Below are positions 1-49,490 of a DNA stretch of 49,490 nt, in pieces. The notes beneath the pieces are model-generated. The model made no database searches, was not told the DNA's origin, and was given only the letters and a program-made list of their open reading frames with translations. A program made the translations under genes and the position numbers. Positions within the stretch are counted from its first letter, which is position 1. Each line of letters opens with the position of its first letter. The stretch spans positions 1 to 49,490 of the forward strand of contig JAKORG010000014.1 of the NCBI GenBank assembly GCA_029777945.1, given 5' to 3'. Source of the DNA: Deltaproteobacteria bacterium (GTDB lineage Bacteria; Desulfobacterota; Syntrophorhabdia; Syntrophorhabdales; Syntrophorhabdaceae).

Positions 1-710
1 CTGTGTTTTTTTTAGATAATTATACAGACAACAAAGATATAGAGATTGCCGGTTTTCTCGCATCTCAGTTTGCATATGGTAGGATAGATGTATTTAAAAG
101 ATTTTTAAAGGTATTATTCGAAAGGATCGGTAAAGGCCCGTATATTTTTTTAAAATCAGGTGATTTCTCATCTCTTTCAGGCTTATATTATAGATTTCAG
201 AAAGAAGCAGATATTATAGCGCTCCTTAAAATATTAAAGGGGATTATAGAAGACTTTGGCAGCATAGGTGGCATGGTAAAAACATTTTATTCAAAAGAAA
301 TTGTCGCTACCTTTAATGATATTAGAAGATACCTTTTCAATAACAGTAAAGACCTTACATTCTTTTTTCCAGTACCATCACCTTCTAATCCTATGAAAAG
401 GTGGAACCTTTTTCTAAGATGGATGGTAAGAAAAGATGATATAGACAAGGGATTGTGGGATTTTATAGATAAAAAGGCATTAATAGTGCCCCTCGATACG
501 AATCTATTTAAAATAGGAAGGTGTATGGGCTGGACAAAGGCAAAAGCCCCCTCCTTTAAAGTGGCTTTAGAAATTACAGAAGCATTAAAAAATCTATGCC
601 CCGAAGACCCTTTAAAATATGATTTTTTTCTATGTCATAAAATTGGCATTGCCTTAAACTGTAAAGGCATAAAATCGCAAAATTGTGAAGGGAAATGCCC
701 CCTTTATTAG
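1..710 (+). CDS. DUF2400 / TIGR02757 family protein (5' partial)
   Basis: The visible 235 residues match the TIGR02757 (DUF2400) family: an N-terminal IEIAGFLASQFAYGR segment, a central VPLDTNLFKIGR motif and a C-terminal EDPLKYDFFLCHKIG segment followed by cysteines (CKG..NCEGKCP). The family has no firmly assigned biochemical role; its fold has been linked to helix-hairpin-helix DNA glycosylases. A GTG is present at position 3, but family members normally carry some 25 more residues before the conserved block, so I read the gene as cut by the left edge. The C-terminal Cys cluster could hold a metal or Fe-S centre, as in endonuclease III relatives (inference). The mscS-like gene starts 20 bp downstream. 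Confidence 0.7.
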   Translation, partial: VFFLDNYTDNKDIEIAGFLASQFAYGRIDVFKRFLKVLFERIGKGPYIFLKSGDFSSLSGLYYRFQKEADIIALLKILKGIIEDFGSIGGMVKTFYSKEIVATFNDIRRYLFNNSKDLTFFFPVPSPSNPMKRWNLFLRWMVRKDDIDKGLWDFIDKKALIVPLDTNLFKIGRCMGWTKAKAPSFKVALEITEALKNLCPEDPLKYDFFLCHKIGIALNCKGIKSQNCEGKCPLY

Positions 711-729
711 AATTTTATGAGGTGATGAT

Positions 730-1626
730 ATGAATTTTATAGATTTTAACATCTTTTTTAAAAAAGGTGCAGAATGGCTTTTATCCAATGGGCTTCGTAT
801 ACTTTTTATTGTTTTGTTTACATGGTTTTTTTTAAAGTTAAAGAAAAAGGTAACGGAGAGGTTTATAACATTTCTTTTACAAAAAAAGGAGGATGCGGAG
901 TTTCAAAAAAGAACTCAAACACTGGTAACCATTATAAGATATGCCTTAACAGCAGTTATTTTGGCCGTGGCATCGATGATGATTTTAAAAGAACTGGGTA
1001 TAAATATAGGGCCTGTACTTGCAGCAGCAGGTATTCTGGGTGTGGCATTAGGTTTCGGTGCCCAGAGCCTTGTAAAAGACATTTTAAGTGGGTTTTTTAT
1101 CATCCTTGAGGACCAGATAAGGGTAGGGGATGTGGTTGAAATCGGGGGGAAAAGCGGCCTTGTGGAAAAAATAGGATTGAAGACAACTGTGCTTAGGGAT
1201 TTGGCAGGTAATGTGCATTTTGTTCCCAACGGAGAAATCAAGGTCGTAACGAATATGACAAAGGAATATTCACGATATGTTTTGGATATAGGTGTGGCTT
1301 ATAAAGAGGATGTAGATAAGGTGATGGAGGTGATAAAGGAAATAGATGAGGGCCTAAGGAACGACCCTGATTTTAAAGATGACATAATTGCCCCTATTGA
1401 GGTCTTAGGTGTTGACCAGTTTGCAAGCTCATCGGTTATTATAAAGGCAAGAACAACCACGATGCCTCTAAAACAATGGCGTATAGGCAGGGAGTTTAAC
1501 AGGCGTATAAAGAAAAGATTCGACGAACTGGGCATTGAAATCCCCTTTCCCCATATGACGCTTTTTATGGGCACAGATAAAGAGGGCAATCAGCCACCTA
1601 TAAGGATTATTAATGAAAGTGAATAA
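730..1626 (+). CDS. MscS-family small-conductance mechanosensitive channel
   Basis: A 298-residue inner-membrane channel expected to open under membrane tension and relieve hypo-osmotic shock. An N-terminal hydrophobic helix (about residues 15-35) and a second membrane segment (about 65-90) precede the Gly/Ala-rich pore helix with AAAGILGVALGFGAQSLV, then the beta domain with ILEDQIRVGDVVEIGG and FVPNGEI, all hallmark MscS features. The C-terminal alpha/beta domain is present, so it looks full length for the short MscS class. A ribosome-binding site (GAGGTGATG) lies just upstream of the ATG and overlaps the end region of the DUF2400 gene, suggesting cotranscription. The exact channel subtype cannot be decided from sequence. 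Confidence 0.9.
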   Translation: MNFIDFNIFFKKGAEWLLSNGLRILFIVLFTWFFLKLKKKVTERFITFLLQKKEDAEFQKRTQTLVTIIRYALTAVILAVASMMILKELGINIGPVLAAAGILGVALGFGAQSLVKDILSGFFIILEDQIRVGDVVEIGGKSGLVEKIGLKTTVLRDLAGNVHFVPNGEIKVVTNMTKEYSRYVLDIGVAYKEDVDKVMEVIKEIDEGLRNDPDFKDDIIAPIEVLGVDQFASSSVIIKARTTTMPLKQWRIGREFNRRIKKRFDELGIEIPFPHMTLFMGTDKEGNQPPIRIINESE

Positions 1627-1769
1627 TAAATATCTTATGTATTTTTTGTCTTACAAATCATAATCAGGGAATCTAAGATGTCCTTGAAATTGATTTTTCA
1701 ATTCAGGCAGTTGCCATTGTAATTATAAATTTTATTTACAATCCTTAATATAATGTGTATCATTAACAA
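1627..1769. other. AT-rich intergenic stretch
   Basis: The gap between the mscS-like gene and rimO is 341 bp. This first part holds no convincing ORF or strong terminator; a weak imperfect inverted repeat around GAAATTGA/TTCAATTC (about 1686-1704) lacks a T-run. The second part contains the small zinc-ribbon ORF annotated separately. Confidence 0.5.
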
Positions 1770-1916
1770 ATGTTTCATATAATTGCCACTATTGCCACTG
1801 TCCTTCACATATATAAAAAATGTCCTAAATGTGGGTATGCACAAAAATTTGAAGGCAAGAAAAAGGGTGATGAGGTAGAATGTAAAAGATGCAAACACAG
1901 ATTTATAATAAAATAG
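1770..1916 (+). CDS. small zinc-ribbon protein (48 aa, uncertain start)
   Basis: A short frame ending in a compact four-Cys zinc ribbon: CPKCG at residues 18-22 and CKRCKHRF near the C-terminus, separated by a charged loop (FEGKKKGDEVE). This matches the general pattern of short CxxC...CxxC ribbons found in many anaerobes. The ATG at 1770 is the only canonical start in frame and has no Shine-Dalgarno sequence, and the first 15 residues (including a doubled IAT unit from the direct repeat ATTGCCACT) look non-native. The ribbon itself is convincing; the gene may be a decayed or truncated copy, or may start at a rare codon closer to the first Cys. Function unknown. Confidence 0.4.
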   Translation: MFHIIATIATVLHIYKKCPKCGYAQKFEGKKKGDEVECKRCKHRFIIK

Positions 1917-1967
1917 ATTGGAGGTTTATTGCTTTTGTGAGTTATTTGTTGTAGATTTTCTATCCTT

Positions 1968-3224
1968 ATGAAATTCAAGGTAATAAGCCTCGGTTGTCCA
2001 AAAAACCTCGTAGAGTCTGAATATTTAATACATAAATTGGAATCAGTGGGTCATGTGAATACCGATGAATGTGACGCTGTTATTATCAATACCTGTGCAT
2101 TTATATCAGATGCAGTTAGGGAATCAATAGCAACTATTCTCTCTGAGGCAAAGGATAATAATAAGATAATCGTTACAGGTTGCATGGTAGAAAGATATAA
2201 GGATAAGCTCCCCGATTTGTTGCCTGAGGTAGATCTTTTTGTAGGAAGAAACTATTATAATGAGATAGAGAAGATTATTGAAAAAAAAGGGTTTTTTTAT
2301 AAAAAAGGGATATTTTCAGATACATTTCCGAGAAAGATACTTACCAGGACACCCACTGCCTATCTAAAGATTTTAGAAGGCTGCAACAATAAGTGCAGTT
2401 ATTGTATGGTCCCTGATATCAGAGGACCTGTGATATGTAAACCCATTGAGGATATAAAAAGAGAGTTTTTGTGGTTGATTGAAAAAGGCTATAGAGAGAT
2501 AAACATAATAGGTCAGGATATAGGTTCGTATGGATTGGGCACAGGTGCAGACCTTACAACTCTCTTAAAAGAATTGCTTATGATTCCAGGTGATTATTAT
2601 ATTCGGCTTATGTATATACACCCTAAACACATAGATGTTAAGCTAATGAATCTGATTAAAGGGGATGAAAGAATAATAAAATACCTCGATATGCCCATCC
2701 AGCATTCTGAAGATAGAATTCTTTCGGCAATGAATAGAGGTTATACAAAGGCTTATCTTGAATCACTCCTTGAAACCATAAAAGAAAAGATACCTGAATG
2801 CACAATAAGGACAACGGTAATTGTAGGTTTTCCCAAAGAAACAGAGGATGATTTTAATGCACTCTGTGAATTTATAAAAAAATGGAAGTTTGACAATCTC
2901 GGTGCATTTATATATTCAAAAGAAGAGGGGACACCTGCATATAAATTAAAAGGTCATATAAAAAAACAGACAAAAACCAAAAGGTTTAGTATCTTAATGG
3001 AGTTACAGAAGTCTATATCAAAAGAAAATTTAAAGAAAATGATAGGAAAGGACTGCCTCGTAATAATTGAAGAAAAAACTAAAGATATGGCAATAGGCAG
3101 GCTTATCATGCAGGCACCAGATATTGACGGCATTGCATTTATAAAGGGAGAATGTGAGCCAGGGGAGATTAAACCCTGTAAAATTATAAAAACCCTTGAT
3201 TACGATGTTATAGTGCGTGTATAG
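1968..3224 (+). CDS. rimO: ribosomal protein S12 methylthiotransferase RimO
   Basis: A radical-SAM methylthiotransferase of 418 residues. The N-terminal MTTase domain starts with VISLGCPKNLVESE, the form typical of RimO rather than MiaB, and carries Cys10 plus further cysteines near 47 and 82 for the auxiliary cluster. The radical-SAM CxxxCxxC is at Cys139, Cys143 and Cys146 (GCNNKCSYC). A C-terminal TRAM-like segment (about 350-418) ends the protein. RimO adds a methylthio group to an Asp of ribosomal protein S12. The ATG has no clear ribosome-binding site. lysS follows after 43 bp and is probably cotranscribed. MiaB is the alternative, but the opening motif favours RimO. Confidence 0.88.
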   Translation: MKFKVISLGCPKNLVESEYLIHKLESVGHVNTDECDAVIINTCAFISDAVRESIATILSEAKDNNKIIVTGCMVERYKDKLPDLLPEVDLFVGRNYYNEIEKIIEKKGFFYKKGIFSDTFPRKILTRTPTAYLKILEGCNNKCSYCMVPDIRGPVICKPIEDIKREFLWLIEKGYREINIIGQDIGSYGLGTGADLTTLLKELLMIPGDYYIRLMYIHPKHIDVKLMNLIKGDERIIKYLDMPIQHSEDRILSAMNRGYTKAYLESLLETIKEKIPECTIRTTVIVGFPKETEDDFNALCEFIKKWKFDNLGAFIYSKEEGTPAYKLKGHIKKQTKTKRFSILMELQKSISKENLKKMIGKDCLVIIEEKTKDMAIGRLIMQAPDIDGIAFIKGECEPGEIKPCKIIKTLDYDVIVRV

Positions 3225-3267
3225 AATTGAAAAGACGAATTTATTAAAGGAAAAGGAGATTTTTTAT

Positions 3268-4731
3268 ATGGAACCTATAAATGAGCTAATAGCGGTGAGA
3301 AAAGAAAAGGAAAAGATATTGAGGGAGATGGGAATCGATACTTATCCCCAGGAGAGATGGGCATATATAACAACGGAAGAGATTTTAAAGCGTTTTGGCA
3401 GCTTTTCTGAAAAAGAACTTGAGGCAATGAATGAGCAGGTATCCATAGCGGGCAGGATAATGTCTTTTCGTGATTTTGGGAAAAGCGCATTTATCCATAT
3501 ACAGGATAGGGCAGGGAAGGTCCAAATATACTCAAGAAAGGATACATTAAAAACACCGGATTATACGATATTCAAAAAATTCGACATAGGCGATATTATT
3601 GGTGTAAAGGGCAGGGTGTTTAAAACAAAGACAGGGGAATTGACAGTCCTTGCAGAAGAGATAAAACTTCTTACAAAGTCTTTGAGGCCACTTCCTGAAA
3701 AATGGCATGGCTTGAAAGATGTGGAAGAGAGATACAGAAAAAGATATCTCGATTTAATCGTAACTCCCCGTGTAAAGGATATATTTATTAAAAGGGCGAA
3801 AATAATTGATTTTATAAGGGAGTATTTAAAAGAAAGGTCGTTTTTAGAGGTGGAGACCCCGATGATGCATATAATACCCGGTGGTGCTGTGGCAAAACCC
3901 TTTGTTACGCACCATAATGCACTGGGGATTGACCTGTATTTGAGGATTGCCCCTGAACTCTATTTGAAGAGATTGATTGTAGGAGGGCTTGAGAGGGTAT
4001 TCGAGATAAACAGAAATTTCAGAAATGAAGGTATATCAGTGAAACATAATCCGGAATTTACTATGCTTGAGTTCTATTGGGCATATGCTACGTATGAAGA
4101 TCTAATGGAATTTACAGAAGAAATGATTTCATCACTTGTATTTAAACTTTTTAATTCCTATAAGGTTTCTTATAATGAAAAAGAAATAGATTTTTCAAGG
4201 CCATGGAAGAGGCTTACCATGATGGATGCCTTAAAAGAATTCGGAGGGGTTGATATAGAAAGTCTATTAAAATCTGATAAACTATTGGAGTTTGCAAAGG
4301 AATTAGGAATGGAATCGCCAGAGAAGGAAAAGAAAGGGAAACTCATTACAAAGATCTTTGAAGACATATGCGAAAGCCATCTTATTCAACCTACATTTAT
4401 AACAGATTATCCAGTTGAGGTCTCTCCCCTTGCAAAGAAAAGTAAGACAAATCCGGAATTAACGGAAAGGTTTGAACTGTATATTTCAGGTATGGAAGTG
4501 GCGAACGGGTTTAACGAACTAAACGATCCTGAAGATCAGAAGTCAAGGTTTTTGGAGCAATTAAAGGAAAAAGAGGAAGGTGCTTCAATGGATGAAGATT
4601 ATATAGTTGCCCTTGAATATGGCCTTCCACCCACAGCAGGAGAGGGTATTGGCATTGACAGACTCACTATGCTACTAACTAATAGTCCCTCTATAAGGGA
4701 AGTGATACTTTTCCCCCTTTTAAGGCCTTAA
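3268..4731 (+). CDS. lysS: lysine--tRNA ligase (class II)
   Basis: A class II lysyl-tRNA synthetase of 487 residues. An N-terminal OB-fold anticodon-binding domain (about 50-160, VSIAGRIMSFRDFGKSAF) precedes the catalytic core with motif 2 (FRNEGISVKHNPEFTMLEFY) and motif 3 (GEGIGIDRL) near the end. An in-frame ATG at 3217 exists, but the ATG at 3268 is preceded by a clear AAGGAG at 3254-3259 and gives the usual N-terminus, so I use it. The lolC/E-like gene begins 4 bp after the stop, an arrangement seen in many Desulfobacterota genomes (from memory), so lysS, lolC/E and lolD probably form one transcript. Confidence 0.93.
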   Translation: MEPINELIAVRKEKEKILREMGIDTYPQERWAYITTEEILKRFGSFSEKELEAMNEQVSIAGRIMSFRDFGKSAFIHIQDRAGKVQIYSRKDTLKTPDYTIFKKFDIGDIIGVKGRVFKTKTGELTVLAEEIKLLTKSLRPLPEKWHGLKDVEERYRKRYLDLIVTPRVKDIFIKRAKIIDFIREYLKERSFLEVETPMMHIIPGGAVAKPFVTHHNALGIDLYLRIAPELYLKRLIVGGLERVFEINRNFRNEGISVKHNPEFTMLEFYWAYATYEDLMEFTEEMISSLVFKLFNSYKVSYNEKEIDFSRPWKRLTMMDALKEFGGVDIESLLKSDKLLEFAKELGMESPEKEKKGKLITKIFEDICESHLIQPTFITDYPVEVSPLAKKSKTNPELTERFELYISGMEVANGFNELNDPEDQKSRFLEQLKEKEEGASMDEDYIVALEYGLPPTAGEGIGIDRLTMLLTNSPSIREVILFPLLRP

Positions 4732-4735
4732 AATT

Positions 4736-5935
4736 ATGGATTATGAAACCCTAATTGGTCTTAGGTATCTTCGCTCAAAGAGAAAAGAAGCGTTTATTTC
4801 CTTTACCACATGGATATCCATAATAGGGATTGCCATAGGTGTGATGGCACTCATAGTTGTTATAGCAGTGATGACAGGTTTTCAGAACGAAATAAGGGAA
4901 AGGATATTAGGTATTAATCCACATATCCTCGTTCTCAATTTAAACGAAGAGATAAAAGAACCAAAGCATATTGTGGATATTATCAAGCAATCAAAGGAAG
5001 TAACAAATGCGTTTCCCTTTGCCACATTTCAGGCAATGATTCAAAGCGGCAGACAATTGTCTGGTGTAATAGTCAAGGGTATTAATCCTGAAGACATGGT
5101 GTTTATGAAAAAACTTATAAAAGAAGGTAGCATTGAATCTTTAAATGAAAAAGGAAATATACTCATAGGGAAGGAACTGGCAAAGCATCTCGGTTTATTC
5201 AATGGTGATTATATGTCTCTTATGGTGCCTTTTGCAGGCGTTTCGCCAATGGGCGCTATTCCTGAAACCTTCAGGGCAAGGGTAGGGGGTGTGTTTGAGA
5301 CAGGGATGTACGAGATAGACAATACCCTTATAGTTATGTCTTTAAAAGATGTGGAGGAAATGCTGGGGATTAAGGCAACTGGCATTGAAGTAAAGGTTAA
5401 AGATGTTTACAGGGTTAACGAAATCAGAAGGGAGATCATAAAGAATCTGGGATTTGGATTTTTTGCAAGGACATGGATAGAGATGAACAGGAACCTTTTT
5501 TCTGCCCTAAAGCTTGAAAAGATAGCTATGTTTATTATCCTTGCCCTTATAATATTTGTAGCCAATTTTAATATTATAAGTTCTCTTGTAATGACCGTCA
5601 TGGAGAAGAAAAAGGATATTGCAATATTAAAGGCAATGGGTGCTAAAAAAAGGAGCATAATGAAGATATTTATGGTGGAAGGTATAACGATTGGTATAAT
5701 TGGTGCACTAATTGGATCCTTAAGCGGATATTTAATCTGTGAGATTATAAGAAGGTATAAAATAATTAAACTACCTGAAGATATATATTACATAACCACA
5801 CTCCCTGTAAAAATAAGTCTCTTTGATGTTATACTCGTTGCATCTATAACAACGGTGATTTGTGTGCTTTCTACCATTTACCCCTCTTTTAAGGGGGCTA
5901 AGATAGATCCAGTTGAGACTTTAAGGTATGAATAG
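4736..5935 (+). CDS. lolC: lipoprotein-releasing ABC transporter permease (LolC/LolE family)
   Basis: An inner-membrane permease of 399 residues with the MacB/FtsX topology: one TM helix near residues 20-45 (WISIIGIAIGVMALIVVIAV), a large periplasmic domain (about 50-260), and three C-terminal TM helices in an FtsX-type domain (about 265-395, with KKKDIAILKAMGAKKRSIMK). Together with the LolD ATPase encoded 3 bp downstream it should extract lipoproteins from the inner membrane for delivery to LolA. Only one permease gene is present, so it probably works as a homodimer as in other single-permease systems. Whether it is called LolC, LolE or LolF is nomenclature the sequence alone does not settle. 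Confidence 0.85.
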   Translation: MDYETLIGLRYLRSKRKEAFISFTTWISIIGIAIGVMALIVVIAVMTGFQNEIRERILGINPHILVLNLNEEIKEPKHIVDIIKQSKEVTNAFPFATFQAMIQSGRQLSGVIVKGINPEDMVFMKKLIKEGSIESLNEKGNILIGKELAKHLGLFNGDYMSLMVPFAGVSPMGAIPETFRARVGGVFETGMYEIDNTLIVMSLKDVEEMLGIKATGIEVKVKDVYRVNEIRREIIKNLGFGFFARTWIEMNRNLFSALKLEKIAMFIILALIIFVANFNIISSLVMTVMEKKKDIAILKAMGAKKRSIMKIFMVEGITIGIIGALIGSLSGYLICEIIRRYKIIKLPEDIYYITTLPVKISLFDVILVASITTVICVLSTIYPSFKGAKIDPVETLRYE

Positions 5936-5938
5936 GCA

Positions 5939-6625
5939 ATGAACGATATTATTCTAAAGGTATCCAATATCACAAAAATTTTCAAAAAGGATAGTAATGA
6001 GATAAATGTCATCAAGGGGATAAGCCTTGATATTTTACAAGGAGACTTTGTTACCATAATGGGACCTTCAGGTGCTGGAAAAAGCACTTTCCTTCATATA
6101 TTAGGGACACTTGATAAGCCTACAAGCGGGGAAATCTTTTACAGGGGAGAAAATATAAGTAAATACAATGAGGAACAGGCAAGTAATTTCAGAAGTGAAA
6201 AGATAGGCTTTGTATTTCAGTTTTATCATCTTCTTCAAGATTTTACCGTTATAGAAAATATTGCCATGCCCCTTTTCATAAAAAGGGTTAAAATGGATAA
6301 GGCACTTAAAAAGGCAGAGATTTTTTTGGAGATGATGGGTCTAAAGGACAGGAGAAATCACAAACCAGGGGAGTTGTCTGGAGGTGAGCAGCAAAGGGTA
6401 GCTATTGCGAGGGCACTTATAAATGAACCGGAAATCATTCTTGCCGATGAGCTAACAGGCAACCTCGACAGAAAGACCGGTAAAGACGTTTTGAATTATA
6501 TCCTTAATATATACAATGAATTTTCAGCAACCCTTATCCTTGTAACGCATGATCCTGAACTGGGCTCGATGGGTAAAAGGAGGCTTAATATGATAGACGG
6601 TGAACTTTTTGAAATAAAAAATTGA
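5939..6625 (+). CDS. lolD: lipoprotein-releasing ABC transporter ATP-binding protein LolD
   Basis: A 228-residue ABC ATPase of the MacB/LolD group. Walker A is GPSGAGKST (about residues 41-49), the signature is LSGGEQQRVAIARAL and Walker B is IILADELTGNLD; the usual EPTGNLD is ELTGNLD here, a small deviation that leaves the catalytic Glu in place. The H-loop follows in LVTHD. It is the energising partner of the permease 3 bp upstream. The gene ends about 97 bp before HU, where a separate promoter is visible, so this is likely the last gene of the lysS-lol transcript. Confidence 0.88.
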   Translation: MNDIILKVSNITKIFKKDSNEINVIKGISLDILQGDFVTIMGPSGAGKSTFLHILGTLDKPTSGEIFYRGENISKYNEEQASNFRSEKIGFVFQFYHLLQDFTVIENIAMPLFIKRVKMDKALKKAEIFLEMMGLKDRRNHKPGELSGGEQQRVAIARALINEPEIILADELTGNLDRKTGKDVLNYILNIYNEFSATLILVTHDPELGSMGKRRLNMIDGELFEIKN

Positions 6626-6633
6626 AAAAAATG

Positions 6634-6663
6634 TTGAATATTTTTTTGAATAAAGAGTATAAA
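6634..6663 (+). promoter_or_regulatory. predicted sigma-70-type promoter for the HU gene
   Basis: TTGAAT at 6634-6639 and TATAAA at 6658-6663 are separated by 18 bp. The predicted start of transcription (about 6670) is some 53 bp before the HU start codon, just upstream of a palindrome at 6674-6692. Confidence 0.5.
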
Positions 6664-6673
6664 CTATTTATGG

Positions 6674-6692
6674 ATGCAGTTTTAAACTGCAT
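6674..6692. repeat. 19-bp palindrome in the HU leader
   Basis: ATGCAGTTTTAAACTGCAT has two perfect 9-bp arms around a single T. It lies immediately after the predicted transcription start and 17 bp before the ribosome-binding site, so it could be an operator or a short 5'-leader hairpin controlling HU. It is not followed by a T-run and so is unlikely to be a terminator for lolD. Confidence 0.5.
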
Positions 6693-6722
6693 TATAACTA
6701 AATTTTAAAAAGGAGGGGTTTT

Positions 6723-6992
6723 ATGACAAAGGCAGAATTGGTAAATCAGATGGCTGAAGCCGCAGGAATCAAAAAGGCAGCCGCAGCAAATGCTTTGGAT
6801 GCGTTCGTGGAAGGGGTAAAAGGCGCATTGAAAAAAGGTGAAAAAGTAACCCTTGTTGGATTCGGAACATTTTCTGTTTCAAAGAGAAAGGCTAGAAAGG
6901 GTAGAAATCCAAGAACAGGTAAAGAGATTAAGATTCCAGCAAAGAATGTGCCCAAATTCACTCCTGGTAAAGCACTGAAAGAGGCAGTGTAA
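6723..6992 (+). CDS. hup: HU family DNA-binding protein
   Basis: An 89-residue HU/IHF-family nucleoid protein that bends and compacts DNA as a dimer. The N-terminal dimerisation helices ([20 protein letters not shown]) are followed by [21 protein letters not shown], the conserved arm region whose RNPRTGK tip intercalates into the minor groove, then [19 protein letters not shown]. The length and all signature positions are standard for HU; the homodimeric form is likely because no partner gene is adjacent. A very strong ribosome-binding site (AAAGGAGGGG at 6709-6718) fits high expression. The gene has its own promoter and is closed by a terminator at 7013-7050. Confidence 0.93.
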
Positions 6993-7012
6993 AGGTAATT
7001 AAAGATGCTTTT

Positions 7013-7050
7013 AAAGGCCTTCGCAGATTACTGCAAAGGCCTTTTGTTTT
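7013..7050 (+). terminator. rho-independent terminator after HU
   Basis: Arms 7013-7026 and 7031-7044 (AAAGGCCTTCGCAG and CTGCAAAGGCCTTT) pair with one mismatch over 14 bp around the loop ATTA, followed by TTTTGTTTTG. It separates the + strand HU gene from the convergent hemC. Confidence 0.85.
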
Positions 7051-7121
7051 GTTTGGACTTAAAAATTTCATGAACAAAGTGTTAATTAGAGTCTGCATTT
7101 CATTAAATTTATCTATCTTAA

Positions 7122-8021
7122 TTAAAATATAGGTATTCTCTTTATTATTTTTTCAATCAAATCCTCTGAAGCATCTAAGGGTGAGGTGAAGCTTTCCTTA
7201 AAGACAATATCACCGTTTTCTTTCCCGAGCATTATGTGTAGGTTAAGTATATCGTTTTTAATTGAGGCATTGATGCCAAGGGGCATATGGCATCCACCAC
7301 CTATCTTTTGCTGAAGAGTCCTTTCTATTTCTATCTCTCTACGGGTAATCTTATGGTCTATTGGTCTTAAAAGTTCTTTTATTTCTTCGTCGCCCCTTAC
7401 CTCTATACCTATTGCACCTTGCCCTGCAGGAGGGACCATGATATGGATAGGCAAAACCTCTTTTATCTCATTTTGAAAACCCATTCTTTTTACTCCGGCA
7501 TAAGCGAGAATAACTGCATCCACCTTTTTTTCTTTTAATCTTTTTATCCTTGTATCCACATTACCCCTGAGTTCTATTATATCTAAATTTTTATTGATAT
7601 TAAGTAATTGCGCCTTTCTTCTCAAACTGCTCGTTCCTATTTTTGCTCTATTTTTTATACTTTGTAAGCTTTCATAAACATCTGATATAAAAACATCTCT
7701 TGGATCTTCTCTTTTGAGCACTGCCCCTAATATTAATCCTTTTTCCAGTTCTACAGGGAGGTCTTTTGCACTATGCACAGCCATGTGGATTTCTTTTTTT
7801 AAAAGTGCCTCCTCAATTTCCTTTACAAAAAGCCCCTTGCCCCCGATTTTATGAAGGGGTTTATCCCAGATTGTATCACCTTTTGTTTTAATAATTTTTA
7901 TTTCAAAATCATAATGGGGATAAACATGCTTTAGACTCTCTATTACAATACCTGTTTGTTTTAGGGCAAGGCTACTACCCCTCGTGCCTATTGTCCATTT
8001 TTTCTTCTGCATCGTTTTCAT
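7122..8021 (-). CDS. hemC: hydroxymethylbilane synthase (porphobilinogen deaminase)
   Basis: A 299-residue HemC that condenses four porphobilinogens into hydroxymethylbilane. Visible signatures are TIGTRGSSLALKQT near the N-terminus, HSAKDLPVEL (substrate and catalytic Asp region), SLRRKAQL, and GGGCHMPLGI, whose Cys carries the dipyrromethane cofactor. The start overlaps the end of hemA by 47 bp. Two ATG codons (8021 and 8012) are possible; neither has a good ribosome-binding site, so translational coupling to hemA is likely. It is the last gene of the minus-strand tetrapyrrole operon. No uroporphyrinogen-III synthase gene follows, unlike in many relatives. Confidence 0.93.
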   Translation of the reverse strand: MKTMQKKKWTIGTRGSSLALKQTGIVIESLKHVYPHYDFEIKIIKTKGDTIWDKPLHKIGGKGLFVKEIEEALLKKEIHMAVHSAKDLPVELEKGLILGAVLKREDPRDVFISDVYESLQSIKNRAKIGTSSLRRKAQLLNINKNLDIIELRGNVDTRIKRLKEKKVDAVILAYAGVKRMGFQNEIKEVLPIHIMVPPAGQGAIGIEVRGDEEIKELLRPIDHKITRREIEIERTLQQKIGGGCHMPLGINASIKNDILNLHIMLGKENGDIVFKESFTSPLDASEDLIEKIIKRIPIF

Positions 8022-9261
8022 AATTAAAGAGTTTTTTTACTAATTCGAGAATTTCCGGCCTTCTTTCTTTTTTTATTAGCAATAAATGGGGATGGATAAT
8101 TTTGTTCACTATATTTTTTGTGAGAACCTCTATATTTTTAATCGTATCGTCGTCGAGGTGTTTTATCTTTTTTATCATCTTGTTAAACTCTTCAGACCTT
8201 ATTAGTTCAGCCCGATCCACTACGTGAGTTATAAGTGGGTGCGTTTCCAGTTGTCTAAGCCATTGAGAAAATTTTACTATTTCATCGTTTATAATCGTTT
8301 TTGCATATTCAGATTCTTTTAATCTATTTTTAAGATATTTTGCAGAAAGCTCTTTTAAATCGTCTATATTATAAAGATAGATATTTTCAAAATCATTTAT
8401 TCCAGGCTCGATGTCTCTCGGCATGGCAATGTCTATAAAAAAGATAGGCCTATTCTTTCTCTTTTTCATGACCGGGATCATATCTTCCTTTTTAATAATG
8501 TAATTATCTGCGCCGGTAGATGAAAGAACCATATCTACCCTTGTAAGGAATTCAGATAATTCTTCAAATCTACATGGTTTGCCGGAGACGATTTCCGAGA
8601 GGGCCTTTGCCTTCTCGAAGGTTCTATTGGTTATATATATCTCTTTTAGACCCTCCTTTTTAAAATGTTTTAGCGCTATTTCACACATTTCACCAGCGCC
8701 TATTACGAGTATCTTTTTGTTTGATAGGTCTCCAAATATATGCCTTGACAGTTCAACGGCCATAGAGCTTATGGATACAGGATTATAACCTATTTTTGTT
8801 TCTGTCCTTACCCTCTTTGCCACGTGGAATGCCCTGTGGAATAGTCTGTTTAAATAGAACCCTGTTGTGCCCAAAAACGTTGCTGCCCTGTATGCATCTT
8901 TTACCTGTCCCAGTATCTGGGGCTCTCCTATTACCATAGAATCAAGACCTGATGCTACAGAAAACAGATGCCCATATGCATCTTCATCAATGAATGTGTA
9001 TGTATATTTATCGAGCCATTCTATTTCTGCATTTAATGTCTCTGAAAGTATCTCTTTTAATATGCTTATCCCTTCATGAGGATGTTTTATTGCAAGGTAA
9101 ACTTCAGTTCTATTGCAGGTGGATAATATAACAGATTCATTTAGATTTTTTTCTTTTAAAGTTTTCAAAAGGGCCTCAAGCTTATCCTCTGAAACAAAAA
9201 ACCTCTCCCTTACATCAATGGGGGCGGTATTGTGATTTAATCCGAAAACCAGTATATGCAT
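7975..9261 (-). CDS. hemA: glutamyl-tRNA reductase
   Basis: A 428-residue HemA that reduces glutamyl-tRNA to glutamate-1-semialdehyde, the first committed step of C5-pathway tetrapyrrole synthesis. The catalytic Cys is Cys49 in STCNRTEVY; an NADPH-binding Rossmann domain shows ILVIGAGEMCEIAL; the conserved IGEPQILGQVKDAY and the C-terminal dimerisation helix (from about 315) are present. The gene lies 52 bp downstream of the ccsA-like gene and overlaps hemC. The order dehydrogenase, CcsA/HemX, HemA, HemC is, from memory, common in Desulfobacterota and links siroheme and heme supply with cytochrome c maturation. Confidence 0.94.
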   Translation of the reverse strand: MHILVFGLNHNTAPIDVRERFFVSEDKLEALLKTLKEKNLNESVILSTCNRTEVYLAIKHPHEGISILKEILSETLNAEIEWLDKYTYTFIDEDAYGHLFSVASGLDSMVIGEPQILGQVKDAYRAATFLGTTGFYLNRLFHRAFHVAKRVRTETKIGYNPVSISSMAVELSRHIFGDLSNKKILVIGAGEMCEIALKHFKKEGLKEIYITNRTFEKAKALSEIVSGKPCRFEELSEFLTRVDMVLSSTGADNYIIKKEDMIPVMKKRKNRPIFFIDIAMPRDIEPGINDFENIYLYNIDDLKELSAKYLKNRLKESEYAKTIINDEIVKFSQWLRQLETHPLITHVVDRAELIRSEEFNKMIKKIKHLDDDTIKNIEVLTKNIVNKIIHPHLLLIKKERRPEILELVKKLFNYENDAEEKMDNRHEG

Positions 9262-9313
9262 TTTTAAACTTTAATAACACCTTTAAAACATATAATAAAG
9301 CCTACTATGTTTT

Positions 9314-10129
9314 TCACAGATACGAGTGCAACCCTCCTATAAAAAAATTCACACCTATAAAAGTAAATAAGATAGAAAAAAATCCCAATATCATCATATA
9401 TGCAGTTTTTTTACCCCTCCAGCCAATGGCAAGCCGGTTGTGTAATAATATGGCATATACAATCCATGTTATAAGGGACCATGTCTCCTTTGGATCCCAG
9501 CTCCAGTAAGCGCCCCATGCTACCTTTGCCCATATAGACCCTGAAATAATGCCTATTGTTAAAAATGGAAATCCATAAGAAATGCAAATATAATTGATCC
9601 TGTCGAGGGTTTCAAGGGATGGCATACGGTTTATTATGGACATTATCTTTTTTTGTTTTATAGACCTTTCCATAATGAGATAAAAAACAGAGATAAAAAA
9701 ACTCATTAAAAAAACAGCATTTCCTGCAAAACAGAAAAACGTATGAATGGGCAACCAGTAGCTATTAAGTGCAGGGGGAAGGGGTTTTATCTCTGAAGGA
9801 AGAATATTTGACCAAACAACTAACACAGATATAGCAGGCAGCACGATGGCCCCTAAAATACCTGTTTTATAAATGCCTTTAAGATAGATAAAAAAACCGG
9901 CTAAACATAAAGCAAAAAAAGATAAAGATTCATGAAGATTTGTAATAGGGGTGTAACCAGCTTCGAAAAATCTTACAACGATTGCCGTTATATGACAAAT
10001 AAAACCAAGAATCAGTAGGTAATGGGCTGTTTTTTCAATAAGGTTCTTGTTTCTTATTACATAAAAAAGAAACGATAAAGTAGATGCTAAATAAGCTATT
10101 AATGCTATATACAAAAAAAATCTATTCAT
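9314..10129 (-). CDS. ccsA: CcsA/HemX-like cytochrome c assembly protein
   Basis: A 271-residue integral membrane protein with about eight TM helices of the CytC_asm (CcmC/CcmF/CcsA) family. The tryptophan-rich heme-binding WWD motif is seen as WGAYWSWDPKETW, flanked by periplasmic loops with conserved histidines (for example in PITNLHESLSF and PIHTFFCFAGN). CcsA proteins handle heme for attachment to apocytochromes c; related proteins next to hemA are called HemX and have been tied to HemA stability. The position between the siroheme-type dehydrogenase and hemA leaves both roles open. It begins 1 bp before the end of the upstream gene's spacer, so the operon is tight. Confidence 0.8.
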   Translation of the reverse strand: MNRFFLYIALIAYLASTLSFLFYVIRNKNLIEKTAHYLLILGFICHITAIVVRFFEAGYTPITNLHESLSFFALCLAGFFIYLKGIYKTGILGAIVLPAISVLVVWSNILPSEIKPLPPALNSYWLPIHTFFCFAGNAVFLMSFFISVFYLIMERSIKQKKIMSIINRMPSLETLDRINYICISYGFPFLTIGIISGSIWAKVAWGAYWSWDPKETWSLITWIVYAILLHNRLAIGWRGKKTAYMMILGFFSILFTFIGVNFFIGGLHSYL

Positions 10130-10130
10130 G

Positions 10131-10790
10131 TTATCTCAAATACCTTTTTTTCAGTTCTGAAACACTCAAACCTATGATTTCATTCATGGGGCTATTCTTT
10201 ATCTGCCTCATAATTATTTTCCTTTGTTTTGGGTCCAAAACCTCTTTTAGTATTATTTTTCTTAATCTGCCGATTTTTTTTACATACTTGATATGGTCTT
10301 CTGTTAAAACTTGCTTTATCTTTTCTTTAAAGACCCTTGCAAACATTGGAAGTGTTCCTGATGTGGAGATCGCTATTGTTACAGGGCCTTTCTTTACCAT
10401 AGAAGGAACTATAAAATCGCAGAAATCAGGGTCATCTACGACATTAGCTATAATCCCCATTTCTTCGGCATCTTTTTTTATTTGGCGGTTAACTTCTTTT
10501 TTGTCAGTGGCAGCAAATACTATAAATGCACCTTCTAAGTCACCTTTTTTATAGTCCCTTTTTATTATCTCTAACTTTCCTTTTTCTTCAAGGGTTATAA
10601 GCCTCTTTGTAATGGAAGGGGCTATGACCCTAACATTAGCACCGCATTTTATAAGGATTACTGCCTTTCTTTCTGCAACTTGACCCCCACCTATAATAAG
10701 GCATAATCTTTTTTTTAGATTGAGAAAAATAGGATAATAACTTCTATCTGACGATTTTGAAGTCTGTAAATTCGTTTTTATATTCTTCAT
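10131..10790 (-). CDS. precorrin-2 dehydrogenase / sirohydrochlorin ferrochelatase (CysG N-terminal type)
   Basis: A 219-residue stand-alone siroheme-synthase N-terminal domain protein. It shows the NAD-binding LIIGGGQVAERKA close to the N-terminus, VRVIAPSI after the second strand, and the helical C-terminal dimerisation part. It oxidises precorrin-2 to sirohydrochlorin and in some homologues inserts iron. The uroporphyrinogen methyltransferase domain of CysG is absent, so it resembles MET8/YlnF-type proteins. The only usable start (10790) overlaps the upstream acylphosphatase by 47 bp and follows GTGAGAT, giving an N-terminal extension of about 18 polar residues. Confidence 0.85.
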   Translation of the reverse strand: MKNIKTNLQTSKSSDRSYYPIFLNLKKRLCLIIGGGQVAERKAVILIKCGANVRVIAPSITKRLITLEEKGKLEIIKRDYKKGDLEGAFIVFAATDKKEVNRQIKKDAEEMGIIANVVDDPDFCDFIVPSMVKKGPVTIAISTSGTLPMFARVFKEKIKQVLTEDHIKYVKKIGRLRKIILKEVLDPKQRKIIMRQIKNSPMNEIIGLSVSELKKRYLR

Positions 10791-11016
10791 ATCTCACTTC
10801 TATATCTTCCACAACTGCACCTTGAGGGCCTCTTCTGCTCCAGGCAATGATTTTTTCTATGCTATCTTCGCCTCCCTCACACACCATTTCAACCCTTCCA
10901 TCAGGTAAATTTCTCACCCATCCTTTGATGCCCAGTTGTTTTGCCTGCTGGGAAGTAAAATGCCTGAAAAACACCCCCTGGACAATGCCTTTTACAAATA
11001 TATGAACCCTTTTCAT
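10744..11016 (-). CDS. acyP: acylphosphatase
   Basis: A 90-residue acylphosphatase hydrolysing carboxyl-phosphate bonds such as acetyl phosphate. The phosphate-binding GVFFR (Arg18) and catalytic WVRNLPDG (Asn36) motifs are both present in VKGIVQGVFFRHF and GWVRNLPDGRVE. It is the first gene of the minus-strand operon that continues into the tetrapyrrole genes and overlaps the next one by 47 bp, so its job in this operon may simply be positional. The promoter must lie in the 103-112 bp divergent gap before the activase gene. Confidence 0.9.
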   Translation of the reverse strand: MKRVHIFVKGIVQGVFFRHFTSQQAKQLGIKGWVRNLPDGRVEMVCEGGEDSIEKIIAWSRRGPQGAVVEDIEVRYEEYKNEFTDFKIVR

Positions 11017-11039
11017 AATGCTTCCCTTATGTTATTATG

Positions 11040-11066
11040 TTGATAAAAGCCAGTTTGTGTTATAAA
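11040..11066 (+). promoter_or_regulatory. candidate promoter for the activase gene
   Basis: TTGATA at 11040-11045 and TATAAA at 11061-11066 are separated by 15 bp, shorter than ideal. This lies in the divergent gap between acyP and the giant activase, which is very AT-rich, so chance matches are easy. Confidence 0.3.
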
Positions 11067-11128
11067 TTAACATACATAATTTATTTAATCAAAATTTAAT
11101 TAATGATAATTAAAAGGAGGTGTCGGAC

Positions 11129-14100
11129 TTGGATAGATTGGGATTAGATATTGGTTCTGTGAGCATAAACGTTATTTTAATGGACGATAAGGAAAGGATA
11201 GTCCATAATGAATATATAAGACACAGAGGAAGGCCCATTGAACTTGCAAAAAATATACTTCAAGATTTAACTGTTAAATTTGACATAGATTTTATTGCCA
11301 CAACAGGAACAGGGGCAAAACTTTTTTCTCAGATGGTAGGCGCAACCTTTGTAAACGAAATCGTTGCTCTAACAAGGGCCTTTAATCATTTATATCCCCA
11401 TGTAAAAACCGTGATAGACATAGGTGGTGAAGACTCAAAACTTATAATATTCGAAGAGGAATCAGCAGGCAAAAGGCTTAAGATAAAAGATTTTTCCATG
11501 AATGCCCTATGTGCTGCAGGCACAGGCTCATTTCTCGATCAGCAGGCATCGAGACTGAGATTTACCATAGAAGAATTCAGTAACATTGCGTTAAAATCAA
11601 AAAACCCCCCGAGGATAGCAGGAAGATGTACCGTATTTGCCAAATCAGACATGATTCACCTCCAGCAGATAGCAACTCCTGACTATGAAATAGTCTCTGG
11701 TTTATGCTATGCCCTTGCAAGAAATTTTAAAAGCAATGTGGCAAAGGGAAAAAACATAATAAAACCTGTAGCATTTGTAGGAGGCGTTGCAGCAAATGCA
11801 GGTATGAAAAGGGCTATAAAGGATGTTTTTTCATTAAAGGATGAAGAATTTATAATCCCCGAGCTTTTTACCTCTATGGGTGCAATAGGTGCTGTTTATA
11901 CGGTTTTAGACGAGCCTTCTTTAAAAACAGAGTTTCTTGGATTTGAGAGGATAAATGATTATCTTATCCACAACGAAAACGTAGAAACGCTGGAAAAACT
12001 TGAACTTTCAAAAGAAAACATAAATGTGAATTATTATATAAAATCCATAGATAAGAAAACCGATGCATATCTCGGAGTGGATGTAGGTTCAATAAGTACA
12101 AACCTTGTCCTAATAGACAAAGACAAAAATGTCCTTGCCAAGAGATATTTAATGACAGAAGGTAGACCACTTGAGGCAGTAAAAAGAGGTCTTGCAGAAA
12201 TTGGTGAGGAGATTGGGGATAAGATAAACATATTAGGTGCTGGCACAACTGGTTCGGGAAGATATCTCACAGCAGATTTTATAGGTGCAGATATAGTAAG
12301 GAATGAAATTACTGCCCAGGCAGAGGCGGCAATAAATATTGACCCTGAGGTGGATACCATATTCGAGATAGGAGGTCAGGATTCAAAGTATATAAGTATA
12401 GATAACGGCGTTGTTGTTGACTTTGAGATGAACAAGGCCTGTGCAGCAGGCACTGGATCTTTTCTTGAAGAGCAGGCAGAGAGGCTTGGCATATCCATAA
12501 AAGAGGAATTCGGTAAATTAGCCCTATCTTCGGAAAGACCTATAAAGATGGGCGAGAGATGCACCGTATTTATAGAATCTGACCTTGTGCATCATCAGCA
12601 AAGGGGTGCAAAAACAGATGACCTTGTAAGTGGATTATCATATTCTATAGTTGCCAATTATCTTAACAAAGTGGTAGGAGACAGAAGGATTGGCAAGAAA
12701 ATTTTCTTTCAAGGTGGAACTGCTTTTAATAAAGGCGTTGTTGCGGCATTTGAAAAAACGCTTGGTAGACCCATCAAGGTTCCGCCTCATCATGATGTAA
12801 CAGGGGCAATCGGTGTTGCAATACTTGCAATGAAGGAAAGAAACTGGGAAAAGAGTAGTTTCAAGGGTTTTGATTTAAGTAAAAGGCGTTATGATATTGA
12901 AACTTTTGAGTGTAAGGGTTGTGAAAACCTCTGCGAGATAAGAAAAGTAACTGTTGAGAACGAAGCACCTCTATATTATGGCAGCAGGTGTGAAAAATAC
13001 GATGTTGTGAGACGTGTAGAGAAAAAGGATATAAAAGACCTTTTTAAGGTAAGGGAAGAACTGTTATTTAATGTTTATGATAAAGAAACAGAGGGAGAGG
13101 TAATAGGCATACCAAGAATACTTTATATGCATGAATATATTCCTTTCTGGAAGGCATTTTTAACAGAACTTGGCTTTAAGGTTGTCTTTTCTGATCCCAC
13201 AAACAAAAAGATAATTAGAGATGGCGTTGAAAATATAATAGTAGAATCTTGTTTTCCCATAAAGCTTGCCCATGGTCATATATTGAATTTAATTAAAAAA
13301 GGTATTAAAAAGATTTTTATACCCAGTATAATAAACTTAAAAAGCCCTGCAAAGCACATTTCCAATACCTTTGCATGTCCCTATGCACAATCCATACCTT
13401 ATACAGTTAAGGCATCCATAGATTTTAATTCGTATGATGTTGAGTTGCTTTCACCAGTAGTATATTTTGGAATGGGCGATGAAACCACATTTGCAAATCT
13501 TAAAAAATTTGGCAAGACAATAAAAAAATCAACAAAAGAGATAAAAAAGGCATTTAATATTGCAAAAGAGGCACAAAAAAGGTTTTATGAGAAATGTCTT
13601 GATGAAGGAAGAAGATTTTTATCTGATGTTGCCGATGATGAGAAAATAATGGCAATTATAGGAAGACCTTACAACAGTTGTGACCCCGGTGCAAACTTAA
13701 ATATTCACAAGAAACTTATAGACCTTGGTGTAAAACCCATTCCCCTTGATATGTTACCGCTTATGGAGGGTATTGAAGAGGATGAAAACTTAACTGACAT
13801 GTATTGGGGATATGGTCAGAGGATTTTAAGGTCAGCCACAATTGTAAAGAAACACGATAATTTTTATGGTGTTTATATTACTAATTTCGGTTGTGGCCCT
13901 GATTCTTTTATTACCCATTTTTTCAAAAAAACTATTAAAGGAAAACCGTTTTTACAACTCGAAATAGACGAACACAGTGCAGATGCTGGGATAATCACAA
14001 GGCTCGAGGCTTTTCTCGATAGCATTAAAAATGCAAAAATAGAGAAAAAAATAGAGATAATTAAACCTGTTTTGTTCACAAAGGACGGGAATAACAGAAA

Positions 14101-15277
14101 ATTATACATACCTTATATGTGTGACCATTCTATTGCCCTTTCAGGCGCGTTTAAGGCCTGTGGGGTAGATGCTGAGGTAATGGAAGAATCTGATGAAAAT
14201 ACTGTAATACTGGGAAGAAAATTTACATCAGGAAAGGAGTGCTATCCCTGTATATTAACAACAGGTGACATGATCAAGACTACACAGAGAGATGACTTTG
14301 ACCCTGAAAAAAGTGCATTTTTTATGCCTTCTGGTTCAGGTCCATGTCGTTTTGGTCAATACAACAGGTTTCATAGACTTGTCCTTGATGAATTGGGTTT
14401 TAATAATGTTCCCATTTATGCACCAAATCAAGATGATCGTTTTTATAAAGAACTCCATATTGTGGGAGGTAAATTTTCCCGCCTTGGATGGAGGGCGATT
14501 GTTGCTACAGATATGGTTATTAAATTACTTCACGAGACAAGACCTTTTGAGGTAAATAGGGGAGATACGGATAAAATTTACAAAAAGGCCATTGAACTTA
14601 TAAAAAATAGTGTTGAGAAAGGCGGAGAGGATTTAGAAGATATTTTACAGGGTATTCTAAAAGAATTCTTAAACATTAAAAAAACAGGAGAGAAAAAGCC
14701 AATTGTAGGCATTGTGGGTGAGATATATATAAGGTCGAATAGATTTAGCAACAATGACCTTGTAAGAAAAATAGAGGAGTTTGGTGGAGTTGCCTGGCTT
14801 GCACCAATTGCCGAATGGATTTCTTATGTGAATTACATGTCAAAACTAAAGAGCATGAAGAATAAAAGGCTTTCCAATCTGTTTAACATCGTCCTTACAG
14901 AATATTATCAGAAGAAGGAAGAGCATAAAATAGAGGGCATTTTTGAGCATCATATAAAATACGGCAAAGAACCAAAGATAAAAGATATAATCAGAAAGGC
15001 AAGGCCTTATATCCATGTGAGCTTTGAAGGAGAGGCCATACTGACAGTAGGCAAATCTGTTGATTTTATTGAAAAAGGTGTTTCTGGTATTGTAAATGCT
15101 ATGCCCTTTACCTGTATGCCAGGGACTATATCTTCGGCAATTATGAAACTTATTCAGAACAAATACAATATCCCTGTAATTAATATTGCCTATGATGGGC
15201 AGGGTTTAACTAATGTATTAACAAGGCTTGAAGCCTTTATGCATCAGGTAAAAGAAAATTTTTACAGTAATGGATAA
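11129..15277 (+). CDS. giant acyl-CoA dehydratase/reductase activase (two BcrAD/BadFG ATPase domains + DUF2229)
   Basis: A soluble protein of about 1382 residues. Two tandem BcrAD/BadFG ATPase domains occupy roughly 1-260 and 305-575, each with acetate/sugar-kinase-fold motifs (DIGSVSINVI; DVGSISTNLVLID) and CAAGTGSF. The [4Fe-4S] Cys pairs expected for HgdC-type activators are Cys128/Cys167 and Cys438/Cys478. A Cys linker (CKGCENLCEI...SRCEKY) leads to a DUF2229 region (about 650-880) and a C-terminal part resembling dehydratase components (KECYPCILTTGDM, CMPGTISSAIMKLI). I choose TTG at 11129 because AAAGGAGG (11113-11120) sits 8 bp before it and overlaps the alternative GTG at 11120. Such large proteins occur in many anaerobes, usually without a defined substrate. 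ATP-driven low-potential electron transfer is inference. Confidence 0.85.
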   Translation: MDRLGLDIGSVSINVILMDDKERIVHNEYIRHRGRPIELAKNILQDLTVKFDIDFIATTGTGAKLFSQMVGATFVNEIVALTRAFNHLYPHVKTVIDIGGEDSKLIIFEEESAGKRLKIKDFSMNALCAAGTGSFLDQQASRLRFTIEEFSNIALKSKNPPRIAGRCTVFAKSDMIHLQQIATPDYEIVSGLCYALARNFKSNVAKGKNIIKPVAFVGGVAANAGMKRAIKDVFSLKDEEFIIPELFTSMGAIGAVYTVLDEPSLKTEFLGFERINDYLIHNENVETLEKLELSKENINVNYYIKSIDKKTDAYLGVDVGSISTNLVLIDKDKNVLAKRYLMTEGRPLEAVKRGLAEIGEEIGDKINILGAGTTGSGRYLTADFIGADIVRNEITAQAEAAINIDPEVDTIFEIGGQDSKYISIDNGVVVDFEMNKACAAGTGSFLEEQAERLGISIKEEFGKLALSSERPIKMGERCTVFIESDLVHHQQRGAKTDDLVSGLSYSIVANYLNKVVGDRRIGKKIFFQGGTAFNKGVVAAFEKTLGRPIKVPPHHDVTGAIGVAILAMKERNWEKSSFKGFDLSKRRYDIETFECKGCENLCEIRKVTVENEAPLYYGSRCEKYDVVRRVEKKDIKDLFKVREELLFNVYDKETEGEVIGIPRILYMHEYIPFWKAFLTELGFKVVFSDPTNKKIIRDGVENIIVESCFPIKLAHGHILNLIKKGIKKIFIPSIINLKSPAKHISNTFACPYAQSIPYTVKASIDFNSYDVELLSPVVYFGMGDETTFANLKKFGKTIKKSTKEIKKAFNIAKEAQKRFYEKCLDEGRRFLSDVADDEKIMAIIGRPYNSCDPGANLNIHKKLIDLGVKPIPLDMLPLMEGIEEDENLTDMYWGYGQRILRSATIVKKHDNFYGVYITNFGCGPDSFITHFFKKTIKGKPFLQLEIDEHSADAGIITRLEAFLDSIKNAKIEKKIEIIKPVLFTKDGNNRKLYIPYMCDHSIALSGAFKACGVDAEVMEESDENTVILGRKFTSGKECYPCILTTGDMIKTTQRDDFDPEKSAFFMPSGSGPCRFGQYNRFHRLVLDELGFNNVPIYAPNQDDRFYKELHIVGGKFSRLGWRAIVATDMVIKLLHETRPFEVNRGDTDKIYKKAIELIKNSVEKGGEDLEDILQGILKEFLNIKKTGEKKPIVGIVGEIYIRSNRFSNNDLVRKIEEFGGVAWLAPIAEWISYVNYMSKLKSMKNKRLSNLFNIVLTEYYQKKEEHKIEGIFEHHIKYGKEPKIKDIIRKARPYIHVSFEGEAILTVGKSVDFIEKGVSGIVNAMPFTCMPGTISSAIMKLIQNKYNIPVINIAYDGQGLTNVLTRLEAFMHQVKENFYSNG

Positions 15278-16607
15278 CCTGGCCGTTGAGATATTATTTA
15301 TAATAGTGCTTATCCTGTTGAACGGGGTATTCTCAGCAGGGGAGATCTCCATCATCTCTTCAAGAAAAAGTAAGGTTAAGGAACTCCTTGAAGGGAGAAA
15401 CGATTCCAAGGCAAAGACACTTTTTAACATGAAGGAGAACCCAGAGAAGTTTTTATCTTCAGTTCAAATAGGCATCACACTTTTTGGAACCCTTGCATCT
15501 GCTATAGGAGGTGTCATTGCAATTAAACATTTAATGCCATTTATAAATCTTGTCCCTGTGTTAAACAGGTTTTCAGAATCTATTGCTGTTTTTATAGTTG
15601 TGGTTATACTTACCTATCTCTTTCTCGTAATAGGAGAGCTTGTTCCTAAATATATTGGTATGAATTATAAAGAAAAGGTTGCCCTTCATATTGCGCCTAT
15701 CTTTGATTTAACAGGAAGGTTACTGTTTTTTTTCGTAAATGTATTGACTGCATCCACAAATTTTATCATAAAAGGTTTAAATCTTAAGGAGGTTGAAGAG
15801 CATATTGGAGAAAAGGAGATAAAAATTTTAATAGAAGAGGGCAGGAGAAAGGGCGTTTTTGACAAAACAGAAGAAGAATTGATTCACAGCGTATTCGAAT
15901 TTGCAGATAGGTCCGTTAAGGATATAATGGTGCCAAAACCTAAGATATACGGGATAGATATAGACCAAAAAAACGAAGACATAATAAATTATGTGGTGGA
16001 AAACGAATTCTCCCGTTACCCTGTATACAGGGATCACCTCGACAATATCATAGGAATTTTATACCATAAAGACATAACAAAATTCATCGCCTCAAAAGAG
16101 CCTTTTAACCTGGAAAAACTTATTAGAAAGCCCTATTTTGTCCCTGAAACAATGGAGATAAGCGTTCTTTTAAAAGAGATGCAAAAAAGACATGTTCATA
16201 TGGCTGTTGTAGTGGATGAATACGGAACTACAGTAGGTATTGTTACCCTTGAGGATATAATGGAAGAGATTTTTGGTGAAATTATGGATGAAACTGATGT
16301 GGATGACAGGATTGAAAGACAAATGGATGGTTCAATTGTCATAGATGGTGCCTTTTCAATAAGAGACTTGAACAATACATTGCATCTGAATCTACCAGAA
16401 TCGCCGGATTATGAAACACTCGGTGGGTTTATGATGGCAAAGTTACAGGGTATTGCAAAGGGCGGAGAAATTGTAAGGTATGGCAAGTATAAATTTATTG
16501 TAGTTGGTGTGGATGAGAGGCGTATTACAAAGGTTAAGCTTGAACATATGCGGCCTAATGTCATAAAGGTAAATAGTAGAAAAGATAAGCAATTAAAAAT
16601 AGATTGA
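15270..16607 (+). CDS. CorC/HlyC family membrane protein (CNNM + CBS pair)
   Basis: A 445-residue protein with the order DUF21/CNNM transmembrane domain (about 1-190, opening with IVLILLNGVFSAGEISIISS), a CBS-domain pair (about 205-330) and a C-terminal CorC_HlyC transporter-associated domain (about 350-430, SPDYETLGGFMMAKL). Relatives have been implicated in magnesium or cobalt efflux; the old name hemolysin is not functional evidence. The start overlaps the activase stop by 8 bp, so the two genes may be cotranscribed, although their functions have no obvious link. Confidence 0.88.
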   Translation: MDNLAVEILFIIVLILLNGVFSAGEISIISSRKSKVKELLEGRNDSKAKTLFNMKENPEKFLSSVQIGITLFGTLASAIGGVIAIKHLMPFINLVPVLNRFSESIAVFIVVVILTYLFLVIGELVPKYIGMNYKEKVALHIAPIFDLTGRLLFFFVNVLTASTNFIIKGLNLKEVEEHIGEKEIKILIEEGRRKGVFDKTEEELIHSVFEFADRSVKDIMVPKPKIYGIDIDQKNEDIINYVVENEFSRYPVYRDHLDNIIGILYHKDITKFIASKEPFNLEKLIRKPYFVPETMEISVLLKEMQKRHVHMAVVVDEYGTTVGIVTLEDIMEEIFGEIMDETDVDDRIERQMDGSIVIDGAFSIRDLNNTLHLNLPESPDYETLGGFMMAKLQGIAKGGEIVRYGKYKFIVVGVDERRITKVKLEHMRPNVIKVNSRKDKQLKID

Positions 16608-16665
16608 CAAGGACGATGCTCTTTAATACAATCAAATGAAGTAAAAATAAAAAAAGAGGTTTAAC

Positions 16666-16989
16666 ATGAAAAGATGCATTTTTTTTATTGTGTTATTTTT
16701 CTTTGTTTTCATTGTTTTTAATCCTTTTAACTCTTATTCGCAGACTGTATATTCTGAAGAAACACATGAAAGGGTTAGTAATAAAAGAGGTGAAAACATT
16801 ATTTTCGATTTATTTGTCTTGCGTCCACTCGGGGTAGCTTCATGTATTATAGGGGTTGCAAGCACAATAGCATCATTACCTTTTGCGCTTACTTCAGAAA
16901 GTTCTGATATCGTAGCAGAAGAATTTATTATAAAACCTGTTAAGCACACATTTCAAAGAAAACTCGATGATATTGATCCTTCCCATTAA
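16666..16989 (+). CDS. small exported hypothetical protein with RPLG motif
   Basis: A 107-residue protein with an N-terminal signal peptide or anchor (KRCIFFIVLFFFVFIVFNPF, likely cleavage after SYSQ). A conserved-looking DLFVLRPLGVASCIIGVAS segment is followed by a second hydrophobic stretch (about 62-82) and a polar tail with EEFIIKPVKHTFQR. I recall similar short proteins with an RPLG motif in other Gram-negative bacteria, but no function. AGAGG lies 8 bp upstream of the ATG. The 3' end overlaps the convergent AmpG-like gene by 4 bp. Confidence 0.7.
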   Translation: MKRCIFFIVLFFFVFIVFNPFNSYSQTVYSEETHERVSNKRGENIIFDLFVLRPLGVASCIIGVASTIASLPFALTSESSDIVAEEFIIKPVKHTFQRKLDDIDPSH

Positions 16990-18236
16990 CTTTTTTGATT
17001 GTTCTGAATATCATATATAATATTTTTTAAATTCCACAAGAGTATAAGACCAGGCAAAGCTGTGATGGTGGTAAATAAAAAAAATACCGGCCATCCTGTT
17101 TTAGCGACGATATAACCTGAAGTAGGTGAGATAAAGACCCTTCCTAATGCGGCAAGGGAAGACAGAAGGGCATACTGGGTTGCACTGTATTGTTTGTTGC
17201 ATATAGCCATAACAAAAGCAAGAAAGGCAGCTGAACCCATTCCTCCTGTTATGTTTTCAAATGCAATAGAGAATATCATTATGAGGTAACTTTTTCCTGT
17301 TAAAGCAAGGAGCATAAATGAAAGATTTGATATCATTTGTAATATACCAAAAAACATTAACGACCTGTAAAGACCCATTTTTATCATAAGGGTACCACCG
17401 AACATGGCGCCTACAATTGTGGCTACAAGACCCATACCTTTATTTATGGTCCCTACCTCAGTGGGAGAAAAATTTACCCCCCTGATAAGAAATGCTGTGG
17501 TTAGCGCCCCGGCATATGCATCGCCGAGCTTGTAAAGGATTATAAAAAATAGTATTAAGAGGGCATTTTTTCTATTAAAGATATCCTTTAGAGGACCCCA
17601 TACTGCCTCTTCAATGGTTTTAGGTGGTGTTATCTGGGAATCAGGTTCTTTTCCCAGAATTATTCCCAATACACCTATTGCCATAAGTATTGCCATGAGC
17701 CAGTATGTTATCTGCCATCCCAAACTTTCCGATAATATTAGTGCCACTGCACCGGCTATGAGCATTGCAATTCTATATCCTGTAATAAATGTAGCAGCAC
17801 CTATGCCCCTTTCTTTTTCAGTTAACACATCTGTTCTGTATGCATCTATGACAATATCCTGGGATGCCGATATAAATGCTACAGAAAAGGCCAAAACTGC
17901 CAGTAGAAAAGGCGCATTTTCAGGTGAGATAGAACCCATAATAAAAATGAATACCATAAGTACAATCTGAATGGGCAGTATCCATCCCCTTCGTCTGCCG
18001 AGCCAGGGAGGGACAAAACGGTCCATGACGGGCGACCATAAAAATTTTACAGTATATGGGATGGAAACAAGGGAAAATAAGCCGATTGTTTTTAAATCAA
18101 TCCCGGCAACAGTAAGCCATGCCTGTAATGTTCCAGATGTAAGGGGAAGGGGAAGGCCCGAAGAAAACCCGAGCAGTAACATTGTAAAGATTCTATTGTT
18201 CAAAAAAAACCTGCTATGCCTTTTATTATTATTCAT
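16986..18236 (-). CDS. ampG: AmpG-like muropeptide MFS permease
   Basis: A 416-residue, 12-TM major facilitator. The N-terminal GFSSGLPLPLTSGTLQAWL, SLVSIPYTVKFLWSPVMDR and LGRRRGWILP blocks are strongly AmpG-like. AmpG imports GlcNAc-anhydroMurNAc peptides across the inner membrane for cell-wall recycling. It is slightly shorter than the E. coli protein, which has extra C-terminal helices. It lies 34 bp downstream of the metallo-beta-lactamase-fold gene and is probably transcribed with it. An MltB-like lytic transglycosylase that would release such substrates is encoded at 22730-23527 in a different transcript. Confidence 0.85.
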   Translation of the reverse strand: MNNNKRHSRFFLNNRIFTMLLLGFSSGLPLPLTSGTLQAWLTVAGIDLKTIGLFSLVSIPYTVKFLWSPVMDRFVPPWLGRRRGWILPIQIVLMVFIFIMGSISPENAPFLLAVLAFSVAFISASQDIVIDAYRTDVLTEKERGIGAATFITGYRIAMLIAGAVALILSESLGWQITYWLMAILMAIGVLGIILGKEPDSQITPPKTIEEAVWGPLKDIFNRKNALLILFFIILYKLGDAYAGALTTAFLIRGVNFSPTEVGTINKGMGLVATIVGAMFGGTLMIKMGLYRSLMFFGILQMISNLSFMLLALTGKSYLIMIFSIAFENITGGMGSAAFLAFVMAICNKQYSATQYALLSSLAALGRVFISPTSGYIVAKTGWPVFFLFTTITALPGLILLWNLKNIIYDIQNNQKS

Positions 18237-18270
18237 TTTTAACGGTTCTTCACTCTAAAACAATTTTAAT

Positions 18271-19035
18271 TCAGATATGGATCGTCTCGCCCTGTATAAG
18301 GGGTCTTATGTTTGGCCTTCCCATCTGGGAAAGTTCATGGATGATCTCCTCAAGAAAGATGGGTTTAATATGGGTTATTAAAAAAGGCACGTTATTGAGT
18401 TCATATCTGTCAATATGTTCAATGAGCATGTTTAAGGTCATGTGTCCAGAAACTCTGGCAAGTTCTTCCATACGATTTGGAAAGGACACATCAGCTATTA
18501 TAAATTCGATCCCCTTTTCTGTCTTTGCCGTTTCCCAAAAGGCCTTTGTAGGGCCTGTATCAGATGTGAACATGAATCCCTTACCGTTGTTTTTTATGAT
18601 ATACCCTACACAGTATACGGTATGTGTCATGAGTATTGGTTTTACAGAAAGATTTCCTATTGTTGTATATTCGTTCAAAATAATTTCTTTGAGTTTTATA
18701 ACTGCATTGTCATAGGATGGGATTACGGTGAAATCAGGCCAGAGTCTATTGTTAAAAAGATTATTGGATATTATATCAAGTATCTCTTTGACACTTACAA
18801 GTTCGATAGTAAATTTTCCCATCATTACAAGTTCATCCACAAGAAAGACGAGGTCTTTTATGTGGTCGAGATGGGTATGGGTTACAATTACGTGCTTTAT
18901 TTCTTTTAATTGATGGTCTTTTAAGACACTGGTTACTGTGCCTGCATCAAGTAGTGTAGTGCCATCTATTAAAAAACAGGTTGATTTAAATTCACCTATG
19001 GCATTTCCATAACACCCTAAGACATCTATTTTCAT
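18271..19035 (-). CDS. MBL-fold metallohydrolase, class II cyclic-nucleotide phosphodiesterase-like
   Basis: A 254-residue metallo-beta-lactamase-fold protein. The metal motif HTHLDHIKD lies near residue 55, followed by a Thr-Asp pair in FTSDTGPT and a C-terminal LITHIKP, which together would hold two zinc ions. The opening GCYGNAIGEFKSTCFLID resembles the 3',5'-cyclic-nucleotide phosphodiesterase (CpdP/PDE1) branch, but substrate is not certain. I use the ATG at 19035; a TTG at 19062 is also open. The ATG lacks a ribosome-binding site and sits about where transcription should begin from the promoter at 19043-19072, so the mRNA may be leaderless. Confidence 0.75.
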   Translation of the reverse strand: MKIDVLGCYGNAIGEFKSTCFLIDGTTLLDAGTVTSVLKDHQLKEIKHVIVTHTHLDHIKDLVFLVDELVMMGKFTIELVSVKEILDIISNNLFNNRLWPDFTVIPSYDNAVIKLKEIILNEYTTIGNLSVKPILMTHTVYCVGYIIKNNGKGFMFTSDTGPTKAFWETAKTEKGIEFIIADVSFPNRMEELARVSGHMTLNMLIEHIDRYELNNVPFLITHIKPIFLEEIIHELSQMGRPNIRPLIQGETIHI

Positions 19036-19042
19036 TTTTGGA

Positions 19043-19072
19043 ATATTAATAAAATAAAGCAAAAGCTGTCAA
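19043..19072 (-). promoter_or_regulatory. predicted promoter for the MBL-fold/ampG transcript
   Basis: On the minus strand a perfect TTGACA (19067-19072) and TAATAT (19043-19048) are separated by 18 bp. The -10 box ends 8 bp before the ATG at 19035, so the transcript would start at or next to the start codon. Confidence 0.5.
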
Positions 19073-19095
19073 GAATTTTTAAATAATAAACAGGC

Positions 19096-19125
19096 TTGAT
19101 AAATTTCATCATTAAATGTTAGAAT
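19096..19125 (+). promoter_or_regulatory. predicted promoter for the NusG-paralogue operon
   Basis: TTGATA (19096-19101) and TAGAAT (19120-19125) with an 18-bp spacer; each hexamer matches five of six consensus positions. The ATG at 19133 would be at about +1 and has no Shine-Dalgarno sequence, suggesting a leaderless mRNA. Confidence 0.55.
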
Positions 19126-19132
19126 CTCCAAA

Positions 19133-19630
19133 ATGAAAAAATGGTTTGTCATTAATACAAAACCTAAAAATGAGGATAGGGCAGCCTTTAACCTTTTATC
19201 CGGTGGAATAGAATCCCTTGCACCAAAATTAAAGCTAAAAAAATATAAAAGTGACAGATTTATTTACGTCATAGAACCCATGTTTCCAGGATATATTTTT
19301 GCCAAATTTGACCCCATAGAAGAATTCCGCATAGTGAAATATACAAGGGGTGTTAAGACAATTGTACATTTTGGGGAGCGGATAGTCCCTATCCACGAAG
19401 AATTAATAGAATTTATAAAATCAAAACTCGAAAACGGTATTGTTACCATTCAAAAAAAGCCTTTAGCAAAAGGTAATAAAATTGTCATTAAAGACGGCCC
19501 TTTTAAAGGACTTACAGGCATATTCGAAAGAGAAATAGACGGCAAAGAAAGGGCTACTATACTTCTTGATGCAGTGCAATTTGCTGCCAGAATGGAGATA
19601 GACATTGACCTTATTGAGAAAGCTCAATAG
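19133..19630 (+). CDS. NusG/RfaH-family transcription elongation factor (NusG paralogue)
   Basis: A 165-residue NusG-fold protein. The NGN domain (about 1-100) opens with KKWFVINTKPKNEDRAAFNL and contains EPMFPGYIFAKFD; a KOW domain (about 108-160) carries KGNKIVIKDGPFKGLTGIFE. The closeness of the opening and of MFPGYIF to RfaH-type specialised factors, and the absence of ribosomal-protein or secE neighbours, indicate a paralogue rather than housekeeping NusG. Specialised paralogues usually sit at the head of the operon they antiterminate; here eight more genes follow with gaps of 50 bp or less. No ops-like site could be identified. Confidence 0.85.
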   Translation: MKKWFVINTKPKNEDRAAFNLLSGGIESLAPKLKLKKYKSDRFIYVIEPMFPGYIFAKFDPIEEFRIVKYTRGVKTIVHFGERIVPIHEELIEFIKSKLENGIVTIQKKPLAKGNKIVIKDGPFKGLTGIFEREIDGKERATILLDAVQFAARMEIDIDLIEKAQ

Positions 19631-19642
19631 GAGGATATCGTT

Positions 19643-20134
19643 ATGAAAGGAATACTACCTGTTTATAAGGATTCTTTTTTTTGTGGATTTAACAGAAAGG
19701 ACGGTCTACAGCTTCAAATGTTCTACGAGAAAGGACTTGTATGCTGTGAAATAAATATTGATAACAGATTTGAGGGTTATACAGATGTGCTGCACGGCGG
19801 TATAATCTTTGGAATCCTTGATGTTATTATCTGGTATGCCATATTTATGGAAACAAAAAAGATATGTATGACAAGAAAGACAGAGACAGAGTTTTTTAAA
19901 CCTGTCCTGTGTGGGGCTCCTTATACAGCAAAAGGGCAGTTTTTAAGGATTGAAGGCAAAGATGTTCATGCAACGGCATGGATAGAAGATAAAAACAATG
20001 AGGTATATGCAAGCGTATATGCATTATTCAGGGAGGCAAGAAATATCTCTTATGAAGATTTTATAAATAAGTTCGACTTCTCAAAAACAACACCGTCCAT
20101 AAAAAAACATTTTCTGTCTATACTTAATCAATGA
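19643..20134 (+). CDS. PaaI-like hotdog-fold thioesterase
   Basis: A 163-residue single-hotdog protein. The active-site block GYTDVLHGGIIFGILDVIIW carries the HGG motif on the central helix typical of the PaaI/YbgC-4HBT-II group, and TEFFKPVLCGAPYTAKGQ matches the following strands. It probably hydrolyses an acyl- or aryl-CoA thioester; a role in aromatic-CoA turnover is possible given the benzoyl-CoA genes elsewhere in the window, but it is not adjacent to them. AGGAGG lies 7-12 bp before the ATG. It starts 12 bp after the NusG paralogue. Confidence 0.75.
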   Translation: MKGILPVYKDSFFCGFNRKDGLQLQMFYEKGLVCCEINIDNRFEGYTDVLHGGIIFGILDVIIWYAIFMETKKICMTRKTETEFFKPVLCGAPYTAKGQFLRIEGKDVHATAWIEDKNNEVYASVYALFREARNISYEDFINKFDFSKTTPSIKKHFLSILNQ

Positions 20135-20183
20135 TAAACATATTAGTTTTAGTATTCAGTATATTTACAAAAATGGAGGGGCC

Positions 20184-21896
20184 TTGGACTACACAATAAA
20201 GATAGGCGGTGAGGCAGGACAAGGCATACAGACCATAGGCGATAGCCTTGCAAAGGTTTTTTCTCGTTTCGGCTATTACGTATTTACACATCAAGAATAC
20301 GAATCCCGAATAAGGGGTGGTCATAATTTTTATCAGATACGCTTCTCTGATAGTCCTGTTACTGCCTCTAAAAGTGTAATAGATATTCTTGTCTGTCTCG
20401 ACAATGAAAGCATAAAGGCACATAAAAAAGAGCTTACCCTTTATGGTGCGGCCATATATGATTCAAAATTGACAAAAGAATCCATCGATGACAACAGGTT
20501 TTTGAACATACCGTTATTGGAAATGGCAGAAAGATTCGGCAAAAATAAGATTATGGCAAATACCGTAGCCATTGGTGCGGTCCTCGGTATGCTCAATTTT
20601 CCTCAGGAAGTATTTTTAAACATCCTTCAGGAGAACTTAGGTAAAAAGGGAGGTGAGGTTGTTAAGCTAAACAAAGATTCTTTTGTTGCAGGGTATGAAT
20701 TTGCAAAGAAAGAATGTCTACAATGTGCCTTTACCATAACGCCCAGCGGAAAACCTAAGATGTTAATGGGGGTTAATGAATCGATAGGTATAGGGGCAAT
20801 TACCTCTGGTTGTAAATTCTATTCAGCGTATCCCATGACACCCTCTACAGGGATTATGCTTTTTTTGGCGAGCAAGGCAGAAGAATTTGAGATCATTGTT
20901 GAACAGGCAGAGGATGAAATAGCAGCAATCAATATGGCGATAGGTGCATCCTTTGCAGGAATGAGATCCATGACAGGGACATCAGGAGGTGGTTTTGCTT
21001 TAATGGTTGAGGGGTTATCCCTTGCAGCAATGACAGAAACCCCGATCGTTATTGCCCTTGCCCAGAGGCCTGGGCCTGCAACAGGCCTTCCCACAAAAAC
21101 AGAGCAGGCAGACCTTCTCTTTGCAATCCATGCCGGTCACGGTGAATTTCCAAGGGTAATCTTTGCTCCAGGATCTCCAGACCAGGCATTCTATCTTACA
21201 AATAAGGCATTTGATATTTCCCAGAAGTATCAGATACCTGCTTTTATTTTAACAGACCAGTATCTATCTGACTCACAGTGGACAATCGATGAAATTGATT
21301 TAACAAAATACAAGCATACCCAATATAGGATAAGAGGCGAAAAACTCGAATCAATAAAAGACTATAAAAGGCATCTTTTTACTGAAAATGGGATCTCCTT
21401 TTTTGGTATACAAGGGACATCAAAACGTTTAATAATAACAGATAGCGATGAACACGATGAAGAGGGACATATAACAGAAGATCCTGATATAAGGGTCAAG
21501 ATGGTCAACAAACGGCTGCATAAAAAATGGCCTTTAATAAAAAGGGAAATGGGATTACCATATTTTTACGGAGATAGTGATGCGGATATAGTAATTGTAG
21601 GCTGGGGTTCAACATATGGTGTTATAAAAGATTCGATTGATATCCTCTCCAGGAATAAAAAGATCGCCATGATGCACTTTAGCGAGCTATATCCACTACC
21701 TGATTCAGAGGACTACATGAATATTCTAAAAAAAGCCAAAAAAACTATAGGCGTTGAAAACAATGCGCGAGGACAGTTTGCAAGATTAATAAAAACTGAA
21801 ACAGGTTTTGAATTTGATTCGATTATTAATAGATATGATGGCAGACCATTTTATTCAGATTTATTGGCAAGGAGTATAAATGATATCATTGGCTGA
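20184..21896 (+). CDS. korA: 2-oxoacid:ferredoxin oxidoreductase, fused gamma-alpha subunit
   Basis: A 570-residue subunit with the gamma domain first (about 1-180, GGEAGQGIQTIGDSLAKVF, QEYESRIRGGH) fused to the alpha domain (GITSG..YPMTPSTGIMLFLA, GTSGGGFALMVEGLSLAAM). With KorB it should oxidatively decarboxylate 2-oxoglutarate (or another 2-oxoacid) to acyl-CoA and reduce ferredoxin. The start is a TTG directly after GGAGGGGCC. The beta gene overlaps by 17 bp. No ferredoxin-like delta subunit gene is attached. Such Kor enzymes feed electrons to class I benzoyl-CoA reductase in Thauera-type bacteria, which is relevant to the cassette at 34-39 kb. Confidence 0.9.
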   Translation: MDYTIKIGGEAGQGIQTIGDSLAKVFSRFGYYVFTHQEYESRIRGGHNFYQIRFSDSPVTASKSVIDILVCLDNESIKAHKKELTLYGAAIYDSKLTKESIDDNRFLNIPLLEMAERFGKNKIMANTVAIGAVLGMLNFPQEVFLNILQENLGKKGGEVVKLNKDSFVAGYEFAKKECLQCAFTITPSGKPKMLMGVNESIGIGAITSGCKFYSAYPMTPSTGIMLFLASKAEEFEIIVEQAEDEIAAINMAIGASFAGMRSMTGTSGGGFALMVEGLSLAAMTETPIVIALAQRPGPATGLPTKTEQADLLFAIHAGHGEFPRVIFAPGSPDQAFYLTNKAFDISQKYQIPAFILTDQYLSDSQWTIDEIDLTKYKHTQYRIRGEKLESIKDYKRHLFTENGISFFGIQGTSKRLIITDSDEHDEEGHITEDPDIRVKMVNKRLHKKWPLIKREMGLPYFYGDSDADIVIVGWGSTYGVIKDSIDILSRNKKIAMMHFSELYPLPDSEDYMNILKKAKKTIGVENNARGQFARLIKTETGFEFDSIINRYDGRPFYSDLLARSINDIIG

Positions 21897-22743
21897 TTAT
21901 CAAGGAAAGATGCCGGCATGGTGTCCAGGTTGTGGAAATTATAGCATCTTGAGGGCATTTAAGGAGGCCCTTATTGAACTTTACATAGCCCCCCATGAAT
22001 TTACAATCGTATCTGGTATAGGTCAGGCAGGGAAATTTCCCCATTATCTCCGTTGTAATACTTTTAATGGCCTCCATGGAAGAACTCTACCTGTTGCAAC
22101 TGGTATAAGGCTTGCAAATAATAAGATGTTGGTAATTGCTGTAGCTGGTGACGGTGATTGTTATGGAGAGGGTGGAAATCACCTGATACACGCCATAAGA
22201 AGAAATATAGGCGTAAAACTCTTTGTTCATAACAATCAAATATATGGTCTTACAAAAGGTCAGGTATCACCAACAAGCATGGAGGGTATGTTTACTAAAA
22301 ATCAGCCCTTTGGAGTCCTATCAGGCCAGCTAAACCCAGTAACTTTGGCTGTTGCCCTTGATTGCAGTTTTGTGGCAAGGGGTTTTGCAGGCGATATTAA
22401 CCATCTAAAGGGTATTATGAAAGAGGCGATTAACCATAAAGGCTTTGCCTTACTTGATATACTGCAGCCATGTGTTACATTTAACAAGGTAAATACCTAT
22501 GATTGGTACAGACAGCGGGTTTATCCCATAGAAGGTGAATATAATCCTGAAGATAGATTATCGGCTTTTAAAAAATCACTGGAATGGGGTGACAGGATAC
22601 CTATAGGTGTTATTTACATCAATAGGCGGCAAACATTTGAAGAAAGGATTCCTTTTTTAAAAGATAGGCCTTTAATAGATCACGAACTCTTTACTGACAA
22701 CTGGAGCGAATCGATCAAAAAGGCATTAGATGAATTTTTTTAG
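21880..22743 (+). CDS. korB: 2-oxoacid:ferredoxin oxidoreductase beta subunit
   Basis: A 287-residue TPP-binding subunit. PAWCPGCGNYSILRAF near the N-terminus supplies the Fe-S Cys pair, GDGDCYGEGGNHLIHAIRRN is the TPP/Mg motif, and IYGLTKGQVSPTS follows as in 2-oxoglutarate and related oxidoreductases. AAGGAG within the end of korA is correctly spaced before the ATG, so translation is coupled. The third Cys of the cluster is likely in the LLDILQPCVTFN segment. Substrate specificity (2-oxoglutarate against other 2-oxoacids) cannot be fixed by reading alone. Confidence 0.9.
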   Translation: MISLADYQGKMPAWCPGCGNYSILRAFKEALIELYIAPHEFTIVSGIGQAGKFPHYLRCNTFNGLHGRTLPVATGIRLANNKMLVIAVAGDGDCYGEGGNHLIHAIRRNIGVKLFVHNNQIYGLTKGQVSPTSMEGMFTKNQPFGVLSGQLNPVTLAVALDCSFVARGFAGDINHLKGIMKEAINHKGFALLDILQPCVTFNKVNTYDWYRQRVYPIEGEYNPEDRLSAFKKSLEWGDRIPIGVIYINRRQTFEERIPFLKDRPLIDHELFTDNWSESIKKALDEFF

Positions 22744-23527
22744 ATGTAACAATGTAGCCTATCTCGTTTTTCTTTTTATTTTTGTCCCGTTTATAGATTA
22801 TGCTATTGAGATTGATATTGTAAATGTCAGACCATCGCTATTCACAAAGTTAAAAAATAGGGGATTAGATAACAAAGAGATAATGGAAATTTTTTCAGAT
22901 GAAAGGATAAGTTTATACCCAGAAATACTTGAAAAAAAGGGTAAGGGTATAAACTATATGGATGCAAAGTTTGGTCTTTTAAGTAAAAGGTCTATAAAAA
23001 AAGGTAAAATATTGCTGAAAGAAAAATCAGAAATACTAAACAGAATTCAATTGCTTTTTGGTGTGGATAAAGAGATTCTTGTTGCCATATATCGTCTTGA
23101 GACAAATTTTGGTTCATATACAGGTAGGTACAGTGTATTTAATTCGTTGTTAACCCTAACATTAATAGAAAACAGGCGCTGTAAGTGGGCTGAGGATGAA
23201 CTTGTAAATTTTATAATACTATGTAAGGCCCATAAAAAGGACTTATTTGCTATTAAAGGGTCCTGGGCTGGTGCCTTTAGTTTATGTCAGTTTGTCCCTA
23301 CTGCCTTTTTAGAACATGCTGTAGATGGAGATGGTAATGGAACAATCGACCTCTTTGACTTTAATGATGCCATGGCAAGTATAGCAAATTACCTTAAGAA
23401 TCACGGATGGGAAAGTGGAGATATTGAAAAAAAGAAAAAGGCTATATGGTATTATAATCGTTGTAACAGTTATGTTAAGGCCGTTTTTTTATATGCAGAT
23501 GCAATAAAAAGTAAAAGGCGCTTCTGA
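22730..23527 (+). CDS. MltB-like lytic murein transglycosylase
   Basis: A 265-residue exported enzyme of the SLT_2/MltB family that cleaves peptidoglycan glycan strands to 1,6-anhydro ends. A hydrophobic N-terminus (AYLVFLFIFVPFIDYA) acts as signal or anchor, without a lipobox. The catalytic Glu is Glu124 in IYRLETNFGSYTGRYSVFNS; KGSWAGAFSLCQFVPTAF and DGDGNGTIDLFDFNDAMASI match the conserved downstream blocks. The start overlaps korB by 14 bp. Its products could be imported by the AmpG-like permease. The sequence is shorter than E. coli MltB but domain-complete. Confidence 0.85.
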   Translation: MNFFRCNNVAYLVFLFIFVPFIDYAIEIDIVNVRPSLFTKLKNRGLDNKEIMEIFSDERISLYPEILEKKGKGINYMDAKFGLLSKRSIKKGKILLKEKSEILNRIQLLFGVDKEILVAIYRLETNFGSYTGRYSVFNSLLTLTLIENRRCKWAEDELVNFIILCKAHKKDLFAIKGSWAGAFSLCQFVPTAFLEHAVDGDGNGTIDLFDFNDAMASIANYLKNHGWESGDIEKKKKAIWYYNRCNSYVKAVFLYADAIKSKRRF

Positions 23528-23577
23528 ATCTGGTCATATCTTTGACATTTCTTCAGTTATTATGATATTAAATCTCT

Positions 23578-23766
23578 ATGAAAGTCGAATTCAATGGAAA
23601 GAGCATTGAAATAAAAAAGGTATCAACTGTTTCTAAACTCCTTGAAGAGCTGGCAATAAACAGGGAAACCCATCTTGTTATTGTAAACAATAGGCTTGTA
23701 ACCGAAGATTATAGATTCAATCAGGATGATAAAGCAAAAATCATAAAGGTGGTATCAGGCGGTTGA
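23578..23766 (+). CDS. ttuB: ThiS/MoaD-like sulfur carrier (TtuB-like)
   Basis: A 62-residue beta-grasp ubiquitin-like protein ending in the Gly-Gly tail (IIKVVSGG) that is adenylated and thiocarboxylated. The overlap of its stop with the TTG start of the TtuA-like gene (TTGA) indicates dedicated partnership: the carrier probably donates sulfur to the tRNA 2-thiolation enzyme. No thiazole-synthesis or molybdopterin genes are adjacent, so ThiS or MoaD roles are less likely, though a shared carrier cannot be excluded. Confidence 0.7.
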   Translation: MKVEFNGKSIEIKKVSTVSKLLEELAINRETHLVIVNNRLVTEDYRFNQDDKAKIIKVVSGG

Positions 23767-24710
23767 AGTGTAAGGTATGCGGAGGCAAGGCGGTTATAAG
23801 TTTAAGGGCATACAACAGCGCTCTTTGTGAAAAGGACTTTATATCCTTTCTCGAAAATAGGGTTTTTAAAACCATAAAAAAATATAAATTAATTAATGAT
23901 AAGGACAAACTACTCATAGCTGTTTCAGGCGGTAAAGACAGTCTATCGCTCTGGTATATTCTTAATAAACTCGGATTCAATGCAGATGGAATGTATATTG
24001 ATCTGGGTATAGGAGGATACTCTGACCTTTCTCTTGAAAAGGTGAAAAAGATGTCGGACATGTTAAAAAGACCTTTTTATACGTTTCACTTAAACGATGC
24101 AATGGGGAAAGGCATAGAGGCGATTTCAAAAAAGATTAAAAGAACAACATGTTCTGCCTGCGGGATGATAAAGAGATATATAATGAACAGGGTGTGTCTT
24201 GATAAGGGCTACAATGTAATCGTTACCGGTCATAATCTTGATGATGAGGCATCAGCATTGATGGGAAATCTTCTTTATTGGAAAGAAGAATATCTTTGGA
24301 AAAAGGGGATGATGCTAAACGAAGAGGAAGGTCACTTGTCTAAAAAAATAAAACCGTTATTTTTGTGCTCTGAAAGGGAGATGGCAGCATATGCAGTTTT
24401 ATGTGGGATAGATTATATTTACGACGAATGCCCTTTTTCTATTGGTGCAAAATCGCTTTTTTATAAAGAGTTGCTTAACAGGCTGGAAGATAATTCCCCT
24501 GGGACAAAACTGCAATTTCTTAAAGGATATTTAAAATTCATCCGTCAGATGAATATAGAAAAAAACCGCAGAGAGATGAAGTACTGCATAAATTGTGGTT
24601 ACCCAACGGTAAGCGATAAATGTAATTTTTGCAGAATTATGGAGAAATATGGCATAGAAAGAAATATAATCTTTGAGGAATATAGACCCACATATGAGGT
24701 GTTTGAATAA
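23763..24710 (+). CDS. ttuA: TtuA-family tRNA 2-thiolation enzyme (TIGR00269-like)
   Basis: A 315-residue PP-loop ATPase with zinc fingers at both ends: CKVCGGKA...LCEKDF at the N-terminus and CINCGYPTVSDKCNFC near the C-terminus. The PP-loop is AVSGGKDS (about residue 57). CSACG with the later DECPF supplies three cysteines expected to hold a [4Fe-4S] cluster as in TtuA of Thermus, and VTGHNLDDEA matches the family. It would thiolate a tRNA uridine, in Thermus U54, using the carrier encoded just upstream. TTG at 23763 is the start, giving MKCKVCGG; it overlaps the carrier stop by 4 bp. Thermophily is a possible but not necessary implication. Confidence 0.78.
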   Translation: MKCKVCGGKAVISLRAYNSALCEKDFISFLENRVFKTIKKYKLINDKDKLLIAVSGGKDSLSLWYILNKLGFNADGMYIDLGIGGYSDLSLEKVKKMSDMLKRPFYTFHLNDAMGKGIEAISKKIKRTTCSACGMIKRYIMNRVCLDKGYNVIVTGHNLDDEASALMGNLLYWKEEYLWKKGMMLNEEEGHLSKKIKPLFLCSEREMAAYAVLCGIDYIYDECPFSIGAKSLFYKELLNRLEDNSPGTKLQFLKGYLKFIRQMNIEKNRREMKYCINCGYPTVSDKCNFCRIMEKYGIERNIIFEEYRPTYEVFE

Positions 24711-24713
24711 TAG

Positions 24714-26069
24714 ATGACCTCTATTGATAGATTTTCCCAGCTTATTTTCAATATATATGAGGCATTCACAGTAGCATTATATTTAAAAGAAAAGGAATAT
24801 CTAAAATGTATTTCCTGTGTAACTTTTTCAAAAGGTTTTGATAAGGGAAGGCTTTTATCCGTAGAAGGGACTCTCCCTGGCTGGGTATTAAAGCACGGCC
24901 AGCCCCTTATTATTCCCAATTTTGATAAGGATGAAACTGCATTAGGTTATTATACAAAAAAAGAAGAGATTAAGTCATTTATGGGTTATCCCCTGGGAAC
25001 AGAAGGAGTTATAGTTATTGATAGTAAAAAAAAGTGGGTATTTACAGAAAAGGAAAAGAGGATTTTAGGTGGCTTTGCCTCTGCAATAATAGAAGAGATG
25101 GAGAAGGAGAAAAGATATTTAGAGACAGAAGAGAAGATAGAGGAATTAAATGCAGGTAAGAGGATATTTACGCTTTTTAATAATCTCTTAAATACCCGGG
25201 CTTCTGTGAAGGAAATTTTAAGGGAATGCGCACACATTTCTTTTGGTGATATGGGTTTTATAGGCATAGAACATAATAATTACATGATAATTTACGAGAT
25301 TTATGGAGCTGAGGAACAGAGTTTTTTAAATAAAAGGTGTCAAAACTGTATTGCATCCATGGTATTAGATGGTGGAAGAGAACTGTTATTACCTTATGAT
25401 AGCGGTCTTCTTAAAGAAAAGCCCTTATTTTTCCATGAAGAAAACATAAAGGCAAGGCAGCTTTTCGGTTTTCCCCTTATTATGGATGATATAACCTTTG
25501 GTGTTTTTGGCATTGTCTCGTTATCGGAGAATAAATTGAAAGACAGGAAAATCCCAACTTTAAGGGATACATCCATGTTGTTTTCCCTTTATTATTCATC
25601 TTTACTTACAAAAAAGGCTTATGAAAGAACAAAAAATTTTGAGCCCGTAACAGGTGCACTTTATTTTTCAAAATTTCTCAGAATACTTGAAGAAGAAATA
25701 AATAAAGAAAAAAGAATCTGCGTTGTATCTATAAGGCTGAATGCTATAGATGTAATAAACAGAAATTCAGGTGTTACATTTACAGACATGTTTCTAAAGA
25801 AGGTTTATAATGCCATTAGGCAATGTTTAGGCAATAATGCAATTATAGCCCGTAAAAGCGGAGGGCATTTTTATGCCTTGGTAGATATAGGTGAAAGGTC
25901 AGGCACAAAAAATGCTTTACTGGTTTTAAATAAAATTGTTTCTAAAAATCTTGTTGATGAAAAAAGATTTGATGTAGAACATATTATAGATTCTGGTGTT
26001 TCCTTTTATCCTGAAGACGCAAGGGATGTATGGGAGCTTTTAACTAAGGCAGATAATACAAAGATATGA
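24714..26069 (+). CDS. GAF-domain protein with degenerate GGDEF domain
   Basis: A 451-residue cytosolic protein. A GAF-like sensor domain (about 10-140), a linker helix, a second GAF-like region (about 155-295) and a C-terminal GGDEF-fold domain (about 305-451). The GGDEF signature is replaced by SGGHF in ARKSGGHFYALV, and the usual metal-binding Asp-rich segment (DxDxFK) reads SIRLNAIDV, so diguanylate cyclase activity is unlikely. It may bind a nucleotide or act as a structural sensor. It starts 3 bp after ttuA and ends 32 bp before mreB, which hints at a connection to cell-shape control (inference). Confidence 0.72.
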   Translation: MTSIDRFSQLIFNIYEAFTVALYLKEKEYLKCISCVTFSKGFDKGRLLSVEGTLPGWVLKHGQPLIIPNFDKDETALGYYTKKEEIKSFMGYPLGTEGVIVIDSKKKWVFTEKEKRILGGFASAIIEEMEKEKRYLETEEKIEELNAGKRIFTLFNNLLNTRASVKEILRECAHISFGDMGFIGIEHNNYMIIYEIYGAEEQSFLNKRCQNCIASMVLDGGRELLLPYDSGLLKEKPLFFHEENIKARQLFGFPLIMDDITFGVFGIVSLSENKLKDRKIPTLRDTSMLFSLYYSSLLTKKAYERTKNFEPVTGALYFSKFLRILEEEINKEKRICVVSIRLNAIDVINRNSGVTFTDMFLKKVYNAIRQCLGNNAIIARKSGGHFYALVDIGERSGTKNALLVLNKIVSKNLVDEKRFDVEHIIDSGVSFYPEDARDVWELLTKADNTKI

Positions 26070-26101
26070 AGAATACCTATGAAAGAAGGTAAGGAGGGGT
26101 C

Positions 26102-27133
26102 ATGAATTTTTTAAAAAAATTATTAGGTTTATTTTCCACACAGTTTGCAATGGACTTAGGTACTGTTAATACCCTCATCTATATGAAAGGAGAAGGGATA
26201 GTATTAAATGAGCCGTCTGTTGTTGCCATTGAAAAAAATACTGGAAGGGTAATAGCAGTAGGTAAAGAGGCAAAGGAATATATAGGTAGAACCCCTCCAA
26301 ACATAGAGGCAATGAGACCTTTAAAAGACGGTGTAATAGCAGATTTCGATGTGGCAAAGGCCATGATAAAATATTTTTTAAATTATGTAAGGAAGGACAG
26401 AAAGATATCAAGGCCAAAGATGGTAGTAGGGGTTCCATCGGGAATTACACAGGTAGAAAAAAAGGCGGTTATAGATGCCTGTATCCAGGTCGGGATTAAG
26501 GATGTATACCTCATTGAGGAGCCTATGGCAGCGGCTATAGGTTCTGATATGCCCATTGAACTTCCTAAGGGTAACATGGTTGTAGATATAGGAGGTGGTA
26601 CCACTGAAGTGGCTGTAATAAGTCTTTCTGCGACGGCATTCAGCGAGTCTTTGAGGGTTGCAGGAGACGAAATGGACGAATCCATTGTTAGATATCTCCA
26701 GAAAAAATATCAGATATCCATAGGCACTATAGCAGCAGAGAAATTAAAGATATTGGCGTCATCGTCTCGACACTCAGAGGGTGAGAAGAGAGTTTTCAAT
26801 ATAGTGGGAAAGGATTTGGTCACAGGCATCCCGAGAAACATTAAAATTACAACAGAAGAGATTTTAGAGGCAATAGAAGAACCGGTTTCTGCAATAGTAG
26901 ATGCGGTAAAACGAATGCTCGAAAAACTACCACCAGAATTTGTTTCAGATTTAAACGATTCGGGAATGGTATTAACAGGAGGGGGAGCACTGCTGAAAGA
27001 CCTTGATAAAAGGATTGAATCGAAGACGGATATTAAGGTTAAGGTAGTGGATGAACCTTTACTTTCCGTTGTTCTTGGTGCAGGTAAAGCCCTTGAAGAA
27101 ATGGGTAAGTATAAAAAAGTATTTATAAATTAA
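26102..27133 (+). CDS. mreB: rod shape-determining protein MreB
   Basis: A 343-residue bacterial actin. Phosphate-1 (AMDLGTVNTLIY), connect-1, phosphate-2 (NMVVDIGGGTTEVAVISL) and adenosine motifs (GMVLTGGGALLKDLDKRI) are all present, and the N-terminal FLKKLLGLF helix can act as the membrane-binding amphipathic helix. It directs elongation-specific peptidoglycan synthesis. A strong AAGGAGG is 6-12 bp before the ATG. mreC and mreD do not follow: the gene ends 1 bp from the convergent uvrD-type gene. It is the last gene of the nine-gene run. Confidence 0.95.
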   Translation: MNFLKKLLGLFSTQFAMDLGTVNTLIYMKGEGIVLNEPSVVAIEKNTGRVIAVGKEAKEYIGRTPPNIEAMRPLKDGVIADFDVAKAMIKYFLNYVRKDRKISRPKMVVGVPSGITQVEKKAVIDACIQVGIKDVYLIEEPMAAAIGSDMPIELPKGNMVVDIGGGTTEVAVISLSATAFSESLRVAGDEMDESIVRYLQKKYQISIGTIAAEKLKILASSSRHSEGEKRVFNIVGKDLVTGIPRNIKITTEEILEAIEEPVSAIVDAVKRMLEKLPPEFVSDLNDSGMVLTGGGALLKDLDKRIESKTDIKVKVVDEPLLSVVLGAGKALEEMGKYKKVFIN

Positions 27134-27134
27134 A

Positions 27135-29114
27135 TTAATTAGAAACCTGCCATTCCTCGTAAGTATTTCTTTTCAGCTCTGTTATAAAACGAGAAGGCTT
27201 TAGTATTATATGACCTGCTTGTTTATCATAGGCAATGAGGGGGTAACATAGGTAGAGCTCATCCATTGCACGGGTTGTAGCCACATAAAAAAGCCTTCTT
27301 TCTTCCTCTATGTTTCCTTCCTCAACAGACTTTGGATTGGGAAACCTGCCTTCAGCACACCAGACAAGAAATACGACCCTCCATTCAAGTCCTTTTGCCT
27401 GGTGGATGGTGCTTAAAATCACCCTTTCATCGTTTCTGTCGGCAGTTATAATATCTTCTCCACTAATCCCGCTCATAAGGGACAGTTCATTTAAAAAGGT
27501 TTCAAGGGATTGATATTTTGTTGAAAAATTAATCAGTTGTCCTATGTCTTCGAGTCTTGATTCAAAATTTGGATAGTTGTATTTTAGATATTCTGTGTAT
27601 CCGTATTTAAGGACACAGGATATCATATCTCCTATGGCCTCCTTTTCGTAAAGCGTTGTAAGCTCTCTAAATAACCTTGACCATAACATGATATTATCTT
27701 TGGGGATTTTCTTTAGTGCTTCACCGATTTTTTTTGTAACAAAAAGATCCAGAGGGTTATCCTGTGTTTTTATAAAATCGAATATGTATTCTGCAGTGCG
27801 TTTCCCTATTTTAGGAAAAAGGTTAAGAAGCCTTTTCCATGACAGCTCATCTTTGTTGTTTACCATAACCCTCAAAAAAGATACCACATCCTTTATGTGT
27901 GCCTGCTCAAAGAATCTAAGGCCACTTCTTATTTCAAAGGGAATATCCCTTTTAGTGAGTTCCATCTGGATTTCCATTGATTGGTAATGTGCCCTGTACA
28001 AAACGGCAATATCTTCTAAGGGAATACCCTCATCTCTCAACTCAAGAATTCTTTGGGCAACAAATTCGGCCTGCTGCATAACATCCCTTAAATGTGTTAA
28101 TACAGGCTTATGTCCGTGGTTTTTTATACTTTTCAAGTTTTTTGTAAATTGCATTTTGTTGTGAGATATGGATGTATTGGCGAGGTTCAAGATTTCTGGC
28201 GTGCTCCTGTAATTCGTTTCAAGCTTATATATCTTTGCATCAGGGTATTTTTTTGGAAATTCCATAATGTTTTTAAAATTTGCACCCCTGAACGAGTAGA
28301 TACTCTGGGCATCATCTCCCACAACCATTATATTTCTATTCAGCATACCCATAAAATCCACTATCTCTCCCTGTATCCTGTTCGTGTCCTGATATTCGTC
28401 GACAAGAATATGGGAAAAGACACCTGAATAATATTCCCTCAAATCTTTGTTTTCTTCCAATAGCTTATGCCAGTAATAGAGAAGGTCATCAAAATCCATG
28501 GCATTTATATTTTTCTTCTTCTCTGTATAAAGCTTATGGATTGTAGATAATTCCTTTTTCAAGCTCAAAAAAAAGGGGAATCTCTCAAATAAAACGTTTT
28601 CTATGGATTCCATTGTGTTAATAGCATAGCTAAATATATCTTTTATAAGTGAGGCCTTTGGAAAAAACTTTTCTTTCTTGTCGATTTTAGCCTCTTTAAT
28701 AACCACATCTATCAAATCTTTTGCATCTTCATTATCGAGGATCGTAAAGTTTTTATTAAAACCTAAAAGGTTTGCATGCTGTCTTAAAATCATATTCCCT
28801 ATATGATGGAATGTGCCTCCCCATATGAATCTTGTATCGATTTTCAAAAGTTGTTCCACCCTTCTTAGCATTTCTCTGGCAGCCTTGTTAGTAAATGTAA
28901 GAAGCATTATATTTTTAGGCGATATGCCTTTTTCAAGTAATCTTGCAACCCTGTATGTAACCACCCTTGTCTTACCGCTTCCAGCACCTGCTATGACAAG
29001 GATGGGACCGTTTTCATGCATGACTACATTCAATTGCTCTTCGTTTAATTCCTTATCATATTCTGTTATGGAAGTTTTCGAGACTGTCTCTCTGTGTATG
29101 AAATATTTTTTCAT
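27135..29114 (-). CDS. UvrD/PcrA/Rep-type superfamily 1 DNA helicase
   Basis: A 659-residue 3'-5' helicase. Motif I is VIAGAGSGKTRVVTYR, motif II DEYQDTN, motif III VVGDDAQSIYSFRGANF, motif IV LETNYRSTPEIL, motif V STIHQAKGLEWRVVFL, and motif VI EEERRLFYVATTRAMDELYL. It opens with a short extension followed by LNEEQLNVVMHENGPILV (Q motif region). The length and the motif V/VI region fit UvrD/PcrA/Rep; which paralogue it is cannot be determined here. Monocistronic by position, convergent with mreB and divergent from the DUF948 gene. Confidence 0.92.
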   Translation of the reverse strand: MKKYFIHRETVSKTSITEYDKELNEEQLNVVMHENGPILVIAGAGSGKTRVVTYRVARLLEKGISPKNIMLLTFTNKAAREMLRRVEQLLKIDTRFIWGGTFHHIGNMILRQHANLLGFNKNFTILDNEDAKDLIDVVIKEAKIDKKEKFFPKASLIKDIFSYAINTMESIENVLFERFPFFLSLKKELSTIHKLYTEKKKNINAMDFDDLLYYWHKLLEENKDLREYYSGVFSHILVDEYQDTNRIQGEIVDFMGMLNRNIMVVGDDAQSIYSFRGANFKNIMEFPKKYPDAKIYKLETNYRSTPEILNLANTSISHNKMQFTKNLKSIKNHGHKPVLTHLRDVMQQAEFVAQRILELRDEGIPLEDIAVLYRAHYQSMEIQMELTKRDIPFEIRSGLRFFEQAHIKDVVSFLRVMVNNKDELSWKRLLNLFPKIGKRTAEYIFDFIKTQDNPLDLFVTKKIGEALKKIPKDNIMLWSRLFRELTTLYEKEAIGDMISCVLKYGYTEYLKYNYPNFESRLEDIGQLINFSTKYQSLETFLNELSLMSGISGEDIITADRNDERVILSTIHQAKGLEWRVVFLVWCAEGRFPNPKSVEEGNIEEERRLFYVATTRAMDELYLCYPLIAYDKQAGHIILKPSRFITELKRNTYEEWQVSN

Positions 29115-29179
29115 GGATGTTAATTATGCGTTATGTTTATGTTTAATGTCAATAACCATATGGAGATAACTTTTTTCCC

Positions 29180-29207
29180 TTTACATTTCTTTTATAGCTA
29201 CTATAAT
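29180..29207 (+). promoter_or_regulatory. predicted promoter for the DUF948-YtxH genes
   Basis: TTTACA (29180-29185) and a perfect TATAAT (29202-29207) with a 16-bp spacer, about 80 bp before the DUF948 start codon. The leader between them and the gene has no recognisable riboswitch. Confidence 0.55.
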
Positions 29208-29287
29208 TATAATTATGTAGAGCGGATAAACGAAGGATAGTTCTTAGTCGAAGCTTTTTATAAAACACTTTTAGTTATGGGGGTATT

Positions 29288-29722
29288 ATGAATACTATTT
29301 TTTTAGGCATTATAACTGCATGCTTTGTGTTGTTAGTAATTGCATTAATTTATTTTTTAAAGGCAATAAAGGAATCAATCAAAAATTTGGAAGATAAGGT
29401 TATATCATCAATTACGGATCTCGAAAAAAGAATGGATTCAATAGAAAGTTCGTTAAACCCTACCTTTAATGAATTACCTAAAACCTTATCAAGCTTTAGA
29501 AACTTTGCCGATACATTAACTGAAATAACAAATGATGTTAAAGAATTTACAGAATCTATGAGAAGTTTAGGTTATAATATCAAAAACATAAGTGCTTCTA
29601 TTGAAAGAATAAGTTCTATTAGCGCTAAACAGATATCTGGTATTAAGGCAGGGATAGAGGCTGCTTGCAATGTTCTTTATAAGCATTATATTAATAAATG
29701 GAGTAATAAAAAATCTATATAA
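29288..29722 (+). CDS. DUF948-like membrane-anchored coiled-coil protein
   Basis: A 144-residue protein with one N-terminal TM helix (IITACFVLLVIALIYFLKAI) followed by a heptad-rich coiled coil (about 30-125) with several Ser/Thr and Asn positions. This is the layout of the DUF948/YtxG family, whose members typically neighbour YtxH-domain proteins, as here. Function unknown; envelope stress or general stress is proposed for Bacillus relatives. The YtxH-domain gene begins 11 bp downstream. Confidence 0.65.
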   Translation: MNTIFLGIITACFVLLVIALIYFLKAIKESIKNLEDKVISSITDLEKRMDSIESSLNPTFNELPKTLSSFRNFADTLTEITNDVKEFTESMRSLGYNIKNISASIERISSISAKQISGIKAGIEAACNVLYKHYINKWSNKKSI

Positions 29723-29733
29723 GGAGGTTTTAT

Positions 29734-30036
29734 ATGTTTAATGAGGAAAAAAGGTTTGGGGCAGGTAGTGTAGTCCTTTCTTTCTTTATAGGCGGTCTTA
29801 TTGGAGCCGGTATTGCCCTTCTCGTTGCACCAAAATCAGGTGTTGAAACAAGAAAGCAGATAAAGGAATTTGCAGAAGAAGCAAAGGAAAAGGCTGAAAC
29901 ATATATAGAGAAAGTAAAAGAAAAGGCATCCACTGCGATGGAGAAGGGGAAGGAGTTTTTAGCAAAGGAAAAATCCATTATTAAGTCAGCAGTGGAGGCA
30001 GGTAAAGAGGCTTTTGAAAAGGAAAAAGAGACATAA
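29734..30036 (+). CDS. YtxH domain-containing protein
   Basis: A 100-residue protein with a glycine-rich N-terminal membrane segment (VLSFFIGGLIGAGIALLVAP) and KSGVETRKQIKEF, the typical YtxH start, followed by a long Lys/Glu/Ala-rich amphipathic helix (residues 45-100) with repeats such as AKEKAE and KVKEKAS reminiscent of apolipoprotein/LEA-like stress proteins. Cellular role unknown. Strong ribosome-binding site AAGGAGG upstream. A terminator follows at 30045-30073. Confidence 0.8.
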   Translation: MFNEEKRFGAGSVVLSFFIGGLIGAGIALLVAPKSGVETRKQIKEFAEEAKEKAETYIEKVKEKASTAMEKGKEFLAKEKSIIKSAVEAGKEAFEKEKET

Positions 30037-30044
30037 AAAATATT

Positions 30045-30078
30045 AAAGACCCTGGGTAATCTCCGGGGTCTTTGTATT
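30045..30078 (+). terminator. probable terminator after the YtxH gene
   Basis: Arms 30045-30055 (AAAGACCCTGG) and 30063-30073 (CCGGGGTCTTT) pair over 11 bp with one T-G wobble around a 7-nt loop, followed by a short, imperfect T stretch. Confidence 0.7.
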
Positions 30079-30146
30079 CAGCACATGCATCAATTGAATT
30101 GAAATGTATCTTTGATAAGTTTTTAACAAATTTGAGGTAGATTAAA

Positions 30147-31187
30147 ATAGAAAAAAACAGATTTTATACTTTAACACTTATTTTTCTTGTCTTTGTTTTT
30201 GGCTATATAACGTATCTTATTTTAAAACCATTTTTATATGCCATATCATGGGGTATAGTCATATCCCTTGTTTTTTATCCTTTTTACAACTTTTTTTTTA
30301 AATATGTTAAAAATACCACCATTTCTTCAGTAATGACACTTTTGGTAATAATTTTTGTTATTTTCGGCCCTTTCACTTACCTTACCTATTTAATAATACA
30401 GGAGATAAATGGTCTCGTAGAGTATATTAAATCCCATGAGCTTAATGTTTTGGATAGTATCTTACAGTATCCAATAATCAGCAATTTGACAAAAAAGATA
30501 CTTAATGTTTTCAATATGTCCTATGGAGAATTAAAAAAGATGATTGTGACAAACCTAACAACACTGGGTAAAGAACTGCTCGGTAGAATAACAAACAGCA
30601 TTGGAAATATCGTATCTACAATCGTGGACATTGTTTTTATTTTTTTGACTGTTTTTTTTCTTCTTTTGGACGGTCCCATGTTTCTTAAAAAAATACAGGA
30701 TTATATGCCCTTTTCAAAAAATCAAAAGGAGAAACTCATAAAACAGGTGAAAGAAATTATCATCTCCACTATATACGGTGGGGTAACAGTTGCACTTGTC
30801 CAAGGGTTAATAGGCGGTATTGCCTTTTCGATTCTTGGCATACCGTCGTCTGTGTTTTGGGGTTTATGTATGTTTTTTTCATCCTTTATACCTATATTGG
30901 GCACATTTATTATATGGGGACCGGGAGCGCTTTATTTGTTTTTTAATGGTTTTTTCCTAAAAGGTTTTATTTTAATTTTCATTGGCATATTCGTTATAAG
31001 CATGGTTGACAATATTTTAAGGCCTCTAATCGTAAAAGGAAAGACAAGGCTTCCAACAATTCTTATTTTTTTCAGTATACTCGGTGGAATTAAACTCTTT
31101 GGTTTTATTGGATTTATAATGGGACCACTTGTACTGGCCTTATTTATATCTGTATTTGAAATATTCAGATATTCTGAAGAGAAATAA
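30147..31187 (+). CDS. AI-2E family transporter (non-canonical start)
   Basis: A membrane protein of the AI-2E/PerM (UPF0118) family, about 346 residues if started at ATA 30147. The stretch from 30150 to 30332 encodes the expected first two TM helices (NRFYTLTLIFLVFVFGYITY, AISWGIVISLVFYPFY), then homology continues without break through GGVTVALVQGLIGGIAFSIL, the ...FWGLCMFFSSFIPILGTFI block and IMGPLVLALFISVFEIF. There is no ATG, GTG or TTG in frame between the stop at 30138 and ATG 30333, while GAGGT at 30134-30138 is well placed for ATA 30147 (or ATT 30141). Starting at 30333 would delete the N-terminal helices. Substrate unknown; relatives include antiporters and AI-2 exporters. Confidence 0.8.
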   Translation: MEKNRFYTLTLIFLVFVFGYITYLILKPFLYAISWGIVISLVFYPFYNFFFKYVKNTTISSVMTLLVIIFVIFGPFTYLTYLIIQEINGLVEYIKSHELNVLDSILQYPIISNLTKKILNVFNMSYGELKKMIVTNLTTLGKELLGRITNSIGNIVSTIVDIVFIFLTVFFLLLDGPMFLKKIQDYMPFSKNQKEKLIKQVKEIIISTIYGGVTVALVQGLIGGIAFSILGIPSSVFWGLCMFFSSFIPILGTFIIWGPGALYLFFNGFFLKGFILIFIGIFVISMVDNILRPLIVKGKTRLPTILIFFSILGGIKLFGFIGFIMGPLVLALFISVFEIFRYSEEK

Positions 31188-31220
31188 GGATAAAATCAAT
31201 TTATGCTTGAATACTATCAG

Positions 31221-31236
31221 CCTATAATGATATAGG
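31221..31236. repeat. small inverted repeat upstream of the DUF3553-like gene
   Basis: CCTATA, loop ATGA, TATAGG: a perfect 6-bp stem 25 bp before the TTG start at 31261. No T-run follows; it may be an mRNA hairpin or a chance palindrome. Confidence 0.3.
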
Positions 31237-31260
31237 TTATGCATGAGAGGAGATTATTTA

Positions 31261-31560
31261 TTGTATTTAAAAGTAGGCGATTATGTTTTTCATAAGCATT
31301 ACAAGAGATGGGGCATTGGCGTTGTTGTTGAGGAAAGAAGATCAGAGCTTCCAGGAGGTTTTTGCTATGTTCGTGTGGATTTCGAAGATGGTAAAACAAG
31401 GGTCTTTGATAACAATTTCAGGAGTAATGGATGTTGCTACTATGCTGGTATTGAAAAGATAGATATTCCTATTGAAACAAAGGAAAAGAAAGAAAAAGAG
31501 ATAAAGATAAAGATAAGAAGGATAGATAAAGGCAATAACAAGAGGTTAAAAGGCAAATAA
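31261..31560 (+). CDS. DUF3553-like small basic protein
   Basis: About 99 residues. The N-terminal half (LKVGDYVFHKHYKRWGIGVV..., FCYVRVDFEDGKTRVFD) resembles the DUF3553/CarD-like beta-barrel segment found alone or in helicases; the C-terminal 35 residues are a Lys/Glu/Arg-rich tail that could contact nucleic acid. An ATG at 31243 is open, but AGAGGAG (31245-31251) lies 9 bp before TTG 31261 and would be inside the longer frame, so I prefer TTG. It ends 2 bp before selD and is probably cotranscribed with it. Function unknown. Confidence 0.6.
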   Translation: MYLKVGDYVFHKHYKRWGIGVVVEERRSELPGGFCYVRVDFEDGKTRVFDNNFRSNGCCYYAGIEKIDIPIETKEKKEKEIKIKIRRIDKGNNKRLKGK

Positions 31561-31562
31561 TA

Positions 31563-32588
31563 ATGGAAGATATTAAACTCACAAAATATGTAAAAGGCGC
31601 AGGGTGAGCGTCTAAAATAGGTCCGGGTGACCTTTCAAATATACTCTGCGGAATCAATATACCCACTGATGAAAATGTCATTGTGGGTATAGAGGGATTT
31701 GAGGATGCAGGTGTATATAAGATAAACGAAGAGATGGCAATCGTCCAGACTGTTGATTTCTTCACACCTATTGTAAACGATCCATACGCATTCGGTCAAA
31801 TTGCCGCTACAAATGCATTAAGCGATATATATGCCATGGGGGCAACCCCAAAAATTGCATTAAACATCGTCTGTTTTTCAGTAAAAACATTCGGTGCCCA
31901 TGTCTTAAAAGAAATATTAAGAGGTGGTATGGATAAAATAAGTGAGGCAGGTGTCTCTCTGCTTGGAGGGCATAGTGTGGAAGATGAAGAAATAAAATAC
32001 GGCCTATGCGTAACAGGTTTTGTCCATCCAGATAAAATAATTAGAAACGAGGGGGCATATCCTGGTGATTTTTTAATCCTCACAAAACCCCTTGGCACCG
32101 GCATTTTAAATACAGGCATTAAGGCTGATATGCTTGATAAGGATACTATAGAAAATTTGATAGAAGTAATGGCTACTTTAAACAAAAAGGCAGGGGAGGT
32201 AATGAAGACCGTTAGGGTTCATGCTGCCACAGATGTTACAGGTTTTGGTTTAGCAGGTCATTTAAAAGAGATGATAAAGGAGAATATAGGGATTCAGCTA
32301 TTTAGGGACAATTTACCTTATTTTAAAGAGGCTCCAGAGTTGGCAAACATGGGAATACTTCCCGGTGGCCTATACAGGAACCGTGATTTTTATAGTGCTT
32401 ATATAGTTGGAGAAAAATCAGGCTTTATCTATGATTTAATATTCGATCCACAGACATCGGGTGGGTTGTTATTTGCCGTCCATCCAGAAGATCTCCCCTT
32501 GTTTGAAAATAATGCAATTTCTGCAGGACTCAAATACTGGATTATTGGGAAATTTGTAGAAGAACCAAAGGGAAAGATAATTCTTTAA
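31563..32588 (+). CDS. selD: selenide, water dikinase (selenophosphate synthase), selenocysteine-containing
   Basis: SelD makes selenophosphate from selenide and ATP for selenocysteine and selenouridine synthesis. The frame from ATG 31563 runs through an in-frame TGA at 31605-31607 (residue 15) and continues with clear SelD sequence: KLTKYVKGAG-U-ASKIGPGDL, where U is the catalytic Sec/Cys position. Downstream are FEDAGVY, VQTVDFFTPIVNDPY, ATNALSDIYAMGA and the C-terminal TSGGLLFAV. The total is 341 residues, normal for SelD. An ATG at 31683 gives a truncated enzyme lacking the glycine-rich loop and active site, and is not the real start. A hairpin at 31614-31636 is a candidate SECIS. SelA, SelB and tRNA-Sec are not in the window. 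Confidence 0.92.
31614..31636 (+). promoter_or_regulatory. candidate bacterial SECIS hairpin in selD
   Basis: GGTC (31620-31623) and GACC (31629-31632) form a stem around the loop CGGGT, extended by AAA/TTT pairs on the outside across a small bulge. The apical loop is centred 19 nt after the TGA, the spacing expected for SelB-dependent UGA decoding in bacteria. Confidence 0.6.
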
Positions 32589-32644
32589 TAAAAGTCGTGG
32601 TCCAATAAACTTAAATTTATTTTTAAATTCTTGTTATTTTTACA

Positions 32645-33598
32645 ATGGACACTAAATATAAGGTAATAGTTTTAGTAACGGCAATGGCAGGGTTCCTTTC
32701 TTTAACCAAGTTTGCCGTTGGAATGGCATCCGGTTCAATGGCTGTTATGTCATCTGGTCTTGATAGTCTGCTCGATACGTTCATCTCTGGAATGAATTTT
32801 TTTGCCATTAAAAAGGCGTCAATGCCACCTGATAAAACACACCAATATGGTCATGGAAAGATAGAGAATTTTTCGGCATTAGTAGAATCTTTTATAATAA
32901 CCAGTGCTGGTGTAGTAATCCTTTATAATGCTATATACAGGTTTGTAAAAAACATTCCTGTCAGGTATACAATGCTTGACTTACCGATTATGATTTTTTC
33001 TTTAATTTTTAGTTTTTTCGTTACCTATGTTTTGAAAAGGGCAAGTAAAAAAACAGGTTCAATGGCCTTGAGTGCCGATGCAGCCCACTATGCAAGCGAT
33101 GTATATACAAACTCAGGGGCTATATTGGCCATAATTTTAACCTATTTAACGGGTTATTAATATTTTGATTTTGCCTTTGCTTTAATAATCGGTATTATCA
33201 TCGTCTTTTCTACTTTAAAAATTTTTTTAGAAAGCATCTCAGGCCTCATGGATAAAAGCATTCCAGAGGAAATAGAAGAAAAAATTAAAAAGATGATTGA
33301 GAAATTGCCCTTTCCTTATGCAGGTTTTCATAAACTGAGGACAAGGACTTCAGGAAACAAACATTACATAGATTTTCATCTTTTAGTATGCAGGGAAAGC
33401 GATATAAATAAGGCACACGAAATTGCCGAAAAGCTTGAGGATCAATTAAAAAAAGAAATATCGGGCATAGATGTTACAATACATATAGAACCCTGTAACA
33501 GTGAATGTGATATGACAGAAATTACCTGCAGTTTAAAATTACGGTCGGAAAATAAGAAAGTTTTCAAAAATAATATGGATATTGACTTTAATCCATAA
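32645..33598 (+). pseudogene. cation diffusion facilitator transporter interrupted by in-frame TAA
   Basis: A CDF (ZT_dimer, FieF/MamM-like) metal transporter, 318 codons. The TM domain shows SSGLDSLLDTFISGMNFFA and HQYGHGKIENFSALVES, and AADAAHYASDVYTN-type residues (SADAAHYASDVYTNSGA) of the HxxxD metal site. At 33158-33160 a TAA follows LTYLTGY; the same frame continues at once with YFDFAFALIIGIIIVF, the sixth TM helix, and the cytoplasmic dimerisation domain (GFHKLRTRTSGNKHYIDFHL). The break is thus a single nonsense codon, not a frameshift. Without the last helix and cytoplasmic domain the truncated product should be impaired. A recent mutation or a sequencing error are the main explanations; an internal ATG at 33248 would allow a separate soluble domain. 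Confidence 0.8.
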
Positions 33599-33632
33599 TT
33601 TTTCTTATAATTGTAAAAACTAATATATTCTA

Positions 33633-33809
33633 ATGATAAAAACTCTGAGATGTGAAAAATATAACGAAATCGTAGACATAGAAAACAATCCCTGTCCCCA
33701 TCCAGATGATTATTGTCGATTCAGAAATATGTGTATTATAAATTTTAGATTTAATGAATCAAAACACTGTAAAGATAAAAAGGAGGATAAAATTGAGAAT
33801 ACCCGATGA
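33633..33809 (+). CDS. small Cys-rich protein (58 aa)
   Basis: A short frame beginning ATG at 33633 with a compact cysteine set: RCEKY, then NPCPHPDDYCRFRNMCIINF and a later HC. The CPHPxxYCxxRxxC arrangement suggests a small metal- or Fe-S-binding fold, and the overlap of its 3' end (17 bp) with a zinc-ribbon gene suggests cotranslation. There is no ribosome-binding site before the ATG, so existence is moderately supported. Function unknown. Confidence 0.45.
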   Translation: MIKTLRCEKYNEIVDIENNPCPHPDDYCRFRNMCIINFRFNESKHCKDKKEDKIENTR

Positions 33810-33972
33810 ATATATATGTGATACTTGTGGTTATGTCTTTTTATCCTGTGAAACAAAAGATATCTTCTGTCCCGAATGTGGCAGTAGCATGGTTATAAAA
33901 GAAATTAGTTTTGAAGAATTTTTAGATGAAGATGCATTTGTAAATATAAAAATGGGCATTATGGGAAAATAA
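33793..33972 (+). CDS. small zinc-ribbon protein (59 aa)
   Basis: A rubredoxin/FmdB-like zinc ribbon: YICDTCGYVFLSC near the N-terminus and FCPECGSSMVIKE, then an acidic tail. An ATG at 33754 is open, but AAAGGAGG (about 33778-33785) is 7-8 bp before TTG 33793, giving MRIPDEYICDTCGY, so TTG is the likely start. Overlaps the upstream Cys-rich frame by 17 bp. Function unknown; such ribbons often act in nucleic-acid or protein contacts. Confidence 0.6.
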   Translation: MRIPDEYICDTCGYVFLSCETKDIFCPECGSSMVIKEISFEEFLDEDAFVNIKMGIMGK

Positions 33973-34190
33973 AAATATCCCATCGAAGGGCACAATGTTT
34001 TAAAATACAAGGTGTTTGAATTTTTTATAAAAATTATAAAAGTTGGAATAAAACGAGTAATCGCCCAAATTTTAATTGCAATTTAAATTTTACGATAATT
34101 TTTTACCTAACTTGAAAATTTAAATCCTCTTTTTTGAATAAATCTACACATATATCAACAACAGGAAAAATTGAATTTTCCAATCGTCAA

Positions 34191-34342
34191 GACAAAAGTT
34201 AGCCCTTTTTAAGTTTAGTCTCCTCCACATTGGCTGGCATATCTATCTTGAGATATACCTCCTTAAGGTGTTTTGTAGCCTAAGGCACTGTGATGTTTTT
34301 ACCCCTACCATTTCAAAAAGAAACCAAACTTAAGGGGTTGTC
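34191..34342 (-). mobile_element. degenerate IS3-family remnant, MITE-like
   Basis: About 150 bp bounded by inverted GACAA (34191) and TTGTC (34342). Further inside, CCCTTTTTAAGTTTAG (left) and the complement of CCAAACTTAAGGGG (right) form an imperfect inverted repeat. Between them is the C-terminal tail of a transposase on the minus strand. The structure fits an internally deleted IS, too short to encode a transposase. Confidence 0.45.
34199..34295 (-). pseudogene. transposase C-terminal fragment (IS3 family), frameshifted
   Basis: Read on the minus strand: HHSALGYKTP, a one-base frameshift, then KEVYLKIDMPANVEETKLKK and stop. The HxSLGYxTPxEVY pattern is the well-known end of the integrase-type catalytic domain in IS3-family transposases. 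Everything upstream of it (the DDE core) is missing. Confidence 0.5.
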
Positions 34343-34374
34343 CAAGATTTAGGGGAAATTATAGATATTTATTC

Positions 34375-34403
34375 TTTAAAAATCATTTAAAATCTTTTAT
34401 AAT
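34375..34403 (+). promoter_or_regulatory. predicted promoter of the bzd operon
   Basis: TTTAAA (34375-34380) and a perfect TATAAT (34398-34403) with a 17-bp spacer. The transcription start would be near 34410, 80 bp before the first start codon. Confidence 0.5.
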
Positions 34404-34427
34404 ATCACGTAAAAATTTTTTGTAACA

Positions 34428-34445
34428 ACCTGATTTAAATCAGGT
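34428..34445. promoter_or_regulatory. 18-bp perfect palindrome, candidate operator
   Basis: ACCTGATTTAAATCAGGT is a perfect palindrome located at about +18 to +35 of the predicted bzd transcript. The symmetry without a loop fits a dimeric repressor site better than an RNA hairpin. No other copy was noticed in the window and no regulator gene is adjacent. Confidence 0.55.
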
Positions 34446-34490
34446 AAAAATAAACCTGTAGATTCATTACAGGGAGAAAAAGGAGAGGGC

Positions 34491-35651
34491 ATGGCTGGAA
34501 TTCAAAATTTAAAAGGATTGGCTAAAGCCGAAAAGTACTACACAGATTATGGGACAAGGGCTAAAGAGCTAAGGGCTCAGGGCAATAGGGTAATTGGGTA
34601 TATATCTGCCCTTAGTCCCGTTGAGATCTTAACTGCCTCTGGCGTTGTTCCTTTCAGATTAAAAGGTAATGTGGAGGAGGCAATTACAAAAGGCGATGCG
34701 TACATGGAGACTATTGTGTGTCCTTTTGTGCGTAATGTATTTGATTCTGCCATTAAAGGTAAGTTCCATTTCATTGACGGTATGGTATTGCCTCATCAAT
34801 GTGATAGCCTTGACAGGACAAGCGATATCTGGAGGGACTATTTAAATCTATCGTATTTTCATTTTCTCAATGTTCCTCATGTGACAGATGAGCCTTCAAT
34901 TGAGTTTATGAAGGAAATTTTAAGGCTTTTTATTTCAACCATTGAAGATTTCACAGGAAATAAAATTACTGTAGATTCATTGAAAAAGGCAATATCTTTA
35001 CACAATGAAAATAGAAGACTTATGAGAAGTCTTTACGATTTGAGAAAAAGTAATCCACCCCTTATAACTGGCAGTGAGATGATGAAGGTCCTTGTGGCAG
35101 CGATGGGTCTTCCTGTTTATGAATCCATTGAACTAATTAAAGAAATTATTGAGGATGTTAAGGGAAGAAAACCTCTAACAGATGGGCAAAGAAAGAGGAT
35201 AATGTTAATTGGCGACCAAATTGATAGTGTTATTATAACGGATACTATTGAAAAAGCCGGTGCCTATCTTGTTATGGATGATATTTCAATAGGTAGTAAG
35301 ATGTACTGGCAGGATGTAGATGAAGACAAAGAACCTATCCTTGCCCTTGCAGAGCGTTATCTGAGAAAGCTTAAAATACCCACAACCTTTGTGGATACAG
35401 GTGGAACATATGAAGAAAATTTAAATGCAAGATTCGGGCACATGAGAAAATACATAGAAGAATTTAACGTAGAGGGAGCAATACTGTTTATTTACAAATA
35501 TTGTGACCCATACGGTTTTGAGGTTCCGGCAATAAAAAGTTATATAGAAGCAGTAGCCGTTGATGTTCTATATCTTGAAGACGAGTATTCCATTTCGAGC
35601 CTTGCACGAATGAAAACAAGAATAGAAGCTTTTCTTGAAATGATTGCATAA
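34491..35651 (+). CDS. bzdN: class I benzoyl-CoA reductase subunit BzdN (BcrC-like)
   Basis: A 386-residue member of the 2-hydroxyacyl-CoA dehydratase D-component (HgdB) family. Likely cluster cysteines are in ETIVCPFVRNVFDSAIKG and VLPHQCDSLDRTSDIWRDY; IYKYCDPYGFEVPAIKSY near the C-terminus is also typical. As the first of four genes in the order seen for bcrCBAD and bzdNOPQ, it should be half of the catalytic module that reduces benzoyl-CoA to cyclohexadienoyl-CoA. Ribosome-binding site AAAGGAGAGG precedes the ATG. The 386-residue length agrees with BcrC/BzdN. Assignment to benzoyl-CoA rather than a 2-hydroxyacyl-CoA rests on the two small separate ATPases and the adjacent 4-hydroxybenzoyl-CoA reductase. 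Confidence 0.85.
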   Translation: MAGIQNLKGLAKAEKYYTDYGTRAKELRAQGNRVIGYISALSPVEILTASGVVPFRLKGNVEEAITKGDAYMETIVCPFVRNVFDSAIKGKFHFIDGMVLPHQCDSLDRTSDIWRDYLNLSYFHFLNVPHVTDEPSIEFMKEILRLFISTIEDFTGNKITVDSLKKAISLHNENRRLMRSLYDLRKSNPPLITGSEMMKVLVAAMGLPVYESIELIKEIIEDVKGRKPLTDGQRKRIMLIGDQIDSVIITDTIEKAGAYLVMDDISIGSKMYWQDVDEDKEPILALAERYLRKLKIPTTFVDTGGTYEENLNARFGHMRKYIEEFNVEGAILFIYKYCDPYGFEVPAIKSYIEAVAVDVLYLEDEYSISSLARMKTRIEAFLEMIA

Positions 35652-35666
35652 CAAAAGGGAGGATTT

Positions 35667-36998
35667 ATGGCAGAAGAAAAAAAGGGAAGGGCATTAGCAA
35701 CAAAGGCTGCAGCAAGTATACCGAAATTCGTGCGGGGTAATCTCGCTGCAACTATAAAGGCAAAGGAAGAAGGTAAAAAGGTAGCCTATGCATATATCGC
35801 AGATGGTCAGGATGAAATAATGAGGGCAATGGACATTGTTCCTGCATGGGGTGAAAGTTTTGCTGGAGTATGTGCAGCAAAGAGAGACGCAGAGAAGTAT
35901 CTCCAAAAGGCAGAATCGGATAACTTTTCAAGGTCCTTGTGCACATACGCAACATGCACAATAGGCTTTGATATGATAAGGTCAGAGTTGGGTGTAGATA
36001 TTGTACCTGATGCACCCTGGGGAGGCATGGGAAGACCTGACATGATTTTAGGTTCTGCACAGCTTCTCTGTGATCCAAGGTTTAAATGGCCGCAGGCAAC
36101 CCAGCATTACCTAAGGGATGTTCCCATCTTTGTTGGTGCCATGTATTATCCCCCTTTTGATCCAAAACTCAATCATCATGAACAGGAAAAATTTTATGTA
36201 AAATACTGTACAGAAGAGTTAAGGGAATGTGTAAAATTTTGTGAAAAACATACAGGAAAGAAAATGGATTGGGACAGGCTTGCCGAAATAGTGGAGTTAT
36301 CTGATAAAACTTGGGATCTATTTATAGACACATACGAACTCCGTAAGGCAATTCCCACACCAATGGATACAGGAGATGCAATGAATACAATGGTGCCCCT
36401 TACATTTAATTTAGGGACACAGGAGGCCTATGATTTCTATAAGCAGCTCTATGATGAGTTACAGGAAAAAGTAAAGAATAAAGAAGGTGTTGTAGAACCT
36501 GAAAAATATAGGCTTATCTGGGCAGCTGGTTTGCCTTCTTGGTTTGCCCTTGGCGATTTTCAATATTTTAACAGTAAGGGGGCAACATTTCCCGTTGAGG
36601 TAACTTACCGCGGCTGCGAAAAGATTGAGAGGTTAGAATTGCCAAAGACAAGTGATCCCTTAGAACATATTGCCTGGAGATGGGTAAGATACTGGACACA
36701 CTGGTATGATAAGGCAAGAAAGCGTCCTGGTTCGTTACCAAAGGTGGAAAGGATAATAGAATACATAGAGGAGTATAAGTGTGATGGCGTTGTATTCCAT
36801 TCTGCTTTTTCTTGCAGGAGCTGGCATGCAGGTATTATCCATCAAGCAGAGACCTTGAAAAAGGTTTATAAAGAAATCCCCATTTTAATCTTAGAAGGAG
36901 ATATAGTAGATATCAGTTCCTATAATGAAGCAGACACCCATAATAGAATAGATGCATTTATAGAGGCAGTAGACGCATATAAGAGCAGAATGGGATAA
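35667..36998 (+). CDS. bzdO: class I benzoyl-CoA reductase subunit BzdO (BcrB-like)
   Basis: A 443-residue HgdB-family subunit, the second half of the catalytic module. Cys-containing blocks are SLCTYATCTIGFDMIR (about 92-107) and FHSAFSCRSWHAGIIHQ (about 378-394), the latter a family hallmark. GDFQYFNSKGATFPVEVTYRG lies in the substrate half. It begins 15 bp after bzdN with AAAGGGAGG before the ATG and ends 5 bp before bzdP, so all four genes are one transcript. Size and order match BzdO/BcrB. Confidence 0.86.
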   Translation: MAEEKKGRALATKAAASIPKFVRGNLAATIKAKEEGKKVAYAYIADGQDEIMRAMDIVPAWGESFAGVCAAKRDAEKYLQKAESDNFSRSLCTYATCTIGFDMIRSELGVDIVPDAPWGGMGRPDMILGSAQLLCDPRFKWPQATQHYLRDVPIFVGAMYYPPFDPKLNHHEQEKFYVKYCTEELRECVKFCEKHTGKKMDWDRLAEIVELSDKTWDLFIDTYELRKAIPTPMDTGDAMNTMVPLTFNLGTQEAYDFYKQLYDELQEKVKNKEGVVEPEKYRLIWAAGLPSWFALGDFQYFNSKGATFPVEVTYRGCEKIERLELPKTSDPLEHIAWRWVRYWTHWYDKARKRPGSLPKVERIIEYIEEYKCDGVVFHSAFSCRSWHAGIIHQAETLKKVYKEIPILILEGDIVDISSYNEADTHNRIDAFIEAVDAYKSRMG

Positions 36999-37003
36999 AA
37001 ATC

Positions 37004-37846
37004 ATGAAGAGATATTTTGCCGGTGTAGATATAGGCTCCACAATGACAAAGGTGGTTATATTCAGTGACAGAATAGAGGCCACCATTATAGGTCCCACAG
37101 GCCCTGAACACCGGAAATTGGCAAACAAAGTAATGGAGGAGGCTCTGAATCTGGCTCAAATCAGATTTGAAAATCTGTCCTATATCATTGCCACGGGGTA
37201 TGGGAGAATCAATGTGCCCTTTGCAGACAGGCAAATCACAGAGATTACCTGTCATGCAAAAGGGTTACATAGCCTCCTCCCAACTGTAAAGACCATTGTG
37301 GATATAGGTGGTCAGGACAGTAAGGGTATTAAGATTAAAGACGGTAAGGTAGTGAGTTTTGTCATGAACGATAAGTGTGCTGCAGGGACAGGACGGTTTA
37401 TTGAGATTATGGCAGATTCCATAGGAGTTCCATTAGAAGATATGGGTATAATATCCCTTACTGCCGAAAAAGCAGCCCCCATCAGTAGCACATGCACCGT
37501 ATTTGCAGAACATGAAATTATAAATAAACTTGCCAGTGGAGAGACAATTCCAAACCTTATTGCAGGCATCCATGAATCTGTGGCAACCCGTGTAAGCGCT
37601 ATGGTTAAAAAGCTCACAATTGAGCAGGATGTTGCCGTAACCGGTGGAGGTGCAAAAAATATAGGGCTTGTTAAGGCATTGGAAAAAAAATTAGGATGCT
37701 CTATCATCGTTCCACCTGAACCTTTAATAACCGGTGCCCTTGGTGCTTCGGTTTTGGCAAAAGAGATATTTGAAAAATACGAAAGGGAAGGTCAAATGCC
37801 TGTAAGAAGTTCTTGCGGTTTGCAGGAAGCAAAAATTTTTTCATAA
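37004..37846 (+). CDS. bzdP: class I benzoyl-CoA reductase ATPase subunit BzdP
   Basis: A 280-residue BadF/BadG/BcrA/BcrD ATPase. ADIGSTMTKVVIF-type phosphate motif (GVDIGSTMTKVVIF), VDIGGQDSKGIKI, and NDKCAAGTGRFIEIMA with Cys125, paired with Cys164 in SSTCTVFAEHE, for a [4Fe-4S] cluster shared at the ATPase dimer interface; VTGGGAKNIGLVKALE closes the fold. It hydrolyses ATP to push ferredoxin electrons onto the BzdNO module. The length (280) fits the bzd type; the Thauera-type BcrA is much longer. Confidence 0.86.
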   Translation: MKRYFAGVDIGSTMTKVVIFSDRIEATIIGPTGPEHRKLANKVMEEALNLAQIRFENLSYIIATGYGRINVPFADRQITEITCHAKGLHSLLPTVKTIVDIGGQDSKGIKIKDGKVVSFVMNDKCAAGTGRFIEIMADSIGVPLEDMGIISLTAEKAAPISSTCTVFAEHEIINKLASGETIPNLIAGIHESVATRVSAMVKKLTIEQDVAVTGGGAKNIGLVKALEKKLGCSIIVPPEPLITGALGASVLAKEIFEKYEREGQMPVRSSCGLQEAKIFS

Positions 37847-37856
37847 AAGGTGAGAT

Positions 37857-38627
37857 ATGGCGTTTTTTCTTGGAATTGACGTAGGTTCAGGATGGACAAA
37901 GGCTGCAATCTGTGAGGATAATGAGCTTAAGTCTTATGCAATAGTACCATCTGGAGGAGATTATAAGAAGGCTGCGAAGGAAGCAACTAACCTTGCCTTA
38001 AAAAAATTAAACCTTTCAGTAAAGGATATAAAATGCACAGTAGCAACAGGATATGGTGCCACAATGGCTGATTTTGCCAATGATGTTATATCTGATATTT
38101 CATGTCATGCAAAGGGTATAAGCGTATTATTTTCAAATGTAAGAACCGTTATTGACATAGGTGCCCAGTTTACGAGGGCAATCACAATAGATAACGATGG
38201 AAGGATCATAAATTTTATTATGAACGAGAAGTGCGCAGGTGGAAGTGGGAAATTTTTACAGGTTACTGCGAGGATACTCCATGTTAATATAGAAGAATTG
38301 GGTAGATTGTCCCTTGAATCAAAAAAACCAGTTGAATTTACTACAGCATGCGCTGTTTTTGCAGAATCAGAGGCTATATCGAGGATATCAGAAGGTGCTA
38401 GGCCAGAAGATATAGTAGCAGGTATACATAAGGCAATGGCTTCAAAGATTATGACCCTTGTAACACGGGTAGGTATGAACCCTGACTACGCCGTAACTGG
38501 TGGAGGTGGGAAAGATATTGGGCTTGTTAAGGCTATTGATAATGAGCTTAGATCAAAGGCTTATATACCATATGAACCTCAGATAACTGCTGCATTGGGT
38601 GCTGCCATATTTGCCAGTTCTAAGTAG
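37857..38627 (+). CDS. bzdQ: class I benzoyl-CoA reductase ATPase subunit BzdQ
   Basis: A 256-residue partner ATPase. GIDVGSGWTKAAIC, VIDIGAQFTRAITI (with Gln/Phe replacing the GGQDSK block), and NEKCAGGSGKFLQVTARIL with Cys126, paired with Cys165 in ACAVFAESEAISRI; VTGGGGKDIGLVKAID is near the end. The CAGGSG variant and ACAVFAESE are typical of the BcrD/BzdQ branch rather than of HgdC. It would form the heterodimeric electron activase with BzdP, which overlaps functionally with but differs from the giant activase at 11.1 kb. Last gene of the operon; 10 bp from bzdP. Confidence 0.86.
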   Translation: MAFFLGIDVGSGWTKAAICEDNELKSYAIVPSGGDYKKAAKEATNLALKKLNLSVKDIKCTVATGYGATMADFANDVISDISCHAKGISVLFSNVRTVIDIGAQFTRAITIDNDGRIINFIMNEKCAGGSGKFLQVTARILHVNIEELGRLSLESKKPVEFTTACAVFAESEAISRISEGARPEDIVAGIHKAMASKIMTLVTRVGMNPDYAVTGGGGKDIGLVKAIDNELRSKAYIPYEPQITAALGAAIFASSK

Positions 38628-38653
38628 ATACTATTTTATAAAAATGTTTTAAT

Positions 38654-38676
38654 GCAGTGCAGTCTTCCTGCTCTGC
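38654..38676. terminator. weak hairpin between convergent bzdQ and hcrA
   Basis: GCAGTGCAG and CTGCTCTGC form a 9-bp stem with one mismatch around TCTTC. Neither side has a clean T-run on the + strand; on the minus strand ATTAAAACATTTTT follows. It is the only candidate terminator in the 76-bp gap. Confidence 0.4.
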
Positions 38677-38703
38677 TCATACCAAAATAATTTAAATATA
38701 TTT

Positions 38704-41016
38704 CTATGATAAATTATTTATAATTCTTATGGGTAGTCTTTTTGCTCTGACACCTGTGGCATTATATACGGCATTGGCTATTGCAGCAAGAATTCCTGAT
38801 ACATAGCCTTCGCCTACCTCTTTTGTATGGAAATGGTGACCTTTTTTGTATTCTTCTGTAATAATATCAATGTAATCGTTTTCAACCATCTCCGTTGCAA
38901 TGGGTAGTTTATATTCGAGAAATGATGGGTTTAGGGTTATGCCTTTTTCCATAATGATTTCTTCTGATAGTGCCTGTCCTGCTGCCATTGATACCTGACC
39001 ATCGATTTGACCTTCTACAAGGAGGGGGTTTATGGGAAACCCACAATCGTGAGCTGTTGTTGCTTTTATGACCTTAATCTTTCCCGTATGCATGTCCACT
39101 TCCACTTCTGCAACCTGCGCATCAAAGGCATAGCTGTCACTCCATGCGCCTTTTGCATTTTTTAAACTCGGGCCATGCTCAGCATCTTTTAATCCCCTGA
39201 AAAATCCTTTCCCAATTATTGGGTCACCTTTGTGATCCCTTATATGGTTTTCTAATACCTTAGAAAATGTTATTGATCTTTCAGGATTATCCTTTACAAA
39301 GATTATTCTGTCTCTCATATCAAGGCTATCCATATGGACATTTAAATATATTGCTGCAGAAGAAAGGAGTTGTTTTCTTGCATCTTCTGATGCCTTTTTT
39401 ACAGCATTTCCTGTCACATATGTCAGTCCACTTATCCATGAACCAATATCCACTGGTGTATTATCTGTATCACCTGCTATAATTTCAATATCTTTTATAT
39501 CAATGGATAATTCTTCTGCAATAATTTGGGCGAGAATGGTTTCTGCACCTTGGCCTATATCAAGGGCACCAGTATAGCATTGAACTGTCCCGTCATCGTT
39601 GAATTTGATAATAGCAGCAGAATTATGGGGATATATGAGGGTGCCTGTAAAGTAGCTGCTTACCCCAATTCCTATTCCACGCCTGAACCTTGTATTGTTT
39701 TTATATTGTTTTACCTCTTTGAGATTTTTGCTATATTTTTTTCTGAAATCAGTCTTTTTTTCAATTTCCTCTATGCATTCGATAAGACCTGCATTTTTTA
39801 TCGTATCCCCGTTTGGAAGTATATCACCTTTTTGCCTTGCATTTTTTAATCTTATTTCAATAGGGTCTATGCCGAGCTCCTCTGCAATTATATCCAACTG
39901 CGATTCCACTGCAAAACGAACCTGAGGTGCGCCATGTCCTTTCTGTGGTGCCCTTACAGGATTATTTGTATATATGGAATAACCTATATAGTCAAGGGTA
40001 GGAATCCTGTAAGGTAAGATTATAAAACCCCAGCATAGAAATATACACACAACGCCACTTCCCCTGTATGCCCCACAGTTGTTATAGCATCTCACTATCT
40101 GACCTAATATAGTGCCGTCTTTTGCAACTAATGTTTTCAAATCTATTACCATAGGCTGACCGTGTCTGAAGTAAGAGAATATTTCATCCCTTTCTGCAAC
40201 ATATTTTACCGGTTTCCCTGTTTTTATGGACAAAAGGGATGTGCAGAATTCATGGGAAAACAAATCGATCTTTCCACCAAATGCCCCTCCAACCCAGCTC
40301 TTGTGTATTCGAATTTTGCTTAAAGGCATATGGAGTATCTTAGAAAGGTGCATCCTCTTTCTAAACACACCCATGCTTGATGTCCATACATTTAATTTTC
40401 CATTTACATCATAATATGCCACAGTTGCCTGGGGTTCAAGGTAACAGTGGGTTCTAAGTTGTGTCTCAAACCTATCTTCCCTTATTAGATAGGCCTTTTT
40501 AAATGCAGCCTCCATATCACCAAAGGAGTTTGCACACCTTCCGCCCACATTTTTAAAAGGTTCTATCAAATCAGGCAATCTAAATTCATGTATGTCAGGT
40601 GCATCAGGTTTTATGGCCTCGAAAATGTCAAATACAGCAGGTAGCTCTTCATAAGTGACTTTGATAGCATCTATTGCCTCATAGGCAGTGTCCTCATCTA
40701 CTGCTGCAACACATGCAATTTCTTCCCCAATGTATCTGACTCTGTCATTGGCAAGACAATACTGGTCTGCAGGATAACGGGGCGTTTCAATAAATCCATG
40801 TCTTATATCCCATGCATCCCTTCCTGTTATAATTGCCTTCACCCCTGGAATCTTTTTTGCCTTTGAGATATCTATGTTTAATATTTTTGCATGGGGCAAT
40901 GGACTTCTTAGCATCTTGGCAACAAGCATATCAGGTAAATATATGTCTGTTGTATATTTTGCCTCACCTGTTGCCTTGATAGGTCCATCTATTCTTGGAA
41001 TACGCCTACCTATCAT
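38704..41016 (-). CDS. hcrA: 4-hydroxybenzoyl-CoA reductase, molybdopterin subunit
   Basis: A 770-residue molybdenum hydroxylase large subunit of the xanthine oxidase family. The small N-terminal domain (GRRIPRIDGPIKATGEAKYT) precedes the Mo-binding domains with WVGGAFGGKIDLFSHEFC, GALDIGQGAETILAQIIAEE and, close to the end, KEVGEGYVSGILAAIANAV, whose Glu is the catalytic base position. It would reductively remove the para-hydroxyl of 4-hydroxybenzoyl-CoA using low-potential electrons. It overlaps hcrC by 11 bp. On its own it could be any family member; the assignment depends on HcrB. Confidence 0.82.
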   Translation of the reverse strand: MIGRRIPRIDGPIKATGEAKYTTDIYLPDMLVAKMLRSPLPHAKILNIDISKAKKIPGVKAIITGRDAWDIRHGFIETPRYPADQYCLANDRVRYIGEEIACVAAVDEDTAYEAIDAIKVTYEELPAVFDIFEAIKPDAPDIHEFRLPDLIEPFKNVGGRCANSFGDMEAAFKKAYLIREDRFETQLRTHCYLEPQATVAYYDVNGKLNVWTSSMGVFRKRMHLSKILHMPLSKIRIHKSWVGGAFGGKIDLFSHEFCTSLLSIKTGKPVKYVAERDEIFSYFRHGQPMVIDLKTLVAKDGTILGQIVRCYNNCGAYRGSGVVCIFLCWGFIILPYRIPTLDYIGYSIYTNNPVRAPQKGHGAPQVRFAVESQLDIIAEELGIDPIEIRLKNARQKGDILPNGDTIKNAGLIECIEEIEKKTDFRKKYSKNLKEVKQYKNNTRFRRGIGIGVSSYFTGTLIYPHNSAAIIKFNDDGTVQCYTGALDIGQGAETILAQIIAEELSIDIKDIEIIAGDTDNTPVDIGSWISGLTYVTGNAVKKASEDARKQLLSSAAIYLNVHMDSLDMRDRIIFVKDNPERSITFSKVLENHIRDHKGDPIIGKGFFRGLKDAEHGPSLKNAKGAWSDSYAFDAQVAEVEVDMHTGKIKVIKATTAHDCGFPINPLLVEGQIDGQVSMAAGQALSEEIIMEKGITLNPSFLEYKLPIATEMVENDYIDIITEEYKKGHHFHTKEVGEGYVSGILAAIANAVYNATGVRAKRLPIRIINNLS

Positions 41017-41518
41017 TTTTATCTTTAAGCCTTTTATCCTTTACTGCTTCTATGGCATCTATTATTTTATTGTAGCCTGTGCATCTGCAGATATTTCCTT
41101 CTATTGCCTTTTTTATATCGTTCTTTGTAGGGTTTGGGTTTGTATTAAAAAGACCAACCACTGACATAAGCATACCAGATGTGCAGTAACCGCACTGGAT
41201 GGCACCGTATTGGATAAATGCCTTTTGTAAATCTGTGAGTTTACCGTCTTTAGCAAGACCCTCTACTGTTGTAATTTTTTTGCCCTGCCCATCTATTGCG
41301 AGCATAAGACATGAAAGCACTGCCTTTCCGTCAACCAAAACTGTGCATGCACCGCACTCACCTACACCACAAGCGTCTTTTGTGCCTGTAAGCATGAGTT
41401 TATCCCTTAAAATATAAAGTAGTGTGTCTCTATCATCTATAATAACATGGTAGTCTCTATCGTTTATGTTTAATGTGATTAATCTTTTTTTTACACCTTT
41501 ATTTATCATAACCGTCAA
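41006..41518 (-). CDS. hcrC: 4-hydroxybenzoyl-CoA reductase, [2Fe-2S] subunit
   Basis: A 170-residue iron-sulfur subunit with both domains: the plant-ferredoxin-type N-terminal domain (DACGVGECGACTVLVDGKAV...C) and the helical C-terminal domain (QCGYCTSGMLMS, GNICRCTGYNKIIDAI), together eight cysteines for two [2Fe-2S] clusters. It relays electrons between the FAD/[4Fe-4S] subunit and the Mo site. It overlaps hcrB by 20 bp and hcrA by 11 bp, so the three subunits are translationally coupled. The short Lys-rich C-terminal tail (KDKRLKDKNDR) is not conserved in what I recall of homologues. Confidence 0.86.
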   Translation of the reverse strand: MTVMINKGVKKRLITLNINDRDYHVIIDDRDTLLYILRDKLMLTGTKDACGVGECGACTVLVDGKAVLSCLMLAIDGQGKKITTVEGLAKDGKLTDLQKAFIQYGAIQCGYCTSGMLMSVVGLFNTNPNPTKNDIKKAIEGNICRCTGYNKIIDAIEAVKDKRLKDKNDR

Positions 41519-42488
41519 TTAATTCCTTTATTGCTTCAAAAGTCATCTGTTTTATCATATACCTTCTCTTGTTTATATCACCGTCTGTATTTTCCACTGG
41601 ATGTGCTTGATTATAGACAATTTCTGATATCTCATGGATTAATTTATCAGTTAATTTTTTCTCTGATATAAAATCTTTTATATCTTTTATCACAACAGGT
41701 GCTGAGGATACCCCTATAAGACAAATTTTTATGTCATCTATTTTTTTGTTTTTTATTTTTATAGCCACTGCAACACCTGCAATGGGAAAATCCATACCAT
41801 CTCTAATTCTATATTTTTTATAGGTTGAGATAAGACCATCTTCAGGTTGTGGCAGGATGAATTTAATCAACACGCCTTTTCCAACATTAAACGGCATGGC
41901 CCCGTTTCCAGTGAATATGTCTTCTAAGGGTTTTTGTATAAAATTTTTATCGAAAAGAAATTCGCCTTTTCCGTTCAACACAATAAGTGGTGCGGCCATA
42001 TCACCTTGGTATACGGCAAAACACCTTTTGCTGTTTTTTACTGCATAACAGATATTCCCCCCTCTTTTATGGCACGGTGGCATAATGTTTTGCCATTGTA
42101 ATGTGCGGTTATAATATTTGCACCGTGTATTCTGAAGTATGTTTCCACCAATAGTTGCCATATTTCTTATCTGCTGGGACCCTACCATATTTGCTGCCTG
42201 GAATATGGCATTGAAAGGCCTGTTTTCTTTAAAAAAATTTACCAAATTATCAATTCTTACTGTAGCTCCGATTTCTATTTTTTTGTCCTTTTTAATTTTA
42301 ATATGTTCCAGTTCTTTTATCTTTAAGATGGATATAAGGTTTTCAGGTTGAATGAGCCTCATTTTCATTCTTGGTATAAGTTCTGTACCACCTGCCATAA
42401 TAATGGCTTGTCCTTTCATTTTCTCAATCAATGCGTTTAAGGTATTGATTGACCTTGGTGCATGATATTTAAAATGAGGCAGTTGCAT
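41499..42488 (-). CDS. hcrB: 4-hydroxybenzoyl-CoA reductase, FAD/[4Fe-4S] subunit
   Basis: A 329-residue FAD-binding subunit (MAGGTELIPRMKMRL, TIGGNILQNTRCK) with the insert that distinguishes 4-hydroxybenzoyl-CoA reductase from other family members: Cys123, Cys139, Cys147 and Cys156 spaced 15, 7 and 8 residues apart, the same spacing I recall for the [4Fe-4S] ligands of the Thauera enzyme. The insert allows low-potential ferredoxin electrons to enter and run the reaction in the reductive direction. It lies 3 bp downstream of the VOC-family gene. The order B-C-A differs from some known hcr clusters but all overlaps are intact. Confidence 0.88.
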   Translation of the reverse strand: MQLPHFKYHAPRSINTLNALIEKMKGQAIIMAGGTELIPRMKMRLIQPENLISILKIKELEHIKIKKDKKIEIGATVRIDNLVNFFKENRPFNAIFQAANMVGSQQIRNMATIGGNILQNTRCKYYNRTLQWQNIMPPCHKRGGNICYAVKNSKRCFAVYQGDMAAPLIVLNGKGEFLFDKNFIQKPLEDIFTGNGAMPFNVGKGVLIKFILPQPEDGLISTYKKYRIRDGMDFPIAGVAVAIKIKNKKIDDIKICLIGVSSAPVVIKDIKDFISEKKLTDKLIHEISEIVYNQAHPVENTDGDINKRRYMIKQMTFEAIKELIDGYDK

Positions 42489-42491
42489 ATA

Positions 42492-42929
42492 CTATTTGCC
42501 TTTTTCCAATAATTCTATCAAAAGCCTATCTGACAACATAAAAAATGCTATCCTTGTGGGTAAAGAACATGTTCTATTAAAGTTTTCATCGTAGGCGAAA
42601 CAATCAACAGGAGGGCACACCATTTTTAACCCCTTTTTTACTAATTCTTCTGATTTTTTTTCTATGTCTTCCACTTCAAAACATATATGGTATAACCCAC
42701 CGCCCCTTTTTTTAAGAAAATTCATTACCGGTGATGTCTCATCTGTTGGTTCAAGGAGCTCTATATGTGCTTGATTATCAAACCCAAGATCAACAAATAT
42801 TCCCTTGACCTTCTGAATTGTATCACAAGCAGGGACGGTTATTTTATCAAGCCCTATAGTGCTAAAAAGTCTTTTGTATTCCTCAATATTTTTTACAATT
42901 ATACCTATGTGATTTAGTTTCATTGTCAA
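42492..42929 (-). CDS. VOC-family protein, methylmalonyl-CoA epimerase-like
   Basis: A 145-residue protein with two betaalphabetabetabeta modules. Metal ligands appear to be His7 (NHIGIIVKNIEEY), a residue in AHIELLEPTDE, His in GGGLYHICFEVEDIE and Glu in LLIELLEKGK, matching methylmalonyl-CoA epimerase and related enzymes. As head of the hcr operon it may act on an aromatic or acyl-CoA instead, since methylmalonyl-CoA is not an expected intermediate here. GGAGT precedes the ATG. Function beyond VOC membership is inference. Confidence 0.7.
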   Translation of the reverse strand: MTMKLNHIGIIVKNIEEYKRLFSTIGLDKITVPACDTIQKVKGIFVDLGFDNQAHIELLEPTDETSPVMNFLKKRGGGLYHICFEVEDIEKKSEELVKKGLKMVCPPVDCFAYDENFNRTCSLPTRIAFFMLSDRLLIELLEKGK

Positions 42930-42966
42930 CTCCTTTCAATTGAAATTAACATTAATCTAATTTAAC

Positions 42967-42994
42967 CGTCAAGTTTTTGAAAGATTTTTATGTT
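42967..42994 (-). promoter_or_regulatory. low-confidence -35 box candidate upstream of the hcr operon
   Basis: On the minus strand TTGACG is at 42967-42972 but the region 16-18 bp downstream offers only weak -10 matches such as TTAATT. A palindrome TTTCAATTGAAA (42934-42945) in the leader is a possible operator. The coordinates given cover the -35 box and its AT-rich upstream flank. Confidence 0.25.
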
Positions 42995-43069
42995 TTACTT
43001 GAAAATTTTTTTTTATTAATGGAAAATGGATAATTGTAAAATAAAAAAAGGGGTTATTTTTACAAAAGG

Positions 43070-43098
43070 TTGATAAATTTTGAAACTATGTTTAAAAG
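43070..43098 (+). promoter_or_regulatory. candidate promoter for the sensor kinase
   Basis: TTGATA (43070-43075) and TAAAAG (43093-43098), spacer 17 bp, in the AT-rich gap divergent from the hcr operon. The predicted start is only a few bases before the ATG at 43111. Confidence 0.3.
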
Positions 43099-43110
43099 GG
43101 TATTCTTATA

Positions 43111-44805
43111 ATGGGTAATGAAAATTTATTAAAAGAACTGGATGAGCTCAGAAGGCGACTTAATGAACTTGAAACATGTGAGATTAATTACAAAAAGGCA
43201 GAGGAAAAATACAGAAATATTTTTGAAAATGCCATAGAAGGTATTTTTCAGACCAGCCCTGAAGGTCATTTTTTAAGTGCAAATCCATCCCTTGCAAGGA
43301 TCCACGGATATGATTCCCCTGAAGACCTTATTAACTCTATAACGGATATTGAAGATCAACTATACGTAAGGCCTGAAGATAGAAAACGCATGGTTAAATT
43401 GCTTAATGAGCAAGGTTATGTAGAACATTTTGAAGTGGAGATGTACCGCAAGGATAGAAGTCGTCATTGGATTTCCATTAATGCCAAGGCAGTCAAAGAC
43501 ACAAACGGCAAGATTTTATACTATGAAGGCACAATGCTTGATATAACACAGAGAAAACTTGCCGAACAGGCCTTAAAGGAAAGTGAAGAAAGATACAGGG
43601 TTGTCATAGAACATTCAAATGACGGTATAGCAATAATTCAAGGTGATAGGCTTCAATACGTCAATAAAAAATTTATAGAAATGTTTGAATATGATAGCTA
43701 CGAAGAAATCATTGGAAAACCAATCTTTGTTACTGTCCATCCCGATGATGTAGAGATGGTGAAGGACATGAATCGTAGGAGAAGAAAAGGAGAATACATA
43801 CCAGGAAGATACGAGTTTAAGGGTATTACTAAAAACGGTAAGATTATATATGTAGAAGTATCTGCAGCAAATATAACCTATAGAGGAGAACCTGTTTATC
43901 TCGTGTTTTTAAGGGACGTAACAGAACGAAAACTTGCCCATGATGCCTTGATAAAATCTCATAAAGAGCTTGAAGGTTTAAATATGGCAAAAACAAAGGC
44001 AATTCATCACATATCCCATGAGATAAAAACCCCTTTATCCGTAATTCACGAGAATGTAAAGATACTTAAAAGAAAACTGAATAATCTATCTTTATCAGAA
44101 GAATTTAAGGGAATAATTAGTGCCCTTGAGAGAAATATTGAAAGGTTGTTTAAAATTTCAAGGGATACTGATACGATTTTGAATGTATCAAAGGGTCTGG
44201 AAATGCAAACTGCCCAGGTAATAGATTTGTTTTTATTCGTTCAGAATTTGCTGAAAAAGATTAAAGAAAATGCAATGCACAGAGACTTAGAGTATCAACT
44301 TGAAGGAGAAAACGACCTCTATATCAAGATAGACCCTTATGTCTTAAAAGATGTGGTGGAAGGGATAATAAAAAATGCAATAGAAAATACCCCAGACAAA
44401 GGTCTCATAAAAATAGCCATCTATCAGGAAGGCGAGAGGATTATTTTAAAAGTTGAGGATTTCGGCATTGGTATTACCGAAAAAAATCAACAATACATTT
44501 TCGGTGGTCTGTTTCATACTGAAGAAACAGAAATGTATAGCACAAAAAAGCCTTATGACTTCGGTGCAGGTGGAAAAGGACTTGAATTGTTCCGTATGAA
44601 GGTCTATGCCCAGAGATTAGGTTTTGAAATATCCTTTAAAAGTAAAAGGTGCATACATTTGCCTACTGATTATGATGTATGTCCCGGTGATATTTCCTTA
44701 TGTAATTTTTGTAAAACAAGAGAAGATTGTTTAAAATCTGGAGGCACGTCATTTTTCGTTTCCTTTAAGTTGCACAGAGAAAATAAGAAAAATTTTTCAT
44801 CATAG
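43111..44805 (+). CDS. PAS-PAS sensor histidine kinase with Cys-rich insert
   Basis: A 564-residue cytosolic histidine kinase with no TM segment. A short coiled coil (about 1-35) leads to PAS1 (about 36-150) and PAS2 (about 160-285), each ending in a DITQRK or DVTERK motif; HisKA has the phospho-acceptor His303 in HISHEIKTPLSVI; HATPase shows the N box (GIIKNAIENTPDKG), DFGIGI and GAGGKGLELFRM. Between the last ATP-lid motif and the final strand lies an insert with Cys514, 524, 531, 534 and 540. No response regulator is adjacent, so it is an orphan kinase. Divergent to the hcr operon and close to it, so a link to aromatic regulation is possible but only positional. Confidence 0.85.
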   Translation: MGNENLLKELDELRRRLNELETCEINYKKAEEKYRNIFENAIEGIFQTSPEGHFLSANPSLARIHGYDSPEDLINSITDIEDQLYVRPEDRKRMVKLLNEQGYVEHFEVEMYRKDRSRHWISINAKAVKDTNGKILYYEGTMLDITQRKLAEQALKESEERYRVVIEHSNDGIAIIQGDRLQYVNKKFIEMFEYDSYEEIIGKPIFVTVHPDDVEMVKDMNRRRRKGEYIPGRYEFKGITKNGKIIYVEVSAANITYRGEPVYLVFLRDVTERKLAHDALIKSHKELEGLNMAKTKAIHHISHEIKTPLSVIHENVKILKRKLNNLSLSEEFKGIISALERNIERLFKISRDTDTILNVSKGLEMQTAQVIDLFLFVQNLLKKIKENAMHRDLEYQLEGENDLYIKIDPYVLKDVVEGIIKNAIENTPDKGLIKIAIYQEGERIILKVEDFGIGITEKNQQYIFGGLFHTEETEMYSTKKPYDFGAGGKGLELFRMKVYAQRLGFEISFKSKRCIHLPTDYDVCPGDISLCNFCKTREDCLKSGGTSFFVSFKLHRENKKNFSS

Positions 44806-44862
44806 ATTGAATAACAGGATAATTATTAGCCAGATAATATCTGTTCGATTCTAAATAAAATC

Positions 44863-44890
44863 TTGACAAACAATATAATTTCAGGAAAAT
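44863..44890 (+). promoter_or_regulatory. candidate promoter for the TPR gene
   Basis: A perfect TTGACA (44863-44868) and GAAAAT (44885-44890) with a 16-bp spacer. It would start transcription near 44897, upstream of the ribosome-binding site at 44905-44911. It argues against the same TTG being a translation start. Confidence 0.35.
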
Positions 44891-44916
44891 TGTTGAAAGT
44901 AAAAAGAGGGGTTTTA

Positions 44917-47900
44917 GTGGCTGAAATAAAAAACGGAAACATTGAAAAGGCGGGTATTACTAAGGATTCCAGTTTAAAATTACTATTTGAAGCCCAACTG
45001 CTTGAGGAATCGGGGAAATACGATGAAGCCATTGAAAAATATACTGAACTGATAGATTTAAATCCAAAAGACTTTAAAAACTATCTCCATAGGGCAAATA
45101 TCCAGATACATCTCGGTAGATACGAAAAGGCAATAAAAGACATAAAAATAGCAATAAAACTAAAACCAGAAAACCCTGAGGGGTATTATCTTAGAGGTTT
45201 GGTATATGATATCCTCGGTAATTACGCAAAGGCAGTAGATGATTATAATAAGGCAATAGAATTGAATCCCAATCTTGCCAATGCCTATTATCATAGAGGT
45301 ATTATCTTCGGACTTCTCGGTGATTATGAACAGGAACAAAAGGATATTGAAAAGGCAAAAACACTACATCCAGATAAATTTTCAACTTTTTTAGATGAGA
45401 AAAAAGAAGGTATAGAAGAACAAGAAGAGGAAAGATTTGGTTTTACTTATCCTTTTGAAAGCATAGAGAAAGATTTTATCTCTAAAAAGCATGATAAAAG
45501 GCAAGATCAATTAGCCTTCTACAACAAGACGATATCATTATATCCGAATTTTGTAACTGCGTATTACAACAGGGCAATCTTATATTTTGAAATAGGTGAA
45601 TACGATAAGGCACTTTTAGATTTAAATAAATGCATAGAAATAGAGCAAGGCCAACCAGATTATTATTTTAAAAGGTCTTTAATATATAGAGAGCTTGGGG
45701 ATAAAGAAAAGGAAATAAGAGATTTAGAGACTGTAATAAGACTTAAACCTGATTTCTCCGATGCCTATTTTAGAATGGGGATTATATATTTTAATTCAGG
45801 AAATTACGATTACGCATTAAAACATTTAGAAAAATCTATCGAATTATCGAAAAATAATGCAGAGGCATTTTGTGAAAGGGGAAAAATAAAACTTTTTGCT
45901 GAAGATTATAAAGGGGCCTTAGAGGATTTTAGTAGGGCAATAGAAATAAAACCTGATTACCATGATGCATACTCTAACAGGGCAATATCGTATATTAAAC
46001 TGGGCGAATTCGGAAATGCCCTTGAAGACTTAAAAAAATTAGAGTCTTTTGGGTTAAAGACCCATGAGCTTTATTATAATAAAGGAATCGTTTTTTTAGA
46101 ACTAAAGGAGTTTGAAAAGGCAATTCAAAATTTGTCAAATTCAATCTCCCTTAATAATCAACATGCAGAGGCATATTTTAAGCGTGCCTGTGCTTTCAAT
46201 GAAATTGGGGATTTAAAAAGTGCCTTATTAGATTTGGAAAATGCCATTAAGCTTAATCCTTTATATGAAGATGCGTATTTTTTAAGGGGATTAATCAAAG
46301 AAAGGCTTGGTAAAAATGAGGAATCAATAAATGATTTTTCAAAGGTAATAGATTTGAATCCAAAAAGAAGTGATGCCTATTTTAAAAGAGGGATTATTTT
46401 TACTGAAAAGGGTGATTTTAAACGTGCCATAGAAGATTTAGAGCATATAATCGAATTAAATCCCCATTTTCCAGAGGCATATTATCATAGGGCTATAAAC
46501 TTCGAAGTTATGGGAGATATGCAAAGGGCACTCAAAGATATCAATAAGGCAATAGAACTCAGTCCCCATTATGCCAAGGCTTATCAAAAAAGGGCTTCCA
46601 TATATTATAGGTTGGGTAATATAAACCTTGCGATAAAAGATATAGAGAAGGCTTCAAGGATAGATCCCATTGACCATAACGTATATTATATAAAAGGTTT
46701 AATTCATAGGGATAAGGAAGATTACAAGGAGGCAATTAAAGATTTCACAAAGGCCATAGAGCTATTTCCAAAACATTTAGATGCCTATTTCCAAAGAGGG
46801 ATACTCCACAACATTTTGGGTGACTACAGAAAGGCTGTCTCAGACTTTAATAAAGTAATAAAGTTAAATCCTGATTTTTTAGATGCATTTCTCAATAGGG
46901 CCTATGCATATGAAAAACTCGATGAAATTGAAAATGCAGAAAATGATTACGATTGCGTCCTAAAGCTAAATCCAGAACATAAAGAGGCATATTTTAAAAA
47001 AGGACTATTATGCCAATTAAAAGAAGCACACGATGATGCCATTACATACTTTAGCAAGTCATTAGAATTCACACCAGAGGAAAATAAAGGCGATCTATAC
47101 TATAAAAGAGGTGTCTCTTATTATAAAATCAATGATTTAAATAATGCACTCAAAGATTTAAATTCAGCCTTGAGGTACAACAATAGGCTTTCCCATGCAT
47201 ATTATATTAGGGCTAATGTATATTCAAAGCTTGGAGATATAAAAAAGGCGATTGATGATCTTTCGAAGACTATAGAATTAGAACCTGATAATTTTTGGGC
47301 ATATTATAACAGAGGCATATTGTTTGAAAAAGCCAAAAATATTAAACATGCAATTTTTGATATGGAAAAAGCAATATTTTTAAACCCCGATTATACATGG
47401 GCCTACTATAATTTAGCCCAGTTTTTAGAGAAAAAAGGAGATATTTACGGGGCAATTGAAGTCTATACAAAACTTATAGGCTTAAAAAAGGAATCTATGG
47501 ATATATTTTTTAAACGGGGTATTTTACATCTTAAAACAAAAAGCTATGAAAAGGCAATTGAGGATTTCAGTCGTGTAATAGAGACAGACCCTTACAATAT
47601 TGAGGCTTTTTGTAATAGAGGTTTTGCCTTTGGAAAAATTGGTAACATACAGAAAGAGCTGGAAGACTATGAAAAAGTAGAAAATTTAAACCCTGGCATT
47701 ATAAAGGAGATTTTTGAAAAAAAAGGTAGGGAGATTGGCACAGAACAGCATTCAGATAAAAATCTTATAACATACGCTGAAACATATTTTAAAAAGGGTA
47801 TTGCAAGTGCAAGACTTGGAGATTCTATAAAGGCTATAGAAGATTTTACAAAGGCTATAGAATTACACCCTGAGTGCATAAAGGCATTGTACAGCAGGGG

Positions 47901-48528
47901 CATAGCATATACGGATTTAGGCGATTTTCAAAAGGCTATTAAAGACTTTGGCATTGTAATCAATCTAAATCCAAGGTATGCAGAGGCTTATTATAATAGA
48001 GGTATTGTTTTTAGTAAATGCGGTGACATTAAAAAGGCAATAGCAGATTTTACAAAGGCAATAAACCTTAATCCAAAATATGCATGGGCATATCACAGAA
48101 GGGGGATTTTATACTTAGATATAGATAAGATAAAACAGGCAATAAAGGATTTTGATAAAGCAATTGAACTAAATCCCCATTATGCAGAGGCTTATTGTAA
48201 AAGGGGATGCGCCTATGGTAAGATTGGAGATATAGGCCAGGGGTTAAAAGATTTAGGTATGGCATTAAAGATAAATCCCCATTATGCAGAGGCTTATTGT
48301 AAAAGGGGATCTATATATGCAGATCTTGGCGAATACGAAAAGGCCATCAAGGATTTTAATAGGGCAATAGATACTGATTCAAAATATGCATGGGCATACT
48401 ATGCAAGGGGGACCTTATATGCCGATATGGGAAAAGGGGAACTGGCCTTAAGGGATTTAAAAAAGGCTGCAAGCATGGGCAATAAAGATGCACAGAATTT
48501 TTTAAAAGAAGCAGGATTAACATGGTAA
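44917..48528 (+). CDS. giant tetratricopeptide-repeat protein (about 1203 aa)
   Basis: Consists almost entirely of about 33 TPR units of 34 residues with the consensus AYYxRGxxxxxxGDxxxAIxDFxKAIELNP. No signal peptide, TM helix or other catalytic domain is visible. A low-complexity acidic break occurs near residues 165-215, and later breaks near 690-705 and 930-960. The start GTG at 44917 is chosen because AGAGGGG precedes it at 6 bp; a TTG at 44863 is also open. A superhelical scaffold for multiprotein contacts is the general expectation. The gene lies downstream of the sensor kinase and immediately upstream of a HEAT-repeat gene. Two copies of a 38-bp block show recent repeat homogenisation. 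Confidence 0.85.
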   Translation: MAEIKNGNIEKAGITKDSSLKLLFEAQLLEESGKYDEAIEKYTELIDLNPKDFKNYLHRANIQIHLGRYEKAIKDIKIAIKLKPENPEGYYLRGLVYDILGNYAKAVDDYNKAIELNPNLANAYYHRGIIFGLLGDYEQEQKDIEKAKTLHPDKFSTFLDEKKEGIEEQEEERFGFTYPFESIEKDFISKKHDKRQDQLAFYNKTISLYPNFVTAYYNRAILYFEIGEYDKALLDLNKCIEIEQGQPDYYFKRSLIYRELGDKEKEIRDLETVIRLKPDFSDAYFRMGIIYFNSGNYDYALKHLEKSIELSKNNAEAFCERGKIKLFAEDYKGALEDFSRAIEIKPDYHDAYSNRAISYIKLGEFGNALEDLKKLESFGLKTHELYYNKGIVFLELKEFEKAIQNLSNSISLNNQHAEAYFKRACAFNEIGDLKSALLDLENAIKLNPLYEDAYFLRGLIKERLGKNEESINDFSKVIDLNPKRSDAYFKRGIIFTEKGDFKRAIEDLEHIIELNPHFPEAYYHRAINFEVMGDMQRALKDINKAIELSPHYAKAYQKRASIYYRLGNINLAIKDIEKASRIDPIDHNVYYIKGLIHRDKEDYKEAIKDFTKAIELFPKHLDAYFQRGILHNILGDYRKAVSDFNKVIKLNPDFLDAFLNRAYAYEKLDEIENAENDYDCVLKLNPEHKEAYFKKGLLCQLKEAHDDAITYFSKSLEFTPEENKGDLYYKRGVSYYKINDLNNALKDLNSALRYNNRLSHAYYIRANVYSKLGDIKKAIDDLSKTIELEPDNFWAYYNRGILFEKAKNIKHAIFDMEKAIFLNPDYTWAYYNLAQFLEKKGDIYGAIEVYTKLIGLKKESMDIFFKRGILHLKTKSYEKAIEDFSRVIETDPYNIEAFCNRGFAFGKIGNIQKELEDYEKVENLNPGIIKEIFEKKGREIGTEQHSDKNLITYAETYFKKGIASARLGDSIKAIEDFTKAIELHPECIKALYSRGIAYTDLGDFQKAIKDFGIVINLNPRYAEAYYNRGIVFSKCGDIKKAIADFTKAINLNPKYAWAYHRRGILYLDIDKIKQAIKDFDKAIELNPHYAEAYCKRGCAYGKIGDIGQGLKDLGMALKINPHYAEAYCKRGSIYADLGEYEKAIKDFNRAIDTDSKYAWAYYARGTLYADMGKGELALRDLKKAASMGNKDAQNFLKEAGLTW
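48171..48310 (+). repeat. 38-bp direct repeat in the TPR gene
   Basis: Identical 38-bp blocks at 48171-48208 and 48273-48310, exactly 102 bp (34 codons, one TPR) apart, encoding the NPHYAEAYCKRG unit. Identity at synonymous positions points to recent duplication or gene conversion. Confidence 0.85.
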
Positions 48529-48543
48529 GGCTTTTATAACTTG

Positions 48544-49490
48544 ATGAATACAATAGAAAGTCTTATAAATTCTTTAATATGGGGTCCAAAGGAAATAAAG
48601 GAAAAATCGGCAATTGAACTTGCCAAAATAGGTGAGCCTGCCATTGACCATCTTTTGCCCTTGTTATCCCATGAGGATGGTTCTGTGAGAATATTGGCTG
48701 CATTAACCTTATGCGATATAGGAGATGGCAGGTTATTAGATCAATTTATAACCTTTCTAAAAGATAATTCAACTCAACTTAAAAAAAAGGCAATAGAGGC
48801 CATTGGCAAAATAGGAGATCCAAAGACTATCGATTATCTAATAGGACTTTTTAACGATAGAGATGTTCATATACGGCTGTCTGCAATAGAGGCATTAATA
48901 AAAATAGGAAATGCCTCCATTGAAAAACTGTTAAACGCACTTAAAGATGAAAGTGAAGTGGTTAGGGAATCTGCAGTATATGCCTTAGGTAAAATAATGG
49001 ATGAAGAAACAATCCCAAGGCTTTTGCCCCTTCTGTCGGACAAAAATATTTATGTCAGAATGGCTGCTGCACAGGCCATAGCCAATAAAGGAGTAATTGC
49101 AATAAAGACCCTTGTGAATTTGCTCAAAGATAAAAATGAGACAGTAAGAGAGGCCTCCACATATGCATTAGGAGAAATAGGAGATAAAAAAACAGTTTCT
49201 TATATTATAGAGATGCTTTCAGATAAAGACCCTTTTGTGAAGATTTCAGCTGCCCGTGCCTTAGGCAAGATAGGAGACGAAAGGGCAGTAGAGCCCTTAA
49301 TAAAGTTAACAAACGATAAAAATATGTTTGTCAGAATGGCTGCTGCCCGTGCCTTAGGCAAGATAGGAGACGAAAGGGCAGTAGAGCCCCTACTTAAGTT
49401 GATTTCTGAAGAAAATGCATTTGTCAGTATGTCTGCAGCCAATGCCCTTAAAGAATTAAAGGAGAACGTTTTTGCACATCTTTTGCAATC
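48544..49490 (+). CDS. HEAT-repeat protein (3' partial)
   Basis: An open frame of 315 codons to the right edge. It is made of about nine or ten HEAT repeats of roughly 31 residues with the consensus VRxxAAxALGKIGDERAVEPLIKLLxD, as in phycobilisome-lyase-like HEAT proteins. No signal peptide. A TTG at 48541 lies directly before the ATG. It begins 15 bp after the TPR gene, so the two repeat proteins are probably cotranscribed. It has no stop within the window. Function unknown; helical-repeat scaffold. Confidence 0.85.
   Translation, partial: MNTIESLINSLIWGPKEIKEKSAIELAKIGEPAIDHLLPLLSHEDGSVRILAALTLCDIGDGRLLDQFITFLKDNSTQLKKKAIEAIGKIGDPKTIDYLIGLFNDRDVHIRLSAIEALIKIGNASIEKLLNALKDESEVVRESAVYALGKIMDEETIPRLLPLLSDKNIYVRMAAAQAIANKGVIAIKTLVNLLKDKNETVREASTYALGEIGDKKTVSYIIEMLSDKDPFVKISAARALGKIGDERAVEPLIKLTNDKNMFVRMAAARALGKIGDERAVEPLLKLISEENAFVSMSAANALKELKENVFAHLLQ
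49249..49389 (+). repeat. 48-bp direct repeat in the HEAT gene
   Basis: Identical 48-bp blocks at 49249-49296 and 49342-49389, 93 bp apart (31 codons, one HEAT unit), encoding AARALGKIGDERAVEP. Confidence 0.85.

Follow-up and report, generated by a model that had tools for sequence, protein, structure and literature searches.

A selenophosphate synthetase gene with a predicted selenocysteine codon and a second, cysteine-encoding copy in a Syntrophorhabdales-like genome

Introduction

SelD makes selenophosphate, SelA uses it in charging tRNA-Sec, and SelB carries the resulting Sec-tRNA to UGA codons. The catalytic residue of SelD lies in an N-terminal loop and is either Cys or Sec, with a Lys three residues later. 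A SelD that itself contains Sec is caught in a circular dependence, since Sec needs selenophosphate, which is SelD's own product. Here we ask whether a selD gene interrupted by a UGA codon encodes such an enzyme, and how the genome that carries it might cope with that dependence.

The gene lies in a window of 49,490 nucleotides, the whole stretch of DNA that was analysed. The window belongs to a draft genome (G000) of 2.40 Mb in 102 contigs, 97.45% complete and 2.31% contaminated. The closest named records of its SelD (63-79% identity) are MAGs labelled Syntrophorhabdales, Syntrophorhabdus, Syntrophus or Deltaproteobacteria, and the kinship of the genome is Syntrophorhabdales-like.

Results

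The selD frame continues through a UGA at the catalytic position

The selD gene extends on the forward strand from an ATG at 31563 to 32588, including the stop codon at 32586-32588, and encodes 341 residues when the TGA at 31605-31607 is read as Sec. A first, sequence-only reading of the window had proposed that this frame runs through a TGA at the catalytic Cys/Sec position. The read-through product bears this out, matching the TIGR00476 selD profile with 382.7 bits (cut-off 125) over profile positions 1-310 of 311. Alignment places the UGA-encoded residue 15 opposite the Cys of the solved SelD chains 2yye and 3u0o, and Lys18 opposite the Lys of both (local sequence U15-A-S-K18). The codon at the catalytic site is TGA in 51, TGC in 24 and TGT in 10 of 85 aligned SelD rows, and never another; these rows come from fetched loci, and some represent the same gene fetched twice. 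Two further rows (L090 and L055) have alignments that fall short of the catalytic codon. The presence of TGA in 35 of 35 rows classed as Sec was set aside as circular evidence, that codon having defined the class.

A mechanical list of open reading frames opens selD at a GTG at 31683 and gives the gene as 31683-32588. The expectation that standard calling would begin there and drop the active site was thus correct, and annotation of this genome would miss the active site of SelD because standard gene calling truncates the gene. Taken at face value, the listed frame favours reading the UGA as a true stop, so that the N-terminus is lost and what remains is either a truncated SelD made from 31683 or a pseudogene. 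We give this next to no credence: the flanks of the UGA are conserved on both sides, the 85 rows show nothing except TGA or Cys codons at the site, the codons of a hairpin behind the UGA are almost fixed (see below), and the genome holds Sec machinery, whereas a protein begun at 31683 would lack both the catalytic residue and its loop.

The genome carries the genes for Sec decoding and for other selenoproteins

The machinery genes lie on other contigs of G000. The tRNA-Sec gene selC was found on contig 32 (73375-73466; 69.9 bits, cut-off 47) and confirmed by ARAGORN with anticodon tca, selB on contig 31 (359.4 bits, cut-off 242.25) and selA on contig 93 (588.9 bits, cut-off 267.9). Hence all three parts of the predicted SelA/SelB/tRNA-Sec system have a gene here, and selB and tRNA-Sec, on whose presence the first reading had been staked, are both in the draft. 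Further selenoproteins, likewise foreseen, appear as genes with UGA at known Sec sites: the formate dehydrogenase alpha subunit FdhA on contig 52 (in-frame TGA, HCARLUHSS), and HdrA (NDCSMU) and MvhD (CNWUAYG), adjacent on contig 67. Together these genes support the reading of SelD as a putative selenoprotein decoded by the bacterial Sec system.

A hairpin behind the UGA is conserved through codon choice

A hairpin of the bacterial SECIS type, AGGUC-CGGGU-GACCU, occupies 31619-31633 on the forward strand, with a stem of 5 bp and the loop CGGGU at 31624-31628. Its loop begins 16 nt after the UGA; the sequence-only reading had placed a candidate SECIS loop 19 nt downstream, which fits this hairpin when counting from the U of UGA. 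The bacterial SECIS model, as given in the available text of its source, has an apical loop of 3-9 nt, an upper stem of 4-16 bp, a G within the first two loop positions, a UGA-to-loop distance of 16-37 nt and a minimum free energy of -7.5 kcal/mol or lower (PMC13188914). Against those published limits, the loop of 5 nt, the stem of 5 bp and the G at position 2 lie within range, the spacing of 16 nt equals the lower limit, and the energy of -7.4 kcal/mol over 46 nt is just short of the required value (PMC13188914). The energy varies with the stretch folded (-7.4 kcal/mol over 46 and 56 nt, -5.1 over 37 nt and -10.7 over 71 nt).

Folding the mRNA, a check that the first reading had suggested, recovers the hairpin and gives it no unusual stability. 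Over 46 nt the energy is ordinary relative to shuffled sequences (z -0.15, with 86 of 200 shuffles equally good), other folded stretches gave z values of -0.30, +0.62 and +0.95, and the bare hairpin gave -0.97. Over the same 46 nt, z was -0.15, -1.44 and -0.81 in three Sec genes and +0.39 and +1.63 in two Cys genes. Since these values are ordinary, folding energy was discarded as support for the hairpin. A scan of the window against Rfam at gathering scores gave no matches.

Conservation gives a different picture. We compared the occurrence of the full five-pair stem with the number expected when random synonymous codons are drawn from each gene's own codon usage. The full stem is present in 34 of the 35 Sec-SelD genes of the order, where 3.21 were expected (sd 1.67), and in one of six Cys-SelD genes of the order (0.26 expected). 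Among eight Sec-SelD genes from outside the order two have it complete (0.24 expected), which makes this precise stem a local feature; more distant Cys genes (0 of 22) are uninformative on the stem, as the expectation is only 0.02. Leaving aside Met and Trp, 108 residues never vary among the 35 Sec genes, and codon fixation was ranked over these. The most fixed codons after the TGA are GGT20 (0.97), GAC23 (0.97) and CCG21 (0.94), all within the hairpin, with medians of 0.37 for Gly, 0.63 for Asp and 0.57 for Pro. The hairpin Gly codon is GGT in 34 of 35 genes, as against 313 of 1243 Gly codons elsewhere. Because the genes are related, these stem and codon counts are to be read as contrasts and not as probabilities.

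Four rows were left out of both the stem and codon-choice count and the tree described below, namely the cut duplicates L105, L163 and L167, and L090, which has an assembly gap. L052 was additionally left out of the tree, and the count is also without L026, L095, L122, L166, L038, L039, L051, L053 and L055. L026 entered only for the tree, so the count has six and not seven Cys genes of the order. The genome behind L025 (Syntrophorhabdus sp. PtaU1.Bin058, G054) and G050 were counted once, since their SelD matches are equal.

Could the hairpin be an idle by-product of the conserved peptide IGPGDL, with Sec inserted by way of another structure or none? Its ordinary energy would fit, as would the lack of compensatory changes (0 of 5 stem pairs, 26 rows), which leaves codon choice, rather than covariation, as the backing for the pairing, and the missing full stem in 6 of the 8 more distant Sec-SelD genes. 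However, most Cys genes of the order carry an identical or almost identical peptide written in other codons, and five of the six do so without the full stem; the excess of full stems over random synonymous codons among the 35 Sec genes, related rows though they are, and the exceptional fixation of the hairpin Gly, Pro and Asp codons also go against it. We therefore hold the by-product explanation to be very unlikely, and take the hairpin, on the conservation of its codons and not on folding energy, to be more than chance.

With the UGA, the hairpin and the machinery taken together, 31563-32588 very probably encodes SelD with a catalytic Sec whose UGA is decoded through SelB and the hairpin at 31619-31633. 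SelB bound to that hairpin would bring Sec-tRNA to the UGA at 31605, and SelA would charge tRNA-Sec with selenophosphate supplied by SelD, which would thus feed its own synthesis. Sec insertion, SelB binding and enzyme activity are properties that we infer for this SelD from its sequence.

Sec-SelD is the rule in the order

Among 46 genomes of the order searched, a SelD match with one TGA occurs in 41 and a Cys SelD in seven; the TGA was placed at the catalytic site only for rows with a fetched locus. Both forms occur in six genomes (G000, G018, G021, G023, G031 and G050). G029, which is 79% complete, has Cys SelD alone, G047 has a SelD fragment without the site, and in this search no SelD match was found in G024, G027 and G040. 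The SelD row of G004 that is listed without a stop begins past the site, and the actual codon there is TGA. Sec-SelD is therefore the rule in the order. Three genomes (G004, G008 and G017) carry, besides the usual Sec-SelD, a diverged second paralogue in which the site is TGA and lies in the motif GAGUASKLGPGD (L060, L061 and L062).

Co-occurrence of SelD, selB and selC was also tabulated for 40 genomes and rejected as evidence, being non-discriminating, as draft assemblies miss genes in both directions. At E<=1e-60 selB was not found in six of the 40 (G004, G005, G007, G019, G020 and G035); at E<=1e-9, with at most 80 candidates scored per genome, selC was not found in six (G005, G008, G027, G029, G031 and G035). 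G005 has a SelD match with TGA, yet neither selB nor selC was found in it, a gap perhaps due to the draft assembly. Conversely, G024, G027 and G034 have selB and no SelD above the cut-off.

The Sec-SelD of the window is ordinary for its lineage and belongs to an already known type. In the available text of the surveys concerned, many Deltaproteobacteria are listed with a Sec-SelD (PMC1794560), and in a reference set of prokaryotes 19% of the SelD genes have Sec (PMC4561486). The bacterial Sec-SelD proteins described there likewise have Sec at the catalytic position, and in Syntrophobacter and Syntrophus Sec-SelD occurs alongside FdhA, FrhD (MvhD-like) and HdrA selenoproteins, as it does here (PMC1794560, PMC4561486). 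As far as those texts describe them, G000 differs only by its lineage and by an extra Cys copy.

A second SelD with Cys adjoins other Cys forms of selenoproteins

This extra copy is a second SelD at 12966-14012 on contig 81 of G000, with TGC at the catalytic site (FGGCAAKIGPGD). It lies directly behind an HdrA-MvhD fusion that has Cys at both Sec positions (NDCSMC and CNWCCYG), so that G000 contains Cys paralogues of several selenoproteins, namely HdrA, MvhD and SelD. Cys HdrA and Cys MvhD adjoin the Cys SelD in four of the seven genomes (G000, G021, G023 and G050), three relatives having the gene order Cys HdrA, Cys MvhD, Cys SelD. The same four genomes also have a UGA-containing MvhD. In G000, G021 and G023 a UGA-HdrA adjoins it, and for G050 the HdrA match, taken from the duplicate G054, starts past the Sec site. 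In G021 a Cys formate dehydrogenase (HCARVCH) precedes the Cys HdrA and is 48% identical to the Sec FdhA of G000 over 695 aligned positions. On contig 5 of G023 a second SelB lies ahead of the Cys HdrA-MvhD-SelD genes (L095, 513-2468, forward strand). Two selB matches were also seen in G012, G025 and G036. No HdrA or MvhD was found in the fetched flanks of the Cys SelD of G018, G029 and G031 (L092, L096 and L100), nor beside Sec SelD at any of 19 loci, fetched flanks being of varying length.

The seven Cys SelD retain 104 to 107 of the 110 residues invariant in 35 Sec copies, and hence look like working enzymes. In a tree with the site masked, the Cys SelD of G000, G021, G023, G050 and G031 form one clade (100/97) among Sec copies, and those of G018 and G029 stand separately; the G029 branch is one of several long ones. 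The tree suggests three Sec-to-Cys changes in the order, the direction being read from the nesting. The pairing of Cys with Sec copies likewise suggests that conversion to Cys was repeated, with the Sec copy retained in six of the seven genomes. With a second, Cys SelD in G000, the Sec copy may not be the sole source of selenophosphate. Most genomes of the order lack a Cys copy, so a Cys SelD is not indispensable.

We considered whether contig 81 is an assembly contaminant, foreign to the organism. The 14-kb stretch with the cassette has a GC content of 0.424, higher than in any of seven other G000 stretches (0.357-0.405), a genome of the same genus (G001, 90% complete) lacks a Cys SelD, and contamination is estimated at 2.31%. 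Tetranucleotide correlation with the window is 0.67, 0.77 and 0.70 for the other three stretches of contig 81, two of which thus lie slightly below the 0.71-0.87 of other contigs. However, those three stretches have a GC content of 0.360-0.388, like the rest of the genome, and the cassette itself correlates with the window at 0.74, within the 0.71-0.87 of six other G000 stretches and above seven stretches of relatives (0.39-0.67). Furthermore, five more genomes of the order carry Cys and Sec SelD together. Contamination is in our judgement unlikely, and we take the cassette as native to G000, a working assumption based on composition and gene content and short of proof.

Discussion

What might a Cys SelD do in a genome whose other SelD probably contains Sec? 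We see about an even chance, judged by gene content alone, that it is a member of a backup set for selenium scarcity. Such an enzyme could restart selenophosphate synthesis without Sec. The more specific proposal of an all-Cys operon in which SelD is itself one of the backup isoforms, and in which a selenium-responsive Cys SelD breaks the circular dependence, also comes from gene content and is offered tentatively, as something we would sooner doubt than assert. If it is true, the Cys SelD would let the cell resume selenoprotein synthesis after selenium starvation. A Sec-SelD paired with a Cys copy and Cys isoforms makes a concrete test case for the circular dependence of SelD.

The Cys copy may instead serve another trait, such as selenouridine, a selenium-dependent molybdenum hydroxylase or sulfur chemistry of HdrA-MvhD. 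This is possible though not the likelier course. It would suit the three of seven Cys SelD that have neither HdrA nor MvhD in the fetched flank, the HGD-D genes close to several Cys copies (L089, L095 and L100) and the precedent of Photobacterium profundum, whose Cys SelD adjoins ybbB in the accessible text (PMC1273633). HGD-D genes may simply be common in the group, and they also occur within the window. Against another trait, four genomes pair the Cys SelD with Cys HdrA and Cys MvhD, both from known selenoprotein families, and one of the four pairs it also with Cys FdhA, from a further such family.

Known systems offer partial parallels to a Cys SelD in a backup set. P. profundum, which a 2005 report gave as the only prokaryotic genome carrying two selD genes and which is the sole explicit case found in our literature search, has one Sec and one Cys SelD, as does G000; in the available part of that report, the Cys selD is beside ybbB and placed as the species tree expects, and the Sec selD is beside selAB and taken as horizontally acquired (PMC1273633). 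Here, in contrast to what that text describes, the Cys copies nest among Sec copies of the same order, and four of seven stand beside Cys HdrA and MvhD. The Sec/Cys switch of Methanococcus maripaludis pairs a Sec with a Cys form of both HdrA and the MvhD-like VhuD, as here; the text available lists five selenoproteins with Cys forms and counts SPS as a further selenoprotein, of which it mentions no Cys form (PMC11097638). In the present genomes, unlike that account, SelD falls by gene content within the Cys set. Our search, which lay mostly outside subscription papers, did not turn up a published Cys SelD adjoining Cys HdrA-MvhD. A Cys SelD kept beside other Cys selenoprotein copies is less ordinary than Sec-SelD itself.

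Neighbouring genes

Upstream of selD, 31243-31560 on the forward strand encodes a small SH3/CarD-like protein of 105 residues, which is conserved upstream of Sec-selD in the order. Two nucleotides separate its stop from the selD start. Across 27 rows the protein shows a conserved core in which the motif CCYY never varies. Of 36 Sec-SelD rows from the order, 32 have a homologue upstream of selD, and none of six Cys SelD genes does; of the four misses, one is cut by a contig end and three concern the second Sec paralogue. In G025, G029 and G031 it lies on a different contig from SelD. Its structural model is an SH3-like barrel (mean pLDDT 74) that resembles RapA, CarD and the UvrD Tudor domain with Z <7, a resemblance that may reflect a common fold only. 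Pfam CarD_TRCF_RID stayed under the cut-off for this protein, and NCBIfam gave no match.

Downstream of selD, a gene for a CDF (cation efflux) transporter spans 32645-33598 on the forward strand and contains an in-frame TAA (33158-33160) that separates its Cation_efflux match from its ZT_dimer match. We considered it as a second read-through gene and rejected this, the in-frame stop being TAA and not TGA. Copies next to selD in relatives are intact, and the gene in the window is either broken or marred by an assembly error. Further along, 34491-38627 on the forward strand holds two HGD-D proteins and two BcrAD/BadFG ATPases in succession, presumably a cluster for a 2-hydroxyacyl-CoA dehydratase or a class I benzoyl-CoA reductase.
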